Assembly: GCA_902791475.1 (NCBI GenBank)
Contig: CADAWC010000005.1
Span: forward strand, 1-64,000
Reading direction: 5' to 3'
Length of the DNA stretch: 64,000 nucleotides
Origin: Fibrobacter succinogenes
Lineage (GTDB): Bacteria > Fibrobacterota > Fibrobacteria > Fibrobacterales > Fibrobacteraceae
In this document: piece after piece, positions 1-64,000 of the stretch
How positions within the stretch are numbered: the stretch's first letter is position 1
Layout: each line of letters opens with the position of its first letter
Position numbers and translations under genes: made by a program
Notes under the pieces: generated by a model
Databases searched by the model: none
What the model was told of the DNA's origin: nothing
Seen by the model: the letters and a program-made list of their open reading frames with translations, nothing else

Positions 1-20
1 TAAAGTTGCGCCTAAAAGGA

Positions 21-47
21 ATGAGTCCGGTACAATACCGGACTCAT
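21..47. terminator. Perfect hairpin, probable terminator of the gene before the window
   Basis: Bases 21-32 and 36-47 form a perfect 12-bp stem with a 3-base loop (CAA). No clean U-run follows immediately, although AT-rich sequence does. It lies downstream of the minus-strand CorC operon and could end transcription from either side. Confidence 0.5.
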
Positions 48-124
48 AACTCAATTTTATCCTAACTTTAAACCGTCCAACTTTCTGGGGTCAGTTCAAG
101 GTCGCGAGTTTTTTATTTTTAAAA

Positions 125-207
125 GGAGATGCCCTCCCCATACGCGGATCATGCTCACATAAGTGCTAAAGCACTAAGTGATCAAAGAGCTCAAGGCGGG
201 CATGACA
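125..207. repeat. Dispersed repeat bounded by GGAGATGCCC and GGGCATGACA
   Basis: The left end GGAGATGCCC and right end GGGCATGACA recur at 7198-7246 (left end degenerate) and 8878-8906, so the ends pair as a short stem. The interior differs between copies; here it carries a second hairpin, AGTGCT at 162-167 with AGCACT at 170-175. Words from that inner hairpin reappear inverted near 8981-9070. It lies just past the 3' end of the CorC gene. Confidence 0.5.
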
Positions 208-213
208 TATGAC

Positions 214-1539
214 TTACACCTTATGGAGTGTCTGCGTCTTGGGGCCTTTCACGCCGGCAGGGAGGATCATCATGACCTTTTCCATGCGGGTGCCGTCCAT
301 GCGCAAAACGCGGAACGTGTAACCCTGAATTTTGACTTCGGCGCCTGGCGATGGGATGATTCCAAGCGTTGCCTGGATGAGGCCGGAGAGCGTTTCCACG
401 TGGGAATTCTCAGGCGGCTTGAGTTCCACATCGAGTTCGTATTCCAAATCCGAGAGCGTCATCAGCGGGTCGAGAATGTAGCGTCCGTCCTTCAACTTCT
501 GCACGTCCTCGTCTTCGTCCATGTCGTCTTCGTCGCGGATTTCACCGACGATTTCTTCGAGAATGTCTTCGAGCGTCACAAGACCAGCCGTGCCGCCGTA
601 TTCGTCCACGACAATCGCGAGCTGGTTACCCGTCTTGCGGAGTTCCGTCAACAGGTCATCAATCTTCTTGTGGTACGGCACGTAGACCGGCGGCATCACG
701 AGCTTCATCAAGTCAAACGGTTCGTCGCGATGTTCCGTGTACCATTCCAAGAAGTCGCGGTTCGAAAGGATACCGACAATGTTGTCGACCGTTTCCTTGT
801 ACACTGGCAAACGGGAATGGCGTTCGTTGTTCAAGACCTTCACCAAGTCCTCAAGTGACGTGTCCACATCAATCGCGCACATGTCCACACGCGGCGTCAT
901 GATTTCGCGCACCGGCGTTTCCACAAAGTCGAAGATGTTAAGAATCATCTGGCGTTCTTCTTTCTCGAGGCCCTCGCCTTCAGAGAGCGAAGCATCCGAG
1001 AGGTCCGCCTGCACAGCGTCGCGGCGTTCTTCGGGCAAGAAGCTGAGCTTGGCATCGTAACCAAGAGCGTCCAAAAGCTTGAGGTAAATCGTATGGCAAA
1101 CGCGGCCCACCGGCACGAACGGCATGCGGATAAGCCTGTATAGCGGCACAAGCACCACAGACAAAGTATCCGGCTTCAAGTTGCCAATCAGGTTCGGGCA
1201 GAAGATGGTCACTATATAAATCACGGCACAGGCGCAAAGCATGTACGCCATGATCCCGAGCAGCCAGAAGTCGTGCGTCCACTGCCACGGCGCATTCGAG
1301 AACAGATAAAATCCGAACACGCCAATGCCCACGTCCGAAAAGATTCGGCCGATGGAGACTGTTTCGTTGTAGCCTCGGTTTTCGACAATCTTTGCAATCT
1401 TCGCTTCGCGGTCCGTGCGGTCGTGGTCTTCACGCTTGGCATAGATGGCGGCAAAGACTGCCTTGATTAAAGTAAACGATGCCGAAACTAAAAGAAAGAA
1501 AACGAGAAGAACAATCGCAATGGTGTTCGTATCACCCAT
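214..1539 (-). CDS. HlyC/CorC-family transporter-like membrane protein with CBS pair
   Basis: The 441-residue protein has hydrophobic segments in its first ~150 residues, then a linker, a CBS-domain pair (from about REIMTPRVDM, with second-CBS signatures VVDEYGGTAG and LEDILEEIVGEI) and a C-terminal CorC_HlyC domain. Family members are linked to Mg/Co efflux or tolerance, and in some phyla to gliding (GldE). Its start overlaps the ybeY stop by 8 bases, and ybeY-corC adjacency is common (ybeY-ybeX in E. coli). The N-terminal membrane part is shorter than a full CNNM domain, so substrate and direction are uncertain. Confidence 0.85.
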   Translation of the reverse strand: MGDTNTIAIVLLVFFLLVSASFTLIKAVFAAIYAKREDHDRTDREAKIAKIVENRGYNETVSIGRIFSDVGIGVFGFYLFSNAPWQWTHDFWLLGIMAYMLCACAVIYIVTIFCPNLIGNLKPDTLSVVLVPLYRLIRMPFVPVGRVCHTIYLKLLDALGYDAKLSFLPEERRDAVQADLSDASLSEGEGLEKEERQMILNIFDFVETPVREIMTPRVDMCAIDVDTSLEDLVKVLNNERHSRLPVYKETVDNIVGILSNRDFLEWYTEHRDEPFDLMKLVMPPVYVPYHKKIDDLLTELRKTGNQLAIVVDEYGGTAGLVTLEDILEEIVGEIRDEDDMDEDEDVQKLKDGRYILDPLMTLSDLEYELDVELKPPENSHVETLSGLIQATLGIIPSPGAEVKIQGYTFRVLRMDGTRMEKVMMILPAGVKGPKTQTLHKV

Positions 1540-2017
1540 TTTCCATGCTCTCCTTGTCCTTGTACGGATCCAGTCCCAAGAACTCGCATTCGCGGGCGCG
1601 CATCACCTTGCGGTCGGCAGCCTTGATATGGTCGTACCCCGACAGGTGGAGTAGTCCGTGAACAATCACGCGCTTCATCTCGGCAAAAAAGCTATTGCCG
1701 TACTGCGGGGCCTGGCGCTTGACCTGATCCCTTGCGATGTAGATTTCGCCGAGCATCTCTTCTTCGCCCGGGATTTCTTCGTGCCATTCGAACGAAAGCA
1801 CGTCCGTCACCTTGTCGAGCCCGCGGTAGTTCTTGTTCATCTCGCGAACGAACTCGTCGGTGCAGAGCACGATGTTGACGTTGTTCTCCGTGCCTTCTTC
1901 GGCAAGGAGCTTGCGGGCCATAGCTTCGAACTTATCCTTCCACGGGAAGGACTCGATATTCCCCTCGCACAGGAAATCGATAGTGTAGTCTTTCTTTTTA
2001 CTAGCAGGGTCTGGCAT
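1532..2017 (-). CDS. ybeY: Endoribonuclease YbeY, rRNA maturation factor
   Basis: This 161-residue protein carries the family's zinc-binding triad: H120, H124 and H130 in HGLLHLSGYDH. YbeY is a metal-dependent RNase needed for 16S rRNA 3'-end maturation and ribosome quality control. TDVLSF at 71-76 is another family signature. The ATG overlaps the stop of the upstream small gene (TAATG), so the two are translationally coupled, and its own end overlaps the CorC-like gene. Length is normal for the family. Confidence 0.95.
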   Translation of the reverse strand: MPDPASKKKDYTIDFLCEGNIESFPWKDKFEAMARKLLAEEGTENNVNIVLCTDEFVREMNKNYRGLDKVTDVLSFEWHEEIPGEEEMLGEIYIARDQVKRQAPQYGNSFFAEMKRVIVHGLLHLSGYDHIKAADRKVMRARECEFLGLDPYKDKESMENG

Positions 2018-2307
2018 TAAATGTTATACCACTTTTTTAAGACGTTGATAATGGCTTCGGCTTGCGCCTTGCCTGTAATCTTGAACTTGCCTTGGGGCTT
2101 GAACGTGCCTTGCATCTTGCGGTAACGGCGCAGAGAGACCTTCGGTTCGCTGAACTCGCCCGTTTTCGGGTCACGGTCCTGGTAGAAGAACATCACGGTC
2201 GGCCAGGCGCCCTTCGAAAGGACTTCCTTGCTCAATTCCTTGATGACGACTTCGCCGGTTTCTTCGTCAGTGTATTCGACGGTCAAATCTTCGACTTCTG
2301 CACTCAT
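2017..2307 (-). CDS. Small conserved protein of unknown function
   Basis: I chose the ATG at 2307 because a GGAGGT ribosome site lies 4-5 bases before it, giving 96 residues; the open frame runs further upstream but without such a site. The N-terminal part is acidic (EYTDEETGEVV). The second half is basic with the pattern SLRRYRKMQGTF and a C-terminal helix ending in W-Y. I recognise this as a widespread uncharacterised family type, not a known enzyme. It is the first gene of the ybeY-corC operon, so a link to ribosome or envelope upkeep is possible but unproven. Confidence 0.8.
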   Translation of the reverse strand: MSAEVEDLTVEYTDEETGEVVIKELSKEVLSKGAWPTVMFFYQDRDPKTGEFSEPKVSLRRYRKMQGTFKPQGKFKITGKAQAEAIINVLKKWYNI

Positions 2308-2339
2308 TTTTACCTCCAATGAAACACAAGTACTATACA

Positions 2340-2345
2340 ATTATA
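2340..2345 (-). promoter_or_regulatory. -10 box TATAAT for the small gene-ybeY-corC operon
   Basis: On the minus strand TATAAT reads at 2345-2340, about 33 bases before the ATG at 2307. No good -35 box lies 16-18 bases upstream, because that position falls in the AGG-rich repeat. It is the only strong -10 match between this operon and znuC. Confidence 0.45.
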
Positions 2346-2357
2346 ACATTATTCTTT

Positions 2358-2560
2358 AAGGTATTAGGGGTTAGGGGTTAGGCTTTAGGACTATAATTGT
2401 GTCAAGACAAAAGACGGGAGACGAGAGGCTAGAGATTTTTTAGGTTATTGGTCGCTAGTCAATAGTTATTAGAATATTTTTTGCAGCAACACCGCACTAT
2501 ACCAATGCACGAAGTGCATGATATTTCTCCTAACACCTAAAACCTATAACCTACTACCTA
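2358..2560. repeat. Modular inverted intergenic element (TTAGG type)
   Basis: The left arm at 2358-2391 is a run of GTATTAGG/GGTTAGG words; the right arm at 2527-2560 is the inverse (CCTAAAACC, CCTATAACC). A third module of TAGT words (TAGTCAATAGTTATTAG) lies at about 2456-2472, and a small hairpin ATGCAC-GAA-GTGCAT at 2505-2519. The right arm begins at the znuC stop codon. Similar elements lie near 5.0, 5.9, 41.8, 47.6, 50.1, 57.3 and 63.7 kb. Confidence 0.6.
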
Positions 2561-3330
2561 TCCACCACTTCGTGGTGGTGATGCTCGCAGCAGCCACCAT
2601 GGGTATGGTCATGGCTCCCGAGAACGCGGTGCGGCACCCCGTGGGCAATCAAGTCGACTTCACAACCGTAAGTGCTATGGAGCATTTCTTCGGTCAGGTT
2701 CGCGCCCTCGTGGTAATGCACGGAATGGTTCACGCAAACAACGCTTTTTACCTTATGCGATAGCGCCATCAAGTCATGCGTTACAATCACAATCGTCATC
2801 GTCTCGCTGAATTCCGCGAGCATGCTATAAAGCGCTTCTATCCCCGCAACGTCAATGTTATTGGACGGTTCATCCAAAAAGAGGATCTTCGGATTGCAAA
2901 CAAGAGAACGGGCAATCAAGACGCGCTGGCGTTCACCGCCACTCAGTTCACCCAGACGGCGGTCCAAGAAGCCTGCGATATGCACGCGTTCGAGTGCTGC
3001 GTTCACTTCATCCGACTTGGGAGAAAGCCCAGTCTTGCCAGTCGCAACGCACTCGCCCACCGTAATCGGGAAATCGATATTCTTGTTCGTGTTCTGCGGC
3101 ACATAGCCAATAGCCACCTTCTTCGTCGGGACCTTTTCGCCAAACACGCGCACAGTCCCAGACGTAGGCTTCAAAAGCCCAACCATCAACCTCATCAGCG
3201 TGGACTTGCCACCGCCATTCGGCCCGATAATGGCAACAAAGTCATTTTCGTCAATGGACAAGTTCACGTCCGTGAGCACGGGCGACTTACCATAGCCAAA
3301 CGAGAGATCTTTGATGTCAATGGCGGACAT
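2554..3330 (-). CDS. znuC: ABC transporter ATPase, zinc uptake (ZnuC-like)
   Basis: A 258-residue ABC ATPase with Walker A (GPNGGGKST), the LSGGERQRV signature and Walker B (ILFLDEP) in order. The C-terminus is rich in histidine and cysteine (HDHTHGGCCEHHHH), which fits a metal importer and may sense or buffer zinc. Its ATG overlaps the znuA stop (TAATG). The pair suggests zinc (or manganese) uptake with energy from this subunit, but no permease gene follows; the next gene downstream is unrelated. The family is certain; the metal is inferred from the partner and the His tail. Confidence 0.85.
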   Translation of the reverse strand: MSAIDIKDLSFGYGKSPVLTDVNLSIDENDFVAIIGPNGGGKSTLMRLMVGLLKPTSGTVRVFGEKVPTKKVAIGYVPQNTNKNIDFPITVGECVATGKTGLSPKSDEVNAALERVHIAGFLDRRLGELSGGERQRVLIARSLVCNPKILFLDEPSNNIDVAGIEALYSMLAEFSETMTIVIVTHDLMALSHKVKSVVCVNHSVHYHEGANLTEEMLHSTYGCEVDLIAHGVPHRVLGSHDHTHGGCCEHHHHEVVDR

Positions 3331-4205
3331 TACTTTTTGCTAGCCTCTTTGAGAGCATCGATAAACTTACGTGTATTGCCAATGAAATCAGCATCCAGCG
3401 GATCCGTTTCGACCACAACAGCCTTCAAGTCTTTTGCAATCGTAGCCGCAGCGCGCTTGCTAAACTGAGGTTGCACAAATACAGTCTTAACACCGTTCTT
3501 GCGCCCCACCTTAATGAGTTCAGCCAAATCTCTCGGCTTCGGTTCCTTGCCGTTCACTTCGATAGCATACTGTTTGAGCTTAAAGTCCTTAGCGAGATAG
3601 CCATATGACGGATGGAACACAATAAACGAACGATGTTCAACAGGCATATTGATCACCGCTTCATTCAGCTGGCGTTCAAGCTTAATCATGGCATCACGAG
3701 TGCTCTGTATGCGGGAATTGTAGTACGCTACATGCTCCGGATCGACACTCTTAAGCGCTTCATAAATATTAAAAGCCAAATATTTCACACGAGTCGGAGA
3801 GGTCCAAATATGCGGATCCAAGTCTTCATCATGATGATGACCATGTGCTTCATGTTCATCTTCCATTTTCATCCATTCGATGTTTTTGGAAATGTCCATG
3901 ACCTTGACTTTCTTGTTTGCGCCCAAGAAACGGGGCATCCAAGCCTTGTCCAAGCCCGAGCCATCCGTAAAGTAAATTTCAGCGAGAGAAAAAGCCTTGA
4001 TAATTGCCGGCTTCGGTTCGTAATTGTGCGGATCGGCACCCGGCGGCAAAAGCGTCACCACGTTCACGCGGGCACCACCCACCATCTTCACGATTGTTGC
4101 ATAAGGCTGCAAAGATACAGCAACAACGATTTCTTTTTCACTAGCAAACAAAACAGTTGCCGCGAAAACAACAATCAAGATTAAAAGACGTGCTATATGA
4201 CGCAT
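3330..4205 (-). CDS. znuA: Zinc ABC transporter substrate-binding protein (ZnuA-like)
   Basis: The 291-residue protein has a signal peptide (residues 1-21, MRHIARLL... ending near LFAS) and is a cluster A-I metal-binding protein. Visible ligand signatures are the DPHNYEP stretch, a His-rich loop (EAHGHHHDED) before DPHIW, and FHPSYGYLA. The loop is typical of zinc rather than manganese binders. It would capture metal in the periplasm and deliver it to a membrane permease. Start overlaps the HAD gene stop; end overlaps znuC. Confidence 0.9.
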   Translation of the reverse strand: MRHIARLLILIVVFAATVLFASEKEIVVAVSLQPYATIVKMVGGARVNVVTLLPPGADPHNYEPKPAIIKAFSLAEIYFTDGSGLDKAWMPRFLGANKKVKVMDISKNIEWMKMEDEHEAHGHHHDEDLDPHIWTSPTRVKYLAFNIYEALKSVDPEHVAYYNSRIQSTRDAMIKLERQLNEAVINMPVEHRSFIVFHPSYGYLAKDFKLKQYAIEVNGKEPKPRDLAELIKVGRKNGVKTVFVQPQFSKRAAATIAKDLKAVVVETDPLDADFIGNTRKFIDALKEASKK

Positions 4206-4996
4206 TATTTTTTCCCTTCCAAAAAGGCGTTAAAATCAATTTCACTAACGTTATTGACAATGTATTCGGGCTTCACGTCGAGCTTTTCGACATCCGCCAT
4301 TTTTGATTCGCCGCACAGGGGCAACACAAAACGGCAACCGGAACGCTTCGCCAGTTCAAAATCCGTATAGAGACGGTCACCCACAAAGAGGATTTCTTCC
4401 GGGCGGTAAAGTTTCAAAAGTCCCGAAAGCATTGCCGGGTTCGGCTTGCCAAAGCTCATCTCAGGTTCAACGCCGTAAGCGGTCTTGAGAAGAGCCATGA
4501 AGCTACCGATATCTGGCACCGGACCGCGTTCGTCGGGACAGACAAAATCCGTATGCGTGACCCAGAACGGGATGCCACGTTGCACACGGAAAGAGAGCTC
4601 GCAAAGTTCGCGGTAGTCAAAGCTATTGTGGTAAGCGACAAGCACCAGCTCGGTTTCTTCGACCGACGGGCGCAAATTGAGGCTCGGATCCTGCGCCGCA
4701 AACCATTCGTACACTTCCGGATTCGCAAAGAAAAAGACATTCTTGATATTGCGTTCGTGAATCGCATCGAGCGAGAGGTACAGAGCCGAGATGATGGAAT
4801 CATCGGCAAGCGGAAGCCCCATGACCTTGAGGCGGTTCTCGTAAAAGACCGGAGACTTGCTCGTATTGTTGCTCAAATAATAGACCGGCACGCGCTTAGA
4901 GACGCGATTGACCGTTTCGACCGCACCAGGATATGGGCGGCCACTCAAATAGAGTGTTCCGTCTAAATCGAAAACAACAGCTTTTACTTTTTTCAC
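4205..4996 (-). CDS. HAD-family phosphatase, NagD-like
   Basis: The 263-residue protein starts with the HAD nucleophile motif FDLDGTLY (D10, D12), has the motif II SNNTS, and ends with the acidic motif FVGDRLYTDFELA. The layout matches subclass IIA (NagD/4-nitrophenylphosphatase) enzymes, which dephosphorylate small metabolites; the substrate cannot be told. It heads the znuA-znuC operon. The start is GTG at 4996, and a TATATT -10 box lies 7 bases before it, so the mRNA may be leaderless. Confidence 0.85.
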   Translation of the reverse strand: MKKVKAVVFDLDGTLYLSGRPYPGAVETVNRVSKRVPVYYLSNNTSKSPVFYENRLKVMGLPLADDSIISALYLSLDAIHERNIKNVFFFANPEVYEWFAAQDPSLNLRPSVEETELVLVAYHNSFDYRELCELSFRVQRGIPFWVTHTDFVCPDERGPVPDIGSFMALLKTAYGVEPEMSFGKPNPAMLSGLLKLYRPEEILFVGDRLYTDFELAKRSGCRFVLPLCGESKMADVEKLDVKPEYIVNNVSEIDFNAFLEGKK

Positions 4997-5003
4997 GAGA
5001 TGT

Positions 5004-5009
5004 AATATA
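5004..5009 (-). promoter_or_regulatory. -10 box 7 bases before the HAD gene start
   Basis: TATATT on the minus strand at 5009-5004 is followed by exactly 7 bases and then GTG. The -35 position lies in the TAGTTA repeat and is not a good match. Transcription would begin at or next to the start codon. Confidence 0.5.
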
Positions 5010-5012
5010 GAA

Positions 5013-5105
5013 AATTAGTTACTAGTTACTAGTTATTAGTTACTAGTCTATACAGTCTTAGAGAGTGCATAACTAACAACCAATGACTATTGACCAACAA
5101 CTCAC
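5013..5105. repeat. Modular inverted intergenic element (TAGTTA type)
   Basis: The left arm at 5013-5047 repeats TTAGTTACTAG words. The right arm at about 5070-5105 has AACTAACAACCAATGAC words, roughly the inverse. This copy lies between divergent genes (HAD and rsmE) and so overlaps both promoter regions. Its wording matches the elements at 41.8 and 50.1 kb. Confidence 0.55.
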
Positions 5106-5130
5106 TCTTATGTTTGCTATTTTTACTGTT

Positions 5131-5871
5131 ATGAAAACTCCCGATAGCCGTTTCTATTGCCCGCTCATTAGCGTTGGCACCATTATCTTGGACGAAAATG
5201 AAAGCAGCCATGCCGTACGCGTTTGCCGCGCCGCAAATGGCGATACGCTACAGCTCTGCGACGGCCTCGGGCATTACGCCGATGCAACAATTACCAAGGC
5301 AGACGCCAAGACCTGCGAAGTCCGCGTAGATACAGTCGAAGACGCCCCACTCAAGCGCCCGCGCCTGAATCTCGGCATTGCCTGCCTCAAGGATGACGCA
5401 CTCGAAGAAGTCGTTTTCCATGCGGCACAAACTGAAACGGATTGCATCATCTTTCTGCGTACGGACTACTCGCAAGAGCCCAAGAACTCCGACTTGAAAA
5501 AGACCGTGCGCCGCGCCGAGCTCAAATCGCTCGTGAGTCTCAAGCAATCCAAGAAGCCCTGGATAACGCGCATCGAAGGCCCGATTGAATTTGACAAGTG
5601 GCTCAAAGATTATCAAGGTGACTTGATCCTCTGCGATATCGATGGAGAACGCCAGTTGGATTTGGAAGGAAACGCCGACGGGAACTGTTCCGCCGGAGAA
5701 CGCGCGGCCACTCCCGTTACTTTGCTTGTAGGCCCAGAAGGCGGATTTTCGCCACGCGAGATTGAAGCAATAAAGACCTTCCGCAATGGGAAGGTCCATC
5801 TGTTGAACTTAGGTAATACACGCTTGCGTGCGCGCACTGCCGCCATTATCGCGTTAGGGAAAGTGCTGTAG
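5131..5871 (+). CDS. rsmE: 16S rRNA m3U1498 methyltransferase RsmE
   Basis: From the ATG at 5131 the protein has 246 residues, normal for RsmE, a SPOUT-fold enzyme that methylates U1498 of 16S rRNA. The C-terminal SAM-binding knot shows the hallmarks LLVGPEGGFSPREIE and LNLGNTRLRARTAAI. An in-frame ATG at 5110 is possible, but 5131 puts SRFYCP at the N-terminus as in the family. No ribosome-binding site is visible; TATTTT ends 7 bases before the ATG. It is a lone plus-strand gene between minus-strand operons. Confidence 0.95.
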   Translation: MKTPDSRFYCPLISVGTIILDENESSHAVRVCRAANGDTLQLCDGLGHYADATITKADAKTCEVRVDTVEDAPLKRPRLNLGIACLKDDALEEVVFHAAQTETDCIIFLRTDYSQEPKNSDLKKTVRRAELKSLVSLKQSKKPWITRIEGPIEFDKWLKDYQGDLILCDIDGERQLDLEGNADGNCSAGERAATPVTLLVGPEGGFSPREIEAIKTFRNGKVHLLNLGNTRLRARTAAIIALGKVL

Positions 5872-5872
5872 C

Positions 5873-5959
5873 AGGTATTAGGTTTTAGGCATTAGGTAAA
5901 TTATCGCGGCTACGCCGCCCCATTACAAACGGGCTTAAGCCCGTGTTTTTTCCTAAAAC
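5873..5959. repeat. Modular inverted element with GCGGC core, between convergent rsmE and purT
   Basis: Left arm 5875-5896 (GTATTAGGTTTTAGGCATTAGG), right arm from 5952 (CCTAAAACCT). In the middle, 5900-5925 holds a GCGGC-NNN-GCCGC hairpin which, read on the minus strand, nearly matches the cores at 47574-47594 and 57306-57327 (GGCGGC..AGCCGCGATTAT pattern). Confidence 0.6.
5929..5951 (+). terminator. Rho-independent terminator of rsmE
   Basis: The palindrome ACGGGCTTAAGCCCGT (5929-5944) is followed by G and six T residues, a classic intrinsic terminator on the plus strand. It sits inside the intergenic element and just before the end of purT, so it would stop rsmE transcripts from running into purT. 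Confidence 0.8.
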
Positions 5960-7144
5960 CTACAAACTAATTTTCACTTTTTCGCGCATAGCCATGACAG
6001 TTGCCTTGGCTTCTTCGACTGTGTCGCGGCGAGCAAGGAGAACGCCCATACGGCGGTGGCCCTTGAGTTCCGGCTTTCCGAACAAGCGAAGGCCCGTATC
6101 CGGTTCTGCAAGAACTTCTTCGAGGCCGCTGAACTTCACATGGTCAGAATTGCCATCGACAACGATTGCCTTCGAGGCGCTCGGGCCGTGGAATGCAATG
6201 TTCGGAATCGGGAGACCGAGAATAGCGCGTGCGTGCAATGCAAATTCGGAGAGGTCCTGCGAAATGAGCGTCACCATGCCCGTGTCGTGCGGACGCGGAG
6301 AGACTTCGCTGAACAAGACCTCGTCCTTGCAAACGAAAAGTTCCACGCCAAAGATGCCACGACCGCCAAGAGCGTCCGTGACCTTCTTTGCAATCACCTT
6401 TGCCTGTTCCAAGAGTTCCGGCTTCATCGGCTGCGGCTGCCAAGATTCCTGATAGTCGCCGCCCACCTGATGATGGCCAATCGGTTCGAGGAAGCTCGTG
6501 CCACCCACATGGCGGACCGTGAGCAAAGTAATTTCGTAATCGAACGGCACAAAGCCTTCGACAATCACGCGGCTGGCAGCACCAGTGCGACCACCCGTCT
6601 GGGAAATGTTCCAGGAATTTTCAATGTCAGCTTCGGTCTTGATGACGCTCTGACCGTGACCGGAAGAACTCATCACCGGCTTCACCACGCACGGGATGCC
6701 GATTTCCTTGACCGCAGCCTTGAAATCTTCAAAGTTATCCGCAAAGCGGTACGGGCTCGTCTTGAGTCCGAGCTCTTCGGCAGCCAGGCGGCGAATACCT
6801 TCGCGGTTCATCGTGAGCTTCGTGGCCTTGGCAGTCGGGATGACGTTGTAGCCTTCCTTTTCGAGTTCCACGAGCGTGTCCGTTGCAATCGCTTCGACTT
6901 CCGGCACGATGTAGTCCGGTTTTTCCTTTTCAATGACGGCACGGAGTTCCTTGCCATCGAGCATGTTGATCACGTAGCTGCGATGAGCCACCTGCATGCC
7001 CGGAGCGTTGGCGTAACGGTCCACTGCAATCACTTCGACGCCAAGACGCATCATCTCGATGATGACTTCCTTGCCCAATTCACCAGAACCGCAAAAGAGA
7101 ACCTTTGTTGCGGTAGAACTAAGAGGTGTACCGATTTCTGCCAT
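5960..7144 (-). CDS. purT: Formate-dependent phosphoribosylglycinamide formyltransferase PurT
   Basis: The 394-residue ATP-grasp enzyme adds formyl to GAR in purine synthesis using free formate and ATP, in place of folate-dependent PurN. It has the N-terminal [12 protein letters not shown] nucleotide-binding loop, YVINMLDG, an ATP-grasp core ([14 protein letters not shown]) and the metal-binding [14 protein letters not shown] segment. The start has a good AAGGAG site 6 bases upstream. It appears to be a single-gene unit, with TATATT on the minus strand at about 7172-7167 as a possible -10 box. Confidence 0.96.
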
Positions 7145-7197
7145 AAAAACTCCTTGTTGTGACTACAAATATAAAATTATTAGGCAACCATAAAAAG

Positions 7198-7246
7198 AAA
7201 TGCCCTCCCGGAACGGGGTCCGGGATGACAAGTGGCGGGCATGACA
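7198..7246. repeat. Dispersed repeat ending GGGCATGACA
   Basis: It begins AAATGCCC and ends GGGCATGACA, like the copies at 125-207 and 8878-8906. The interior has its own perfect stem, TCCCGGA (7206-7212) with TCCGGGA (7219-7225). It lies between purT and the outer-membrane gene and could act as a terminator for the latter. Confidence 0.5.
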
Positions 7247-7303
7247 ATGAAATTTCGCGACTAATCTATTCGACGTTTTTGATGCAACGGACAGAAAAAC
7301 GTA

Positions 7304-8845
7304 TTAGAATTTCAAATTCACAGGATTGAAGTTGAATTTCACACCCGAGCGGATCCAGGCATCGGAGCCATCTTCATGCCTATCATGTGCGAGATTGCGA
7401 TACACGCGGAATCCACCTCCTGCATAGAACTTAAACCAATCTCGTACAGACCTTTCGTATAGTACATCAACGAGGAACTGTTTTTCCACAACCCCCGAAA
7501 GAGTGTTTTCCGGTTTCAAGGCTTCGTCATAATCCGTATAAAGTTCCTTATCGCCTTGGCGGAGCCAAGCAAGCGTAAGCGTTGCAGAATGAACGTTCCA
7601 TTTCCAGTTCATGTCAAACCACAAATCTAGCGCATCGCCGCCTCTGCGGTAACCGATGGGATAATCGACAAAGTATGCATCGGCGTAATCGCTATCGCCC
7701 TGTTCACGATAATTGCTACGGTAATTGCGACGCCCTGTGTATTTCAGAAGCGGGAGCCTGCTATTGTTTGCCGCCGGATCCGTTTTTACGACATCCAAAC
7801 GCCAAGAAAATTTTCCGTAGTTGCGGGTTTCAAGCTCATGGTAGTAGCCCACAATGTAATTAATGATGGAGCGGTTCGTGCCCATCTTTTTATCTTCGCC
7901 AACCGGACTTGCAATATCTTCCATATTAATTTGGCTATAGAATTTTGCGCCATTAGAAGTCTTATAACCAAATTCTACAGACGTTGCCGCAGACGTATAA
8001 CCCGTGGCATAATTATCGTGCCAGTACATAAACGGGTTGAAAGAGCGGAATTCCAAAGACTTACCACCAATCACACTTTGTTCCACAAGGTAAATCCAGA
8101 ATTTATTCGTTTCCACACCAAGCCTGTGAAACACCATATTTTTCACATTTTCCGTATAAGTGCGTTCACGCTGGTTGCTCACCTGTTTCCCACGATCCGT
8201 ACATTTTTGGGCATAAGCTTCGCTACCTTCCGGTGGGCAGCCGGTTTCGTGATTTATCACATCATTAAAAAGCCAAGCGTTCAACGAACTCAGCAAAAAG
8301 TCATAACGGAAAATGCCAATATTCAATTTCCAGTGGATACCATCGTGGTACGGCAAACCTCCCAAGAAAATATCGTTCTTGGAAACCTTCAAATCTTCGG
8401 GATTAAAACGGCCGAATTGCACAAAGCCAACAGGGTTATCCCACTTGGCGTAGGCGTTTATCGGCACATTGATATCGAGTTCACTCGGTTTGTAGGTAAA
8501 GTTTGTTTTGAGTTCACTATTGTACCAAGCTTCTAAATCTTTGCGCAAAGGAGCTTCCATCAAAAAGTGGAAATCCTTGTAGCCTGCGCGGAAACTCAGC
8601 GTAAAGAAGGGATTGATGCGTTCCTCGTAATTGCGGGCTGTTTCTAGCGGAATTCGGAGCCCACGCCAATTGCTATTAGAACTGCCATAATGCTCTGCAG
8701 TATCGACAGCAAAGACGGGATCGGTAGGGCCACCGTTAAATCCGAAATTGAAATCCGTCCCAATCTGGAAATAGCCAACTTTTTCAGCGGACGCAAACGC
8801 AGCCACCGCCATCAAACAAGCAAACAATAATGCACGAGATAACAT
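7304..8845 (-). CDS. Predicted outer-membrane beta-barrel protein, unknown function
   Basis: The 513-residue protein has a clear signal peptide (MLSRALLFACLMAVAAFASA). The mature part alternates aromatic and polar residues in short strand-like stretches (e.g. TPAANN turns, WRLDVV) and ends in KF, fitting a terminal-Phe barrel signature. I do not recognise a named family; a large porin or capsule-assembly-like barrel is possible. Repeated W-N and Y-D pairs suggest carbohydrate contacts, but this is speculation. It stands alone, flanked by dispersed repeats on both sides. Confidence 0.75.
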   Translation of the reverse strand: MLSRALLFACLMAVAAFASAEKVGYFQIGTDFNFGFNGGPTDPVFAVDTAEHYGSSNSNWRGLRIPLETARNYEERINPFFTLSFRAGYKDFHFLMEAPLRKDLEAWYNSELKTNFTYKPSELDINVPINAYAKWDNPVGFVQFGRFNPEDLKVSKNDIFLGGLPYHDGIHWKLNIGIFRYDFLLSSLNAWLFNDVINHETGCPPEGSEAYAQKCTDRGKQVSNQRERTYTENVKNMVFHRLGVETNKFWIYLVEQSVIGGKSLEFRSFNPFMYWHDNYATGYTSAATSVEFGYKTSNGAKFYSQINMEDIASPVGEDKKMGTNRSIINYIVGYYHELETRNYGKFSWRLDVVKTDPAANNSRLPLLKYTGRRNYRSNYREQGDSDYADAYFVDYPIGYRRGGDALDLWFDMNWKWNVHSATLTLAWLRQGDKELYTDYDEALKPENTLSGVVEKQFLVDVLYERSVRDWFKFYAGGGFRVYRNLAHDRHEDGSDAWIRSGVKFNFNPVNLKF

Positions 8846-8877
8846 AACATAAATGTATTAAAAAGTCTTTTGAACAT

Positions 8878-8906
8878 GGAGATGCCCGCTCAAGGCGGGC
8901 ATGACA
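8878..8906. repeat. Minimal copy of the GGAGATGCCC/GGGCATGACA repeat
   Basis: This is the simplest copy: ATGCCCGC (8882-8889), a 5-base loop, and GCGGGCAT (8895-8902), a perfect 8-bp hairpin, with the conserved GGAG before and GACA after. It lies just upstream of the outer-membrane gene. Confidence 0.6.
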
Positions 8907-9136
8907 AATCAAGCATGAAGCGGAGCGGACACACCGTGAGCCGGAATGACCAAGCGCAAGTTGGTCATGAAGGCGACCTTTGACCACTTAGTGCTTTTAT
9001 ACGATACTTGGTGCTTTAGCACCTTAGTAGAGTTATCCTCTTTGGGGAAGCACTTATGTGGGCATGGCCACCTTTAGGTGGGAGTGAGGCGAAGAAGGAA
9101 CTTGTCCTTTGCAAAAGAGCCGAGCGGGCATCAGAA

Positions 9137-9201
9137 GGATCACCCAGGCAGGGAGACCCGGGTGATCCCTTGTGTTGTGGTGGGTGCGCACTCACGCACC
9201 C
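9137..9201. terminator. Paired hairpins downstream of ftsZ
   Basis: First stem GGATCACCC (9137-9145) with GGGTGATCC (9160-9168), 9 bp; second stem GGGTGCG (9182-9188) with CGCACCC (9195-9201), 7 bp. Both lie about 100-160 bases past the ftsZ stop. Neither has a strong U-run, so termination or 3'-end protection of the dcw mRNA is an inference. Confidence 0.4.
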
Positions 9202-9298
9202 GTGTGTGTGTGTTCTTTCTCGGAGGCGCACTCGAAAACATTCGAACGCACCAGGTCGAATTTCGTTATTGCAATGTAGAGCTAATCGTTATTCACGA

Positions 9299-10954
9299 TT
9301 AGAACAAGTCATTCATACGCATGAAGGCCGGCAAGTCGTAATCGACGTTGCTTTCCTTGAGAGCGTCTTCGGAACCATTCTGGTTACGCATGAAAGCCGG
9401 AGTAGCATAATCAACAGTGTTCACCTGTTCGGTCTGAGCCGGGCGAGATTCCTGCTTGAAAGTGCTTGCGTAGTTGCCATTAGAAAGCGGATCTGCTTCG
9501 GCAGCACCCGGCATTTCTTCAGTTTCACGAATGCTCTTAGGAGCAACAGTTTCTTCCGTGTAGCTAGCCTTAGCATCGAAGCTCGGGGAAGCGAAAGAAG
9601 AAGCCGGAGCAAACATGGCAGCAGCAGCGTTCACCGGAGCAGCCTGGCGGGCTGCAGCGGACTGAGCATAAGTGTTCTGCGGAGCCGAGTAAGACGGAGC
9701 AGCCGGAGCTGTAGCCGGGACAACACGCTGAGTGACGGCAGGAGTAGCAACCGTCGGAGCGGCAGGCATAGCGGCAGTCGGCATGGCAGCCGTGTTACGG
9801 CCAGCAAGAGCAAGGAAGTTCGTGGTCGGACGCGGAGTAGCAGCCTGCACCGGAGCAGCCGGGGCCTGATACTGAGCCTGGGCCTGGTTCATCTGGTAAG
9901 CAGCGGTACCGATACCAGCATAGTTCACAGCAGCGGCGTTGTTAGAGCCGCCGCAACCCGTTGCAATGATGGTGATGCAAACCTTGTCGCCAAGTTCCGG
10001 AAGAGTGATGTCACCGACGATGATGTTCGGGTTACCTTCTTCGCCCACAGCGTCGTAAATGTGTTCCATAGCTTCGTTGTGTTCGAGCAAGGAGTAGTTT
10101 TCGCCGTGAGAAACGTTGATGAGCACGCCAGAAGCACCCTGAATGTCGATATCTTCGAGGAGCGGAGAAGAGAGGGCAGCATCGGCAGCGGCAACACCGC
10201 GGCCTTCGCCTTCTGCAGTACCCGTACCCATAAGAGCGGAACCACCCTTGAGCATAACCTTGCGGATATCAGCAAAGTCAACGTGCACGAGACCATGACG
10301 GAACATGATGCTGCAAATGCTCTGCACTGCGTTACCGAGGATTTCGTCAGCCATCTTGAAGGCTTCGTCAACAGTAGCACTCTTGTTCGTGTTCTGGATG
10401 AGGTTCAAGAGCTTCTTGTTTTCGATAACGATGATTGTATCAGCAGCCTCGCGGAGAGCGCGAACGCCATTCTGAGCCAAGGAATTACGGACATTACCTT
10501 CAAAGCGGAACGGCTTTGTAACAACGGCAACCGTAAGGATACCAAGTTCACGTGCAACAGTAGCAACAATCGGAGCTGCACCCGTACCGGTACCACCGCC
10601 CATACCTGCGGTAACGAACACGAGGTCCGCACCCATCATGGCCTTCTTCAAGTCGTCGATGTTTTCTTCGACAGCCTTGCGACCCATTTCCGGATCCATG
10701 CCAGCACCGAGATTTCTCGTGCTCTTTTCACCGATAAGGATCTTGTGGTCAGCAAGACTCTGGTCCAGAGCCATAGCGTCAGTGTTGATGGCGTAGTATT
10801 CTACACCTTCAATATTCATCTGCTTCATGCGGTTCACGGTATTGCCGCCGGCACCGCCGACGCCAAAGACCTTCACCTTGGCATTTCTGGTTGGAGTGTC
10901 ATCACCCGTGATACGAGACATAGCCTCGAAATTGATATTTGCAAAGTCACTCAT
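9299..10954 (-). CDS. ftsZ: Cell division GTPase FtsZ with duplicated C-terminal peptide
   Basis: FtsZ polymerises at mid-cell to form the division ring. The GTP-binding tubulin signature GGGTGTG is at residues 119-125, with the N-terminal VFGVGGAGGN loop. At 551 residues it is much longer than the usual 380-400 because of an Ala/Pro/Gln-rich linker (about residues 340-510). The conserved C-terminal peptide that binds FtsA occurs twice: VDY-x-x-PAFMR at 514-523 and again at 537-546, 23 residues apart. A GGGAGA ribosome site precedes the ATG. It is the last gene of the dcw cluster. Confidence 0.97.
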   Translation of the reverse strand: MSDFANINFEAMSRITGDDTPTRNAKVKVFGVGGAGGNTVNRMKQMNIEGVEYYAINTDAMALDQSLADHKILIGEKSTRNLGAGMDPEMGRKAVEENIDDLKKAMMGADLVFVTAGMGGGTGTGAAPIVATVARELGILTVAVVTKPFRFEGNVRNSLAQNGVRALREAADTIIVIENKKLLNLIQNTNKSATVDEAFKMADEILGNAVQSICSIMFRHGLVHVDFADIRKVMLKGGSALMGTGTAEGEGRGVAAADAALSSPLLEDIDIQGASGVLINVSHGENYSLLEHNEAMEHIYDAVGEEGNPNIIVGDITLPELGDKVCITIIATGCGGSNNAAAVNYAGIGTAAYQMNQAQAQYQAPAAPVQAATPRPTTNFLALAGRNTAAMPTAAMPAAPTVATPAVTQRVVPATAPAAPSYSAPQNTYAQSAAARQAAPVNAAAAMFAPASSFASPSFDAKASYTEETVAPKSIRETEEMPGAAEADPLSNGNYASTFKQESRPAQTEQVNTVDYATPAFMRNQNGSEDALKESNVDYDLPAFMRMNDLF

Positions 10955-10985
10955 AGTTTATCTCCCTGATTTGAGTGGTTTATGG

Positions 10986-12227
10986 TTAGAAGTAAGTCTT
11001 GATGATGTCGCGAAGGCGTTGCATACCCTTCTTCACAGTTACGAGTAACTGGGTATCCGTGTCACGTTGCTTTCTTTCGCGATGTTTCTTGTTCGCGTAG
11101 TACAAGAGGCCAATGCCAGTTGCATAAGACGGATTCTGGTATGCATCCTGAATACCGCTCATGCCCTTCGGCTTTCCGATATGGACTGGCTTCTTGAATA
11201 CTTTTGTTGCAATTTCTTCAATGCCGGCAAGGTTGCAGCAGCCACCCGTCAAGACGATACCGCCATCAATGACTGTATCGAGGTGGTGCTTTTCCAAGTC
11301 CTTCGCCAAAAGCTTGAAGATTTCTGCAACACGCGCAGTAATAATTTGAGCCAAAAGCTTACGAGAACAAAGAACTTCTCCACGGTCGCCCACACCAGGG
11401 ACCGGGAAGGTTTCATCTTCAATCAAATTGTTGAGCGAGCAGGTGCCGTACTTTTTCTTGAGTTCTTCTGCCTTCGAAAGCGAGACAGGAACCTTGAGGC
11501 ACTTGCTAATGTCACTAGTAATAACGTTGCCTGCAATGTCGAGCGAAGCCGTGTAGCGCACGGAATCCTTGACAAAGACTGCAACATCGGCAGAACCAGC
11601 ACCGATATCGATCAGCGCCACACCGAGTTCACGTTCGTCATTCGACAAGACTGCAGATGCAGCGGCAAGCGGTTCAAGCACAAAGCCAGCCACATTGAGG
11701 CCTGCGCGATTGACGCACTTGGCAATATCTTGGAGAGCATTCGGGCGTGAGGTAACCACCTGAACTTCAACTCCGAGGCGACGGCCAGACCAGCCTTTCG
11801 GATTGCGGATGCCCGTTCTGTCATCCAGCGTATATTCACCCGGGAAAATATGGATGATCTCGCCAGCCTTGTCCGGCAGCGTACTTGCCTGTCTCTGAAC
11901 ATTGACGATATCTTCTTCTCTTACTTCGTTTGTCGGAAGCGTCACAAGACCTTTGTAGCTGAACGAGGACACATGCTTACCCGCAATGCCCACATAGACA
12001 TCGCGCACATCGACACCAGCAATCGATTCAAGCGTATGGACGGCCTTCTGCAACGTTTCCACAACGGAATCGTATTCGTCTGACGATTCCAGCGGAAAGT
12101 CACCGCATTCCACAACTCGGACGGAATCCCCTTCCGAGATGCCAACGAACAAGTTCACCTTCGAAGCACCAATATCGAGCCCGAAAATGTAGTCCTCTTT
12201 TTTGACTATTTGCTTATCGTCATCCAT
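10986..12227 (-). CDS. ftsA: Cell division protein FtsA
   Basis: FtsA is the actin-like ATPase that anchors FtsZ to the membrane. I start it at ATG 12227 because AGAGGTG lies 6 bases upstream; this gives 413 residues and overlaps ftsQ by 8 bases. The phosphate-binding loops FGLDIGASKV and ALIDIGAGSADVAVF, and the adenosine motif LTGGCCNLAGI, are visible. The C-terminus ends in an amphipathic helix (MQRLRDIIKTYF) that would bind the membrane. It lies directly before ftsZ. Confidence 0.96.
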   Translation of the reverse strand: MDDDKQIVKKEDYIFGLDIGASKVNLFVGISEGDSVRVVECGDFPLESSDEYDSVVETLQKAVHTLESIAGVDVRDVYVGIAGKHVSSFSYKGLVTLPTNEVREEDIVNVQRQASTLPDKAGEIIHIFPGEYTLDDRTGIRNPKGWSGRRLGVEVQVVTSRPNALQDIAKCVNRAGLNVAGFVLEPLAAASAVLSNDERELGVALIDIGAGSADVAVFVKDSVRYTASLDIAGNVITSDISKCLKVPVSLSKAEELKKKYGTCSLNNLIEDETFPVPGVGDRGEVLCSRKLLAQIITARVAEIFKLLAKDLEKHHLDTVIDGGIVLTGGCCNLAGIEEIATKVFKKPVHIGKPKGMSGIQDAYQNPSYATGIGLLYYANKKHRERKQRDTDTQLLVTVKKGMQRLRDIIKTYF

Positions 12228-13041
12228 TGATACACCTCTTATCAAAGTTTTTTATATACGCAAATCCATGAAATCTCATATCTACCTCGCCAGCGCAAAG
12301 GAGATCTTTTCTAAAGCCCTTTCCGATAGCATCGTACAAAGTAAACAAATTCTTATCCCAATTCGATTCCGGGAACATCACGCGGAACCCGGCATCCTTG
12401 AAATACACTTCAAAAGCCCTGTCTTTCTCAGACCAGCCCACCTGCGACACACGATCGTAAAGAGGCTTATCCTCTTTTCGCATGGTGTACAAGAACTGAG
12501 CCACTTGTTTCACCTTCCCTACCGATTCATTTTCAAGAATCGGCAGACGAAGCGCCGTCATCATCGACATCGGGAGCGAAAGTCCTCTTTCAGAGTAGAC
12601 CGTTCCCTTTCCATTTTCAAGCACAGAAAAAATCGGAGTCGCTTCCTGAAGCTTGATGTAAAGCGAAGACGGGAACTTACTTTCGACTTCTGCCGAATGG
12701 ATCAGCGGAATCTGCAAAAGCGATTTCTTGACAGAGTCCGCATCCAGTTCCGACATGAGCATGCCCGTTTCCACCTGGGCGCTCTGCACCACATCTTCCC
12801 ACGAAAGCATGCGATTGCCTTCAATTTCGATGTACTGCAAATGTCTAAGTTCCAGCGGATTGATTTGGTGCAGATAGAAACGACTTTGCCACAGCGCGAC
12901 GGTAGCCAAGATCAAGAGCAGAGCCAAGACCCAACCCTTGCGCTTGAACCAACGAACAGCATTGGCAAAGCGCATCCGTCTCATACGGGCACGCTTACGT
13001 TTGCGCTTGCGTTCGTTGTATCCGATCCGTCGACCGAACAT
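12220..13041 (-). CDS. ftsQ: Cell division protein FtsQ/DivIB
   Basis: Started at ATG 13041 (273 residues); the longer frame begins with TTG inside murC and is less likely. A very basic N-terminus (NERKRKRKRARMRRMR) precedes a single membrane span (GWVLALLLILATVAL), then a POTRA domain (from about LRHLQYIEIEGNRMLS) and the FtsQ domain. FtsQ bridges cytoplasmic and periplasmic divisome parts with FtsB and FtsL. Gene position between murC and ftsA supports the call given low sequence conservation. Confidence 0.9.
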   Translation of the reverse strand: MFGRRIGYNERKRKRKRARMRRMRFANAVRWFKRKGWVLALLLILATVALWQSRFYLHQINPLELRHLQYIEIEGNRMLSWEDVVQSAQVETGMLMSELDADSVKKSLLQIPLIHSAEVESKFPSSLYIKLQEATPIFSVLENGKGTVYSERGLSLPMSMMTALRLPILENESVGKVKQVAQFLYTMRKEDKPLYDRVSQVGWSEKDRAFEVYFKDAGFRVMFPESNWDKNLFTLYDAIGKGFRKDLLCAGEVDMRFHGFAYIKNFDKRCING

Positions 13042-13058
13042 TGTTGTTTTTTCTGACG

Positions 13059-14441
13059 TCAAATGCTCTTCTCCAAAATCGTCTGGCCAAGTTTCCAAAT
13101 GTTGCCGGCACCCATCAAAACAATCACGTCGTTCGGCTTAAGCAAATCCTTGCAAATCGGGATCAAGTTGTTCACGTCACCGATAAAGCGAGCATCGCGA
13201 TGTCCGCGGTCTGCAGCACTGTTAGCAACCATTGCACCCGTCACGCCTTCAATCGGCTTTTCACGAGACGGATAGATGTCAGTCACCAAAAGCACATCGC
13301 AGTTCGAGAATGCGCTACCAAAAGCTTCGTGCTGATCGCGGGTACGCGTAAACAAGTGCGGCTGGAAAGCGACAATGATGCGCTTGTCCGGGAATGCTTC
13401 GCGGAAACCGAGCAGTGTTGCTGTTGCTTCGGTCGGGTGGTGAGCGTAGTCATCAAAGACCATGACGCCGTTCTTTTCGCCAATGAATTCAAAGCGGCGC
13501 TTCACACCTTCGAATGCAGCCACGGCCTTGCGTGCAACTTCAATCGAAATACCTTCTTCGACAGCGAGAGCTACTGCAGCCGTTGCGTTCAAAACGTTGT
13601 GGCGGCCCGGAATCTGGAGCTTGAATTCACCAAGACTCTTGCCATCATTGAGAATTTCAAACTGCGGATAACCCTTCACGAACTTGAGATTTTCAACGCG
13701 GTACTTCGCCTGACGAGTGAAACCGTACGTAATCACCGGCTTCTTGAGGTGCGACAAAATCTGCTGCACATTCGGATCGTCGAGGCATACAATTACCTGA
13801 CCATAGAACGGAATCTTGTTTGCAAACTGAGTGAATGCATCCTTGATGGCATCGATGTTCTCGTAAGTATCGAGATGGTCGGCATCGATGTTCGTGATGA
13901 TTGCCGAAGACGGCATCATCGAAAGGAAGCTGCGGTCAAATTCGTCACTTTCGGCAATGAGGTAGTCGCCGTGGCCCACCTTGGCACCACTGCACTTGCC
14001 CTTCACAATGCCACCCACGATAATCGTCGGGTCAAGGCCAGCCTCTTCCCAGATGGCGCCAACGATAGACGTCGTCGTGGTCTTGCCATGTGTACCGGCA
14101 ATAGAGAGCGTGTACTTGAGGCGCATCAGTTCACCGAGCATTTCTGCGCGGCGAATCACCGGAATACGGCGGTTGCGGGCTTCGACAAGTTCCGGATTGT
14201 CAAACGGAATGGCAGAGGAATAAACGACCAAGTCCGCATCTACAACATTCTTTGCTTCGTGCTTCGGGTCAATACGGATGCCAAGACCTTTCAGGTAATC
14301 AATGACAGCGCCTTCGCCCATATCGGAACCCGTCACCACAAAGCCATTTTCATGGAGCACTTCGGCAATACCGGACATACCGGCGCCACCGATGCCCACA
14401 AAATGAAGGCGACGAACACGTTTACAATCATTAATCTGCAT
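13059..14441 (-). CDS. murC: UDP-N-acetylmuramate-L-alanine ligase MurC
   Basis: MurC adds L-alanine to UDP-MurNAc, the first residue of the peptidoglycan stem. The 460-residue protein has the N-terminal dinucleotide-like loop (FVGIGGAGMSGIAEVL), the ATP loop AGTHGKTTTTS and the FDDYAHHPTE motif typical of MurC. Its ATG overlaps the murG stop (TAATG). The usual ddl gene does not follow; ftsQ starts 17 bases after it. Confidence 0.97.
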   Translation of the reverse strand: MQINDCKRVRRLHFVGIGGAGMSGIAEVLHENGFVVTGSDMGEGAVIDYLKGLGIRIDPKHEAKNVVDADLVVYSSAIPFDNPELVEARNRRIPVIRRAEMLGELMRLKYTLSIAGTHGKTTTTSIVGAIWEEAGLDPTIIVGGIVKGKCSGAKVGHGDYLIAESDEFDRSFLSMMPSSAIITNIDADHLDTYENIDAIKDAFTQFANKIPFYGQVIVCLDDPNVQQILSHLKKPVITYGFTRQAKYRVENLKFVKGYPQFEILNDGKSLGEFKLQIPGRHNVLNATAAVALAVEEGISIEVARKAVAAFEGVKRRFEFIGEKNGVMVFDDYAHHPTEATATLLGFREAFPDKRIIVAFQPHLFTRTRDQHEAFGSAFSNCDVLLVTDIYPSREKPIEGVTGAMVANSAADRGHRDARFIGDVNNLIPICKDLLKPNDVIVLMGAGNIWKLGQTILEKSI

Positions 14442-15511
14442 TACGTTCTCTCCATATCCAGGATAATTTTTGCAATCTGGTCAGCGGCATCGGGCATGCC
14501 AAGCGTCTTGGCGGCTTCGCCCATCTTCTCCAGACGTTCTGGGTCGTACAGGAGAGCTTCCACCTTGTTCCAAAGATCATTCGGTTCATCATCAAGTTCC
14601 ACAAGAGCTGCACCAGCCTTTTCGACCACACGTGCGTTGTGTTCCTGATGGTTTGCAGTCGCATGCGGGTACGGGAGCAAAATGGACGGCTTTCCAAAAG
14701 CGAGGATTTCAGCAAGTCCCGATGCACCGGCACGGCTGATAATCAAGTCGGCGTGCTTCATGTAAGCATAGATGTTGTCCAAGAAGCCACGGACAGCGAC
14801 GTTCGGCAAAATACCGAGGCGTTTATTGATGTCATCGACATTCTTGGCACCCACTTGCCAAACCACGCTAATATCTTCGTGGGCGGCAATGCGGCCAATA
14901 CTTTCTTCAATCTTGTTGTTGATGCCTGCAGCGCCCTGAGAGCCACCGACAATAAACACAGCCTTGCGACCTTCACGGAATTCCACCGGACGGGCCAAAG
15001 AATCTGCAGCGGGCAAATCACGAATCGGATTACCGAGAATACGCGTCTTTTCGATCGGGAACCCCTTCATAGCTTCTTCGGAGGTCACAAAAACAGTCTT
15101 TGCATAACGGGCACCGACCTTGTTTGCAATACCGGCAACGGCATTCTGTTCCTGCAAATAAACAGGGATACCCATAGAACCTGCAGCAAGCACAATCGGG
15201 AGCGAAACATAGCCACCCGTTGCAATCACAACATCCGGAGCCACTTTCTTAACAACGCTCTTTGCACGAATCAAGGACTTCGTCAGGTTGAACGGCAAAG
15301 CCAAATTCTTGAGGAATGGGCCACGATGCAGAGGTACTGCCGAAATGTATTCGTACGGCCAATTCTTTGCCACAAGGCGTTCTTCCATAGAATCCTTACG
15401 GCCAGCAAACGTAATCTGAGTCACACCCATCTTCTTCAAGCTCTCGGCAATAGCCACTGCCGGGAAAATGTGGCCACCAGTGCCACCACAAACAAAGAGG
15501 AACTTTTTCAT
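14441..15511 (-). CDS. murG: Undecaprenyl-PP-MurNAc-pentapeptide GlcNAc transferase MurG
   Basis: MurG converts lipid I to lipid II at the inner face of the membrane. The 356-residue GT-B protein shows the N-terminal GGTGGHIFPA loop, ATGGYVSLP, a second-domain loop (VGGSQGAAGIN) and the acceptor/donor signature RAGASGLAEI with the YPHATANHQEHNA stretch. It overlaps ftsW by four bases (ATGA) and murC by one. Confidence 0.97.
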   Translation of the reverse strand: MKKFLFVCGGTGGHIFPAVAIAESLKKMGVTQITFAGRKDSMEERLVAKNWPYEYISAVPLHRGPFLKNLALPFNLTKSLIRAKSVVKKVAPDVVIATGGYVSLPIVLAAGSMGIPVYLQEQNAVAGIANKVGARYAKTVFVTSEEAMKGFPIEKTRILGNPIRDLPAADSLARPVEFREGRKAVFIVGGSQGAAGINNKIEESIGRIAAHEDISVVWQVGAKNVDDINKRLGILPNVAVRGFLDNIYAYMKHADLIISRAGASGLAEILAFGKPSILLPYPHATANHQEHNARVVEKAGAALVELDDEPNDLWNKVEALLYDPERLEKMGEAAKTLGMPDAADQIAKIILDMERT

Positions 15512-16683
15512 ACAGAACTCCTTCTTGTCCTGAAATTCATAAACCGACTGGCGTCAAACGAAACCGTGCTGCTCATATAAGGCTCGCGGATGCTCTTTCC
15601 TGTCGTCGGTCGAGAAATATTCAACAAAATTCCAATAAACGCAGCCGAAAGCCACAAGTTCGTACCACCGAAACTGAGGAACGGAAGCGGTTGTCCCGTC
15701 GTCGGGAAAAGACCAACACACACGCAAACGTGAATAGTAAAATTCAAGAAAAGCGAAGTCGTGAGAGCCACAGCCATATATCTGCCAAAGCGCGTTGTTG
15801 CACCCCTTGCAATATTGAATCCCTGCGAGAAAAGAATCGCAAAAGCCACCAAAATCAAGAACGTTCCCACAAAGCCAAATTCTTCACCAATCACAGCATA
15901 GACAACGTCCTTATGGGCTTCGGGCAAGTAGCCGAGTTTCTGTTCACCCATGCCAACACCAGTTCCCAAAAGTCCACCATTGCCAAGAGCCTGAAGCGAA
16001 TGCATCAGCTGATATTTCGATTCCTTCATCGTTCCGTCATTAGAGAAGAAGGCAAGAATGCGCTGACGAGAATGAGGCTTGCAAAGCAACGCGAGAAGAC
16101 CCATCGGAATAGCAGCAAGCACGCTTACCCCTACATATTTATAGTTAGCCCCCGCCACAAGAAGCAACACAAGCATAATAGTACTAAACATGATAAGCAT
16201 TGAGAAATTCGGTTGAAGGGCTAGCAAAACGGCCGATATCGCAAAAGGAACCGCAGGCTGGACCAGTGTACACTTGATCGACTTGATTTCATCCCCCGCA
16301 TCCGACAATTTCGAACAAATCCAGCAAATAAAACCAAACTTCAAAATTTCAGACGGTTGGATACCAAAAATCCATCGGGAAGCACCTTTCACCTCACCAC
16401 CCGAGACAATAGCGGCAAGCGTAAGCACAGCACCGACGCCAAAGATGAATCGGGCAAGCACCTTCCACAAAGCATAATCAATTCTATAGAACACACCGAG
16501 AATGACCACAGATGCAAGGACTTTATAAAGATGCTTCGTGAGGAAGTATTCCGCAGGCAGGTTTTTCGAAGATGCCAAAGGTGCCGACGCAGAATAGATG
16601 ACAGCAATGCCAAAGCACATTAATGCTAATGTGACAAATAGCAAGAGCTTGTTCATTCCTGTTGTTTGCGTCGTTGATGACAT
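15508..16683 (-). CDS. ftsW: SEDS-family peptidoglycan polymerase FtsW
   Basis: The 391-residue multi-span protein is the septal glycosyltransferase that works with FtsI. Typical SEDS features are ASRWI after GEVKG, the KPHSRQRILAF loop and the C-terminal TTGQPLPFLSFGGTN motif. It follows murF after 20 bases; mraY and murD, usually found here, are missing. The context with ftsI and murG makes FtsW more likely than RodA. Confidence 0.95.
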   Translation of the reverse strand: MSSTTQTTGMNKLLLFVTLALMCFGIAVIYSASAPLASSKNLPAEYFLTKHLYKVLASVVILGVFYRIDYALWKVLARFIFGVGAVLTLAAIVSGGEVKGASRWIFGIQPSEILKFGFICWICSKLSDAGDEIKSIKCTLVQPAVPFAISAVLLALQPNFSMLIMFSTIMLVLLLVAGANYKYVGVSVLAAIPMGLLALLCKPHSRQRILAFFSNDGTMKESKYQLMHSLQALGNGGLLGTGVGMGEQKLGYLPEAHKDVVYAVIGEEFGFVGTFLILVAFAILFSQGFNIARGATTRFGRYMAVALTTSLFLNFTIHVCVCVGLFPTTGQPLPFLSFGGTNLWLSAAFIGILLNISRPTTGKSIREPYMSSTVSFDASRFMNFRTRRSSV

Positions 16684-16703
16684 CTTAACTACTAGACCCT
16701 ATC

Positions 16704-18089
16704 TTAGACCTTGAATACCGGCACCATGTGGAGGAGCGCTTCGACCACCTGTTCCATGTGCATTCCGCGACTGCCCTTCACCAAAAGGATATCCCCTTCG
16801 GCGACGATTTCGCTCAGTTCGTTGATAACTTCCGGAACCGTTTCAAAGTACTGCACGTTTTTCATGCCGCGAGACTTTGCACCTTCCACATACTTCTTTG
16901 CTTCCTTGCCAACAGCGAGGAGCATATCAAAATTCATTTCGGGCACGAGAGCGCCGATCTGCTTGTGCAAATTGCCACTTTCCTTGCCGAGTTCGAGCAT
17001 GTCGCCAAGAACAGCAATGCGCTTGCCTTCGACACGCATGTTGCCAAGCGTCTGGAGAGCCATCTTCGTCGAAGACGGGTTTGCGTTGTAGCAGTCCGAA
17101 ATCACCTTGAAGCCGTTTGCAGCCTTGATTTCCATGCGCATGCTTGTGGAGGTAAAGCTAGCCAAAGCCTTTGCGATGTCCCCCTTCGGGATACGGAGAG
17201 CCTGACCCACAGCGATAGCAGCGAGAGCGTCATAAAGGTTATGGTCACCCGGAACATTCAACACAAAGTGCGTACGGCCAACGTAGAAATCAGCGCAGAG
17301 GTTTTCGGTCCACTTGAGCTTTTCGGGCTTCACGACACCGCGACGCACACCGAAAGTCACGACCTTGTAATGCTTGGTCGCCTTCACCTTGCAAAGGCGT
17401 TCGTCATCAGCATTCACAATCAGCGTGCCGCCCTTCTTGAGGCCTGCGACAATGTTGATCTTTTCATTGAACACGCCGTCCAAATCGCCAAGACGTTCCA
17501 AGTGGCTTGCGCCAATGTTCGTAATCACGGCAATATCGGGTTCTGTGGCCAAGGAAAGCGGGCGAATTTCGTCCGGACCGCTCGTACCCATTTCGACAAC
17601 GGCGGCTTCATGGCTATGCTTCAACTGGAACAGTGTCATCGGGACTCCGATATGGTTGTTGAAGTTACCCTTTGTGGCATGGGTATTGTACTTCATCGAA
17701 AGTACAGCCTTCGTCATTTCCTTTGTAGTGGTCTTGCCATTACTACCCGTAATAGCGACCTTCTTCAACTTGAAAAGTCTTTGATAGCCCTTGGCAAGCT
17801 TCAAGAGGGCCTTCGTCGTATCATCGACCGGAGCGTACATCTTGAAATTCGGATCGATAGCGGTTTGGTTTACTACGCTCATCAGAGCTCCATCCTTTTC
17901 CATTTGAGGTACAAACTGGTGGGCGTCAAAACGAGCACCCTTAATCGGCCAAAAGACAACACCCTTGGCACATTCACGAGAATCCATGCAGAGATTCACC
18001 TTGCGTTTCAAGGTGCGGGCCGGAACGCCGACAGCTTCGGTTTCCAGAATCTCGAGCATTTCTCCAATAGTCAAATCAAGCTTCAGCAT
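16704..18089 (-). CDS. murF: UDP-MurNAc-tripeptide-D-Ala-D-Ala ligase MurF
   Basis: MurF adds D-Ala-D-Ala to complete the UDP-MurNAc pentapeptide. The 461-residue protein has the Mur-ligase ATP loop TGSNGKTTTKEM, the KGNFNNHIGVP motif and the late SDCYNANPSSTKMAL signature specific to MurF. It overlaps murE by 14 bases. Confidence 0.97.
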   Translation of the reverse strand: MLKLDLTIGEMLEILETEAVGVPARTLKRKVNLCMDSRECAKGVVFWPIKGARFDAHQFVPQMEKDGALMSVVNQTAIDPNFKMYAPVDDTTKALLKLAKGYQRLFKLKKVAITGSNGKTTTKEMTKAVLSMKYNTHATKGNFNNHIGVPMTLFQLKHSHEAAVVEMGTSGPDEIRPLSLATEPDIAVITNIGASHLERLGDLDGVFNEKINIVAGLKKGGTLIVNADDERLCKVKATKHYKVVTFGVRRGVVKPEKLKWTENLCADFYVGRTHFVLNVPGDHNLYDALAAIAVGQALRIPKGDIAKALASFTSTSMRMEIKAANGFKVISDCYNANPSSTKMALQTLGNMRVEGKRIAVLGDMLELGKESGNLHKQIGALVPEMNFDMLLAVGKEAKKYVEGAKSRGMKNVQYFETVPEVINELSEIVAEGDILLVKGSRGMHMEQVVEALLHMVPVFKV

Positions 18090-19497
18090 CAGTCATCGCC
18101 TTCACCGCAATCTCGCGATCGTCAAAATGGTGTTTGGTCTTACCAATAATCTGGTAATCCTCATGGCCCTTCCCTGCAATCACAAGCCAGTCGCCGCTCT
18201 TGAGTTCTGCACAAGCGCGCTTGATAGCTTCTTCGCGGTTTTCGACCACTTCAAACTTGTCCGTCGTCATGCCGGCGCGAACGTCAGCGATGATGTCTGC
18301 AGGCTTTTCGGTACGCGGGTTGTCTGACGTGAGCCAAGCCTTGTCAGCAATGCGTTCGGCAATTCCACCCATGATCGGGCGCTTCGTCTTGTCACGGTCA
18401 CCACCGCAACCAAACACGGTCGAAAGCTTGCCGCGGCAGAGGCTACGGGCCACATTCAGCACGCGTTCAAGAGCATCCGGCGTGTGGGCGTAATCAACAA
18501 TCACATGCTTACCGTCCTTGCTCCAGACCTTTTCAAAACGGCCCGGAACGCGTACGGTCGCAATAGCCTTGCGCATGGCATCTTCAGGCACGCAGAGAGC
18601 GTGGGCCCATGCAAGCACCAAGAGCAAGTTGTCCACGTTAAAGTCGCCACAGAGCGGAGTTTCAAACTTTTCCGCTGCAATCATCGGGAGCGTGAATTCA
18701 AGGCCGTCTTCGGTGCTCTTGATTTCGCCAAACGGCTTCACGTCCGCCTTAGCCTTGCCAAGTCTCGAAACAGCTACCTTGCGGCAATCGAGAGCGTTGA
18801 AAAGCTTTTCGCCGTGAGCATCGTCAATGTTGATGACGGCCACGCCATTTTCGGCGAGGTACTTCGTAAAGAGCAACTTCTTAGCTTCGAAGTAGGCATC
18901 CATCGTCTTGTGGTAATCGAGATGGTCCTGCGTCAAGTTGCTAAAGAGACCGCTTCTGAATTTAATGCCAGCCACGCGGCCCTGGTGGAGCGAGTGCGAA
19001 GACGCTTCCATCACGAGGTCAATGCAACCCGCTTCAACAGCGCGGGACGCAAAGTCGTAAAGATCCAAAAGCCCAGGCGTCGTAAGCGATGCCGGCACAG
19101 ACTTGTCACCAATCTTGTTCTTGATGGTACCGAGCAAAGCCGTCTTGTGGCCAGCCGCTTCAAGCATCGCATTCATGAGGAACGCACTTGTCGTCTTGCC
19201 GTTCGTACCCGTAATGGCATGGCAAGTGAGCTTGCTGAACGGATCCTTGTAGAAAATCTTAGCCGCTTCGAGACGCGCCGCCTTCACATCGGGCACCTGA
19301 ATCCACTTGGACGTCAGTCCTTCAGGAGCCATCGTCTCGCCCACAACCGCAACGGCACCAGCCGCTATGGCACTGCGAGCAAAAGCCTCATAGCCTTCCG
19401 CCGGGATGGAGAAGAACAAATTCCCCGGTTTTACACGGCGGGAATCATCACAAAGCCCCGTCACGGACAACTTTTGCATCAGTCCTTCCGAAATCAT
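18076..19497 (-). CDS. murE: UDP-MurNAc-Ala-Glu-diaminopimelate ligase MurE
   Basis: Started at ATG 19497, whose A overlaps the ftsI stop (TGATG), giving 473 residues. It has the ATP loop TGTNGKTTSAF, the TTPGLL substrate loop and MEASSHSL. The DNPR motif (392-395) followed by TEKP is the marker for meso-diaminopimelate as the third amino acid, so the cell wall should be of the Gram-negative DAP type. It lies between ftsI and murF in normal order. Confidence 0.97.
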   Translation of the reverse strand: MISEGLMQKLSVTGLCDDSRRVKPGNLFFSIPAEGYEAFARSAIAAGAVAVVGETMAPEGLTSKWIQVPDVKAARLEAAKIFYKDPFSKLTCHAITGTNGKTTSAFLMNAMLEAAGHKTALLGTIKNKIGDKSVPASLTTPGLLDLYDFASRAVEAGCIDLVMEASSHSLHQGRVAGIKFRSGLFSNLTQDHLDYHKTMDAYFEAKKLLFTKYLAENGVAVINIDDAHGEKLFNALDCRKVAVSRLGKAKADVKPFGEIKSTEDGLEFTLPMIAAEKFETPLCGDFNVDNLLLVLAWAHALCVPEDAMRKAIATVRVPGRFEKVWSKDGKHVIVDYAHTPDALERVLNVARSLCRGKLSTVFGCGGDRDKTKRPIMGGIAERIADKAWLTSDNPRTEKPADIIADVRAGMTTDKFEVVENREEAIKRACAELKSGDWLVIAGKGHEDYQIIGKTKHHFDDREIAVKAMTDAEA

Positions 19498-21383
19498 CAG
19501 CTTTTCTCCTTTAAGGTCAGCTTGCAAATCGCACCTTTCTGCAAGGCTTCTTCTGCCTTGGGTTCCTGAGCGACAACGCGGCCTTTTCCTGTATATTCAA
19601 CATTCATGCGGATGTTCCCCATCACTTCGAGAGCATCCTTTAAAGAAAGTCCCTGCAAATTGGGCATTTTGCTTGCCACAACATCACCGAGCAAAAGCGT
19701 CTTGCCATTGACAAGGCCAGCATCCATGCGTTCCGAAATCACACGGAGACCTTTGCCTTCAAAGCGAACCGGGCACTTATTCCTCTTTGCAAAATCCTTC
19801 GCAGCCGAAACCATCATTCCCGCAAAATCCTTGTCGCACGGAGAACCAAGTTTCACCTGCTTCAAGTTATGAGCGAGCGGCGAGATTGCCGGGTGATAGT
19901 AAATTCCTTCCATAATGCGGCGGAAAATCGGACCTGCGGTAAGGCCACCCACATGCTTTCCTTGCGGGTCATCCACAAGCACCAAGCACACATAACGGGT
20001 ATCTTCAAACGGAGCAAGGCCGATAAACGAAGCCACCTGGGAATTGCGGTCATAAGAACGAGTCTCGCGATTGTATTTTTCAGCCGTACCCGTCTTGCCG
20101 CCAAACAAGACATCCGTGAGCTTCTGCGAAGCGACGCGCTTTGCCGTACCGTTATTCACCACATTATAGAGCATTTTACGGATTGTCGCAGCCGTCTTTT
20201 CAGAAATCACGCGGCGAAGTTCCATCGGTTCAATCTTCTTGACAACATCGCCCTTGGAGTTACGCCATTCCTTCACAATTTGCGGACGCATGAGCTTACC
20301 GCCGTTTGCAATAGCCGCATAAGCCATCACCATCTGGATCGGCGTCACAGAAACAGCATGGCCAAAGCCCATCGTCTTTAACGTTCTATCGTCACGAGTC
20401 AGTTCGGCCGGCTTCAAAAGTCTTCCACTTTCTTCACCAACATAGTTGTCAAAAGCCTTCTCGCCAATGCCAAAAGCACGAGCCATTCTATACATACGCA
20501 TAGCGCCCACTTCAGAGGCGATCTTTGCAAACACAATATTCGAAGACTGCACCATCGCTTCGTTCATGTCCATATCGCCATAAACATGGGTATCGCAAAT
20601 TCTTTCGGATCTCGGGTTCCACTTCCAACATTTGCCTTCGTTTGCAAAAATCTTCTGCGGACTGACAACATGGTTTTCAAGAGCAGCCGCAGCCGTGATC
20701 ACCTTAAACGTTGAACCCGGTTCGTACGACATCGAAACAATTTCATTTTTCGCGGCACGGTCAATACCCTGGTTCTTGGAATTCGGGTCAAATGTCGGGT
20801 AGCTCGCCATCGCAAGGATTTCACCTGTGTACGGGTCTACGACAACAGCGCTGGCGCTTTTTGCCGTAAATTCAGCAACGCCATCCTTCAAGGCCTTTTC
20901 GACAATTTCCTGCATGTTACGATCAATCGTCAAAACGAGATCCAAGCCGGACTTGGCCTGCACCACATCTGTCGAGCGGGAAAGCACTTCACGCCGCTTA
21001 GCGTCCTGGACACTCACGCGGATACCTTCGTCACCTCGGAGGCTATCGTTGTAAATCTGTTCCATGCCCATGCTACCAGCACCATTATAACCCACCTTGC
21101 CCACAATCTGCGAGGCAAGCGATCCTTGCAAAAACAAGCGGCTGTAGCCCAGATTATCGCTCGTATCACGCATGCTTTCAGCAAACACGACACCGTTTCT
21201 ATCCATAATAGAACCGCGTTCCGCATACAAGTTTTTCGTATGCGTCACCATGGACCTAGTATTTTCTTGATAAACGTTACGATTCAAGACCTGGATATCA
21301 AAAGTCTGGAAAATCAGCACACCAATAGTGCAAAGCACAAGGCTCTTCAAAATAAACAGAGGATCAGCACCGTACTTATTCAC
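19497..21383 (-). CDS. ftsI: Septal transpeptidase FtsI (PBP3) with PASTA domain
   Basis: The 628-residue class B PBP crosslinks septal peptidoglycan. It has an N-terminal membrane span (about 11-30), a pedestal domain, and the catalytic motifs S224TFK, S280SN and K430TGT. A C-terminal PASTA domain (about 555-625, MPNLQGLSLKDALE) is present, as in Gram-positive or sporulation PBPs and several Gram-negative phyla, but not in E. coli FtsI. The start codon is GTG and overlaps ftsL by 8 bases. Confidence 0.96.
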   Translation of the reverse strand: MNKYGADPLFILKSLVLCTIGVLIFQTFDIQVLNRNVYQENTRSMVTHTKNLYAERGSIMDRNGVVFAESMRDTSDNLGYSRLFLQGSLASQIVGKVGYNGAGSMGMEQIYNDSLRGDEGIRVSVQDAKRREVLSRSTDVVQAKSGLDLVLTIDRNMQEIVEKALKDGVAEFTAKSASAVVVDPYTGEILAMASYPTFDPNSKNQGIDRAAKNEIVSMSYEPGSTFKVITAAAALENHVVSPQKIFANEGKCWKWNPRSERICDTHVYGDMDMNEAMVQSSNIVFAKIASEVGAMRMYRMARAFGIGEKAFDNYVGEESGRLLKPAELTRDDRTLKTMGFGHAVSVTPIQMVMAYAAIANGGKLMRPQIVKEWRNSKGDVVKKIEPMELRRVISEKTAATIRKMLYNVVNNGTAKRVASQKLTDVLFGGKTGTAEKYNRETRSYDRNSQVASFIGLAPFEDTRYVCLVLVDDPQGKHVGGLTAGPIFRRIMEGIYYHPAISPLAHNLKQVKLGSPCDKDFAGMMVSAAKDFAKRNKCPVRFEGKGLRVISERMDAGLVNGKTLLLGDVVASKMPNLQGLSLKDALEVMGNIRMNVEYTGKGRVVAQEPKAEEALQKGAICKLTLKEKS

Positions 21384-21693
21384 GCGAATCCCCCGTTATC
21401 ATAATTTTCACAGGAACAGAGTTCAAGCCGAGACCAGCCTTGTCTGCAAAATTGGCAAGACGGTTCAAAGAAGTGAGCTTATTGATTTCGAAATCCCTCA
21501 AAAGAATTTCGCGGTTCAAGAGGCTAGCCTTTTCCCTCAACCCATAGAAAGTACCATAAAGGCGATTGACACGGTTCTGCATATACACAGGAACCATGCA
21601 CACCGTCGAGCCAACAAGGACAAACAGAAGCACAATACCCATCACGCCATGCTTCCCAGATTTCGTGGATTCATTCTGCTCAAGATCTGTCAT
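21376..21693 (-). CDS. ftsL: Cell division protein FtsL-like
   Basis: The 105-residue bitopic protein has a short cytoplasmic part, one membrane span (about residues 18-36, VMGIVLLFVLVGSTV), then a periplasmic coiled-coil-like helix (FYGLREKASLLNREILLRDFEINKL). Sequence similarity in FtsL is low; topology, size and position between rsmH and ftsI make the call. It overlaps rsmH by 4 bases and ftsI by 8. Confidence 0.85.
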   Translation of the reverse strand: MTDLEQNESTKSGKHGVMGIVLLFVLVGSTVCMVPVYMQNRVNRLYGTFYGLREKASLLNREILLRDFEINKLTSLNRLANFADKAGLGLNSVPVKIMITGDSRE

Positions 21694-22703
21694 ACTCTTT
21701 CATAGATCCTTAACTTTGCAGAACGGGCCCGGCTGTTCCTGTTGATTTCATCGGCCGAGGGCAAAATCGGCTTACGATTCACTTTCTTCAAACGCTGGTG
21801 GTTACCACCGCACATGCAAACCGGCAAGTTTTCCGGGCAAATGCATGCTTTTTCAAATTCAGCCGCAGTTTCCTTAACGCAACGGTCTTCCACAGAGTGG
21901 TAGCTCATCACGACCAAGCGCCCCCCCACCTTGAGGCAGTCTACCGCAGCGCGAATGCTATCTTCAATCTGCTTGAGTTCGCCGTTCACTTCCATGCGGA
22001 TGGCCTGGAATACGCGGGCCAAAAGGCTATTGGCGTCACGACGCTTATCCGGGAAAACGGCTTCGACAACGGCCTTGATATCGCTCGGGAGCACATCGCG
22101 GCCTTCGGTGGTAATTTCTCCCACTTTTTCCTTGATACGGGTTGCAAGCTTGAACGCACGATCCATATCGGCATTCTTGCGGAGAGCGGCCGCAAAATCA
22201 TCTTCGCTCACCGTGCGGAGCCATTCCTGGGCAGACACGTTTTCGCGACGATCCATGCGGAGATCGAGCGGATTATCGCCGACAAAAGTAAAACCACGGC
22301 TAGAGTCATCCACCTGATGGCTGCTAATGCCGAGATCGTAAAGGACACCGTCGAGAGAATTCGGTTCAATTTCGTTCCCGAGTTCGCTAAACGGAACCGG
22401 ATGGACAATAAACTTGGGGAGAACGCCTGCAAGGCGCTTCGTTGCAAACTGGACCGCTTCATCGTCGCGGTCAAACGCATGGAGCGTTCCTTCGGAATTC
22501 AATCTTTGGGAAATAGCGTAAGAATGGCCGCCACCGCCAAGTGTGCAGTCCGAATAGGTGCCGTTCGGCTTGATATTCAAGCCTTCAAGACATTCCTTGA
22601 GCATTACCGGATCGTGATAGAATTCTCTCCCTTGAACTCCAGCGACCGCGGCTTCCGAAATTTCATTTACATGTACTGACTTGCGGAGACTCTTATCTGC
22701 CAT
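21690..22703 (-). CDS. rsmH: 16S rRNA m4C1402 methyltransferase RsmH (MraW)
   Basis: RsmH methylates N4 of C1402 in the ribosomal P site. The 337-residue protein shows the family N-terminus FYHDPVMLKECLEGL, the SAM loop DCTLGGGGHS, DLGISSHQVDD with SRGF, and the C-terminal NSRARSAKLRI. Cysteines in CICPENLPVCMCGG form the cluster often seen in this family. It overlaps mraZ by 11 bases. Confidence 0.97.
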   Translation of the reverse strand: MADKSLRKSVHVNEISEAAVAGVQGREFYHDPVMLKECLEGLNIKPNGTYSDCTLGGGGHSYAISQRLNSEGTLHAFDRDDEAVQFATKRLAGVLPKFIVHPVPFSELGNEIEPNSLDGVLYDLGISSHQVDDSSRGFTFVGDNPLDLRMDRRENVSAQEWLRTVSEDDFAAALRKNADMDRAFKLATRIKEKVGEITTEGRDVLPSDIKAVVEAVFPDKRRDANSLLARVFQAIRMEVNGELKQIEDSIRAAVDCLKVGGRLVVMSYHSVEDRCVKETAAEFEKACICPENLPVCMCGGNHQRLKKVNRKPILPSADEINRNSRARSAKLRIYERV

Positions 22704-23166
22704 TATCCCCCTCCGTCAAGCCTTCACCATAGAACGCGGCATCGAAAGCGTCGATAGCTTCATTTGTCTGTAAGCCATACTTTTCGTTGTAACGTTCAGG
22801 ATTCCATAATTCGAGAGTTTTACCGCTGGCCTGGACGTAAAGAACTTCGTCTTTAAGACCGGCATACTCCAGCAATATTTTGGGGAGTAAAATGCGATTC
22901 TGGCCATCCATCTCCACGACTGTGGGGCAGAGGCCTCTCCGAACTAAGTCGGCTTGACGGCGGTCGGACCGGCTGTCCAAGTCCGCCATGAATTTCTCAA
23001 ACTCGGGTAGGACGAACAACCGGAGGGTGCGGTCCGGGCCACGGGTGACCACGAACTCATTCCCTTCGGACGCCGAAAGCTGACGACGGAATTCCCTAGG
23101 GAAGGAGGTCCTTCCCTTTCCATCGATCGCCGTTTGGGCTTGTCCTATGAAAGAAGTGAAATTCAT
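22693..23166 (-). CDS. mraZ: Transcriptional regulator MraZ
   Basis: MraZ is a double-AbrB-fold DNA-binding protein that controls the dcw cluster. I start it at ATG 23166 (157 residues); a GTG three codons upstream is possible. Two repeats are visible: AIDGKGRTSFPREFRRQL with FVVTRGPDRTLRLF, and MDGQNRILLPKILLEYAGL with its following strand. It is the first gene of the cluster and should bind the repeats at 23201-23225 in its own promoter. Confidence 0.95.
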   Translation of the reverse strand: MNFTSFIGQAQTAIDGKGRTSFPREFRRQLSASEGNEFVVTRGPDRTLRLFVLPEFEKFMADLDSRSDRRQADLVRRGLCPTVVEMDGQNRILLPKILLEYAGLKDEVLYVQASGKTLELWNPERYNEKYGLQTNEAIDAFDAAFYGEGLTEGDNGR

Positions 23167-23200
23167 ATTTGACACATTTTACCACAACACTTATCACACA

Positions 23201-23234
23201 ACACAAATATACCCACTTTCTACCACTCTGGCAA
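23201..23234 (-). promoter_or_regulatory. dcw cluster promoter overlapping likely MraZ boxes
   Basis: On the minus strand TTGCCA (23234-23229) and TATATT (23211-23206) are separated by exactly 17 bases. Inside are three pentamers with a 10-base period: TGGTA (23225-23221), TGGGT (23215-23211) and TGTGT (23205-23201). Known MraZ operators are direct TGGGN repeats with the same spacing. Binding would cover the spacer and -10 box, so autorepression is expected. Confidence 0.75.
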
Positions 23235-23378
23235 CAGAAAACAGGAGTCGAACTTAAAAAAAACATACTTTTAAGATCTGTTTTGAAAATTTTTACACAA
23301 ATTTTTATCCATACGAGCAGTATGTAAATAATATTTCCGTAAGAATTTCATTAATTTATTCATTTGAGCACTTTTTAC

Positions 23379-23384
23379 TATATT
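23379..23384 (+). promoter_or_regulatory. -10 box 7 bases before the SNF2 gene
   Basis: TATATT is followed by TGCGCCC and then ATG at 23392. The -35 region is weak. The spacing suggests a leaderless or near-leaderless transcript, divergent from the dcw promoter. Confidence 0.5.
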
Positions 23385-23391
23385 TGCGCCC

Positions 23392-26300
23392 ATGGATTTT
23401 GGAAGCTACGGAAAGACCTGGTGGGCAAACAAATGGCTGAACTCGATTCTTGCAAATGCAAACGAACAAGCTATCTTGCAGGGGCTCAAGTTCGCCGCAC
23501 GTGGCCAGGTCACGAGCATCGACATCGTCGATAACCGCGTAATTTCCGTAGTAAAAGGCCCGAATGGCGGGCTCCATAACAATTATATCGTCTTCCCGAA
23601 ATTTTCTAAGGAATCTTCCGAAATCTTCGTGAGCTTTTTGAAGCAGCAACCGGCGGAACTTTTGGCTTTAAACAACAAGGCGCTTAGCCCTTCGCTTGAA
23701 CTTTTAATGAGCAAAAGCGGACTCCAGCTGTTTGACGATCCGGCCAAAGTCAATATGGGTTGCGACTGCCGCGATGAGCGCCCCTGTAAGTACCTCGTTG
23801 CCACGTTTTTAAAAATTGCAGAACAAGCTGACAAAGAACCCAACGTTCTATTCAAGATTCACGGACTCGACCTGGAATTTATCAAAGACTACAAGCCAGA
23901 CACGATGGAAATGGAAGCGCCCAGCGAAGTAAATCTCGTGAGGTCGTTCAGCAAAGCAACAAGACTCGTAGGCTCTAATGCCGAAAATGCCGCCGGAAAT
24001 GCATCCGCTAACGGGAATGTCGCGGGAAGTAATGGGGAAAACGCCGGCGATAGCGACGAACGTGCTGAACAAGAAGCAAGGCACGCCGCCGAACTTTCTC
24101 ATGCGGAAGACGCGAGCGCTAGTTTATTTGGTGGGTATAAAGGCTCAGGCCGCGAATCGCAAAACAGCATTCCACCCAAGCAACTGCCGACATTCGATTT
24201 CAAGAGTTGGAAAGACTACTCGCACATTCTGCCCGCGATGTTGCAAAACTTCCCCAAATTCTGCCCCGCCGGAAATTTCCGCAAAAGTTTTACAGATGAA
24301 CTAGAATCGTGCCACAAGTTCTTTACCGACTTCGAGAATTTTGATGCGTTCTCGGAACAGTTCCGCGTGAATAATGCGAAGACGTTCCTGATGGAAAACG
24401 AGCAACTGCGACTATTCCACAAGCCCGGATGGCATTGGAATTTCGAGCAGTCCATGGCCGACAAAGTCATCAATAGCAATCTTACCGTCACAAACGTGAT
24501 GGGCGCCCTTTGCTGCCTCAGCGCTGGAAATTTTTCGTGGCACCACTACTCCGTGCGTTACTTGCACTTGATGTTGCAAGTGGCATTTTACCTTGTGCGC
24601 ACCGGAGCGATTTATCCGCAAGTTTTCTGGATCGGGAAAGACGTAGCGCAGATGCGCTGGCTCCCCGCCGAAATGCTTCCCGAGATTCTCTACATTGTTG
24701 CCGATCTCGAAGTCACCGCCCCGCGAGAACTCGCGTGGACAAGCAAAGAAGAATCCTTCTTTGAAATTGCGGAACCTGCCGAACATATTCTTTCGCTGTT
24801 CATCTCGCAGCTCCTGAAATTTGCACGCAAATACAAGACGCCGCTCAAGACGAATCACGGCAATTTGCTCTCGTTCTTTTTCGATAGCGTTTCAGGAAAG
24901 CTCGCGAACAATGCACACGCCATTCCCGGGAAAATCCAGCAATGGCTCTCGGTGTATTCTTGCCTCGGTTGCCGTACGCAGATTCTCTTTGTCTGTAGCG
25001 AAATGGATGAAGATGTGGCACTGGACGTTTTTGTGCTAGACGAAGATGCTGCGAGTGCCGCCGGAAATGATGCCGCAAGTGCTGCCGGTAACGCGGCAGG
25101 ACTGCTAAATGTTGCGAGACGCACGCCGCTTTCGGAACTTTTTGAAAACAATGACTCGCGTTTGCTCTCAATTATGAGCGTTTTGAACGGTATTGCCGAT
25201 GGTTTCAAGCCGCTCGACGCCTATTTGGAACGCCGAGCAAGCGAACCGATTTTGATGCGAGGCGCCGAACTCCTCGACTTTTTGCAGGATTGCCTCAAAA
25301 AACTCCAAATGTTCGGTATCCAAACAGAAATTCCAAAGAATTTGTTGAACATCGGGAAACCGAAGCCCAAGATGCGCTTGCAAGGTAGCATGAGCTTTGG
25401 TGCATTTACGGCCGGTGACCTGCTCGACTTCGACTGGGAAATCGCCATCGGCGATGAAAACATTTCGGCAAAGGAATTCTTGGAACTTGCAGAGCAAGCG
25501 GACGGACTTTTAAAATACAAGTCCAGTTACGTGCAAATTACCGAACAGGATTTGCAATCCATCCGCGATAAAATTGAAGGCAAGTCTGGAGAATCCGCGA
25601 AAAACGGCAAAGGCAAAAAAGCTGGTCGGGATACCGAAGGAACGTCTTCTGAAAATGCCGCCGAGGGCGCCGCAACTTCCGATGACGAAATCCTCGAAGA
25701 AGATTCCGTTCCAGAAATCACACAAGCCAAACTCGTGCAAGCTTGCTTCACCGGCGAATGCGACAACATCCCTGTCGAAATGGCAAGCGATTTCAAACAA
25801 CAGTTCGACGCCTGGCGTGCCGAAACGGAAATTCCGTTGCCCGAAAATTTGAACGCAACACTCCGCCCCTATCAAATGCGCGGCTACTCCTGGATGTACA
25901 AGAATCTGGAAATCGGGTTCGGTTGCATTCTCGCCGATGACATGGGCCTCGGCAAGACGCTACAAGTCATTACGTTCCTCCTCAAGATGAAACAAGAGGG
26001 CCGATTCGCGGAGAAAAAAGCCATTGTCGTGATGCCCGCCGGCCTCCTTTGCAACTGGCAAGTCGAAATCAAGAAGTTCGCACCAGAACTCACGTTCTTT
26101 GCATACCACGGTGGTCGCCGCGACCTGCAAAAGTTCAATGCCGATGTGTTGCTTACCACGTACGCCACGTTCCGCAAAGACTTTAAAGAACTGGACAAAC
26201 ACGAATGGCAAACGATTATCATCGACGAAGCGCAAAACATCAAGAATGCCGATAGCGAACAGAGTAAATTGCTCCGCCAAATGCGCGCCCCAATGAAAAT

Positions 26301-27369
26301 CGCCATGAGCGGAACCCCAGTCGAGAACCGCCTCATGGAATTCTGGACCATCATGGATTTTGCGAACCACGGGTTCTTCCCGAGCGCAAGTGAATTCCGC
26401 GAAAAATTCGAAACGCCGATTCAAAAGAACGGCAACCAGATTGTCGCCGAAACGTTCCGCAAAATCACGGCACCGTTCATGTTGCGTCGCCTCAAGACCG
26501 ACAAGAGCATCATCAGCGACTTGCCCGATAAAATCATCCAGGACGAATACGCCGAACTCACTCGCTCGCAAGCAGCCCTTTATCAAAAAACGCTCGAGCA
26601 CTTTATGCAAGAGCTTGAGATGGAACAGGCCCTCAGCGAAAAGGCAAACGATGCCCACGCCTTGTTCAAGCGCAAGGGAATCATCTTGCAGATGATTCTT
26701 GCCCTCAAGCAAATCTGCAACCACCCCGCCACATTCCTGAAGGGAGCCGCAGCCGCATCGCAGGAGAAGGTCGCTGAGCCCGCCGAAGCGACGCCGATAG
26801 AAAGCGCACCGGTAACAAGCGCGCCGGCCCTTTCCTCCGGCAAAATGCAAATGCTCCTGGACCTCCTCAAATCTATCCAGGAACAGGGCGAGAAGACGCT
26901 CATCTTTACGCAATTTGCTGAAATGGGCCACCTGCTAAAATCCATCATCGAAGAGGAACTCGGCCTCCGCACGCATTTCTACCACGGCGGTTGCACACAA
27001 ACGCAGCGCTCCGAAATGATTCAGGACTTCCAAGAAAATCCGGACTGCAAAGTGCTCATCCTCTCGCTCAAGGCTGGTGGCACCGGTCTCAACCTTGTCG
27101 CCGCCTCGCAAGTCATCCATTACGATTTGTGGTGGAACCCCGCCATCGAAGCGCAAGCCACCGACCGCGCCTTCCGTATCGGCCAAAAGCGCAACGTCCA
27201 AGTCCACCGATTCATCACCAAAGGCACCTTCGAAGAGAAAATCAACTCTCTCCTCGAAACCAAAAAAGCCATCGCCAACTTGACCGTGAACGCCGGCGAA
27301 ACATGGCTCGCCGACATGGACGACAAGCAACTCGCCGAAGTCTTCTGCCTGGACAACACGATTGTGTAA
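23392..27369 (+). CDS. SNF2-family helicase with SWIM-type zinc finger
   Basis: The 1325-residue protein has an N-terminal SWIM-like finger (C124, C126, C132, then Y134 where the family has His), a long middle region with Ala/Asn/Gly-rich linkers (about 190-225 and 550-570), and a C-terminal SNF2 ATPase: Walker A DDMGLGKT (849-856), D945EAQ, and the helicase-C motif ATDRAFRIGQ. Such proteins remodel protein-DNA or RNA polymerase complexes; the exact role is unknown. The linker at about 1126-1134 is encoded by a dispersed palindromic repeat. It stands alone. Confidence 0.92.
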   Translation: MDFGSYGKTWWANKWLNSILANANEQAILQGLKFAARGQVTSIDIVDNRVISVVKGPNGGLHNNYIVFPKFSKESSEIFVSFLKQQPAELLALNNKALSPSLELLMSKSGLQLFDDPAKVNMGCDCRDERPCKYLVATFLKIAEQADKEPNVLFKIHGLDLEFIKDYKPDTMEMEAPSEVNLVRSFSKATRLVGSNAENAAGNASANGNVAGSNGENAGDSDERAEQEARHAAELSHAEDASASLFGGYKGSGRESQNSIPPKQLPTFDFKSWKDYSHILPAMLQNFPKFCPAGNFRKSFTDELESCHKFFTDFENFDAFSEQFRVNNAKTFLMENEQLRLFHKPGWHWNFEQSMADKVINSNLTVTNVMGALCCLSAGNFSWHHYSVRYLHLMLQVAFYLVRTGAIYPQVFWIGKDVAQMRWLPAEMLPEILYIVADLEVTAPRELAWTSKEESFFEIAEPAEHILSLFISQLLKFARKYKTPLKTNHGNLLSFFFDSVSGKLANNAHAIPGKIQQWLSVYSCLGCRTQILFVCSEMDEDVALDVFVLDEDAASAAGNDAASAAGNAAGLLNVARRTPLSELFENNDSRLLSIMSVLNGIADGFKPLDAYLERRASEPILMRGAELLDFLQDCLKKLQMFGIQTEIPKNLLNIGKPKPKMRLQGSMSFGAFTAGDLLDFDWEIAIGDENISAKEFLELAEQADGLLKYKSSYVQITEQDLQSIRDKIEGKSGESAKNGKGKKAGRDTEGTSSENAAEGAATSDDEILEEDSVPEITQAKLVQACFTGECDNIPVEMASDFKQQFDAWRAETEIPLPENLNATLRPYQMRGYSWMYKNLEIGFGCILADDMGLGKTLQVITFLLKMKQEGRFAEKKAIVVMPAGLLCNWQVEIKKFAPELTFFAYHGGRRDLQKFNADVLLTTYATFRKDFKELDKHEWQTIIIDEAQNIKNADSEQSKLLRQMRAPMKIAMSGTPVENRLMEFWTIMDFANHGFFPSASEFREKFETPIQKNGNQIVAETFRKITAPFMLRRLKTDKSIISDLPDKIIQDEYAELTRSQAALYQKTLEHFMQELEMEQALSEKANDAHALFKRKGIILQMILALKQICNHPATFLKGAAAASQEKVAEPAEATPIESAPVTSAPALSSGKMQMLLDLLKSIQEQGEKTLIFTQFAEMGHLLKSIIEEELGLRTHFYHGGCTQTQRSEMIQDFQENPDCKVLILSLKAGGTGLNLVAASQVIHYDLWWNPAIEAQATDRAFRIGQKRNVQVHRFITKGTFEEKINSLLETKKAIANLTVNAGETWLADMDDKQLAEVFCLDNTIV
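26769..26793. repeat. Palindromic repeat inside the SNF2 coding sequence
   Basis: GTCGCT (26770-26775) pairs with AGCGAC (26787-26792) around GAGCCCGCCGA. It encodes VAEPAEAT in frame. The same repeat type, with CCCT/AGGG arms, lies between truB and ribF at 33009-33030. The surrounding protein region is a low-complexity linker, so the insertion is probably harmless. Confidence 0.6.
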
Positions 27370-27392
27370 TTTTTTTGATGTTTATATAAATC

Positions 27393-27419
27393 CGTGAAGT
27401 CGCAAATTGCGACTTCACG
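27393..27419. terminator. 13-bp inverted repeat after the SNF2 gene
   Basis: CGTGAAGTCGCAA (27393-27405) and TTGCGACTTCACG (27407-27419) are a perfect inverted repeat around one base. There is no U-run after it, so it is either a factor-dependent terminator or a protein site upstream of the next gene. Confidence 0.5.
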
Positions 27420-27480
27420 AATTACACACCCTTTGAAAGATTATATTTTAATTCAAACAGCGTAAAAAAGTTGAGGTAAA

Positions 27481-28029
27481 ATGCGGCGCAAGGACAGAGA
27501 AGTATTAGGCGACGAAAACATCGCGAAGATCATCGAACAATGTACAACTTGTCATGTCGCAATGACTGATGATGCAGACCCAAGCATGCCCTACATCATT
27601 CCGCTGTCGTTCGGATACAGCTTGGAAGGCGGCATCTTGGAACTGTTTTTCCATTGCGCACATGTCGGCAAAAAGCTCGACTGCATCCGCAAAAATCCGA
27701 ATGTTGCGTTCAGCATGTGCGTCGAAAACCGCATCGAGATTCACGAAGATGTTTATTGCAAAAGCGGTCGCTTTTACGCAAGTGTCGTCGGACAAGGCAA
27801 AGCCGAAATCGTCGAAGACGTGACTGAAAAATGCCGCGGACTTTCACTCCTGATGGAACGTCAGGCAACAGGTTCCACGCAACACCCAGATTCCGCGCAT
27901 TCCACACAAACCATCGCACCGCACAAATTCCAATTCACGCCCGAGCAAGCCTCCACCGTAACAGTATTCAAGATAACAAGCACGAACTTTACCGGTAAAG
28001 CAAAAAACGACAAAGCACAAAAATGCTAG
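27481..28029 (+). CDS. NimA-like pyridoxamine 5'-phosphate oxidase-family flavoprotein
   Basis: The 182-residue protein matches the split-barrel flavin-binding family that includes nitroimidazole reductase NimA. Signs are the N-terminal MRRKDREVLGDE, CHVAMTDDADPSMPYIIPLSFGY, FFHCAHVGKKLDCIRKNPNVAFS and the VVGQGKAEIVED strand. Members bind FMN or F420 and reduce small compounds; the substrate is unknown. GAGGT lies 4 bases before the ATG. The last ~40 residues (Thr/Gln-rich) are unusual. Confidence 0.88.
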   Translation: MRRKDREVLGDENIAKIIEQCTTCHVAMTDDADPSMPYIIPLSFGYSLEGGILELFFHCAHVGKKLDCIRKNPNVAFSMCVENRIEIHEDVYCKSGRFYASVVGQGKAEIVEDVTEKCRGLSLLMERQATGSTQHPDSAHSTQTIAPHKFQFTPEQASTVTVFKITSTNFTGKAKNDKAQKC

Positions 28030-28040
28030 AATTATAAGTT

Positions 28041-28066
28041 AAAAGAGACGGCATAACCGTCTTTTT
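28041..28066 (+). terminator. Rho-independent terminator after the NimA-like gene
   Basis: AGACGG (28046-28051), loop CATAA, CCGTCT (28057-28062), with A residues before and T residues after, is an intrinsic terminator 16-37 bases after the stop codon. Confidence 0.8.
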
Positions 28067-28123
28067 AATTCATTCAAAACATTATTGGATGTTCACTTAT
28101 CGTGTTTGATTTACTCATCCGTT

Positions 28124-29224
28124 CTATATATTCGATTTTCGCCTATTGCAATCAGCACAGAGCATTTGGCAATTTTCAGCAATAGTTCGACCACCCTTGC
28201 TCCATGGATTAATATGGTCTGCATGCATTTGTTCTATTTCAAAATGTTTGCCACACTTTTTACAAATTCCATTTTGTTTTTCGTAAACCTCTCGCTTGAT
28301 ATTATCATCAAATTCACGGATATCCAAATGACGCTCATCGCCATCCAATACGTACTCGTATATTCCGGATTTCTTTTGGACATCACTATCAACCATATAC
28401 TTGGCGACAAACTTTTCTAACTTTGCAGAATCCAAATCCGTTCTTTGACCAAACTTTTTAAAAAGCGGTCCCCAAGGTACCCCCTTCATCTCCTTACGAT
28501 ACTTTGGGAATTTCGCTTTAACCCATTCTATAACATTTTGGAAATAACTAAATAGAGGTTGAGCATCAGGATCATCTACATGTTGAGCCATATATTCACG
28601 AATTCCATCATCATCTTTTGCTCCGCATATCCACTTAATTGCCGTCTCTAAATAGGCTTGTCTCTTCATTTCTCCATTCAGGTATTTGCTACCAATGTTA
28701 TACGCCGCACAATTTGTTTTTGAGAAATAGAACTTTGCACTAGTCACCCACGAACCATGAAAAGTAGCATTTCTCAATTCCTGCGGAGTCAGCACCTTAC
28801 CAGCAATATTAATCGTTTCAAACCAATCTAGTTTTTCCTTATCTCCGCCATCACAAACATAAACAAACAACTTGTAGTCTAACAACTTTTTCTTTTCATC
28901 TTCCTGCAAACTTTTGAACGTTCTTAAATTGAAGGAAAACTCGTTGTTCACATATTGGCAAATACTCAAGGTCCTTTGCTGACCATCGATAATTTCAAAA
29001 TTTCCATCTTTACACTTAGCCCAATACATTGTATTAAGCGGATAATTCTTCATCACAGTCTCAATGACTTTGGCTCGTTCTTTTTCACCATAGACAAACT
29101 CGCGCTGATATGGTGGACGAATATCAAGTTTTCCCGCATAAGCACGAACGCCATTTTCCGCATTATCTACGAATCCTTCAACTAATTCTCGAATCGTAAT
29201 TTCATGTTTGAAAATATCCATCAC
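28124..29224 (-). CDS. DUF262-HNH nuclease, predicted restriction-like effector
   Basis: The protein (366 residues from GTG 29224, 365 from the adjacent ATG 29221; both have GGGAG upstream) starts with a DUF262 domain, including PPYQREFVYG and the hallmark IID80GQQR. DUF262 is the ParB/Srx-like NTPase fold of GmrS and SspE. The C-terminus is an HNH nuclease with C321, C324, C356, C359 as zinc ligands and MHADHINPWSKGG as catalytic core. It overlaps the methyltransferase stop by one base (TAGTG), so the two are co-expressed. The region is AT-rich compared with its neighbours. Confidence 0.9.
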   Translation of the reverse strand: MMDIFKHEITIRELVEGFVDNAENGVRAYAGKLDIRPPYQREFVYGEKERAKVIETVMKNYPLNTMYWAKCKDGNFEIIDGQQRTLSICQYVNNEFSFNLRTFKSLQEDEKKKLLDYKLFVYVCDGGDKEKLDWFETINIAGKVLTPQELRNATFHGSWVTSAKFYFSKTNCAAYNIGSKYLNGEMKRQAYLETAIKWICGAKDDDGIREYMAQHVDDPDAQPLFSYFQNVIEWVKAKFPKYRKEMKGVPWGPLFKKFGQRTDLDSAKLEKFVAKYMVDSDVQKKSGIYEYVLDGDERHLDIREFDDNIKREVYEKQNGICKKCGKHFEIEQMHADHINPWSKGGRTIAENCQMLCADCNRRKSNI

Positions 29225-30228
29225 TATTTCTCCCTTGTAATTTTCTGAATAAGTATTCTTGGTGCTTTTTGTTTACCACCAATTAAACCGCGTCCACGAA
29301 ATGTACCAGGAATCCGCAAATTTTCAACTTCCTCACAAACATCTGAGCTATCAGTCTGTCCAAGAACCCTAAACTGCTGCGGATTGTATTTCGTAAAGAA
29401 ACCCAAAGGCACACCCATAACCCCTTCATAGTCCATCGGAATTTCAGAGGTTGCATCAATGTTTATTGCATTGTAATTTTCATATTGAATATACCTATCC
29501 GAACTATAACGTTTCCCGGTTTCAAGAATTTCATGCGTTCTGCTTATTTCAAGATTTGTAAACCAACAGATATTCCCCATTCGTCTATATTTAATACCTT
29601 TCTCAATTTTAAAATCGGTTTTCTTTTCTTCGTAGTATTCAGGAACCTGAAACCAAAAATGCCCGTTATTTATCCCACACCACATTTTATTGTTCTTGAT
29701 TAAAGGCATAATTGATTTATAACTGATATTATTTATATTCCCCACAATTAAGAATTTCTTTTCATATTTAAACAAAAATGGGACATATTCTTTGAAAAGA
29801 CTAAATGGTGGATTTGTCACCACAATATCAGCCTGCTTCAAAAAATCTACACATTCAGGATTACGGAAATCCCCATTACCCTTGAGTCTTTTACAAGGAA
29901 TTTTTGCAAAATCATCTTCTCCAGAATATTTAATACTGCCGTCATATTCAAGATAAACAGCTTCTTCAGCATTCCCTTGACTAAAAAGATCAGCATCATC
30001 ATTCTTATAACAGGTGGCAATAACCTTTTTAAGTTCAAGGACATCAAAATAGATGACAAAATAACGAAAAAAATTACTCACCCTAGGATCATCACAATTG
30101 CAAAGAACAATCTTATCCTTAAAATGGTGCTTATAGTGTTTTAGCTCATTTTCAATCATCGAAAGCGGTGTATAGAATTCATCTTCTTTTGCGACTCTCG
30201 AATGCAACAAGTTGGAATTGCCGGGCAT
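29224..30228 (-). CDS. EcoRI-family adenine-specific DNA methyltransferase
   Basis: I start it at ATG 30228, which has GGAG 5 bases upstream, giving 334 residues; the frame continues upstream but has no similar site. Signatures of the EcoRI methylase family are DEFYTP near the N-terminus, VLCNCDDPRVSNFF (SAM site) and the catalytic NPPF at about 139-142. It should put 6-methyladenine on a specific site. No EcoRI-type nuclease accompanies it; the partner is the overlapping DUF262-HNH gene. Base composition is markedly AT-rich, suggesting transfer. Confidence 0.9.
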   Translation of the reverse strand: MPGNSNLLHSRVAKEDEFYTPLSMIENELKHYKHHFKDKIVLCNCDDPRVSNFFRYFVIYFDVLELKKVIATCYKNDDADLFSQGNAEEAVYLEYDGSIKYSGEDDFAKIPCKRLKGNGDFRNPECVDFLKQADIVVTNPPFSLFKEYVPFLFKYEKKFLIVGNINNISYKSIMPLIKNNKMWCGINNGHFWFQVPEYYEEKKTDFKIEKGIKYRRMGNICWFTNLEISRTHEILETGKRYSSDRYIQYENYNAINIDATSEIPMDYEGVMGVPLGFFTKYNPQQFRVLGQTDSSDVCEEVENLRIPGTFRGRGLIGGKQKAPRILIQKITREK

Positions 30229-31092
30229 AAAATCTCCATTTGGAGCTTGCCCAAATTCTGGCGCATTCAACAAAAAGAAAAAAGGCGTGAGATTGAATGC
30301 ACTTATCCGCTCTGAGGTTACGACCAAGTACCCTATCGAAACAAGTACAAACAACTCACGCCCCAAAAGGGCAACAAAACACGGACCATCACCTCACACT
30401 GGATCCTTCGCCCATACGAACTTAGGAAGACAGTGCTTGCGATGAAGCAATTCCGTTTTTCGTTGAAATACACCCAAGCGCACTACACGGGGTATAGTAC
30501 GCCAAAGCATATCTGCGTGAGCGTCCGTCTCATTCTCCCGATTGAAAAATTTGGTCGTATTTCAGAGCGGAGAACAAGAGCAAAAGCTCATAAAAATGTC
30601 TATAAATAAATATACTTTATTTCAAGGCAATTTTGGACTAAAGAGAATGAGGTTCTCGGGCGTAGCGAATAATTCAATAAGTTTGACAACATTTATACCT
30701 CTTTTAACCAGACAAAACAGAAGCGGCGAGGAAACAGTCCTCACCCAAAAAACGTTTTCAAAATTTTACAGTTATTACCCCCAAGCCTCCCCATTTGTCC
30801 AAATTTCGCAAAAAACGCCATTTTTTATTACGATCGAGAGCAAAAGCCTTAAAAACAATCCTTTCTTGCCATTTTTACCAAAAGTTCCAGCTATTGCTCC
30901 GATTCCGCACATTATTTAATTTCATCGAAAAAACAATACCGGGGGGTCGCTCTGCTACGGCAACGACATTTGGTGAAGCCGGTACACCTACGCCGGGGGG
31001 TGAAAGAGTATCTCGCGATACCGATTGAACATGGCAGGCGCCATGCTCGCCCGGCATTTTTTACAACAATATCTATTGCGTCGTAGGAGAAA
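30229..31092. other. Long gene-free stretch in the accessory island
   Basis: About 860 bases with no convincing gene. Frames at 30212-30445 and 30542-30919 lack ribosome sites and recognisable domains. It is AT-rich from 30540 to 30930, then abruptly GC-rich with hairpins (30939-31047). The region from 30240 to 30540 has higher GC and may be the remains of a lost gene, but I cannot identify it. Promoters for the methyltransferase and RhuM genes must lie here. Confidence 0.5.
30939..31047. other. GC-rich structured element upstream of the RhuM-PLD gene
   Basis: CCGGGGGGT occurs twice in the same orientation, at 30939-30947 and 30993-31001 (54 bases apart). Between and after are potential hairpins: TATC-TCGC-GATA (31009-31020) and CATGGC-AGGC-GCCATG (31030-31045). 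It ends 46 bases before the RhuM start. It could be a structured 5' leader, a recombination site or part of a mobile element end. Confidence 0.35.
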
Positions 31093-32052
31093 ATGAACAA
31101 GAACGAAGAAACTGGTGAAATCGTACTTTATCAGCCGGAGGGCGAAACCAAGCTAGAAGTACGTGTTGAAAACGAGACCGTTTGGCTTACACAGGCGCAA
31201 ATAGCAGATCTATTTGGGACAAAACGCCCTGCAATTACAAAGCACTTAAAAAACATCTATACATCGCAAGAACTTGACGAAGATAGCACATGTTCCGTTT
31301 TGGAACATATGGGTAACGATTCAAAGCAGGTGTACGAAACCAAATACTACAACCTTGATGCAATTCTGTCTATCGGCTATCGCGTCAATAGTAAAAACGC
31401 CACCTTGTTTCGCCGTTGGGCAAATCAAGTTCTTAAAGACTACATGCTCAAGGGCTATGCCATCAACCAACGAAAAATGGCAACAGACCTACAAATTGCA
31501 GATCGATTACACGAGCAACAGCGGCTCATCGAAAAGCAGAGTTCAGAAATCGCAGATGTTCGTAAGACCATCGTAGAACAAAACTCCCGACTTTCGACAG
31601 TAGAGCAACATATAGACTTCTTCATTAAATCGGCACAAACACCAACTAGCGGGATTCTAGCAACAGGAACTCGTTTCGATGGATTTGTCTTGATTGCAGA
31701 CCTCGTAAAAACAGCCAAGCGTTCAGTTATATTCATAGACCCGTTTGCAACAATCGAGGTACTAAAATTTGCCGCAATGCGGTCAAAAGGCATTACAGCA
31801 ATCATCTACGCAGCACGAATCACCCCAGAATTTAAGGAAGCCCAAAAGCTGCACAACAAACAATATCCTGGACTAGAATTAAAAACGATGCGTACAATTC
31901 ACGACCGTTTTTTGCTTATAGATGACACTGTATATCACTTCGGAGCATCATTTAAGGATATGGGCAATGAAATGACTGCATTCAGCATTCTTAATTTCGT
32001 AACACCTGAAGAAGTCATCAAAAAAGTGGAAGATTGCACCAAGGGAATATGA
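31093..32052 (+). CDS. RhuM-family protein fused to a PLD-like domain
   Basis: The 319-residue protein has an N-terminal RhuM (phage-type DNA-binding) domain: EVRVENETVWLTQAQIADLF, RPAITKHLKNI and YYNLDAILSIGYRVNS. A coiled coil follows (about 125-175). The C-terminal part resembles one half of a phospholipase-D-type nuclease: IHDRFLLID from H270 and YHFGASFKDMG, as seen in ORF6N/RhuM proteins of mobile elements. The Lys of the usual HxK is replaced (HDR). AGGAG lies 4 bases before the ATG. Role is likely defence or element maintenance, not virulence. Confidence 0.8.
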   Translation: MNKNEETGEIVLYQPEGETKLEVRVENETVWLTQAQIADLFGTKRPAITKHLKNIYTSQELDEDSTCSVLEHMGNDSKQVYETKYYNLDAILSIGYRVNSKNATLFRRWANQVLKDYMLKGYAINQRKMATDLQIADRLHEQQRLIEKQSSEIADVRKTIVEQNSRLSTVEQHIDFFIKSAQTPTSGILATGTRFDGFVLIADLVKTAKRSVIFIDPFATIEVLKFAAMRSKGITAIIYAARITPEFKEAQKLHNKQYPGLELKTMRTIHDRFLLIDDTVYHFGASFKDMGNEMTAFSILNFVTPEEVIKKVEDCTKGI

Positions 32053-32069
32053 GGGAACAAAAACTTTCT

Positions 32070-32963
32070 CTACTCCGCCCAGTGATTTCCGTTGTAATTC
32101 TTGGCAGTGTCGGCGTCCATGCCAATCTGGCGGACCAAATCTTCGATGCTTGCGAACTTCTTTTCAGGGCGCAAGAATGCGAGCAAGTCCAGTGCTAAAT
32201 GCTGGCCGTAAATGTCTTCGTTAAAGTCAAGCAAATACGCTTCAACCGCAAGGTTATGCGTTCCGGGCGTTGTCGGTTGCGTTCCAATGTTCACGACAGA
32301 GCGATAAATGCGACCGTCCGAGAGTCTTGCGCTTGCAACATACACACCGCCTTTCGGCAAGAACTTGTACTGTTCCATCTGCACATTTGCGGTCGGGAAT
32401 CCAATCGTATGACCAAGGCGCTTGCCGACCACGACCGTTCCAGATAAACGATACGGGCGTCCCAAATAAGTCTGCGCACGGTCCACATCGCCGTTCAAGA
32501 GCGCATTGCGCACCGCAGAAGAGCTCACACGTTCGCCCTTGTGCAACACCATCGAAAGCATCTGCGTCGAAAGTTCCGGGAACGCAGCGGTAATCGTCTC
32601 GTAATTGCCCTTGCCGCCAGCGCCAAAGCAATGGTCATGACCAAAGAACATCGAAACAACTTCACGCCTTTCAATCAGTTCCGTGCGGACAAATTTATCA
32701 AACGGGAGTTTTGCCAATTCACTCGTGAACGGCAATACCAAAAATTCAATGCCAAGGCTCTCGACGAATTCGCGTTTTTCTTCGGTTGTCGTGAGGAGCA
32801 GCGGATTACCCGGTCCACACAAGACGTAATTAGAATGGGGTTCAAAGCTGATGACCGTTGGCTGCAAATGGTTCACTTCGGCAACCGCCTTGAGCGTGCG
32901 AAAAAGTGCCTGATGCCCCAAATGGCACCCATCAAAATTACCCATTGTTACAGCGCGTTTCAT
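32070..32963 (-). CDS. ribF: Bifunctional riboflavin kinase/FAD synthetase RibF
   Basis: RibF makes FMN and then FAD from riboflavin. From ATG 32963 (AAGGA 8 bases upstream) the protein has 297 residues; a GTG two codons earlier is less likely. The N-terminal nucleotidyltransferase shows GNFDGCHLGHQ and the FFGHDHCFGAGGKG and SSSAVR motifs; the C-terminal kinase shows GFPTAN and VNIGTQPT. It is the last gene of the rimP operon and converges on the RhuM gene. Confidence 0.96.
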   Translation of the reverse strand: MKRAVTMGNFDGCHLGHQALFRTLKAVAEVNHLQPTVISFEPHSNYVLCGPGNPLLLTTTEEKREFVESLGIEFLVLPFTSELAKLPFDKFVRTELIERREVVSMFFGHDHCFGAGGKGNYETITAAFPELSTQMLSMVLHKGERVSSSAVRNALLNGDVDRAQTYLGRPYRLSGTVVVGKRLGHTIGFPTANVQMEQYKFLPKGGVYVASARLSDGRIYRSVVNIGTQPTTPGTHNLAVEAYLLDFNEDIYGQHLALDLLAFLRPEKKFASIEDLVRQIGMDADTAKNYNGNHWAE

Positions 32964-33008
32964 TTTCACAATCCTTCAAATACCGTAGCAATCTAATATC
33001 AATGACAA

Positions 33009-33030
33009 GGTCCCTGAGCCTGCCGAAGGG
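33009..33030. repeat. Palindromic repeat between truB and ribF
   Basis: It starts GGTCCCTGAGCC and ends TGCCGAAGGG, with CCCT and AGGG as arms. It abuts the truB stop codon and belongs to the same type as the copy inside the SNF2 gene (26769-26793), where compensating changes (GTCGCT/AGCGAC) keep the stem. Confidence 0.6.
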
Positions 33031-33969
33031 CTAATCATCCTCGCCCAAATAGAACTTGGGGCAAATGCGGCCCGGGTCATAAACACCAAGCCCAATCACA
33101 GCACCATCTTTATCGGCGGTAAAGACAAACTTTTCCGCCCCTGGCGTCGTGCTTAAATTTTCAACAGGAGTGCGCCACGGCACCCAATTTCCTAAACGAA
33201 TCGCTTTCACCTGGTCATCATTCAAGCGGACAACCGGGAAATCAAGCACCTGGTCTACAGGGAGCAAATATTCCGGCGTGAGAGCGTCCCCACGAACAGC
33301 GCGATCCACAGTCACATCACCAATGCGGTGGCGACGGATCATAGAGACGCAACCGCACGTTCCAAGCGCACGAGCCAAATCTCGACCGAGCGAACGGATG
33401 TACGTTCCCTTGCTACAGTTGCATTCCAAATCAAACGTGGCAAAGCTCTTGCCGGTACAGCCTTCCGTCACAAGCCCCTCGCCCACGACTTTGAGCGATT
33501 CGATATGGATGCGGCGAGGCTTGAGTTCAATCTCACGACCGCGATTCGCCAAGTCGCTAGCGCGATGACCGTTAATTTTCACGGCACAGTAATTCGGCGG
33601 AACCTGGTCAATGTCGCCAATGAACTGCGGCAAAACCGCTTCGAGGGCGGCGCGATTTATGGATTGCTTCGCTTCGCTCGCAATGACGTTTACCTCATCC
33701 TGTTCCACGACTTCCCCGTCCCATTCCAGGGTATCGGTTTCGTAGCCAAGGTGAAGGCGGAACGTATAGCACTTGTCCTTCGCCTCAATGTAGGGCAAAA
33801 GGCGCGTTGCACGACCCGTAGCGGCAATGATGAGCCCGCTTGCACGCAAATCAAGCGTACCTGCATGGCCCACGCGTTTAGTACAAAAGACCCTTTTCAG
33901 AGGGAAAAGGGCCTTAAAAGATGTTTCACCTGCAATTTTGTCCAAGAGGACGAAGCCGGAAGAGGACAA
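33031..33969 (-). CDS. truB: tRNA pseudouridine-55 synthase TruB with repeat-derived insertion
   Basis: TruB makes pseudouridine 55 in the T-loop of tRNAs. The 312-residue protein has GHAGTLDLRASGLI with catalytic D40 (family consensus has Pro after the Asp), YTFRLHLGYETDT and KGTYIRSLGRDLA. Residues 94-104 (NVIASEAKQSI) are encoded by a dispersed palindromic repeat and have no counterpart in normal TruB. The start is TTG at 33969, directly after the rbfA stop, with GGGG about 8-9 bases upstream; no ATG lies near. Confidence 0.93.
   Translation of the reverse strand: MSSSGFVLLDKIAGETSFKALFPLKRVFCTKRVGHAGTLDLRASGLIIAATGRATRLLPYIEAKDKCYTFRLHLGYETDTLEWDGEVVEQDEVNVIASEAKQSINRAALEAVLPQFIGDIDQVPPNYCAVKINGHRASDLANRGREIELKPRRIHIESLKVVGEGLVTEGCTGKSFATFDLECNCSKGTYIRSLGRDLARALGTCGCVSMIRRHRIGDVTVDRAVRGDALTPEYLLPVDQVLDFPVVRLNDDQVKAIRLGNWVPWRTPVENLSTTPGAEKFVFTADKDGAVIGLGVYDPGRICPKFYLGEDD
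33658..33690. repeat. Short repeat inserted in frame in truB
   Basis: On the minus strand the DNA reads CGTCATTGCGAGCGAAGCG followed by AAGCAATCC, a sequence I know as an abundant intergenic repeat in many bacterial genomes. Here it encodes NVIASEAKQSI, about 8-11 extra residues between VVEQDE and NRAALEAVL. Confidence 0.75.
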
Positions 33970-34323
33970 TTAAAGTTCCCCTTTCTGCTTCAGTTCTGCA
34001 AGGATTTCTTCAATGTGCATGGCATGTTCGAGATTTTCGTCAAGAACGAACTTGAGCTCCGGAACCTTGAAAATCTTCAAAGCCTTGCCCAAGACGCCAC
34101 GGATAAAGCCGGCGGAATTGTTGAGTCCGACAAGCGTATCGCGCTTTTCTTTATCGGAACCCATCACCGAGACGAGAGCCTTTGCATAGCTCAGGTCTTC
34201 GGTAATGTCCACACGGGTAATGCTCGCGAGAGTGCTCACGCGCGGATCCTTCAAGCCCTTCTGGATGAGCTTGGAGATCTCTTCGCGGAACTGCTCGCCT
34301 AATCTATCGGTTCTACGAGTCAT
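33970..34323 (-). CDS. rbfA: Ribosome-binding factor A
   Basis: RbfA is a KH-fold protein that binds immature 30S subunits near helix 1 of 16S rRNA and helps cold adaptation. The 117-residue protein begins TRRTDRLGEQFREEIS and has DPRV then the VDITEDLSYAKALVSVMG strand, both typical. It overlaps infB by one base (TAATG) and precedes truB, a standard order. Confidence 0.95.
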   Translation of the reverse strand: MTRRTDRLGEQFREEISKLIQKGLKDPRVSTLASITRVDITEDLSYAKALVSVMGSDKEKRDTLVGLNNSAGFIRGVLGKALKIFKVPELKFVLDENLEHAMHIEEILAELKQKGEL

Positions 34324-37300
34324 TAAGCGTTTTCCTTCGCTGCGGCAGCTTCTTCAGCAGCCTTCTTTGCCTTTTCTTCAGCTTCTTCGCGGGCAACGTC
34401 TTCCAACGTACGGGCGACCTTGACTTCCTTGAAGAAGATGAGGCTATCGCCTTCCTTGATATCGTCGTAACCCTTGAGGCCGATACCGCATTCAAAGCCA
34501 CGAGCAACAGACTTGACGTCGTCCTTCATGCGCTTCAAAGACTGGACCACGGTCGTACCGAGTTCGATACCGTTGCGGTAAACGCGGACATGGCTCGTGC
34601 GGTCGACTTCGCCGTCGGTAACCATACAGCCAGCGATGAGACCAACCTTCGGGACCTTGAACACCTGGCGGATTTCGGCTTCGCCAACGAGTTCTTCGCG
34701 CATGATCGGCTTGAGGAGGCCTTCCACAGCGTTCTTGATATCTTCAATGCAGTCGTAAATCACGCGGTAGTTGCGGATTTCGATGCCTTCCTTCTGGGCC
34801 ATTTCGCGGACAGCGAGAGACGGCATAAGGTGGAAGGAAATAATGATTGCCTGTGCAGTCGTTGCAAACAGGATATCGGATTCCGTAATCGTACCCACAC
34901 CCTTGCGGATGATGTTGACGCGGACTTCCTTGTTGGTAAGCTTTTCGAGGGAAGCGGCCAAAGCTTCTGCAGAACCACCCACGTCGGCCTTAACGATAAG
35001 GTTGAGTTCGGAGAGCGTACCTTCCTTCTTTGCATTGAAGGAGTTTTCGAGAGAAACTGTCTTACGGGCGCGGAGATCGCGTTCACGAGCGGCCATACGG
35101 CGCTTGGAAGCAATTTCACGTGCGGTCTTTTCGTCTTCCACCACGACAAGTTCGTCACCTGCCTGCGGAGTACCGTCAAAGCCGAGCACCTGGCACGGAG
35201 CAGACGGAGGAGCTTCCTTCATCTGTTCACCGCGTTCGTTAAACATGGCACGGACACGACCTGCGTAGATACCGCAAACAAACGGGTCACCCACATGGAG
35301 CGTACCGTTCTGCACGAGGATCGTAGCCATGGAACCCTTACCCACGTCGAGCTTGGATTCAACGACAGCACCACGGGCATGCGTATCTGGATTGGCCTTA
35401 AGTTCAAGAATTTCAGCTTCGAGAGCGAGCGTTTCGAGGAGGACATCCATGCCCTGCCCCGTACGTGCAGAAACTTCGATACAGCTGGTCTGACCACCCC
35501 ACTGTTCGACTTCCACACCGCGTTCTGCGAGCTGGGCGCGAATCTTGTCCGGGTTTGCGGTCGGAAGGTCCATCTTCGTAATGGCGACGACCATCGGCAC
35601 ATTTTCGCGCTTGGCAAGTTCAATACATTCAACCGTCTGCGGCATCACCATGGAGTCAGCAGCCACGACGAGAACGATAACGTCGGTCACCTGGGAACCG
35701 CGAGCACGCATAGCACTGAAGGCTTCGTGACCCGGAGTATCGAGGAAGGTAACCTTACCCTGCTTGGTGGTGACTTCGTATGCACCGATGTGCTGCGTAA
35801 TGCCACCCGATTCGCCGGACACCACGTGAGTCTTACGAATCCAGTCGAGGAGAGAGGTCTTACCATGGTCAACGTGGCCCATGACGGTAACCACCGGATG
35901 ACGCGGCTGGAGATTTTCCTGAGATTCTTCCTCGATGCCGAGAGCTTCTTCTTCGTATTCTTCCATCAGCTGAGCTTCGTAACCGAATTCATCAGCCAAA
36001 ATCTGGATCGTTTCGAAATCAAGGCGAGCGTTGATGGTCACCATCATGCCCATTTCCATGCACTTTGCAATGACGCGTGCCGGCATCTGGTCCATGAGGC
36101 CTGCGAGTTCGCCCACGGTAATGAAGTCCGAAGTCTTGAGAATCTTCTTTTCTTCACCCGTATTGTTTTCGGAGTGATCCTTGTGATAAACTTTCTTGAC
36201 CGGGTTCTTGGAAAGCGAGGCCATCACGCGGGAGACATTCTGACGAACGGCTTCCTGCTGCTGTTCCCTCTGCATTTCCTGGCGGTCTTTAGTATTGCTG
36301 CGGCGGTTCTTGTCATTGGCATGGCGACCGTTCTGGCCCTTGCCATTGCCCTTACCATTCTGGTTGTTCTGACCGAGAGACTGGTTATTGTTGTTGGAAG
36401 CATTGAAAGCTTCCTGCATGGAACCGCTGGAGAATCCACCGTTACGACCGGTATAGCCGCGGCTACTGCTGCTAGCGTTACCGCCGTTCGGGCGACGATT
36501 ATTGTTGTTATTGTTGCGGTTATCGTTACCGCCATTGCCGTTGTTCGAGAGACGGCCAAACGTACCCGTGTAACCCTGGCCATTGCCGCCATTGCGGTTT
36601 CCACCGTTCGGGCGATGGTTGTTGCGAGCAGCCTGAGCCTGCTGGCGAGACTTTTCGATACGGGCAAGGATTGCTGCATCGGGCTTGAAGACCTGAGCCT
36701 TCATCGGCGGCTGCTTGAGTTCCGTCGTAGCAGACATCATTGTCGGCTGCGGAGCAGCGGGCTTTGCGACGGCCGGAGCGGCAGGCTTTGCAGCCGGAGC
36801 AGGAGCAGCGGGCTTCGGAGCGGCTTGTGCAGGCGCCGGGGCGGCAGGCTTTGCCTGAGGTGCCGGGGCCGGTGCGGGAGCGGCGGGCTTAACAGCCGGT
36901 GCGGCTGGAGCAGCAGGTGCGGCGGCAGGTGCGGGAGCAGGTGCTGCCGGCTTCGGGGCCAGAGCGGCAGGAGCCACTTGAGCCGGAGCAGGTGCGGCTG
37001 GCTTCGGTGCAACTTGTGCCGGGGCCGGGGCGGCCGGTTTTACGGCGGCCGGAGCTGCAGTTTTTGCAACCGAAGGCTTCACATCCTGTTTAGCGGCAGG
37101 CTTCGGAGCCTCCTTGCGGGGACCCGGGCCTTTCTTGAGGCTCACCTTCAAGCCAAGTCTGTTCGTCGCAACCGACGTTTCCTTCTTCTTTGCAGGAGCG
37201 GAAGCGGAAGAATCAGATTCAGAAGTAGCGGGCCTCTTGAGATTCTTGTTGCGGGCATCCTGCTTCTGTTTTTCGGCAGCGGCAGCATCCTCGATTTTAG

Positions 37301-37439
37301 CAAAGTCTGCCATATCCAATTTGGACATATGGGTACGAACTGCAACGCCTGCATCGCGGAGCAGCTTCATCACCACATCAACCTTCAATCCATGAGCATC
37401 TGCCCAATCCTTAGGTTTCATTTGAGATTCATTCGTCAT
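34323..37439 (-). CDS. infB: Translation initiation factor IF-2
   Basis: IF-2 brings initiator tRNA to the 30S subunit and drives subunit joining. From ATG 37439 it has 1038 residues. The N-terminal IF2-N domain (DWADAHGLKVDVVMKLL) is followed by long Ala/Pro/Lys-rich (about 100-245) and Asn/Gly-rich (about 275-380) linkers, then the GTPase: G1 GHVDHGKTS (about 519), G3 DTPGHEAF, and G4 TKMD (about 619) in place of the usual NKxD. C-terminal domains II-IV follow. The linkers make it longer than most. Confidence 0.97.
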   Translation of the reverse strand: MTNESQMKPKDWADAHGLKVDVVMKLLRDAGVAVRTHMSKLDMADFAKIEDAAAAEKQKQDARNKNLKRPATSESDSSASAPAKKKETSVATNRLGLKVSLKKGPGPRKEAPKPAAKQDVKPSVAKTAAPAAVKPAAPAPAQVAPKPAAPAPAQVAPAALAPKPAAPAPAPAAAPAAPAAPAVKPAAPAPAPAPQAKPAAPAPAQAAPKPAAPAPAAKPAAPAVAKPAAPQPTMMSATTELKQPPMKAQVFKPDAAILARIEKSRQQAQAARNNHRPNGGNRNGGNGQGYTGTFGRLSNNGNGGNDNRNNNNNNRRPNGGNASSSSRGYTGRNGGFSSGSMQEAFNASNNNNQSLGQNNQNGKGNGKGQNGRHANDKNRRSNTKDRQEMQREQQQEAVRQNVSRVMASLSKNPVKKVYHKDHSENNTGEEKKILKTSDFITVGELAGLMDQMPARVIAKCMEMGMMVTINARLDFETIQILADEFGYEAQLMEEYEEEALGIEEESQENLQPRHPVVTVMGHVDHGKTSLLDWIRKTHVVSGESGGITQHIGAYEVTTKQGKVTFLDTPGHEAFSAMRARGSQVTDVIVLVVAADSMVMPQTVECIELAKRENVPMVVAITKMDLPTANPDKIRAQLAERGVEVEQWGGQTSCIEVSARTGQGMDVLLETLALEAEILELKANPDTHARGAVVESKLDVGKGSMATILVQNGTLHVGDPFVCGIYAGRVRAMFNERGEQMKEAPPSAPCQVLGFDGTPQAGDELVVVEDEKTAREIASKRRMAARERDLRARKTVSLENSFNAKKEGTLSELNLIVKADVGGSAEALAASLEKLTNKEVRVNIIRKGVGTITESDILFATTAQAIIISFHLMPSLAVREMAQKEGIEIRNYRVIYDCIEDIKNAVEGLLKPIMREELVGEAEIRQVFKVPKVGLIAGCMVTDGEVDRTSHVRVYRNGIELGTTVVQSLKRMKDDVKSVARGFECGIGLKGYDDIKEGDSLIFFKEVKVARTLEDVAREEAEEKAKKAAEEAAAAKENA

Positions 37440-37503
37440 GAATAGCCTATTCAATTCCTTTTCTTATTCTTCCGTTAAACTATTTGCCCTGCGCAAAAAG
37501 TTT

Positions 37504-38727
37504 TTAAGCGTTCACGTCCTTCTTGACAGCAGCGGCCTTTGCCTTTCTGTCTTCGTCCATACGCTTCGCTCTCATTCTTCTTTCATCCTCATAGTTCGGA
37601 GCGAGGATGTTGTTCTTGGCTTCTTCGTCCATCTGAGACCATTCCTGTTCTCCATGAACGTCAAGCTTGCGATCCACCAAGCGACCGGCGAGTTCCACAT
37701 TCTGGCCACCCTTACCGATAGCCTGTGCGAGGTTTTCGTCATCCACGATGATCACGATACGGTCCGTATCCGGAACCGGGAACATCTTGAGGACAGATGC
37801 CGGAGCCAAGGAACGCTGAACGAACACGTCGAAGTTTTCGTCCCAGTGAACGATATCGATACGTTCGTTGCCGAGTTCGCGGACAATCGTCTGCACGCGA
37901 GCACCCTTCATGCCGACGCAAGCGCCAACCGGGTCAATCTTTTCGTCACGAGAATAGACGGCAATCTTTGCACGGCGATTCTTGGAGTCACGGGCAACAG
38001 CCTTGATTTCGACAGTGCCTTCGTAGATTTCCGGAACTTCCTGACGGAGCAAAGCCTTGAGGAAGTCGGCGTTGGATCTAGACAAAATAACCTGAGCACC
38101 GCTCTTCGTAGATTCTTCCACGCGTGCAATCACAGCCTTCACAGAAGCGCCCTGAGTCAAGCGTTCGTGCGGGATCTGTTCGCGAGCCGGGAGTTCAGCT
38201 TCAATCTTGTTGCCGAGATCGACGATAACGTTACGTTGTTCCAAACGGAGCACCGTACCGTTGATGATCGTACCGATGCGGCTGCGGTAGATGTCCATGA
38301 TGCGCTGGCATTCGGCACTGCGGATGTGCTGGGTCAAGAGCTGCTTTGCAGTCTGGATTGCCTGACGACCAAAGGAGGAGGTCGGGAGTTCCATATAAAG
38401 GCTGTCGCCTGCCTGAGCGTCTTCGTTGAAGTCGCGAGCTTCATCGACGAGCATGTAGCCTTCGTCCATTTCAGCCACTTCGTCGGCAGTCATGTTCGGG
38501 TCGTAGTCCGGATAGTCATCGACAACTTCGACGTTCAAGAACACATGGACTTCGTTGGTTTCCATGTCGATATCGACGTTAATCTTCTTTTCGATGTGCA
38601 GATACTTGCGGGCCGCAGAAATAAGAGCCTTCTTGAGGGCGTCCAAAATCACGGAATCATCGACACTCTTGTCTTCAACGACTTCCTTGAGTACGTCGAG
38701 CAAGTTTACTTTCGGTTCGTTCTTCAT
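37504..38727 (-). CDS. nusA: Transcription termination/antitermination factor NusA
   Basis: NusA binds RNA polymerase and affects pausing, termination and rRNA antitermination. The 407-residue protein has the N-terminal domain (LDALKKALISAARKYLH), an S1 domain (IINGTVLRLEQRNVIVDLG) and two KH domains (VGACVGMKGARVQTIVREL and AQAIGKGGQNVELAGRL). It lacks the acidic C-terminal repeats of the E. coli protein, like many other phyla. Position between rimP and infB is canonical. Confidence 0.96.
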   Translation of the reverse strand: MKNEPKVNLLDVLKEVVEDKSVDDSVILDALKKALISAARKYLHIEKKINVDIDMETNEVHVFLNVEVVDDYPDYDPNMTADEVAEMDEGYMLVDEARDFNEDAQAGDSLYMELPTSSFGRQAIQTAKQLLTQHIRSAECQRIMDIYRSRIGTIINGTVLRLEQRNVIVDLGNKIEAELPAREQIPHERLTQGASVKAVIARVEESTKSGAQVILSRSNADFLKALLRQEVPEIYEGTVEIKAVARDSKNRRAKIAVYSRDEKIDPVGACVGMKGARVQTIVRELGNERIDIVHWDENFDVFVQRSLAPASVLKMFPVPDTDRIVIIVDDENLAQAIGKGGQNVELAGRLVDRKLDVHGEQEWSQMDEEAKNNILAPNYEDERRMRAKRMDEDRKAKAAAVKKDVNA

Positions 38728-38740
38728 ATAGTTGACCTTC

Positions 38741-39193
38741 CTATTTAATTTCTACTTCGACCTTGGCCGAAAGCACTTCGGACCGCGGTATGACGATTTC
38801 GCCGGCATTGCCCTTGAGCTTGAGCGTCAGATTTTCTTCGTCGGCATTCAAAAGTTCACCAGTCACTGGCTTGCCCGTCGAGCGTGTCACACGGAGCAGG
38901 CGCCCCTTGTTGCGTTCAAAATCCGCCATAGACTTGAGGGGGCGGTCTATTCCCGGAGAAGAAACTTCAAGCGTATAAGCGCCCTCGATCAACTCGGGAT
39001 CCAGGTCCAGCGCATCCGAAAGGAAATGACTCACGTTCGTGCAGTCATCGATAGTAACACCTTCGGGCTTGTCGATAAAGATTCGCAATGTCTTGCGTTT
39101 GCCAGCACGGAACACATCAGCTTCCACAAGCGTAACAGATGCGGACTTGCATGCATCGGCAATGAGAGAATTCAGTTTTTCTTGGGCGACCAA
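38741..39193 (-). CDS. rimP: Ribosome maturation factor RimP
   Basis: RimP assists 30S assembly. The 150-residue protein shows RIFIDKPEGVTIDDCTNVS and LEVSSPGIDRPL, both diagnostic. The start is TTG at 39193, supported by AGAGG 5 bases upstream; no ATG fits. It is the first gene of the rimP-nusA-infB-rbfA-truB-ribF operon and is preceded by a structured leader. Confidence 0.94.
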   Translation of the reverse strand: MVAQEKLNSLIADACKSASVTLVEADVFRAGKRKTLRIFIDKPEGVTIDDCTNVSHFLSDALDLDPELIEGAYTLEVSSPGIDRPLKSMADFERNKGRLLRVTRSTGKPVTGELLNADEENLTLKLKGNAGEIVIPRSEVLSAKVEVEIK

Positions 39194-39215
39194 ATAAACC
39201 TCTTACAATAAACGG

Positions 39216-39271
39216 CGTTCGTATTCGGGCCCGAATCCGGCTCGTTCAAGCCAAATTTGAACCCACGAACG
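39216..39271 (-). ncRNA. Predicted three-way-junction leader of the rimP-nusA operon
   Basis: A closing stem of 7 bp (CGTTCGT 39216-39222 with ACGAACG 39265-39271) encloses two perfect hairpins: ATTCGGG/CCCGAAT (39223-39236) and GTTCAA/TTGAAC (39244-39249 with 39257-39262). It lies wholly between the promoter and the rimP start, about 22 bases before the TTG. A cis-regulatory role (ribosome-assembly or NusA feedback) is an inference. A tRNA was considered and rejected. Confidence 0.6.
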
Positions 39272-39284
39272 TCAGTACACACCA

Positions 39285-39313
39285 AATAGAGAAATTTTTT
39301 TGACCTTAGGCAA
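39285..39313 (-). promoter_or_regulatory. Promoter of the rimP operon
   Basis: On the minus strand TTGCCT (39313-39308), a 17-base spacer and TCTATT (39290-39285). The expected start near 39278 leaves a leader of about 85 bases that contains the three-way junction. The -35 box resembles that of the dcw promoter (TTGCCA). Confidence 0.7.
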
Positions 39314-39334
39314 CTGTTATTACGGACTTTGGCG

Positions 39335-41377
39335 TCAATAAGCGCAGTTCACACCGATCTCACCAAACTTTTCCGGTTCGGTAAAACCTTCCACACGGTT
39401 ACCAGAACTTGAAGCGATATAGAAATCCATAAGCTTAGCCCAGAACATCAACTGCGCCCACTTACCTGCGGGGTAATTTCCACCATTACCTTCTTCATCA
39501 AGCGTCGTGCTATACGGAACGTTAAAGGCAATACGGTCGCCATGCAAAATCCCGCCTTCAACAACATTACCATCAACATCCTTCAAAACGCCTTCAAACT
39601 GGTACATAGTCCCTTCTTCACCCTTGTTTGTCGCCCCAGAAATTCGGGACACATAGAATCCGTAAACATTGCCACCACGTAATACAACGAACGAAGGCAC
39701 TTGAGAACAGTTCATCTTAGCAACTGTGGAATCCGCCAATTCCGTATTTACATACAAGCTATTAAGAGCAAAACCAGCTTCATCTACCAATGTCGTAACC
39801 TTACGTACCATCGGCATGCCATAGCGGGAAGGTGCGGCATAAATGCTAAAGGACGATGGCAGCGACATCGAGAAATCAGAAATCTCAGTTTGGCGGTTTG
39901 CCACAAAGAAATGCAAATGATGCCAAGAATCATCAGCCCATCCCGTAGCATCAGACGCCCCATCACAATTCGTATACATAGCCAAAGGCTCTCCAACATG
40001 GCAACCATGATTATTCTTTGCAAGAGTCTGAATACTCACGCTACCCGGAGCAGGCAAGTGCGTACCGCCCAAGTCAATCACCAGAACACCATCGACAAAC
40101 ACCCACAAGTCACCACTACTAATAAACTTCAGTTCTTCTGGTACCGGCAACTGGTTTGATGACTTATACTGGAAAGTCGTGTAACCTTCCATAGTAAAGC
40201 CATAATTGCGCAAGTGCTGCAAGCCAAGAGTTCCATTCTTTATTGTCGCCTGTAAAGCCGCACTATGTCCGGTCCCTTCAGAATTTACAGCACGCGGGCC
40301 ACCCGCATTTAGCCAGTCTGTACAAAGCTTAGCGGTACTCTGATCGTACAAATCCTGCTGAGTCGAAGCATACTGATACTTATAAGGCGGGCAGAATATA
40401 GAGAGCGACTGAGGTTCAATAATTTCACAGGAACCATTCGGCTGGATTGACGGATTGCAAGGTTTCGTCATCACCCATTCTCGAGTCGTCGGATTTACGC
40501 TATCCAGCGGGAAGAATCCGCCATTGTTAGAATCGAAATTATAAGTAAAGCTATTCTGAGTTTCTTTTAAAGATCTCGGAATATCTAAGACTGTATTGAC
40601 ACGCTTATTCACAGTAGGAACATTAACAAACCATTGATCAAAGTTCTTATTGTCACAGCGTTCACTCAGTTTCTGGATAACGACACCATCATACATATCA
40701 ATCGTTCCTTCATCAGAAACCTTCGTAAACTGCAAATGAGGAGCGACCATGCCCGGTGTGAAAATAACCGGGTTCATCCATGTTGTTTTTTCTTGAATAC
40801 ACTTATAGCCATTCACGTTTTCAAGAGCATTTCTATAGCCACGGAAGTGCCTTCCATAATCACCGGAATCTGAGTACATGCACTCCCCATATTCCAATAC
40901 CGGCCCTGCCGACACCTGCTGCAAATACTCTGGCAAAACAGGATTTTTCTGCATCAGTAAGCCATCTACACCAATTTGAATTCCAGTACCATTTTTCTCA
41001 AAAGAATACACATTGCCACATGAACTATGGTAAGGCATTGCCGCATACCAATCTTCATTAAAGCCATACTTGTTCATTGCGGCTCCGGTTGCAGCCACAC
41101 TGTTATAAATATCATCTAGGTGTTCTATCGTTTCTTCCGAGAAATTTTCAAAATCCGAATGATTCTGCTGAAAATCGCGTATAACGACATCTAAATTAAG
41201 CACAGATTTTTCGGCGCTAGCCCCCTCTTTCGCAAGAGGTCTAGACCCATCCGTAGGACAGTCCGTCCTATATTGAGCGCCATCAAAACCAACAGGAGCA
41301 GGGTCACTTTCAGAGCAAGCTGCCCAAAATGCCATAATCGGCACAATTAAAGCCAAATTTCTTTTATTTCTATTCAT
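39335..41377 (-). CDS. Fibro-slime domain lipoprotein
   Basis: The 680-residue protein has a lipoprotein signal (hydrophobic to AFWAAC, Cys about 21). The central part (about 400-540) fits the fibro-slime domain: LRNYGFTMEGYTTFQY, then DLWVFVDGVLVIDLGGTHLP and WHHLHFFVANRQTE, a PA14-like fold abundant in Fibrobacter and Dictyostelium. In Fibrobacter such proteins are found at the cell surface and in cellulose-binding fractions, so adhesion to plant fibre is likely. AAGGAGG precedes the ATG by 5 bases. It is a single-gene unit. Confidence 0.9.
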   Translation of the reverse strand: MNRNKRNLALIVPIMAFWAACSESDPAPVGFDGAQYRTDCPTDGSRPLAKEGASAEKSVLNLDVVIRDFQQNHSDFENFSEETIEHLDDIYNSVAATGAAMNKYGFNEDWYAAMPYHSSCGNVYSFEKNGTGIQIGVDGLLMQKNPVLPEYLQQVSAGPVLEYGECMYSDSGDYGRHFRGYRNALENVNGYKCIQEKTTWMNPVIFTPGMVAPHLQFTKVSDEGTIDMYDGVVIQKLSERCDNKNFDQWFVNVPTVNKRVNTVLDIPRSLKETQNSFTYNFDSNNGGFFPLDSVNPTTREWVMTKPCNPSIQPNGSCEIIEPQSLSIFCPPYKYQYASTQQDLYDQSTAKLCTDWLNAGGPRAVNSEGTGHSAALQATIKNGTLGLQHLRNYGFTMEGYTTFQYKSSNQLPVPEELKFISSGDLWVFVDGVLVIDLGGTHLPAPGSVSIQTLAKNNHGCHVGEPLAMYTNCDGASDATGWADDSWHHLHFFVANRQTEISDFSMSLPSSFSIYAAPSRYGMPMVRKVTTLVDEAGFALNSLYVNTELADSTVAKMNCSQVPSFVVLRGGNVYGFYVSRISGATNKGEEGTMYQFEGVLKDVDGNVVEGGILHGDRIAFNVPYSTTLDEEGNGGNYPAGKWAQLMFWAKLMDFYIASSSGNRVEGFTEPEKFGEIGVNCAY

Positions 41378-41466
41378 TTTTCCTCCTTACTATAGCTAGG
41401 CGATAAAAAACACACTAGCACTGAATAAAAGTTTGTTCTTAAAATAATAAATTTTTTCGATTTATG

Positions 41467-41497
41467 CTATATGGCACTCCATATGGAGTGCATATAG
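41467..41497. promoter_or_regulatory. Near-perfect palindrome between divergent genes
   Basis: GCACTCCATATGGAGTGC (41474-41491) is a perfect 18-base palindrome, extended by CTATAT on the left and ATATAG on the right with one extra base. It lies 90 bases upstream of the fibro-slime gene and 66 upstream of the small membrane gene, so an operator shared by both is possible; so is a hairpin. Confidence 0.5.
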
Positions 41498-41528
41498 CTC
41501 AGTTCGGTCATGCCAACAAGTAAACTTG

Positions 41529-41557
41529 TTGTCGCGACGCTCGCTTTATGCTATATT
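41529..41557 (+). promoter_or_regulatory. Promoter of the small membrane protein gene
   Basis: TTGTCG (41529-41534), a 17-base spacer and TATATT (41552-41557), followed after 6 bases by the ATG at 41564. The transcript would start at or next to the start codon. Confidence 0.7.
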
Positions 41558-41563
41558 TAAGGC

Positions 41564-41773
41564 ATGGCTTACGTACTTCTCATCCTTATCAGCATCGCAG
41601 GACTTGCGCTCTGCGGTTTTTATCTTAAAAAGAATATTGTCCGTATTAAGGAAAAAAATAAGGACGAGCCGAAAAAATACAAGCGTATCTGGAACTACGT
41701 GCCGACCGGACTATGGTACGGCTACTTGATCCTGTTCTTCGCAGGCCTCACCATCAACAACACAATTTTTTAG
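41564..41773 (+). CDS. Small two-span membrane protein, unknown function
   Basis: The 69-residue protein has a first membrane span (about 3-20), a basic cytoplasmic loop (KKNIVRIKEKNKDEPKKYKR) and a second span (about 48-65). The good promoter directly before it and the clean hydrophobic pattern argue for a real gene. I do not recognise a family. Confidence 0.7.
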   Translation: MAYVLLILISIAGLALCGFYLKKNIVRIKEKNKDEPKKYKRIWNYVPTGLWYGYLILFFAGLTINNTIF

Positions 41774-41870
41774 TTGTTGGTCAATAGTCGTTAGTCAGTA
41801 GTTGTTAGAAGACGCAGTTGTCCTAATTCTTCTCTAGTAACTAGTAACTTAGAACTAGTAACTAAAAAAA
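41774..41870. repeat. Modular inverted element between convergent genes (TAGTTA type)
   Basis: Left arm 41774-41810 has TTAGTTGTTGGTCAATAGTCG words; right arm about 41835-41867 has TAGTAACTAGTAACTTAG words. They pair imperfectly with G-U pairs. It fills the whole gap between the small membrane gene and the Nudix gene and may end transcription from both sides. Confidence 0.55.
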
Positions 41871-42593
41871 CTAATAATACACTTTCTGGGCTTCGAGCCA
41901 GCGTTCGTACAGGAACAGAGCGATAAAGTTCTTTCCATCGATAAACTGGTGAGCCGCTTCTTCGTAAGGCAAGACTTCCGTACGGATCCATTCGTTCTCG
42001 TCGGTATAAGTCTGGTTCTTGCCGTCCATCGCTTCAAGTTCTTCGCGCGTCACGCTACGTTCAATCGCATAAAGGCGGATGCGTTCATCCAAAAGTCCGC
42101 AGCTTCCGGCAAAGCCAACGCTCTTCCCCTTGTACCAGAAGTCCATCAAGTCGATGAGTTCTGAATCCTTAGCCTTAATTTGGGCTTCTTCTTCAAGTTC
42201 CGAGAGAGCCACCTTGCGGAAATCGCCCGACCAGTCGAGAATCCCCGCCGGAATTTCAAGAGAAGCTGTCTCAGAAATAGCAAATCGCGGCTGGCGCACC
42301 AAGAGTAAATAGCGTTTGCCTTCGCAATGAAGCACGACAAGCACGCCCACGGCATGGCCTCGCACAAGCACAATTCCGTGCACAGGCTTACCGTCTGGCA
42401 AAAAAGCCGTCGCATTCAGCTTGATGAACAGCGGCTCATGACGTTTGCTAAAGTAATCGACCGAAGCAAAATGCACCTTCGTAATATTGAACTTTTTCTC
42501 AGAAGCTTCAAGCCACTGCTTATAAATCTTACTTTCAAGAATAACAGGCTTATCTTCTTCGGCAATTTCAGCAGCAAAGGTATATTCAATCAT
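41871..42593 (-). CDS. Nudix hydrolase, possibly ADP-sugar pyrophosphatase-like
   Basis: Started at ATG 42593, which overlaps the lipoprotein gene stop (ATGA), giving 240 residues. The Nudix box is recognisable but degenerate: EIPAGILDW...SELEEEAQI, where the Arg and the last Gly of the consensus REUXEEXGU are Ser and Ala. The N-terminal part (ESKIYKQWLEASEKKFNITKV) is typical of larger sugar-nucleotide Nudix enzymes. It ends the five-gene envelope operon. Activity may be altered. Confidence 0.8.
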   Translation of the reverse strand: MIEYTFAAEIAEEDKPVILESKIYKQWLEASEKKFNITKVHFASVDYFSKRHEPLFIKLNATAFLPDGKPVHGIVLVRGHAVGVLVVLHCEGKRYLLLVRQPRFAISETASLEIPAGILDWSGDFRKVALSELEEEAQIKAKDSELIDLMDFWYKGKSVGFAGSCGLLDERIRLYAIERSVTREELEAMDGKNQTYTDENEWIRTEVLPYEEAAHQFIDGKNFIALFLYERWLEAQKVYY

Positions 42594-43708
42594 TTCGACT
42601 CCGTCGAATCGGTGCGGAGCGTATCGTCTGCGACCGTCGCCGATTTCCAAATATTATACAAACTATCTATATCTACAGACGATTCTTCGTCATCTTCGCT
42701 TTCAAGTACAAGCGCATTCTTATCTAAACGATATGCCACCCAGTCTTCTTTTGTCGAAGGGCCACAAGAACGTTCGCTTTCATCAGGCACAAAAAGTTCA
42801 CGAACAAATGTAGTCTTAGCTCCATAAGTGAAGCCCGAATACAAAAAACCGTTCAACATCGCGCACTTGGGAATTTTTTCAACGTAATACGTACTTGTAT
42901 GCCAAACCGTATCCAAGCGAACCATGACCTTGCCGAGCGCCGTCGAATCATACTCCCATTTAGAACTCAGGCAGTACATAGAGTCCGAAGAAGCACAAGC
43001 GTAACGCACAGGCACAAGCGCCGTATCATTTTCACTCCATCTCGAAGGGTAAATCGTATCCGCAACAACCTCATCACACATATCTACGCGCATTGTGCAG
43101 TTTGCACGGAGCGTTCTCCAATGGAACGTCTGCGGAGTCAGCGAATCCAGGACTCGCAATACGGAGGGAGATTCTTTTGTGCGCAACGGAAGTGACATAG
43201 GGTCCGCAAATGCAGAATCCACAAAGATGCGGAATGTATCAAGTTCAAGTATTCCGCGACGCAGCATGATAGAATCCAAGAGCGAATCCACATCATTTTT
43301 CACAACGATCTTCGTGAAATTCGAAGACACCCCATTCGTCAGCATCTTGAACGTCGAATCCGGACGGTACATCGGCGAGGGACAATCCTCCGTATTCATT
43401 TTGATATTCACTGTCGGCGCAAAAACAACAACGGAATCTTCAAATGAATAATTCAAGTCAATCGATGTCAGCGAGCAATTCGAAAAAGACCAAATCTTCG
43501 AAAGCGTAATATAGAGCGTATCCGAAGCCAAATGAATCGTTTTGCCAGAATCAAGCGAAGCTCCTTCAAAAAATCCCTTGCCTTCTACAGACTGGCCGTT
43601 CGGCATGACATCAAGGGGGCCATCGCCATCCTGCGCACATGACGACAAAAGCGCCAACAGCGAAACAAGCAAACAAACCAGAGAAAACTCATTCGACTTA
43701 CGATTCAT
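42590..43708 (-). CDS. Lipoprotein of unknown function
   Basis: The 372-residue protein has a lipobox (LLALLSSC, Cys about 24) and a Ser/Asp-rich mature part with many single Cys residues (e.g. DCPSPMY, ANCTMRVDMC, KCAMLNG) that could form disulfides. The tail is acidic (LESEDDEESSVDID). No family is recognised. It follows the degenerate M23 gene by 10 bases and overlaps the Nudix gene, so it belongs to the same operon. Confidence 0.75.
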   Translation of the reverse strand: MNRKSNEFSLVCLLVSLLALLSSCAQDGDGPLDVMPNGQSVEGKGFFEGASLDSGKTIHLASDTLYITLSKIWSFSNCSLTSIDLNYSFEDSVVVFAPTVNIKMNTEDCPSPMYRPDSTFKMLTNGVSSNFTKIVVKNDVDSLLDSIMLRRGILELDTFRIFVDSAFADPMSLPLRTKESPSVLRVLDSLTPQTFHWRTLRANCTMRVDMCDEVVADTIYPSRWSENDTALVPVRYACASSDSMYCLSSKWEYDSTALGKVMVRLDTVWHTSTYYVEKIPKCAMLNGFLYSGFTYGAKTTFVRELFVPDESERSCGPSTKEDWVAYRLDKNALVLESEDDEESSVDIDSLYNIWKSATVADDTLRTDSTESK

Positions 43709-43718
43709 ACAAACTCAA

Positions 43719-44633
43719 TCAAAAAGGCAAGTTCTTTTTGAATTTAGCAATTTGGGCGGAGTCCACCGGATGCGTCGATTTATAGAAATCTTTCCAGCGA
43801 ACAAAGAGTCCATTCTGACGAACCGTCAAAAAGAACGAAGAACTATCCTGAGGGGAAAGGCGCCCCACAGCATCGTTAAAGCCAAGAGTCTTGCCAACAA
43901 CAGGAGCCATCTTCCAGGAACCAATGCCAAACATGCGCGAAGTGATTCCGTTTCCATGGTTGAGTTCCACGAACATGCCAAGCGAATCCCTCCCAGCCTC
44001 CAGCACAACACCCGGAAGCACAGGGTAAATCGGAGCTTCGCCAAGCCCTTTAAACAAGTCTGCCGACAAGAGCTGTTCCAAGCCTTCAAAGTCAAAGTTG
44101 TCTACAATTGCAAGCGCAGACCATCCAAGCGGGACATGCGGACACGGTCCCGGGAAAAGGCAGCCTGTCTTACTCGAGATCCAAACTTTCGAAGAATCCT
44201 CGCGCATCATGTGTAAAAAGACACTGCGCGTCGAATCTTCAAGCACGACAAGGAGTGCATCGCCAAAATCTTTCTTGGATGCCACCCAATGAATTTTAGC
44301 CCCATCCGACGCTAAATTTTTCACATAGCGCAAAAACGTATTCGGTAAAGCAAGCGAATCCGTTACAATCCATGAGCACTGGGCATAGTCATTCTTGAGT
44401 TCAAACGGAGTCCCGTCATACGACGTGCAGCCAGCAATCCAATCCTCGACAACCGGATGAACAGGTTCTTCGTTCCCTGGCAGCGGGAGCTTATCGACTA
44501 GCATACGGAACCAACCGTTTGTATAGGCGGCAATCGTCAATGCAAAGAGTAAAATAATCCTGATTAGCGGGAATGTACGGCGTTCCCGTTTTCTTTTTCG
44601 TTTACCCTGATACTCAGAAAACTCTACGGCCAT
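43719..44633 (-). CDS. Membrane-anchored degenerate LytM/M23 domain protein
   Basis: The 304-residue protein has a basic N-terminus (KRKRKRERR), one membrane span (about 24-42) and a periplasmic C-terminal domain. Residues about 200-284 follow the M23 pattern (PIYPVLPGVVLEAG, VELNHGNGITSRM, GKTLGFNDAVG, FFLTVRQNG), but the zinc-binding HxH is replaced by FFLTV, so it should be inactive. Inactive LytM proteins such as EnvC and NlpD activate amidases. It sits between the STAS protein and a lipoprotein. Confidence 0.7.
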   Translation of the reverse strand: MAVEFSEYQGKRKRKRERRTFPLIRIILLFALTIAAYTNGWFRMLVDKLPLPGNEEPVHPVVEDWIAGCTSYDGTPFELKNDYAQCSWIVTDSLALPNTFLRYVKNLASDGAKIHWVASKKDFGDALLVVLEDSTRSVFLHMMREDSSKVWISSKTGCLFPGPCPHVPLGWSALAIVDNFDFEGLEQLLSADLFKGLGEAPIYPVLPGVVLEAGRDSLGMFVELNHGNGITSRMFGIGSWKMAPVVGKTLGFNDAVGRLSPQDSSSFFLTVRQNGLFVRWKDFYKSTHPVDSAQIAKFKKNLPF

Positions 44634-44636
44634 CGG

Positions 44637-45245
44637 TTACAAGATTAAATAAGCGACAATTGCAATGACAATTATCAGTAGAACGATCACCGCAACGAGA
44701 GAACCCTTCGAAGACTGAGTTTCATCCACAAGCGGATTTGTATCCATGATTTTCGGGGCCACCGGAGCTTGAGAAACAGGGCTTGCAGGAGCCGTTTCTG
44801 TAGCGACATCCGCAGGTTTCTCAGGTTCTGCCGCTACGGGCTTCGCCGGTTCTTCAGCAGCAGGAGTTGCAGGAGCGGCCGATGCAACCGCCATCTGTTC
44901 AACCGGAGCATACGCAGCCATATCCGCTTCACTCATGAAAATACGGATAAAACGTTCTAGCCCCACCTTTTTTAGACTCTTCGCAAGCGATTCCCTGTCG
45001 GCAAGAACAGCAAACGTTCCATTGCGCTTGGAAAGTTCCTGATGGAATTGCATAAATGCGTTATACGCATCGCTATAGACAAAATCAATTCCCGACAAAT
45101 CCACCCCGATAAACTTCGCATCGGCACGTTCTTCCATAACATCACGGAATCTGGCCTTGAAAGTTTCAGCGTCGAAAGCCCCAATCGGGTTGAGAGGAGC
45201 CGGAAGCACAAGGAATAAACCCACATTTTTTGATTCTGCCATCAT
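44637..45245 (-). CDS. STAS-domain protein with C-terminal membrane anchor
   Basis: The 202-residue protein has an N-terminal STAS domain (about 8-110; FIGVDLSGIDFVYSDAYNAF), a Pro/Ala/Glu-rich linker (about 115-165) and a C-terminal membrane span (VAVIVLLIIVIAIVAYLIL). In anti-sigma-factor antagonists this position reads DSSG, with Ser phosphorylated; here S58 is followed by D59, a possible permanent mimic. GAGG lies 6 bases before the ATG. The tail-anchored layout is unusual for STAS proteins. Confidence 0.75.
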   Translation of the reverse strand: MMAESKNVGLFLVLPAPLNPIGAFDAETFKARFRDVMEERADAKFIGVDLSGIDFVYSDAYNAFMQFHQELSKRNGTFAVLADRESLAKSLKKVGLERFIRIFMSEADMAAYAPVEQMAVASAAPATPAAEEPAKPVAAEPEKPADVATETAPASPVSQAPVAPKIMDTNPLVDETQSSKGSLVAVIVLLIIVIAIVAYLIL

Positions 45246-45253
45246 GTAGTCCT

Positions 45254-46531
45254 CTATTCCAGAATTTCATCATCAGTTTCTATAATCGGAGTTGCAGGCG
45301 CTGTAGGTACAGCAGGAGCCGTTTCAACCTTTGGAGTTTCCACAGCAGGCGCAGGTTCCTTTTCAGGAGCCTCATTTACTGTGGGCACAACCGGAGCCAC
45401 AGGCGTTTCCTGAACACTTTCTTCGACGAATTCTTCCGTCGGCAACTCTTCTTCCGTCACAAGTTTCTTAGCGGCATCAGTCTTGCTCAAATGCCCTTCT
45501 TCCCTCGGCTTATGGCCAAAGAGGTACGGACTAAAGCTTACACTCACGCGGTGCACCGGCGAGAACACCGGATGGGATTCAAAAGCGTAATCCACGACAA
45601 GGAAGTTTGCAATCGTAAGACCGGCACCCGCCGTCACGCTCTTGAACGTGGTAAAGCTACTGAGACCGACTCGCAACTTGAGCCCAAAGTCAAACGCAAA
45701 CTCAACACCACCTCGACCGCCAGACAGCCAATCCAAAGGATCTTCCCAAATGCGTTCACCGCCTTTGGTATCCTCGTCAAAATCCAAATCTCTAGCATCG
45801 TGATGGAAAAGCCCTGCACTCTGCCAGTAGAAATTGAATTTGCCATACAAGTACTGAACCGGCAAGCCATAGCTCAAAGCCAAGTAGAATTCAGGTGCGG
45901 AGTATTCAAACTCGCCTGATTCCCAAGATGCCGCCGACGATGTCCAGCCTTTCAAGAGGCCAGCAACGTAAAAGTCGTCTTTAATCTGGTAACGAGCACT
46001 AGCATCACCACGGAAGCCCCAGCCACTTTGATCCATATCGCGGTACAGCACATGGAACGCAAGGCCCAAATCCAAGCGATCCATAATGCGGCGACCCCAA
46101 GCTACAGAAAATACCCAATCCGCAATGGAGAGTGTATTGTAGTTCGAGCCTTCAGGCACAGGTTCACCTTCCCTAATGTACGGGATGTCATCAGCGCCGA
46201 ATCTAGAGAAGGAAACTCCTAACCCCTGATGATTCGGGAGCGGTATAACCATCGACGCATAATCGTACTTGGTATCTTCGTAATATGCCGTATGCGAGAA
46301 CGAAGCCCACATGTATTTAGCTTGAGAAAGCTGGTACGCATTGGTCATGAGTCCAAGGTAATCGCCTTCGACCGCTAGGGTTGCAGAACCCAAAGCCGCA
46401 GAGCGAGCCCCCGGCTCCATATCAAGAGTCGCATTTGCGCCCACCACGCGGTCAGCAGCAAAAGCCGATGACGCAAACGCACAGGCAAGGAAACAAGTCC
46501 TGAGAGATATAAATTTTTTCAAAAAAGACAT
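45254..46531 (-). CDS. PorV/PorQ-like outer-membrane protein with acidic tail
   Basis: The 425-residue protein has a signal peptide (to about SSAFA) and the PorV/UPF0164-type start (MEPGARSAALGSATLAVEGD), then repeated barrel strands up to about 340. The last ~85 residues are a Pro/Glu/Val-rich tail (EEFVEESVQETPVAPV), not part of the barrel, probably flexible. PorV proteins carry cargo of the type IX secretion system in Bacteroidota; a link here is inference. It starts the operon with the STAS, M23-like, lipoprotein and Nudix genes. Confidence 0.8.
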   Translation of the reverse strand: MSFLKKFISLRTCFLACAFASSAFAADRVVGANATLDMEPGARSAALGSATLAVEGDYLGLMTNAYQLSQAKYMWASFSHTAYYEDTKYDYASMVIPLPNHQGLGVSFSRFGADDIPYIREGEPVPEGSNYNTLSIADWVFSVAWGRRIMDRLDLGLAFHVLYRDMDQSGWGFRGDASARYQIKDDFYVAGLLKGWTSSAASWESGEFEYSAPEFYLALSYGLPVQYLYGKFNFYWQSAGLFHHDARDLDFDEDTKGGERIWEDPLDWLSGGRGGVEFAFDFGLKLRVGLSSFTTFKSVTAGAGLTIANFLVVDYAFESHPVFSPVHRVSVSFSPYLFGHKPREEGHLSKTDAAKKLVTEEELPTEEFVEESVQETPVAPVVPTVNEAPEKEPAPAVETPKVETAPAVPTAPATPIIETDDEILE

Positions 46532-46581
46532 TTGGTGACAACTAAAATAGATATTTTTCTTTTTGAAAACACTTTAAAAAA

Positions 46582-47526
46582 ATGCTTTTAGACGATTACA
46601 TCCAAAATTTTTTGATATACCTGCAAACCCAACGCAGGTACTCCGAAAAGACGGTCATTACATACCGAAAATCGCTCGAAAAATACCTTGCGATGCTAGC
46701 CGAGAACGCACAGCGCGGCCCCAAAAAACAGCAAGCAGCCGAAACCAGGACAGCTGTACCTCTAGAATCGTTCTCAGAAACAAACGTCAAGAATTTCGTG
46801 TGGGATTTAAAGATTAAACAGAAGCTCGCGCCCACAAGCATCTGCGAACACCTCGCCGCGCTCAAAAGCTTTGGCAAGTACCTCGTGCGTTCCAAGATTT
46901 TGCAGAAGAATCCCGCCGAATCAGTCCCCATGCCCAAGCGCCCCAAGCGCCTTGTGCAATTCCTCGGGCAAAAGGACCTCGCCGAAGAGAAATTCCCTGA
47001 ATTGCCCGCAAATCCGACACTTCCGCAAGTCCGCGCACGACTTTTGCTCGAACTCATTTACGGCTCGGGACTGCGAATTTCGGAATGTCAAAGCCTCTGC
47101 TGGAACCAATTACAGACAAAAGAAAAACTTGTCAGAGTCATCGGTAAAGGCAACAAGGAACGCATCGTTCCAATTACTGACGTGCTCATTTCATGGCTCG
47201 AAAAATTCAGGACTGCCGAGATTGAAGCCGGACACGCCCCAACAATTACAAGCTACGTTTTCCTAAGCGAAAACGGGAAGCCCTATGACATCCGCACATT
47301 GCGGAACGACATCCATGACTTGCTCCGAGAAATCGGCTGGGAAGGGAAAGCAAGCCCGCACGTGCTGCGCCACAGCTTTGCCACGCACCTGCTCGAAAAC
47401 GGCGCCGAAATCATGAGCGTCAAGGAAATGCTCGGGCACTCAAACATTTCCACCACACAAATCTACACGCACGTGAATGCCGAACGCCTAAAACAAGCCT
47501 TCAAAAAGACACACCCGCGCGCGTAG
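46582..47526 (+). CDS. Tyrosine recombinase XerC/XerD
   Basis: The 314-residue protein has an N-terminal SAM-like core-binding domain (YRKSLEKYLAML) and a C-terminal catalytic domain with all family residues: Arg in YGSGLRISE, Lys in GKGNKERIVPI, H-x-x-R in HVLRHSFATHLL, LGHSNISTTQIYTHV with nucleophile Y295. Length fits XerC/XerD, which resolve chromosome dimers at dif. Which of the two it is cannot be told. No dif-like site was found nearby. It is divergent from the PorV operon. Confidence 0.92.
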   Translation: MLLDDYIQNFLIYLQTQRRYSEKTVITYRKSLEKYLAMLAENAQRGPKKQQAAETRTAVPLESFSETNVKNFVWDLKIKQKLAPTSICEHLAALKSFGKYLVRSKILQKNPAESVPMPKRPKRLVQFLGQKDLAEEKFPELPANPTLPQVRARLLLELIYGSGLRISECQSLCWNQLQTKEKLVRVIGKGNKERIVPITDVLISWLEKFRTAEIEAGHAPTITSYVFLSENGKPYDIRTLRNDIHDLLREIGWEGKASPHVLRHSFATHLLENGAEIMSVKEMLGHSNISTTQIYTHVNAERLKQAFKKTHPRA

Positions 47527-47637
47527 CCCTGAGTAGTAGGAAGTTAGAAGTTGGAAGTAGACAGTATAAGTCAGGCGGCGCAGCCGCGATTATAAAACTT
47601 CCTACCGACTACTTCCTACTGTCTACTAACCACTTAA
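47527..47637. repeat. Modular inverted element with GCGGC core between convergent genes
   Basis: Left arm 47532-47567 (AGTAGGAAGTTAGAAGTTGG words), core GGCGGCGCAGCCGCGATTAT at 47574-47593, right arm 47598-47635 (ACTTCCTACCGACTACTTCC words). The core is shared with the elements at 5.9 and 57.3 kb although the arm words differ. Confidence 0.65.
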
Positions 47638-48759
47638 CTAAAAGAAACTACCCTTCACGCCGACAGCAATAGTCCACTGCTGACCGATATCACTCCAGTC
47701 CGGAGCGTTCCACTTCTTCATCGGTTTTTCGCTGTATTCGTTCTGGGAATCTGCGCCACCAGCCTTGTCATGGATCGGGAGCGAGAACGCAAGGAACACC
47801 GGGAAGTCCGGGTTCGAGAATTCCAAGCCGTACACAAGCGAAACAGACCAAGCCTGGTGATCCGGGTCCGGCCTTGGGTCGTAAATTCCTTCGGATTCAG
47901 AAGAAATCCAAGCCACGCCAAGCGGAATCGAGAAGTTCAAGCCAAACGACTGGACAATGCCCGTACGACCGCGATAACCATAAGCGACAGAACCACCAAT
48001 AGACGGCGGAGTGAATGCACCAAGGTCATTTTCGCCATACGGCTTGAAGCGGTAATTGAAACGGTCACCATGTTTCTTGATGTCCTTCCAATAGCTGTCG
48101 TTGAACTCATTTTCGCCCGAGAACAAGTGCATCGCAAACGGGTGCGTGTAACTCAAGCTATAAAGCCAGATGCCCTTGTCCGTATCGCGGCTGTAGTCCC
48201 ACCCAAGCGTCAGTGAATAAAGGCCGCTCCCCTTCTGGAAGCTGCTCGGCAAGATTTCCTTACCGCCATCCTTACCGCGCTTGATATCATACTGCCCCGT
48301 CGGAATCGAGAGCGACGCCGAAAGCGATGCCGCACCGCCACTGCCAATCGTCTTCGAGAAATCGAACGAGATATCGCCAAGACCGCCCGTAGTGCGGTCC
48401 GTCGGAGTCTGGTTACTGCGATACTGCACTTCGCCCTGATGGCTCATGAACGGAATCGTCACACCAACCTTCGTATCCCACGTCGGCTTGATCGAGAAAT
48501 GCGGATTCACCGTAAGAGCCGAGAAATTCTGCCCCACGTTGTACTTCGTAAAGACTTCTGCTTCGAGGATTCCGCCCGAAACTCCCTGACCAATCCACTT
48601 GATGCCATCGCCAGAACCGCCACCGGAACCGCCAGCACCGCAACCGCCAATAGACTCCCACGGAGTCGCAGGCGTCACAGGGGAATTAAAACCAGCATAA
48701 AAAGCAACCGCAACAAGTGCGACTAAAGAACAGCCTTCAATCAAAAAATTCTTCTTCAT
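47638..48759 (-). CDS. Predicted secreted or outer-membrane barrel protein
   Basis: Started at ATG 48759 (GAGG 6 bases upstream), giving 373 residues. It has a signal-like N-terminus (LVALVAVAFYAGF), a Gly/Ser-rich region (GAGGSGGGSGDG) and a beta-rich body with terminal Phe (GVKGSFF). The alternating pattern (SLSASLSIPTGQYD) resembles transporter-type barrels. No family is named with confidence. It overlaps the next upstream gene region closely (8 bases) and is co-transcribed with it. Confidence 0.7.
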   Translation of the reverse strand: MKKNFLIEGCSLVALVAVAFYAGFNSPVTPATPWESIGGCGAGGSGGGSGDGIKWIGQGVSGGILEAEVFTKYNVGQNFSALTVNPHFSIKPTWDTKVGVTIPFMSHQGEVQYRSNQTPTDRTTGGLGDISFDFSKTIGSGGAASLSASLSIPTGQYDIKRGKDGGKEILPSSFQKGSGLYSLTLGWDYSRDTDKGIWLYSLSYTHPFAMHLFSGENEFNDSYWKDIKKHGDRFNYRFKPYGENDLGAFTPPSIGGSVAYGYRGRTGIVQSFGLNFSIPLGVAWISSESEGIYDPRPDPDHQAWSVSLVYGLEFSNPDFPVFLAFSLPIHDKAGGADSQNEYSEKPMKKWNAPDWSDIGQQWTIAVGVKGSFF

Positions 48760-48767
48760 ACCGCACC

Positions 48768-49958
48768 TCACGGAAGCTTAAGCAAATAAGCGTACTTATA
48801 GCCAGTCGACAAGAACTTGCCATCAGGAGAACGTCCACCAATCATAGGAACCGGAGCAAGTTCAACATTATCGTCTACCCATTCCACCAGTTCACCCTTT
48901 GCAGCGCCCGTTTTCAAGCGAACTTCGCGCATCACCGTACGTCCGGCAGAACCATCCTGAGCCGAAGCATTATCTAAATGAACCTTGTTGTAGTATGACG
49001 TTTGCGTAAATTCCGTCCAAACCACAAACAGGCGCCCATCCGATTCAAACCAGTGCGGCTGTGCCGGCTCGGACTTCATGTCCTTCGTAAGAGGAACTTT
49101 AACAGCATCAGCATCTTTAGAAAGTTCCTGAATATAGGCTTCCCAAGTTTCTTCCGATTTCGTCATCAAGTTATACACGACAAAATTTCCATCAGGCGAA
49201 ATCATCGGGCTTTCAACTTTCCAGTTGCTACGATCCGTAGGCTTTTTGAGCTTAATTGCCTTAGATTTTCCGCCGTTGGCATAATCGATAAATACGATAT
49301 TTTGCGGATTACCATCCGTTCCATCAGCGTAAGTCAGACGCACATTGTTCGTACCAAAGAAGCCTTCGACGGTCGAATCGTCACTATCGGCTTCCGCTTT
49401 AGCCGTAGGGTCTACCCACACATGCGGAGTCGCCTGTTCAATAATGCCTTTGTCAAAGAACCAGAACTTTTTCTTGTCCGATGTACGAACTGCAAAAATA
49501 CCGTAATCCAAAACATCTCCGCAGCTTCCCCCATCGATTCCCTGACCACGCAACGAAACGATGAAATCAGGATGAGTACTCCATTCCGGGTCCTGGAACT
49601 GGCATTCGCCCTTATCCTTATCAATCATCAAATACCACTTCACGTTATTCGCGGTATCCGAAACGGTCAAACGATCATGCTGCTTAACATCTGTAACGGG
49701 GAATTCGTCATCATGTTTATTGACTTTAATCTTGCTAAAGTTCAACCAAAGCATCGAAGCCGGGAAATTGACCGTATCCTGCGAGATGGACGGGTTGCAG
49801 ATTTGCTCACTTCCATTGACAGAGTATATCGTCCCCATTTCAGAACTACTCTGCTTTTTGGAATCATCATCCAAAGATTCAGCCTCGAATGGTTTGGGGC
49901 TATAGCACGCCAAAAACGTAAGGGTCGAAAGACCAAGGAGTAAAAGCTTCTTATTCAT
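48768..49958 (-). CDS. Lipoprotein with TolB/WD40-like beta-propeller features
   Basis: From ATG 49958 the protein has 396 residues and a lipobox (LTFLAC, Cys about 18). Propeller-like blades are suggested by ESPMISPDGNFVVYNLMT and GGRSPDGKFLSTG. A TATATT -10 box lies 8 bases before ATG 49958 and only 2 before the in-frame ATG 49964, which favours 49958 and a leaderless mRNA. The function is unknown; it may bind a surface ligand or partner with the following barrel. Confidence 0.75.
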   Translation of the reverse strand: MNKKLLLLGLSTLTFLACYSPKPFEAESLDDDSKKQSSSEMGTIYSVNGSEQICNPSISQDTVNFPASMLWLNFSKIKVNKHDDEFPVTDVKQHDRLTVSDTANNVKWYLMIDKDKGECQFQDPEWSTHPDFIVSLRGQGIDGGSCGDVLDYGIFAVRTSDKKKFWFFDKGIIEQATPHVWVDPTAKAEADSDDSTVEGFFGTNNVRLTYADGTDGNPQNIVFIDYANGGKSKAIKLKKPTDRSNWKVESPMISPDGNFVVYNLMTKSEETWEAYIQELSKDADAVKVPLTKDMKSEPAQPHWFESDGRLFVVWTEFTQTSYYNKVHLDNASAQDGSAGRTVMREVRLKTGAAKGELVEWVDDNVELAPVPMIGGRSPDGKFLSTGYKYAYLLKLP

Positions 49959-49984
49959 CAGCATGCAATATAAAAAGAATTAGA

Positions 49985-50144
49985 ACTCAGAAGTTTGAGC
50001 AGAGAGCTGAGAGATGGGTTTTGACTCATTAGTTCGGAGTTAGGAAGTCGGAATTAGGAATTACAAGTTACAAGTTCTAAGTTACTAGTTATTAGCTAAT
50101 AACTAATGACCATTTACCAATGACCAATGACCAGCGACTAACAA
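49985..50144. repeat. Modular inverted intergenic element
   Basis: It holds AGTTAGGAAGTCGG, AAGTTACAAGTTCTAAGTTACTAG words, a perfect 18-base palindrome AGTTATTAGCTAATAACT (50087-50104) and the inverse words AATGACCATTTACCAATGACC. It lies between two genes on the same strand, the DUF4416 gene ending at its right edge. Confidence 0.55.
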
Positions 50145-50681
50145 CTAACCACCCTTACGCGCTTTCTTGAACTTTTCGCGGATGAGCTGTAAATCGTGCT
50201 GGTAGGGATTTCGCACAAAGTCATCAAATGCCCAAGCGGTCGGGTGAAAAACGCCCTTCGCATACGTCAAGAGCATATCAAGCCAGACGCCCTTGCCCGC
50301 ATAAAGCTTGAAAGGTCCACGCTTGTAGCTCGGAAGCACCACCTTGTCCATATCCATATAGCCAATGTCAATGTTCACATGGCGCAGTTCCGGGGTTTCA
50401 GCCGAAGCCGTCGTGAGTTCCAACGCATTGCTACGTTCCTTTTCTTCGGCAATCGTCTCTGGCGGGATTTCCTTTTCAAAAGAAACCACCCCACGATACA
50501 GGTCATCCCCCATTTCAGGCTTGTAGTAATCCGTTTTATCAAACGCAAAAAGGCGCCCTTTATGGCGGATAGGGCCCCAAGTTTTTTCCAAAAGTTCAAT
50601 AACGTTCGGGTCCCATTCAGACCCTTTTTGCAACACAAACGCTATCAGCTGCGCGTTTTCAGAAAATTGAGATGCTTTCAT
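50145..50681 (-). CDS. DUF4416-family protein
   Basis: The 178-residue protein matches DUF4416: WDPNVIELLEKTWGPI, FDKTDYYKPEMGDDLYRGVVSFEKEI, VNIDIGYMDMDKVVLPSYKRGPF and the C-terminal FHPTAWAFDDFVR. The family is found in several phyla with no known function. It lies 2 bases after the metzincin lipoprotein gene, so the two form a pair. Confidence 0.85.
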   Translation of the reverse strand: MKASQFSENAQLIAFVLQKGSEWDPNVIELLEKTWGPIRHKGRLFAFDKTDYYKPEMGDDLYRGVVSFEKEIPPETIAEEKERSNALELTTASAETPELRHVNIDIGYMDMDKVVLPSYKRGPFKLYAGKGVWLDMLLTYAKGVFHPTAWAFDDFVRNPYQHDLQLIREKFKKARKGG

Positions 50682-50683
50682 TT

Positions 50684-52012
50684 TTAATGCTGGATAATCG
50701 ACAATGTCGAACGGATTATTTCCATCTGCTGATCAGAAAACCCAACATCAAAGTCGCCTTTAAGTGTTACAGGGAACATAATATTATATCGGTCAGCACA
50801 TCGGTAAATCGGTGAATTATCTTTATCGCTAAAGCCCGACGAAAATACAATATCCGAAATTTCTTTCCGAATCGATTCACATCCGTCTGCTTGCTTATAA
50901 AGACCACTCCTTAAAATATATTCACAGAAAGGAGTATCAGTCAACCCATCATCGATGTTGGACCAGTCTCCAGCCATAACACCCGTTTTTTCATCGCCAC
51001 CAACATACTGTTTCATGTCGAGTTTCGTCGCCGATGTATGCCGAAGCCCAAAGGAATGCCCAACTTCATGAATCATCGTCATCACGATATTGTATGACGA
51101 CTGCAATTCAAGTTCACCATTGGGGGTATGGACATATTCACCAACGACTACGGAATTATCCTTGTTCGCCCCGAGCGCCCCATTAAAAATCTTCGAGAGG
51201 CCCATGATGTTATTTCCAGTAATACTATGCACAAAAAAGACATTCAATGCATTGGGGTGTTCCTCGTCAATCGAACTGGCTAGATCCCCCATAAAGAAAT
51301 CATCAGAGCTCTTTCCCGCCTCCCAAGGATAATTTGCCGGATACTTTTGTCCCAAAGTCGGATGATTGTGGGCATAATGCACATAAAGGGTATCAATCGT
51401 TACGCCATTATACTTTTCACGAAAAGCATTCAGCATATAGCGAGACAATTCATCGACATCCATACTGTCTGCCGTTTTACTAACAGCGCCCACGACTATC
51501 AAGTTTAGTGAGAAATGATCATCATAGGATCCTGTTCCGGTAAAACTGATGTTTTTGACCTTTCCCTCGTAATACTTACCATCATTGCCAAGCGATGTAT
51601 ACCACACCGTCATTTCCTTTTCTTCGCAAACAAAAGAATAGACATATCGATTATTGACAATCGTAGGCGACAAAGTACGCACCTTGCTAAGCGCAAAATG
51701 GCTTACATCAATGCTGTAAGGGCGGAACAGCTGTAATTCAGGAGCCGGGAAATCAGGATCGACATCAAAAGAAAGCTTGTACGATGCTCCCGGATTCACA
51801 ATAAGCATAATACCACGCGCAACATTTGCTGCGGCGGAATCGTTTTTCGCTAAGTCATTCGGATAAAGTTTATGGACTATATAGCGGCTTGTATCGGGCT
51901 TTAAGATAATTTCCCCATCAGCTTCGACTGTAGAAGTACATGACGTGAGAAAAAATGATCCCAATAAGCAAAAAAGCCCCCAAATCCACACTTTTTTACA
52001 AAAATTTTTCAT
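50684..52012 (-). CDS. Metzincin-type zinc metalloprotease lipoprotein
   Basis: Started at ATG 52012 (442 residues), since this gives a lipoprotein signal (FCLLGSFFLTSC, Cys about 25). The zinc motif HEVGHSFGLRH is at about 315-325, and YNIMFP near 412 fits the Met-turn that defines metzincins. Cysteines downstream of the zinc site (FCEYI, DGCES, YRCAD) may form disulfides. The enzyme would act at the outer membrane or surface, perhaps processing surface proteins. It pairs with a DUF4416 gene and is divergent from comEC. Confidence 0.88.
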   Translation of the reverse strand: MKNFCKKVWIWGLFCLLGSFFLTSCTSTVEADGEIILKPDTSRYIVHKLYPNDLAKNDSAAANVARGIMLIVNPGASYKLSFDVDPDFPAPELQLFRPYSIDVSHFALSKVRTLSPTIVNNRYVYSFVCEEKEMTVWYTSLGNDGKYYEGKVKNISFTGTGSYDDHFSLNLIVVGAVSKTADSMDVDELSRYMLNAFREKYNGVTIDTLYVHYAHNHPTLGQKYPANYPWEAGKSSDDFFMGDLASSIDEEHPNALNVFFVHSITGNNIMGLSKIFNGALGANKDNSVVVGEYVHTPNGELELQSSYNIVMTMIHEVGHSFGLRHTSATKLDMKQYVGGDEKTGVMAGDWSNIDDGLTDTPFCEYILRSGLYKQADGCESIRKEISDIVFSSGFSDKDNSPIYRCADRYNIMFPVTLKGDFDVGFSDQQMEIIRSTLSIIQH

Positions 52013-52088
52013 AAATACCCGAAACAAACACTCCTCAAATGCGTGTATAAAGACAAACACCCAATTAAAATACAAAAGTTATACGAAA

Positions 52089-54551
52089 ATGAAAAAAAAT
52101 AACAAAGAAAAAATATTTAACGCATTTAAGGACCTTTTAGCCCCACTTGACGGCAAACCCGCCCTTATAAGCGCAATCACCATAGTCGCCACATTCGTCG
52201 CCTTCGACGAGCTGCAATTCGCCTTTTTGGGGCTAGGAATGGTGCTTTTGTGTACTCATTTCTTCAGAAAGCACATCCAATGGGTAATTTTTGTGTCTTT
52301 AGTGGCTGGAATTATCGCCCACGAGGGGTTTCCGGGGATATTAACGACTTCGAACGAACAATTTGCGAGCAACGAACGCCCGGTATTAACCGAGCGTGAG
52401 TGCGAGAGCGAGGCGAAGAAGGAGTCCCCAACATGCATAAGAGCTGAGTGGTCTTATGAGGGCAATTCCGGGTGCGGGAAAGTCGAATCCAGGCTGCCAC
52501 GGCCCAAAGGGACGGCATTTATTATCAACGTTTTGGGAAATGCCGAGGAAATAGCTCGCGAGAGTGCGCGCGGGGGCTACAAAGTGCGCCTGACCGAGAA
52601 GCGGAACTTGCCGGATCTCCCCTTGCCAGGGGATTCAATCTGTTTTGAGGCTTCGTGGTACCCCGTGACGCCACCGAGCGTTCCCGGCGCTTTTGACACA
52701 CAAAACTGGCTAAAATCGCAAAATTTGGCCGCATACGGCAAATTCAAGCATTGGAAAGCGTACCCCGGTGATTGGACTTTCGAACGGAGCTTTTTTGGAT
52801 TTCGGCAATTTATGCAGGCGAGATTCGCAAAGTTCCTCGACCCTGCCGAAACGGGGCTTTTGATGGGGCTATTGGCGGGGGATCGCTCGGGAATTCCAGA
52901 AGTTTTGCGAAGTGATTTTCAGCGTTCGGGGCTTGTGCACGTGCTAGCGATTAGCGGTTTTCACGTCGTTTTGCTCGCGGGAATGCTCATGATTTTCTTG
53001 AAAGCAACCGGACTCCCGCATAAAGTGGTAACCATCATTGCAGTCACACTCCTTGCTATTTACGTTCCCGTCACGGGAGGCTCGCCAGCTGTGCGCCGAG
53101 CGGTCATGATGTTCGCCATCCCGCAAATTGGCACTTTATTCGGGAAACCTGCAAATACGCTCAACAGCTTGGGCGTCGCGTTGCTCCTCATCATTTTGCC
53201 GGAACCAAGCGTCATTTGGAATCCGGGATTCCAGCTTTCGTTTGCCGCCACCGCAGGAATTATCATCGGCACACCGCACAACCCGACAAAGCTTTTGCCC
53301 GACAGTTTCAAGCAAAACAAGCTTTGGCAAAAGATTCAATCGTTCGCCATTGACCCCACATATGTGACGCTTTGTGCAACACTCGCCACAGCGCCATTCC
53401 TCATTCACCATTTCAAGACGCTTTCGCCGTTCGCATGGTTCGGAAACATTATCGTTGTGCCTGCGATTTCGCTTGGCATGCAGGCGGGGCTTTTCGCACA
53501 GCTCTCGCCTGTAGACTTTGTCTGCGGAACGTTCTGTGCTGCCGCGAGATTCTTTTTGCGACTCGCCTCGCTATTGACGCGAATACTCTCGGATTCTGCG
53601 GCTGCCTCGATGACCGTCGGACCGTTTTCGCCTGCGGTACTGCTAGCGCTCGGATTCTTAATTCTGCTTTTGCCGGTTTGCTACAAGAATTACATCGCCC
53701 GCAAGTATGCGTTTATATGCATTTTAGTCGCCACTGCATTGTTTGCGTTTGAAAGCTATCACGAAATTATGTACCCGTCATGGACACTCACGACCATCGA
53801 TGTTGGGCAAGGCGACAGCCACCTCATCAAGGCACCATCCGGCAGATATTTTCTCGTGGACGCGGGCGACAACAGCAGAGAAGATTCCGGCAAAGACATC
53901 ATCGTTCCGTTTTTACACCACATCGGCGTGAGCAAGCTCGATGCGCTCATCATCACACACCCCGACAAGGACCATTTCGGCGGAGCGCTTTCGCTTTTGA
54001 AAATGTTTCCCGTCAAGGAGCTTTGGGCAAGCGACTGTTCCATGAAAGAAAGCAAACCCGACTGGCAACAAGTCCTCAGCGAAGCCCGCAAAAGGAACAT
54101 CCCCATCCGCAACATCCATCGCGGCATTCTGTGGAAAGAAAACTACTTCGAAATGCGAACGATCCACCCACGAAACGACATCTGCGTCGAAGCGAACGAA
54201 GGGAGCATCACACTCAGGCTCAAGGGGCTTGGGCATTCCGCTGTGCTAACCGGAGACCTCACCGTCAAAGGCGAAAAGGAAATCATGAAAACAGACGCTT
54301 ATCTGAAAAGCGACGTGCTGAAACTTGGACACCACGGTTCCAAAACATCCAGCAGCGAACCTTTCCTAGACGCAGTCTCCCCCACATACGCCATCATCCC
54401 CAGCGGCCGCAAAAACAGGTTCCGTCACCCGCACAAGCAAGTCACCGACCGGCTCGATTCACTCCACATTCCCTACATCAACACCGCAAAAAAAGGGACG
54501 ATAACATTCACGTTCGTCCCTGATTCAGTAAGCTATACAACAATGTGGTAA
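52089..54551 (+). CDS. comEC: DNA uptake protein ComEC/Rec2
   Basis: From ATG 52089 the protein has 820 residues; the longer frame overlaps the divergent metzincin gene. It has N-terminal membrane spans and a DUF4131-type domain, the Competence domain with SGFHVVLLAGM and GGSPAVRRAVMM, and a C-terminal metallo-beta-lactamase domain with TTIDVGQGDSHLI, ITHPDKDHFGG and LGHHGSKTSSS. ComEC forms the inner-membrane channel for single-stranded DNA in natural transformation. Its stop lies one base from the convergent hisN-like stop. Confidence 0.95.
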   Translation: MKKNNKEKIFNAFKDLLAPLDGKPALISAITIVATFVAFDELQFAFLGLGMVLLCTHFFRKHIQWVIFVSLVAGIIAHEGFPGILTTSNEQFASNERPVLTERECESEAKKESPTCIRAEWSYEGNSGCGKVESRLPRPKGTAFIINVLGNAEEIARESARGGYKVRLTEKRNLPDLPLPGDSICFEASWYPVTPPSVPGAFDTQNWLKSQNLAAYGKFKHWKAYPGDWTFERSFFGFRQFMQARFAKFLDPAETGLLMGLLAGDRSGIPEVLRSDFQRSGLVHVLAISGFHVVLLAGMLMIFLKATGLPHKVVTIIAVTLLAIYVPVTGGSPAVRRAVMMFAIPQIGTLFGKPANTLNSLGVALLLIILPEPSVIWNPGFQLSFAATAGIIIGTPHNPTKLLPDSFKQNKLWQKIQSFAIDPTYVTLCATLATAPFLIHHFKTLSPFAWFGNIIVVPAISLGMQAGLFAQLSPVDFVCGTFCAAARFFLRLASLLTRILSDSAAASMTVGPFSPAVLLALGFLILLLPVCYKNYIARKYAFICILVATALFAFESYHEIMYPSWTLTTIDVGQGDSHLIKAPSGRYFLVDAGDNSREDSGKDIIVPFLHHIGVSKLDALIITHPDKDHFGGALSLLKMFPVKELWASDCSMKESKPDWQQVLSEARKRNIPIRNIHRGILWKENYFEMRTIHPRNDICVEANEGSITLRLKGLGHSAVLTGDLTVKGEKEIMKTDAYLKSDVLKLGHHGSKTSSSEPFLDAVSPTYAIIPSGRKNRFRHPHKQVTDRLDSLHIPYINTAKKGTITFTFVPDSVSYTTMW

Positions 54552-54552
54552 A

Positions 54553-55389
54553 TTACTTCTTCAAGCATTCCAGCGCAGTATCGTGCAAGAGCCCGTTCGT
54601 CGCAATGCTCGTGAAGCCTTCGTAAATCGGAGCTGTCGGCTTGCCGTTTACGTCGAAGAGCTCGGTCTTACCGTCAATGGTACTGAACTTGCCACCCGCT
54701 TCCTTCATCAAGAGCGGGAACGGAGCAATGTCCCACAGCGAAACGACCGGATCCACCATGATTTCGGCACGGCCTGCAGCCACGAGGTAATAGCCGTAGC
54801 AATCGCCCCAACCGCGATGCAAGCGGGCACTGCGGCGGAGCTTCGTAAAACCTTCGCCAAAGCCCTTATCTTCCATCGTGTTGACCGTTCCCGAAAGCAC
54901 TAGCGCATCACTCAACTGCGAAACTTTCGAAGCGCGAACTTCGCGGCCGTCCAAGAATGCACCGCCACCATTCACCGCCCACACAGCGCTCTTCATCGCG
55001 GGCAAGCGGATCACGCTTGCAATCGGAACATTCTTGTGATAAAGGCCAATCAGCGTTCCGAACAAAGGCACACCGTGAATAAACGACTTGGTGCCGTCAA
55101 TCGGGTCAATCACCCACTGGTATTCCGCATCCGGGCTTTCAATGCCGAATTCTTCGCCAATGACGCCAAAGCCGGGAGTTTCCTTTGCCCAGAATTTGCG
55201 GGCGAGTTCTTCCGTACCCTTGTCCGCAATCGTCACGGGAGTCTTATCCGCCTTCCATTCGACGCCAACATCGTTCTGGTAAAACTTGAGGATATTCTCT
55301 TCGGCAAGTTCAGCCGTCTTGAGCGCAATCTTCAAGAGTTCCAAATTCTCGGGAGAGACACCGGCCTTTGCAATTTCGCGATTTTCCAT
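54553..55389 (-). CDS. Inositol monophosphatase family, probable histidinol-phosphatase HisN
   Basis: The 278-residue protein has the IMPase motifs VIGEEFG, WVIDPIDGTKSFIHG and the late VVSLWDIAPFPLLMKEAGG. These Mg-dependent phosphatases include HisN. Since hisC lies immediately upstream in the same direction (9 bases), dephosphorylation of histidinol phosphate is the best guess. AGGAG lies 8 bases before the ATG. Confidence 0.85.
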   Translation of the reverse strand: MENREIAKAGVSPENLELLKIALKTAELAEENILKFYQNDVGVEWKADKTPVTIADKGTEELARKFWAKETPGFGVIGEEFGIESPDAEYQWVIDPIDGTKSFIHGVPLFGTLIGLYHKNVPIASVIRLPAMKSAVWAVNGGGAFLDGREVRASKVSQLSDALVLSGTVNTMEDKGFGEGFTKLRRSARLHRGWGDCYGYYLVAAGRAEIMVDPVVSLWDIAPFPLLMKEAGGKFSTIDGKTELFDVNGKPTAPIYEGFTSIATNGLLHDTALECLKK

Positions 55390-55398
55390 AGCAAGCTC

Positions 55399-56484
55399 CT
55401 AGCCGACCCACTTTTTGACAAGCGAAACGAGGAGTTCGTTTTCTTCGGGCTTGCCGACCGTGATGCGGATGTGTTCCGGCATGCCAAAGCTCATAAGGCC
55501 ACGAACGATCATACCGTTCTGTTCCAAGAACGAAACGAGTTCCTTAGCACGTTCACCGATGTGCACGCAAATAAAGTTTGCCTGCGTCGGGAGCACCTTG
55601 AAGCCAAGCGCACTAAGTTCGCGATTCAAGTATTCAAAGCCAATAGCGTTGTTCTTGCGGGTCGCTTCAACGTGAGCCGTATCAGAAAGAGCAGCCACAG
55701 CAGCCACTTGAGCAGCCTGGTTCACGTCAAACGGCGGTTTGATTTTCCACATGGCACGGACGACTTCAACACTAGCCATCGCATAACCCACGCGGAGCCC
55801 AGCCAAACCGTAAATTTTGCTGAAAGTGCGGTTGAGGAACAAGTTCGGGTATTCCGAAAGCAGCGGAGCCATCTTCGGATAATCTGCAGCCGTAGCAAAT
55901 TCAGCGTAAGCTTCATCCAAGAACACGAGAACGTTCGACGGAACCTTATCAAGGAAACTGCGAATTTCGGCTTCAGTGTAATAGTGACCGGTCGGGTTGT
56001 TCGGGTTGCAAATGAAAGCCACGCGAGTTTTATCATTGACTGCAGCAGCGAGCTTATCAAGCGTTGCCTTTTCGTCACCTTCGCCAACACCAATAAAATC
56101 AGCACCGTTCGAAAGCGTCGTAAACTTGTAGACGGAGAACGTCGGCGTAATGCCCACGCAATTGTCACCCTGGCGGATAAAAGCCTTGCCCACCATGTCG
56201 ATGATTTCATCGGAACCGTTACCAATCACAATCTGGTTGGTAGAAACGCCATACATCTTTGCAATGGCATCAATGAGCTTCGGAGCATCGCCGCGCGGGT
56301 ACAAGTGTAGCGAATTTGCAATTTCATGGAACGCTTCCACCGCCTTCGGAGAAGCACCCAACGGGTTTTCGTTAGACGCAAGCTTTACAACATTCTTAAG
56401 ACCATAACGTTCACGAATTTCGTCGATGGACTTGCCTGGGACGTAATCGGAAAGTTTTGAAAGTTCTGGACGCGGTTCGACCAC
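55399..56484 (-). CDS. hisC: Histidinol-phosphate aminotransferase HisC
   Basis: HisC transfers an amino group to imidazole acetol phosphate in histidine synthesis. I start it at GTG 56484 (361 residues), because GGAGG lies 5 bases before it; the ATG at 56496 would place that site inside the gene. Motifs include KLASNENPLGASPKA, NPNNPTGHYYT and the PLP lysine in RTFSKIYGLAGLRVGY. It precedes the HisN-like gene; hisF is at 62.4 kb. Confidence 0.93.
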   Translation of the reverse strand: MVEPRPELSKLSDYVPGKSIDEIRERYGLKNVVKLASNENPLGASPKAVEAFHEIANSLHLYPRGDAPKLIDAIAKMYGVSTNQIVIGNGSDEIIDMVGKAFIRQGDNCVGITPTFSVYKFTTLSNGADFIGVGEGDEKATLDKLAAAVNDKTRVAFICNPNNPTGHYYTEAEIRSFLDKVPSNVLVFLDEAYAEFATAADYPKMAPLLSEYPNLFLNRTFSKIYGLAGLRVGYAMASVEVVRAMWKIKPPFDVNQAAQVAAVAALSDTAHVEATRKNNAIGFEYLNRELSALGFKVLPTQANFICVHIGERAKELVSFLEQNGMIVRGLMSFGMPEHIRITVGKPEENELLVSLVKKWVG

Positions 56485-56544
56485 AAATACCTCCATTTTA
56501 ACGCGTGTAAATTTAGCTTTTACCGAGCGATTTATCTAACTTTG

Positions 56545-57249
56545 ATGGACATGAAACACATTCTTTGCCTGCTATTTGCGATTTTAGTAACAAATGCTTT
56601 TGCAGTGGACCATTTCTGGGACATGCGCTACAACTTTGGCCCCGAAAGTCGCCCATCCCCAAAGATTGGCGTCGGTCTCGGCATCCGCTCGCCGTTCAAT
56701 TCCGACGTGCTTTTCCCCATCAACTTCACGACTAGACTCAACAAAGAATTCGACGTCGGTGCAAAACTCGACATCAACACTTATGGTCAGCTCGAAGAAA
56801 TCAACACCGCCTTGGACATTGGCGTCCGTTACCGCTACAGACCAAGCTCATTCATCGCATTTGACGGCTATCTCGACCTGAGCGAAACTAGCCAGAGCGC
56901 CCTAGCATTCACCATCGGTACGCAACAGTTTATCGCGAAGTGCTTCGCAAACTACTACGAACTCCGCGCAGGTTTCCTTGACGGTGCAACCGGCAAAGAC
57001 GGCTACGTAAAGTTCTCGGCATCCATGATTCCGACAATTGTTTTCGGACAAGTTCTCCGCATGTTCCTTGAAGTCACGTCATCGGCTAGCGTTGGTAACC
57101 TCAAAGACGATTTCATGGTAGACATTATCCCGAAGATTGAACTTACCTTTGGCGGTACGCACGTCCGTATTGACTTCGACGTGGGCGTTATGCAAGAAAA
57201 GAACAATGATCGCAAGACCATTGCTCTTTACGTTATGACAGCGTTGTAG
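56545..57249 (+). CDS. Predicted outer-membrane beta-barrel protein
   Basis: The 234-residue protein (from ATG 56545; ATG 56551 also possible) has a signal peptide (HILCLLFAILVTNAFA) and a body of alternating strands such as NFTTRLNKEFDVGAKLDI and VRYRYRPSSFIAFDGYLDL. It resembles small eight- to ten-strand barrels; no family is recognised. TATCTA lies 6 bases before the first ATG, so the mRNA may be leaderless. It is convergent with clpB. Confidence 0.75.
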   Translation: MDMKHILCLLFAILVTNAFAVDHFWDMRYNFGPESRPSPKIGVGLGIRSPFNSDVLFPINFTTRLNKEFDVGAKLDINTYGQLEEINTALDIGVRYRYRPSSFIAFDGYLDLSETSQSALAFTIGTQQFIAKCFANYYELRAGFLDGATGKDGYVKFSASMIPTIVFGQVLRMFLEVTSSASVGNLKDDFMVDIIPKIELTFGGTHVRIDFDVGVMQEKNNDRKTIALYVMTAL

Positions 57250-57359
57250 GAATTAGGTTTTAGGCTGTAGGGGTTAGGTATTACACGTGCTATGCACATT
57301 TCTAATGGGCGGCATAGCCGCGATTATTTTCCTAAAACCTATTACCTATCACCTATAAC
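57250..57359. repeat. Modular inverted element with GCGGC core between convergent genes
   Basis: Left arm 57252-57282 (ATTAGGTTTTAGGCTGTAGG words), core GGGCGGCATAGCCGCGATTAT at about 57307-57327, right arm 57331-57363 (CCTAAAACCTATTACC words) running to the clpB stop. This is the clearest copy of the type. Confidence 0.7.
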
Positions 57360-59927
57360 CTAAGCAACCACAAACATTCCATCCTTGTAGTCCACCACGG
57401 CGGGCTTTGCTGCACTCACGGTTCCCGAGAGTATCGCATGGCTCAACGGACGTTCAATGTTGCGTTCGATGTAACGCTGAATCGGGCGAGCACCGAATTC
57501 CGGCTGGTAAGCACCTTCCGCAATTGCATCAAGTGCCGCATCCGAAAGTGTAAGCACCAAGTCCTGACGGGCAGCGCGGTTCGCCAAATCCGCAAATTTG
57601 AGTTTCACGATTTCGCGAATCTGCTTCTTCGAGAGGCTCTGGAACACAAGCACTTCGTCCAAGCGGTTCAAGAATTCCGGGCGGAAGAACGCATGCAAGT
57701 CAGCTTCGACATCCGCAAGCGCAACCTGCGGCGGTTCACCGTTCTTGGCACTAGCCGCACTCAAGCGGAACTTCTCGGCACCCAAGTTCGAGGTCATCAA
57801 AATCAAGGTGTTCTTGAAGTTCACCGTACGACCCTTGCCATCCGTCAAACGACCGTCATCGAGCACCTGCAACAACGTATTGAACACGTCCGGGTGCGCC
57901 TTCTCGATTTCATCGAGCAAAATCACGCAGTACGGATGCGTACGCACAGCTTCGGTCAGCTGGCCACCTTCTTCGTAGCCCACATATCCCGGAGGAGCAC
58001 CGATCAAACGGCTAACGCTATGCTTTTCCATGTATTCGCTCATGTCGATACGGACAAGTGCATTTTCGCTATCGAAAAGTTCAACCGCCAAAGCCTTTGC
58101 AAGTTCCGTCTTACCCACGCCCGTCGGGCCCAAGAAGAGGAAACTTCCAATCGGCGCATTCTCGCGGCTTAAACCGCTACGGTTACGCAAAATGGCTTCG
58201 GACACAGCTTCGACAGCTTCGTCCTGGCCAATCACGCGGGCATGCAAACGTTCGTCCAAGTGCAACAACTTCGCCTTTTCACCTTCGCAAAGCTTTGTCA
58301 CCGGAATGCCCGTCCAACGGCTCACCACAAGGGCAATCGTATCTTCGGTCACTTCTTCGCTCAAGCCGCCTTCTTCGGCACTCTTGCGGAGCGCTTCGGT
58401 CTTTTGAGCCAATTCCTTCTCAATGTTCACAATCTTGTTGTACTTGAGTTCAGCAGCGCGGTTCAAGTCGTAACGGGCTTCGGCCTGTTCCATCTCGTCC
58501 TTTGCCGCCTTCAAGGATTTCTTCAAGTCCTGAACTTCGGCAAATGCGGCACGGCGATCCTGCCAGCGTTCCTGCATCTGCTTAACGGCAGCATCAGTCA
58601 CAGCCAAGTCATCACGGAGTTCTTTCAAGCGCTTGACGCTCGCTTCATCCGTTTCCTTCGAAAGCGCCTGCTCCTCGATTTTCATCTGGAGTTCCTTACG
58701 CTGTAAGGTATCGAGCGCTTCCGGGACGGTATCCATCTGCGTTTTCACAAGGCTTGCCGCCTCGTCGATCAAGTCAATGGCCTTATCCGGTAAGAAACGG
58801 TCACTGATGTAACGGCTCGAAAGTTTCACTGCAGCTACGAGCGCGTTGTCGTGCAGACGCACGCCGTGGTGCGCATCAAAGCCATCCTTAATGCCACGCA
58901 AAATCGAAATCGCTTCGTCTTCGCTCGGCTCGTTCACCTGCACCGGCTGGAATCGACGTTCCAAAGCAGAATCCTTTTCAATGTACTTGCGGTATTCCTG
59001 AGTCGTCGTTGCACCAATGCAATGGAGTTCGCCACGAGCAAGTTTCGGCTTAAGCATATTGCCCAAGTCCATCGAGCCTTCAGTCTTACCCGCCCCCACA
59101 ATGTTATGGAGTTCATCGATGAACATAAGCGTGTTGCCATCTTCTTCAATAGCGTCAATCACTGATTTGAGACGTTCTTCAAAGTCGCCACGGTACTTGG
59201 CGCCCGCCATCAAGGCAGACAAATCAAGTGCAAAGACCTTCTTGCCCTTCAACGCATCCGGCACGTCGCCACGGTAAATACGTTCGGCAAGGCCTTCGAC
59301 AATAGCCGTCTTACCCACGCCCGGTTCACCGACCAAGCAAGGGTTGTTCTTTGTCTTACGGCTCAAAATCAAAATCACACGGCGGATTTCTTCTTCACGG
59401 CCAATCACCGGCGAGAGCTTTCCATCAGCCGCCATTTCCACGAGTTCACGACCGTAGAGTTTCAGCGGAGACTGTTCCTCGGCGTTCGCGGCTCCCGCAA
59501 ACGGGTCCGAAAGCCAAGTTTCCACCACTTCGGTCGAGCCAAGAGCATCTTCAAAGACCTTGGCAAGTCCACGGTCGCCCGAGAACTTCATCAACGCCAC
59601 GAGCAAATCGCCCGGAGTCACCATACGGCTGACCTGACGGGCCGCCTGCACAGCGGCACGCAAAATGCGGTTCAAGTCGCTATCCGGTTCCACATCCGGG
59701 TTCACGCCTTCCATGCGCGGGATTTTCTGGACAAACGGTTCCAAACGGCCTCGGAGTTCCGAGGTCTTCACCCCTTTAGATTTATAGAGTTTCTTCAGGG
59801 TTGCATCAGGGCCTTCAACAAGACCGACAGCCAAATGAGCCGCACCCAAATAAGAGTGCGAACAGCGGTCGCGCAAGCTTTGCGCCTTGGCCAAGACCTT
59901 TTCTGCATCGTTAGTAAAATCTGACAT
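57360..59927 (-). CDS. clpB: Protein disaggregase ClpB
   Basis: ClpB is a AAA+ hexamer that rescues aggregated proteins with DnaK. The 855-residue protein has the Clp-N domain, a first ATPase (GEPGVGKT, about 200), the coiled-coil M domain (about 400-520) that marks ClpB rather than ClpA/ClpC, and a second ATPase (GPTGVGKT, about 600) with the [15 protein letters not shown] pore loop. AGAGGAT precedes the ATG. No CIRCE heat-shock operator was seen upstream. Confidence 0.96.
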
Positions 59928-60001
59928 AATTTAATCCTCTTTTGAGACCGCTCGGCTCTATCGCAAATGAGAACCTACGACTTCGCCTCGCTCTCGCGAT
60001 C

Positions 60002-60023
60002 ATGCCTAGTTAATACTAGGCAT
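60002..60023. other. Hairpin upstream of clpB
   Basis: ATGCCTAGT (60002-60010), loop TAAT, ACTAGGCAT (60015-60023): a perfect 9-bp stem 75 bases before clpB. It is flanked by GC-rich direct words (TCGCTCTCG). It could lie in the clpB leader and act on its expression. Confidence 0.4.
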
Positions 60024-60111
60024 TCTTCGCTCTCGTTTTACGCCTTACCCTATGCAAACGGCGTGCCAAAAAGAAGAATTTGCCCTTTTTGAGCTAAAAA
60101 TGCGAAAAAGC

Positions 60112-60146
60112 AAAAAAAATGTCGCATTTTACTGCGACATTTTTTT
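60112..60146. terminator. Bidirectional rho-independent terminator
   Basis: A run of A residues, ATGTCGCA (60119-60126), loop TTTTAC, TGCGACAT (60133-60140) and seven T residues. It works on both strands by design and lies just after the small lipoprotein gene, upstream of clpB. Confidence 0.85.
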
Positions 60147-60167
60147 CAAAATAAAACACTCAGGTGT

Positions 60168-60581
60168 TTACTGCGGCAACGTCGTTCCGCCCAATTCCTG
60201 GCAAGACTTGCCATGAGCATTCAGAATCTGGACTGCATCGCCACTGACAACCGGGCGAATAAAGCGCCACGGCCAGAAACCAAATCTCTGAGAACCTCTA
60301 TAGTTCGCGACAGCGTTACCACCACGAGCCTTAGCCTTCTCTTCCAACTTCGGCAAAAGACCTGCAGCGGAACCATAAGTACCACCACCAACCTGAACCT
60401 TGCCCATGACCTTAAATGCAGCGCCATTCGGTTCGGTTTCAAAATAGCAGAATTCTTCAAAAGGCACAACTTCTTCACCTTCAACCAGCGGAACTTCGTT
60501 ATAAACACGAGCCTGGTAGTTAGAACAAGCCTGCAAAGCTACAGCAGCAAGCGCCAAAAAACAAATCTTCTTTATTTGCAT
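60168..60581 (-). CDS. Small lipoprotein of unknown function
   Basis: Started at ATG 60581, with AAGGAG 7 bases upstream, giving 137 residues. The signal ends in a lipobox (VALQAC, Cys 19). The mature part has single cysteines and a Gly/Ala-rich segment (VGGGTYGSAAGLLPKLEEKAKARGGNAV) similar to DUF4156-type lipoproteins, which is a weak match. It is a single-gene unit ended by the terminator at 60112-60146; TATATT at 60610-60605 is a likely -10 box. Confidence 0.8.
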   Translation of the reverse strand: MQIKKICFLALAAVALQACSNYQARVYNEVPLVEGEEVVPFEEFCYFETEPNGAAFKVMGKVQVGGGTYGSAAGLLPKLEEKAKARGGNAVANYRGSQRFGFWPWRFIRPVVSGDAVQILNAHGKSCQELGGTTLPQ

Positions 60582-60790
60582 AAAATGCTCCTTGATTTTC
60601 CCGAAATATAATAACAAATGAGAACAAAGTTCTAACAAATGCAATTTTTTTTGAAAAAACACTCAAAATTCCGTGTTGTAGCCTGTTGTAAGTGTTGTAA
60701 ACCTTTACATCGGAAATGTTCTAAAAAATACCACTAATACTCCAATTTAAACTATTTTATGGATACAAAACCAAACATCCCATACACCAA

Positions 60791-60830
60791 AACAACGGCA
60801 CCTCTCACGAGATGCCGTTGTTTCTTTTTT
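60791..60830. terminator. Strong hairpin with U-run
   Basis: AACAACGGCA (60791-60800) pairs with TGCCGTTGTT (60813-60822), followed on the plus strand by TCTTTTTT. On the minus strand the stem is followed by TTTTGG. As the genes on both sides are minus-strand, it may serve tldD, or end an unseen plus-strand RNA. Confidence 0.7.
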
Positions 60831-60898
60831 ACATGGTTTTCTTGTTTTTATTCGAAATGTTTTTGTACTTTACTCGTGATGACAACCCATAATACTCC

Positions 60899-60921
60899 AA
60901 AGCCCTCTTACGAGGGCTTTT
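60899..60921. terminator. Terminator hairpin after tldD
   Basis: AAAGCCCTC (60899-60907), loop TTAC, GAGGGCTTT (60912-60920). It lies 41 bases past the tldD stop and has A/T runs on both sides, so it could work in both directions. Confidence 0.65.
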
Positions 60922-60961
60922 CCATTTTCATGGGAATGTTCCAATTTCGTTGGGAGCGCGA

Positions 60962-62362
60962 CTACCGCCCTCCAACTAATATTTGGTCCACCTTAATAGA
61001 GGGCTGACCGACAGTCACCGGCACATGTCCCGAAGAAGCGCCGCAAACGCCTGCAGCCTGTTCAAAGTCAGTACCGACCATGCTAATGCGAGGCATGATT
61101 TCGTGACCTTTACCGATAAGCGTTGCACCACGGACAGGCTCGCAAATTTTGCCATTACGAATGACGTAACCTTCATCGACAGCAAAGTTGAACTCGCCTG
61201 TTGCCGGGTTCACAGAACCACCTGCCATGCGGGCCGCATAGAGACCGTTATCCACACTTGCAATCATGGAATCGAGCGTATCCTTGCCCGGTGCGATAAA
61301 CGTGTTGCGCATACGGCTTACTGGCGCATACTTGTAGCTTTCACGGCGGGCACTTCCGGTGCGTTCAACACCTACTTCCATAGCGCCCACACGGTCGCTC
61401 ATGTACGTTTTCAAGATGCCGTTTTCGATAAGCGTCGTGCGCTGCGTCGGCGTTCCTTCGTCATCGTACTTGAGGCTACCCCAGACACCGTCCATCGTGC
61501 CATCGTCAATGGCTGTCAAGCAGGGCTGACCAATCGCGTCGCCAAGCTTTCCGCAGAACGGGCTTGCATTGCGACGGATAGATTCCGTCTCCAGCGGATG
61601 ACCGCAAGCTTCGTGGAAAATCACGCCGCCAAAGCCATTGCCCATCACGACCGGCATCTGGCCGCCAGTGATGTAACCGGCATCGAGCATGCGCAGCACA
61701 CGCTCGCCACATTCCGTTGCTAAAGCTTCCGGAGAATAATTTGCTAAAAGTTCATAGCCACCGAGCGCACCCGGAGCTTCGTGCGTCGTCAAGCGTTCCG
61801 TGCCGTCTGTCGCAGTCACATTCACGTTTACACGCAAGCGACCGCGCGTCATTTCCAGATGCAAGCCTTCGCTATTCATAAGCGAAATCGAAGTGCAGCT
61901 GTCCGTCACGCTAGCGCCCACCTGTGCAATCTTCGGCGAGAGCGCACGAGCCGTCTTGTCCGCACGGAACAAGAAGTCCTGCTTAATAGCTTGGCCGAGC
62001 ACACGCGGATCTTGATAGGCGCCAAAGTTGTAATCGCAAATGCGCTTTTCAGGAGCAAATTCAAACGGCCTTGCAGCCGAGCCTTCCGCCCCCGCTGCTG
62101 CGGCAATGCGCCCGAACGCAAGCGTCTTCACAAGCTTCACGAGAGCTTCTTCGCTGTCGTCGCTCGTGAACCCGTACAGGACTTCCGTCCCGTACAAAAG
62201 GCGAACGCCGATACCGTACTCGGTACCCGCGGTCGCCGTTTCAATCTGGCGATCCTTCAAGCCGAGGCTTGAACTGCGGGTCTCTTCTTCAAAAATTTCA
62301 ACAAAGTCAGCCCCGGCACTCTTGCCGGCTTCAAAAATCTTGACGGCAACTTCCGGATTCAT
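60962..62362 (-). CDS. tldD: Zinc metalloprotease TldD
   Basis: TldD works with TldE (PmbA) as a heterodimeric protease that degrades unfolded peptides and matures some RiPPs. The 466-residue protein has the catalytic HEACGHPLE at about residue 250, MNSEGLHLEMTRGRL, and the C-terminal GMVGTDFE-type core (RISMVGTDFEQAAGVCG). Its partner gene is not in the window. It lies one base after the hisF stop, so the two are co-transcribed. Confidence 0.94.
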   Translation of the reverse strand: MNPEVAVKIFEAGKSAGADFVEIFEEETRSSSLGLKDRQIETATAGTEYGIGVRLLYGTEVLYGFTSDDSEEALVKLVKTLAFGRIAAAAGAEGSAARPFEFAPEKRICDYNFGAYQDPRVLGQAIKQDFLFRADKTARALSPKIAQVGASVTDSCTSISLMNSEGLHLEMTRGRLRVNVNVTATDGTERLTTHEAPGALGGYELLANYSPEALATECGERVLRMLDAGYITGGQMPVVMGNGFGGVIFHEACGHPLETESIRRNASPFCGKLGDAIGQPCLTAIDDGTMDGVWGSLKYDDEGTPTQRTTLIENGILKTYMSDRVGAMEVGVERTGSARRESYKYAPVSRMRNTFIAPGKDTLDSMIASVDNGLYAARMAGGSVNPATGEFNFAVDEGYVIRNGKICEPVRGATLIGKGHEIMPRISMVGTDFEQAAGVCGASSGHVPVTVGQPSIKVDQILVGGR

Positions 62363-62363
62363 C

Positions 62364-63155
62364 TTACACCTCGCCGTTCATCTTCTTGCGCACCGGGATG
62401 CCGGCAGCAAGCATTTCGCCCTTGATTCCAGGGACTGTATAATCGCCAAAATGCACCATCGACGCGACCAGTGCCGCATCGGCACTCGTCTTGCGGAACA
62501 AGTCCACGATGTGAGCCGGAGTTCCAGCACCGCCACTTGCAATCACAGGCACCTGAACCGCCTTTGCAATCATGTCGGTAATCGTGAGTTCGTAACCGTT
62601 CTTAACGCCATCAGTGTCAATGGAGTTCAAGCAGATTTCGCCAACGCCGAGTTCCTCGGCGCGCTTTGCCCACTGCAAAGCGTCGATGCCCATCGCCTGG
62701 CGACCACCGCGGATAAACACTTCGTAACCGCTCGGAATCTTGTCCGAAACGCCCACGAACTTAGCATCCATACCAAGCACGATGCACTGGCGTCCAAACG
62801 CCTTCGCGCCTTCGGCAATGATTTCCGGATGCAACACAGCAAGGCTGTTCACGCTCACCTTTTCGGCCCCTGCGAGGAGCGCTTCGTGCATGTCGTCCAA
62901 GTTGCGGATACCGCCACCCACTGCAAACGGGATAAACACGCGCTTTGCAATCTGGCGAATCATTTCCATGTCACACGGGCGGTTTTCGGCGCTCGCCGTG
63001 ATATCGTAAAAGACAAGTTCATCGACACCATCATCGCTGTAACGCGCACCCATTTCTACAGGGTCGCCAATGTCGATATTACCTTTAAACTTTACACCCT
63101 TCGTGACCTTGCGGTTACGGACATCCAAGCAGACAATTAAACGTTTCGTGAGCAT
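62364..63155 (-). CDS. hisF: Imidazole glycerol phosphate synthase subunit HisF
   Basis: HisF is the cyclase of the HisHF complex in histidine synthesis. The 263-residue TIM barrel has RLIVCLDVRNRKVTKG with catalytic D11, DITAS, PFAVGGGIR, KVSVNS, and the second catalytic Asp in NSIDTDGVKNGY. A promoter ends 6 bases before the ATG, suggesting a leaderless mRNA. hisH and other his genes are not adjacent. Confidence 0.96.
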   Translation of the reverse strand: MLTKRLIVCLDVRNRKVTKGVKFKGNIDIGDPVEMGARYSDDGVDELVFYDITASAENRPCDMEMIRQIAKRVFIPFAVGGGIRNLDDMHEALLAGAEKVSVNSLAVLHPEIIAEGAKAFGRQCIVLGMDAKFVGVSDKIPSGYEVFIRGGRQAMGIDALQWAKRAEELGVGEICLNSIDTDGVKNGYELTITDMIAKAVQVPVIASGGAGTPAHIVDLFRKTSADAALVASMVHFGDYTVPGIKGEMLAAGIPVRKKMNGEV

Positions 63156-63161
63156 ATTCCA

Positions 63162-63189
63162 AATGTAGAAAACTAGTGTAACCCGTCAA
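63162..63189 (-). promoter_or_regulatory. Promoter of hisF-tldD, 6 bases from the start codon
   Basis: On the minus strand TTGACG (63189-63184), a 16-base spacer and TACATT (63167-63162), then 6 bases and the hisF ATG at 63155. This is the best promoter match in the window and leaves no room for a leader. Confidence 0.75.
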
Positions 63190-63193
63190 CAAC

Positions 63194-63224
63194 AAAGAGC
63201 CCGGCACATCAAACCGAGCTCTTT
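63194..63224 (-). terminator. Terminator of trxA
   Basis: AAAGAGCCCGG (63194-63204) pairs with CCGAGCTCTTT (63214-63224), 11 bp with one G-U wobble. On the minus strand it is followed by TTTGTTG. It lies 23 bases after the trxA stop and just before the hisF promoter. Confidence 0.75.
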
Positions 63225-63246
63225 TTAAACGCATTTTCCAAAGCGA

Positions 63247-63570
63247 TTAGAGATTCTTTTCGATGGCGTTCTTGAGCGTGTTCTTCGGTACTGCACCGAC
63301 GACGTTACCCACTTCGACACCGTTTTTGAACAACTTCATGTTCGGGATGTTCGTGATGCCAAAACGGGCGCAAATGTCCGAAACGCCTTCGTCATCGACG
63401 TTGATCTTTGCGATAATAGCACGGCCATCAAATTCGTTGGAAAGTTCTTCGACCACCGGGCCCATCATCATGCACGGGCGGCACCAAGTAGCCCAGAAGT
63501 CAACGAGAACAAGCTGCCCCGAAGAAATAACCTTATCAAAGGATTCTGCAGTAAGATTCAATGCTGCCAT
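63247..63570 (-). CDS. trxA: Thioredoxin
   Basis: The 107-residue protein has the thioredoxin fold with active site W29-C30-R-P-C33 in place of the common WCGPC, and the cis-Pro in NIPNMKLF. It reduces disulfides of enzymes such as ribonucleotide reductase. The Gly-to-Arg change may shift redox potential. AGGAG lies 9 bases before the ATG; TATATT at 63603-63598 is a likely -10 box. Confidence 0.95.
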   Translation of the reverse strand: MAALNLTAESFDKVISSGQLVLVDFWATWCRPCMMMGPVVEELSNEFDGRAIIAKINVDDEGVSDICARFGITNIPNMKLFKNGVEVGNVVGAVPKNTLKNAIEKNL

Positions 63571-63607
63571 AAAAAAATTCTCCTATTTACCGATAGCAAT
63601 ATAGCAA

Positions 63608-63735
63608 TTATTAGTATTTAGTGATTTGTGGTTAGTGATTAGTAGGCAGAACTTAGCCCGCTTCGCTCTTAGAACTTAGTTATTTTCTTTTAGAGCAAAA
63701 GGAGTGTTCTAAGTTCTAAGTTCTAAGTTCTAACA
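63608..63735. repeat. Modular intergenic element (TTAGT and GTTCTAA words)
   Basis: Left part AGTATTTAGTGATTTGTGG and GTTAGTGATTAG, middle CGCTTCGCTCTTAGAACTTAG, right part four tandem GTTCTAA words (63703-63733). The CTTAGAACTTAG and GTTCTAAG words are inverse. It ends at the stop of the rRNA methyltransferase gene. Confidence 0.55.
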
Positions 63736-64000
63736 CACCTTTCTCATCTTCGCACAATAGATGGGGCCACAACCATGAGCCTTGTCCGGCAGTATGTGAA
63801 CGCCGAACTCCGTGCGGTCCGCACCCTCCGGCAAGTCCTCAATTCGAACAAATTCCATCATCTTGCGTTTTTTTAGAATCTTAGCGACCACAGCATCGTT
63901 TTCAAGCGGCGAAAGCGCGCAAGTCCCGTAAATCAGTTCGCCCCCCGGTCTAAGTGCATCCACAGCTGAGGCCAGCAGCGAGCCCTGTTCCACCGACAAG
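63730..64000 (-). CDS. RsmB/NOP2-family rRNA m5C methyltransferase, C-terminal fragment
   Basis: Only the last ~90 residues are in the window; the 5' part lies beyond base 64000, and the first visible codons (LSVEQG) are not a start. The family motif PGGELIYGTCALSPLENDAVV carries the catalytic-site Cys (GTC). The ending HILPDKAHGCGPIYCAKMRKV fits RsmB/Sun/NOP2-type cytosine-5 methyltransferases that use SAM. The precise target cannot be assigned from a fragment. Confidence 0.85.
   Translation of the reverse strand, partial: LSVEQGSLLASAVDALRPGGELIYGTCALSPLENDAVVAKILKKRKMMEFVRIEDLPEGADRTEFGVHILPDKAHGCGPIYCAKMRKVC

Follow-up and report, generated by a model that had tools for sequence, protein, structure and literature searches.

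What are the arrays of short words that stand, mirrored about small hairpins, between genes of Fibrobacter succinogenes, and are they signals of gene ends or something else? We took up this question at the space between clpB and the gene that converges on it, within a window of 64,000 nucleotides (positions 1 to 64,000 of contig CADAWC010000005.1). Statistics on the genome itself cover 857 kb, about one fifth of an assembly that totals 3.86 Mb over 97 contigs, with genes predicted by a simple codon-usage caller and word classes assigned by short regular expressions.

The clpB element and the other arrays of the window

The element at clpB consists of two arms of seven-letter words on either side of a core with two hairpins, and its parts are the following:

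57247..57362, convergent space between the upstream gene (56542-57249) and clpB: heptad element
57247..57279, plus strand: left (F) arm, class TAGGNNT, five heptads
57285..57299, plus strand: core hairpin A, stem ACGTGC/GCACAT
57309..57321, plus strand: core hairpin B, GCGGCATAGCCGC, then GATTATTTT
57331..57362, plus strand: right (R) arm, CCTANNA heptads
57360-59927, minus strand: clpB, with ClpB/AAA domains

The left arm reads TAGGAAT TAGGTTT TAGGCTG TAGGGGT TAGG and the right arm CCTAAAA CCTATTA CCTATCA CCTATAA CCTA. The first TAG of the left arm is the stop of the upstream gene, and positions 57360-57362, within the right arm, are the clpB stop codon on the minus strand. The upstream gene has no Pfam match, and homologues of it are present in Fibrobacter and related Fibrobacterota records; at loci L030, L031 and L033, mini-hairpins such as GCGGCTTCGCCGC lie right after the stop of the homologue, without heptad arms. 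The predicted fold of the element is a ladder of 4-5 bp stemlets that recur at 7-nt intervals and are separated by 2-3 unpaired letters, at -41.5 kcal/mol (z -4.3), which 0 of 200 shuffles equal. Core hairpin B is also present in elements with other arm classes.

The first-pass annotation had reported word arrays in eight intergenic spaces of the window, and the sequence at all eight bears them. Its count of five at converging or tandem gene ends has to be revised, as four lie in convergent spaces (5.9, 41.8, 47.6 and 57.3 kb), three in tandem spaces (2.4, 50.1 and 63.7 kb) and one in a divergent space (5.0 kb). The other seven places are:

2359..2560, tandem space: composite element at 2.4 kb, with TAGG arms at 2359-2389 and 2529-2560
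5016..5100, divergent space: element at 5.0 kb, with a TAGTTAC-class F array at 5016-5047 and a degenerate R side
5868..5960, convergent space: element at 5.9 kb, TAGG class, with a mirrored core and hairpins GCGGCTACGCCGC and CGGGCTTAAGCCCG
41767..41864, convergent space: element at 41.8 kb, TAGT class
47535..47634, convergent space: element at 47.6 kb, GTAGGAA class, with core hairpin B
49997..50152, tandem space: array at 50.1 kb, one unbroken 156-nt heptad-phased array
63605..63735, tandem space: element at 63.7 kb, TTAGTGA and TTAGAAC/GTTCTAA words, read by eye at the window end

The TAGG arms at 2.4 kb enclose a GACGA/TAGT-class array (2404-2472), and the 50.1 kb array runs through several words in succession, turning from F to R with no core. 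Predicted folds have z scores of -3.8 at 47.6 kb, -3.0 at 5.9 kb, -2.2 at 41.8 kb and a weak -1.9 at 5.0 kb.

Other features share these spaces or lie near them. A tyrosine recombinase gene (Phage_integrase and SAM-like domains, XerC/D-like; 46582-47526, plus strand) is directly upstream of the 47.6 kb element. A second repeat type, consisting of palindromes TGTCATTCCCG...CGGGAATCTCC and relatives (GGCGGGCATGACA), occurs at 7200-7250 of the window and at L106, L118, L122 and other loci, scattered in intergenic spaces and often adjoining heptad elements. A GC-rich dispersed repeat, GCGCCTGTCCTCGCGCCTGTCCTCGC...GACGGGGATGACGGGGATGAC, is found at L118 (695, 14589 and 17066) and L120 (9174), and is probably recent, since its copies are near-identical at several sites. 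The sole Rfam match in the window is the ftsZ-DE RNA (RF02985; 9133-9201, minus strand; 97.7 bits, far over the gathering score), away from the heptad elements.

A seven-nucleotide unit in class-matched arms

The arms had been described at first as mixed words of five to eight letters; in every class, however, the unit is 7 nt. Four-letter matches at lag 7 exceed those of a dinucleotide shuffle 4.5-fold in convergent, 3.9-fold in tandem and 2.4-fold in divergent spaces of the 857 kb, with further intergenic peaks at lags 14, 21 and 28, and neighbouring lags stay near the shuffled level (0.9-1.2x at lag 6 and 1.0-1.35x at lag 8). Coding sequence of the same 857 kb has no lag-7 excess. A scan for arrays of the kind that the first-pass annotation had proposed returned 135 in the 857 kb (402 spaces) as against 6 in dinucleotide shuffles. 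The word counts per class are 183 for TAGTYAN, 177 for TAGGNNT, 38 for GACGAGA, 25 for GTAGRMA and 8 for TTAGAAC; TTAGTGG is an additional class in the same genome, and other species have extra classes that include GGTATGA, GTGTGTA, GAATTAT and CTAGAGG. TAG is constant in the words and some positions are free. The elements form one modular repeat family, larger than first described.

The arrays are ordered with respect to each other. Successive arrays less than 130 nt apart stand as F-R in 26 cases, R-F in none, F-F in seven and R-R in one, and the TAG-bearing arm comes first in all 26 F/R pairs. Both arms belong to the same class in 19 of these 26 pairs, where 10 are expected (1/20,000 permutations). 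The core hairpin GGCGGCnnnGCCGCGATTAT is found with TAGT, TAGG or GTAGGAA arms, and the arms around this common core are class-matched in 14 of 17 cases against 6.8 expected (6/20,000 permutations). In core hairpin A, four of six pairs have compensatory changes among 12 TAGG-class elements, with a covariation score that went unreached in the shuffles (0/500), which suggests that some structure is maintained.

The proposal that arms pair within each element, and better than shuffled sequence, is upheld by mean pairing energies of -19.1 kcal/mol within elements and -9.4 kcal/mol for shuffled sequence. Pairing with the arms of other elements averages -14.5 kcal/mol, but when the comparison is held to a single class, true partners reach -20.3 kcal/mol and the arms of other elements -21.9 kcal/mol. 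No element-specific arm covariation was seen beyond class. As true partners within a class pair no better than foreign arms, arm pairing is a property inherited with the class word.

Gene ends, turnover and candidate explanations

Arrays occupy 32% of convergent, 22% of tandem and 19% of divergent spaces in the 857 kb (P=0.08 for convergent versus divergent). In tandem spaces, 62% of elements start within 15 nt of a stop codon, and in 32% no more than 15 nt separate the end of the element from the next start. Arrays beside a stop are F-oriented relative to the ending gene in 54 of the 64 scored, and those before a start are R-oriented in 45 of 54. Of 70 cases, 32 have the stop codon within the array, and TAG makes up 66% of stops near arrays versus 27% elsewhere (P=6e-10). 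Stops that so often lie inside arrays and are shifted to TAG indicate that the arrays often supply gene ends, and for many genes the elements determine the final residues along with the stop codon. Since they set gene ends and also occupy the spaces that are mined for terminators and small RNAs, they are relevant to annotation. The idea that the arrays serve in general as stops in all six frames was rejected, since GACGAGA words contain no stop at all and GTAGGAA words offer them on a single strand.

The window and further stretches were set against five relatives; several of these are MAGs, and isolate-like assemblies (G046, 10 contigs) agree with them. The comparison of the same spaces between genomes, which had also been proposed at the outset, found that presence, copy number and class all vary, the spaces of related species being empty, holding copy variants in heptad steps, or holding a different class. 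At least five window elements are missing in one or more relatives with their neighbours intact. The 2.4 kb (2359..2560), 5.0 kb and 5.9 kb elements are missing from G013, the 47.6 kb element from G044, G046, G013 and G050, and the 41.8 kb element, which has an identical allele in G013 and kindred versions with different heptad numbers in G046, G050 and G003, is lost in G044. Two window elements differ by whole heptads in relatives, and the 50.1 kb array is shorter by 14 and 7 nt in G013. Growth by word duplication, as first suggested, and loss in the same steps are supported by the indels (4-60 nt), which are multiples of 7 in 8 of 11 cases inside arrays versus 3 of 22 outside (P=0.001).

Class changes as well. 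Seventeen spaces have more than one class set among genomes. For instance, the site at 2.9 kb of contig C3 in our genome carries a different class in each of three genomes and nothing in two others, and G003 has there gained a whole element in a space that is otherwise intact. In the same relative (L090-L093) the 47.6 kb element (47527-47637) is half-switched, its left arm changed to a GGTATGG-type and its core and right arm kept. The clpB space holds, across genomes, TAGG, TTCTAAG, GTATGGG, GTAGGAA, GACGAGA, TTAGTGG, CTAGGAT or GTGTGTA words, or is empty. The TAGG class yields 86 matches in our genome and none in G044 and G046, near relatives in which the flanking protein is 98-99% identical to ours; G005 and G154, which are more distant, have 67 and 78.

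Same-site alleles can nevertheless be close across species. An allele at least 85% identical is present at the orthologous site of one of the five relatives for 12 of 38 elements, and at 89 kb of C3, G154 has our alleles in both of two spaces, as do G005 in the first and G099 in the second. The clpB element and its counterpart in the orthologous space of MAG RUG12208 (L045) are about 98% alike. This match lies in a recombination tract (about 57165-57960 of the window) where identity rises from about 78% to about 97%; the tract takes in the final ~80 bp of the upstream gene together with the element and the end of clpB, and beyond it the upstream gene has only about 78% identity. The best other copy of the element in our own genome is 77% identical, and TAGG-class copies elsewhere in the genome are about 75-85% alike. 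Near-identical alleles at the same site across species, with own-genome copies so much less alike, favour interspecies exchange over recent copy-and-paste within the genome.

We consider the elements to be, more likely than not, dispersed, fast-turnover non-coding repeats with degenerate heptad arms around a hairpin core, changing copy number in steps of 7 nt and exchanged between species. This reading starts from the 7-nt unit, the classes, the F-before-R polarity, the class match of arms, the heptad copy changes and the supply of stops, together with presence, absence and replacement at orthologous sites and the near-identical same-site alleles across species, one of them inside a recombination tract. 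Coming and going between species while supplying stops, the elements behave as a fast-evolving repeat family, not a fixed gene-end signal. Heptad copy number would shift through replication slippage of 7-nt units, and alleles would reach other Fibrobacter species chiefly by way of homologous recombination that runs through flanking genes. The elements would be tolerated, not required, and their intergenic position would follow from the TAG-bearing word, which would supply a stop without harm wherever an array meets a gene end. Joint switching of class might come about if elements recombined within their cores and selection favoured matched arms, or if one arm served as template for the other in a hairpin. 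Several points count against this reading: a whole-element gain such as that in G003 is not explained by slippage, interspecies recombination accounts for spread, not first insertion, the covariation of core hairpin A speaks for some maintained structure, the gene calls are those of a simple caller, and part of the genomes are MAGs. An enzymatic process (for example templated repeat synthesis or hairpin-templated arm conversion) that writes or rewrites both arms while keeping the core would have the class switch jointly, and we hold this to be quite improbable.

The first-pass annotation had suggested that the elements may be terminators or nucleoid-protein sites. With divergent spaces nearly as rich in arrays (19% versus 32% and 22%), the data do not support a role of either kind tied to gene ends as the principal explanation. 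In the form of bidirectional terminators or mRNA 3'-end protectors, where a purine-rich arm, core hairpin and C/U-rich arm would end or stabilise either transcript, the idea draws on the close fit of elements to stop codons, the strong fold at clpB (z -4.3), the covariation of core hairpin A and the weakly terminator-like score of core hairpin B followed by GATTATTTT. Canonical terminators are also rarer with arrays (7/22 versus 24/46 in convergent and 5/57 versus 34/207 in tandem spaces, neither significant), a weak deficit that may reflect a secondary terminator effect. We nevertheless judge the idea unlikely, as divergent spaces are nearly as often occupied, class and presence vary among close relatives, the arms lack within-element covariation beyond class, and orthologous convergent spaces in close relatives can be only about 12 nt long with no element. 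At about 93.6 kb of C3, moreover, a canonical hairpin with T-tract is present in five of five genomes and a heptad element in one of five. Non-autonomous MITE-like transposable elements, moved by a transposase in trans with one family per word class, would fit the presence or absence of entire units at fixed sites, the dispersal of TAGG and TAGT classes with homologous cores and the very patchy copy number. Yet no near-identical pair occurs at different sites in the 857 kb despite site polymorphism among close species, the empty/filled pairs inspected by eye showed no obvious target duplication, and a search for Y1_Tnp, the REP transposase family, found none in G005 and G154, two largely complete genomes rich in TAGG, all of which makes this a rather unlikely origin. 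A Y1_Tnp gene is present in 27 of 80 genomes, and its distribution does not track element copy number, for which reason RAYT/REP mobilisation was rejected; a phage origin was set aside on finding no match in the phage collection. Very improbable, in our estimate, is the reading in which a protein that binds DNA or RNA, either a nucleoid protein or an RNA chaperone, would occupy the arrays and set the heptad by its footprint. The strict 7-nt phase even across word changes in the 50.1 kb array, the invariant TAG with other positions free and the F-before-R polarity would suit it, but 7 bp is not a helical repeat, and one protein could hardly read all the words because the classes differ so much.

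Comparison with known heptanucleotide repeats

Short tandemly repeated repetitive (STRR) heptanucleotides are a feature of filamentous cyanobacteria. In the freely accessible literature that we searched, we found no earlier description of such elements in Fibrobacter, which is no proof of absence. TAACTGA heptamers occur in Beggiatoaceae, cyanobacteria and Bacteroidetes, and the Beggiatoaceae repeats are direct, of a single word and mostly just upstream of start codons (PMC4679880). Polymerase slippage has been proposed for heptanucleotide repeats (Mrazek et al. 2007, as cited in PMC4679880). The Fibrobacter elements are like both in their 7-nt unit, intergenic position and patchy distribution among species, and have the intergenic tandem unit at many loci with whole-unit copy variation. 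Unlike them, the Fibrobacter arrays are often inverted arms around a hairpin core, come in several classes per genome, and lie at gene ends as well as before starts. A Nostoc plasmid carries an array of TTGGTCA/TTAGTCA words, which are those of the Fibrobacter TAGT class (the only class compared), and the stretch has a 2.4-fold lag-7 signal; a Serratia plasmid control has none.

REP/BIME and Correia (CREE) repeats resemble the elements in being short, dispersed intergenic inverted repeats that are frequent at gene ends. REPs have a fixed palindrome and a relation to Y1 transposases, and CREEs have fixed terminal repeats (compare PMC2817692, PMC2649163). In contrast, the Fibrobacter arms are word arrays of several classes, with Y1_Tnp not following copy number.

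Within the literature searched, the system nearest in kind is the P6b stem of the Nostoc trnL (UAA) group I intron, the arms of which are built from Class I TDNGATT or Class II NNTGAGT heptanucleotides, with the class repeatedly replaced as a whole between lineages (PMC4476775). Both systems have inverted arms of degenerate heptanucleotides, one class per element, length steps of 7 nt and whole-class replacement, and in Fibrobacter, too, pairing inverted arms of one class are replaced as a whole. P6b is unlike the Fibrobacter elements in being one site in a self-splicing intron, as opposed to hundreds of intergenic sites with more classes; the group I intron and tRNA-Leu setting is absent here, with neither an Rfam intron match nor a tRNA in the window. 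For the question why heptanucleotide repeats predominate in scattered bacteria, the hundreds of sites, several classes and 80 genomes of Fibrobacter, with their clean empty, filled and switched alleles, make slippage, exchange and class switching measurable. The elements are best read as akin to the STRR heptanucleotides of cyanobacteria and to the arms of Nostoc P6b.
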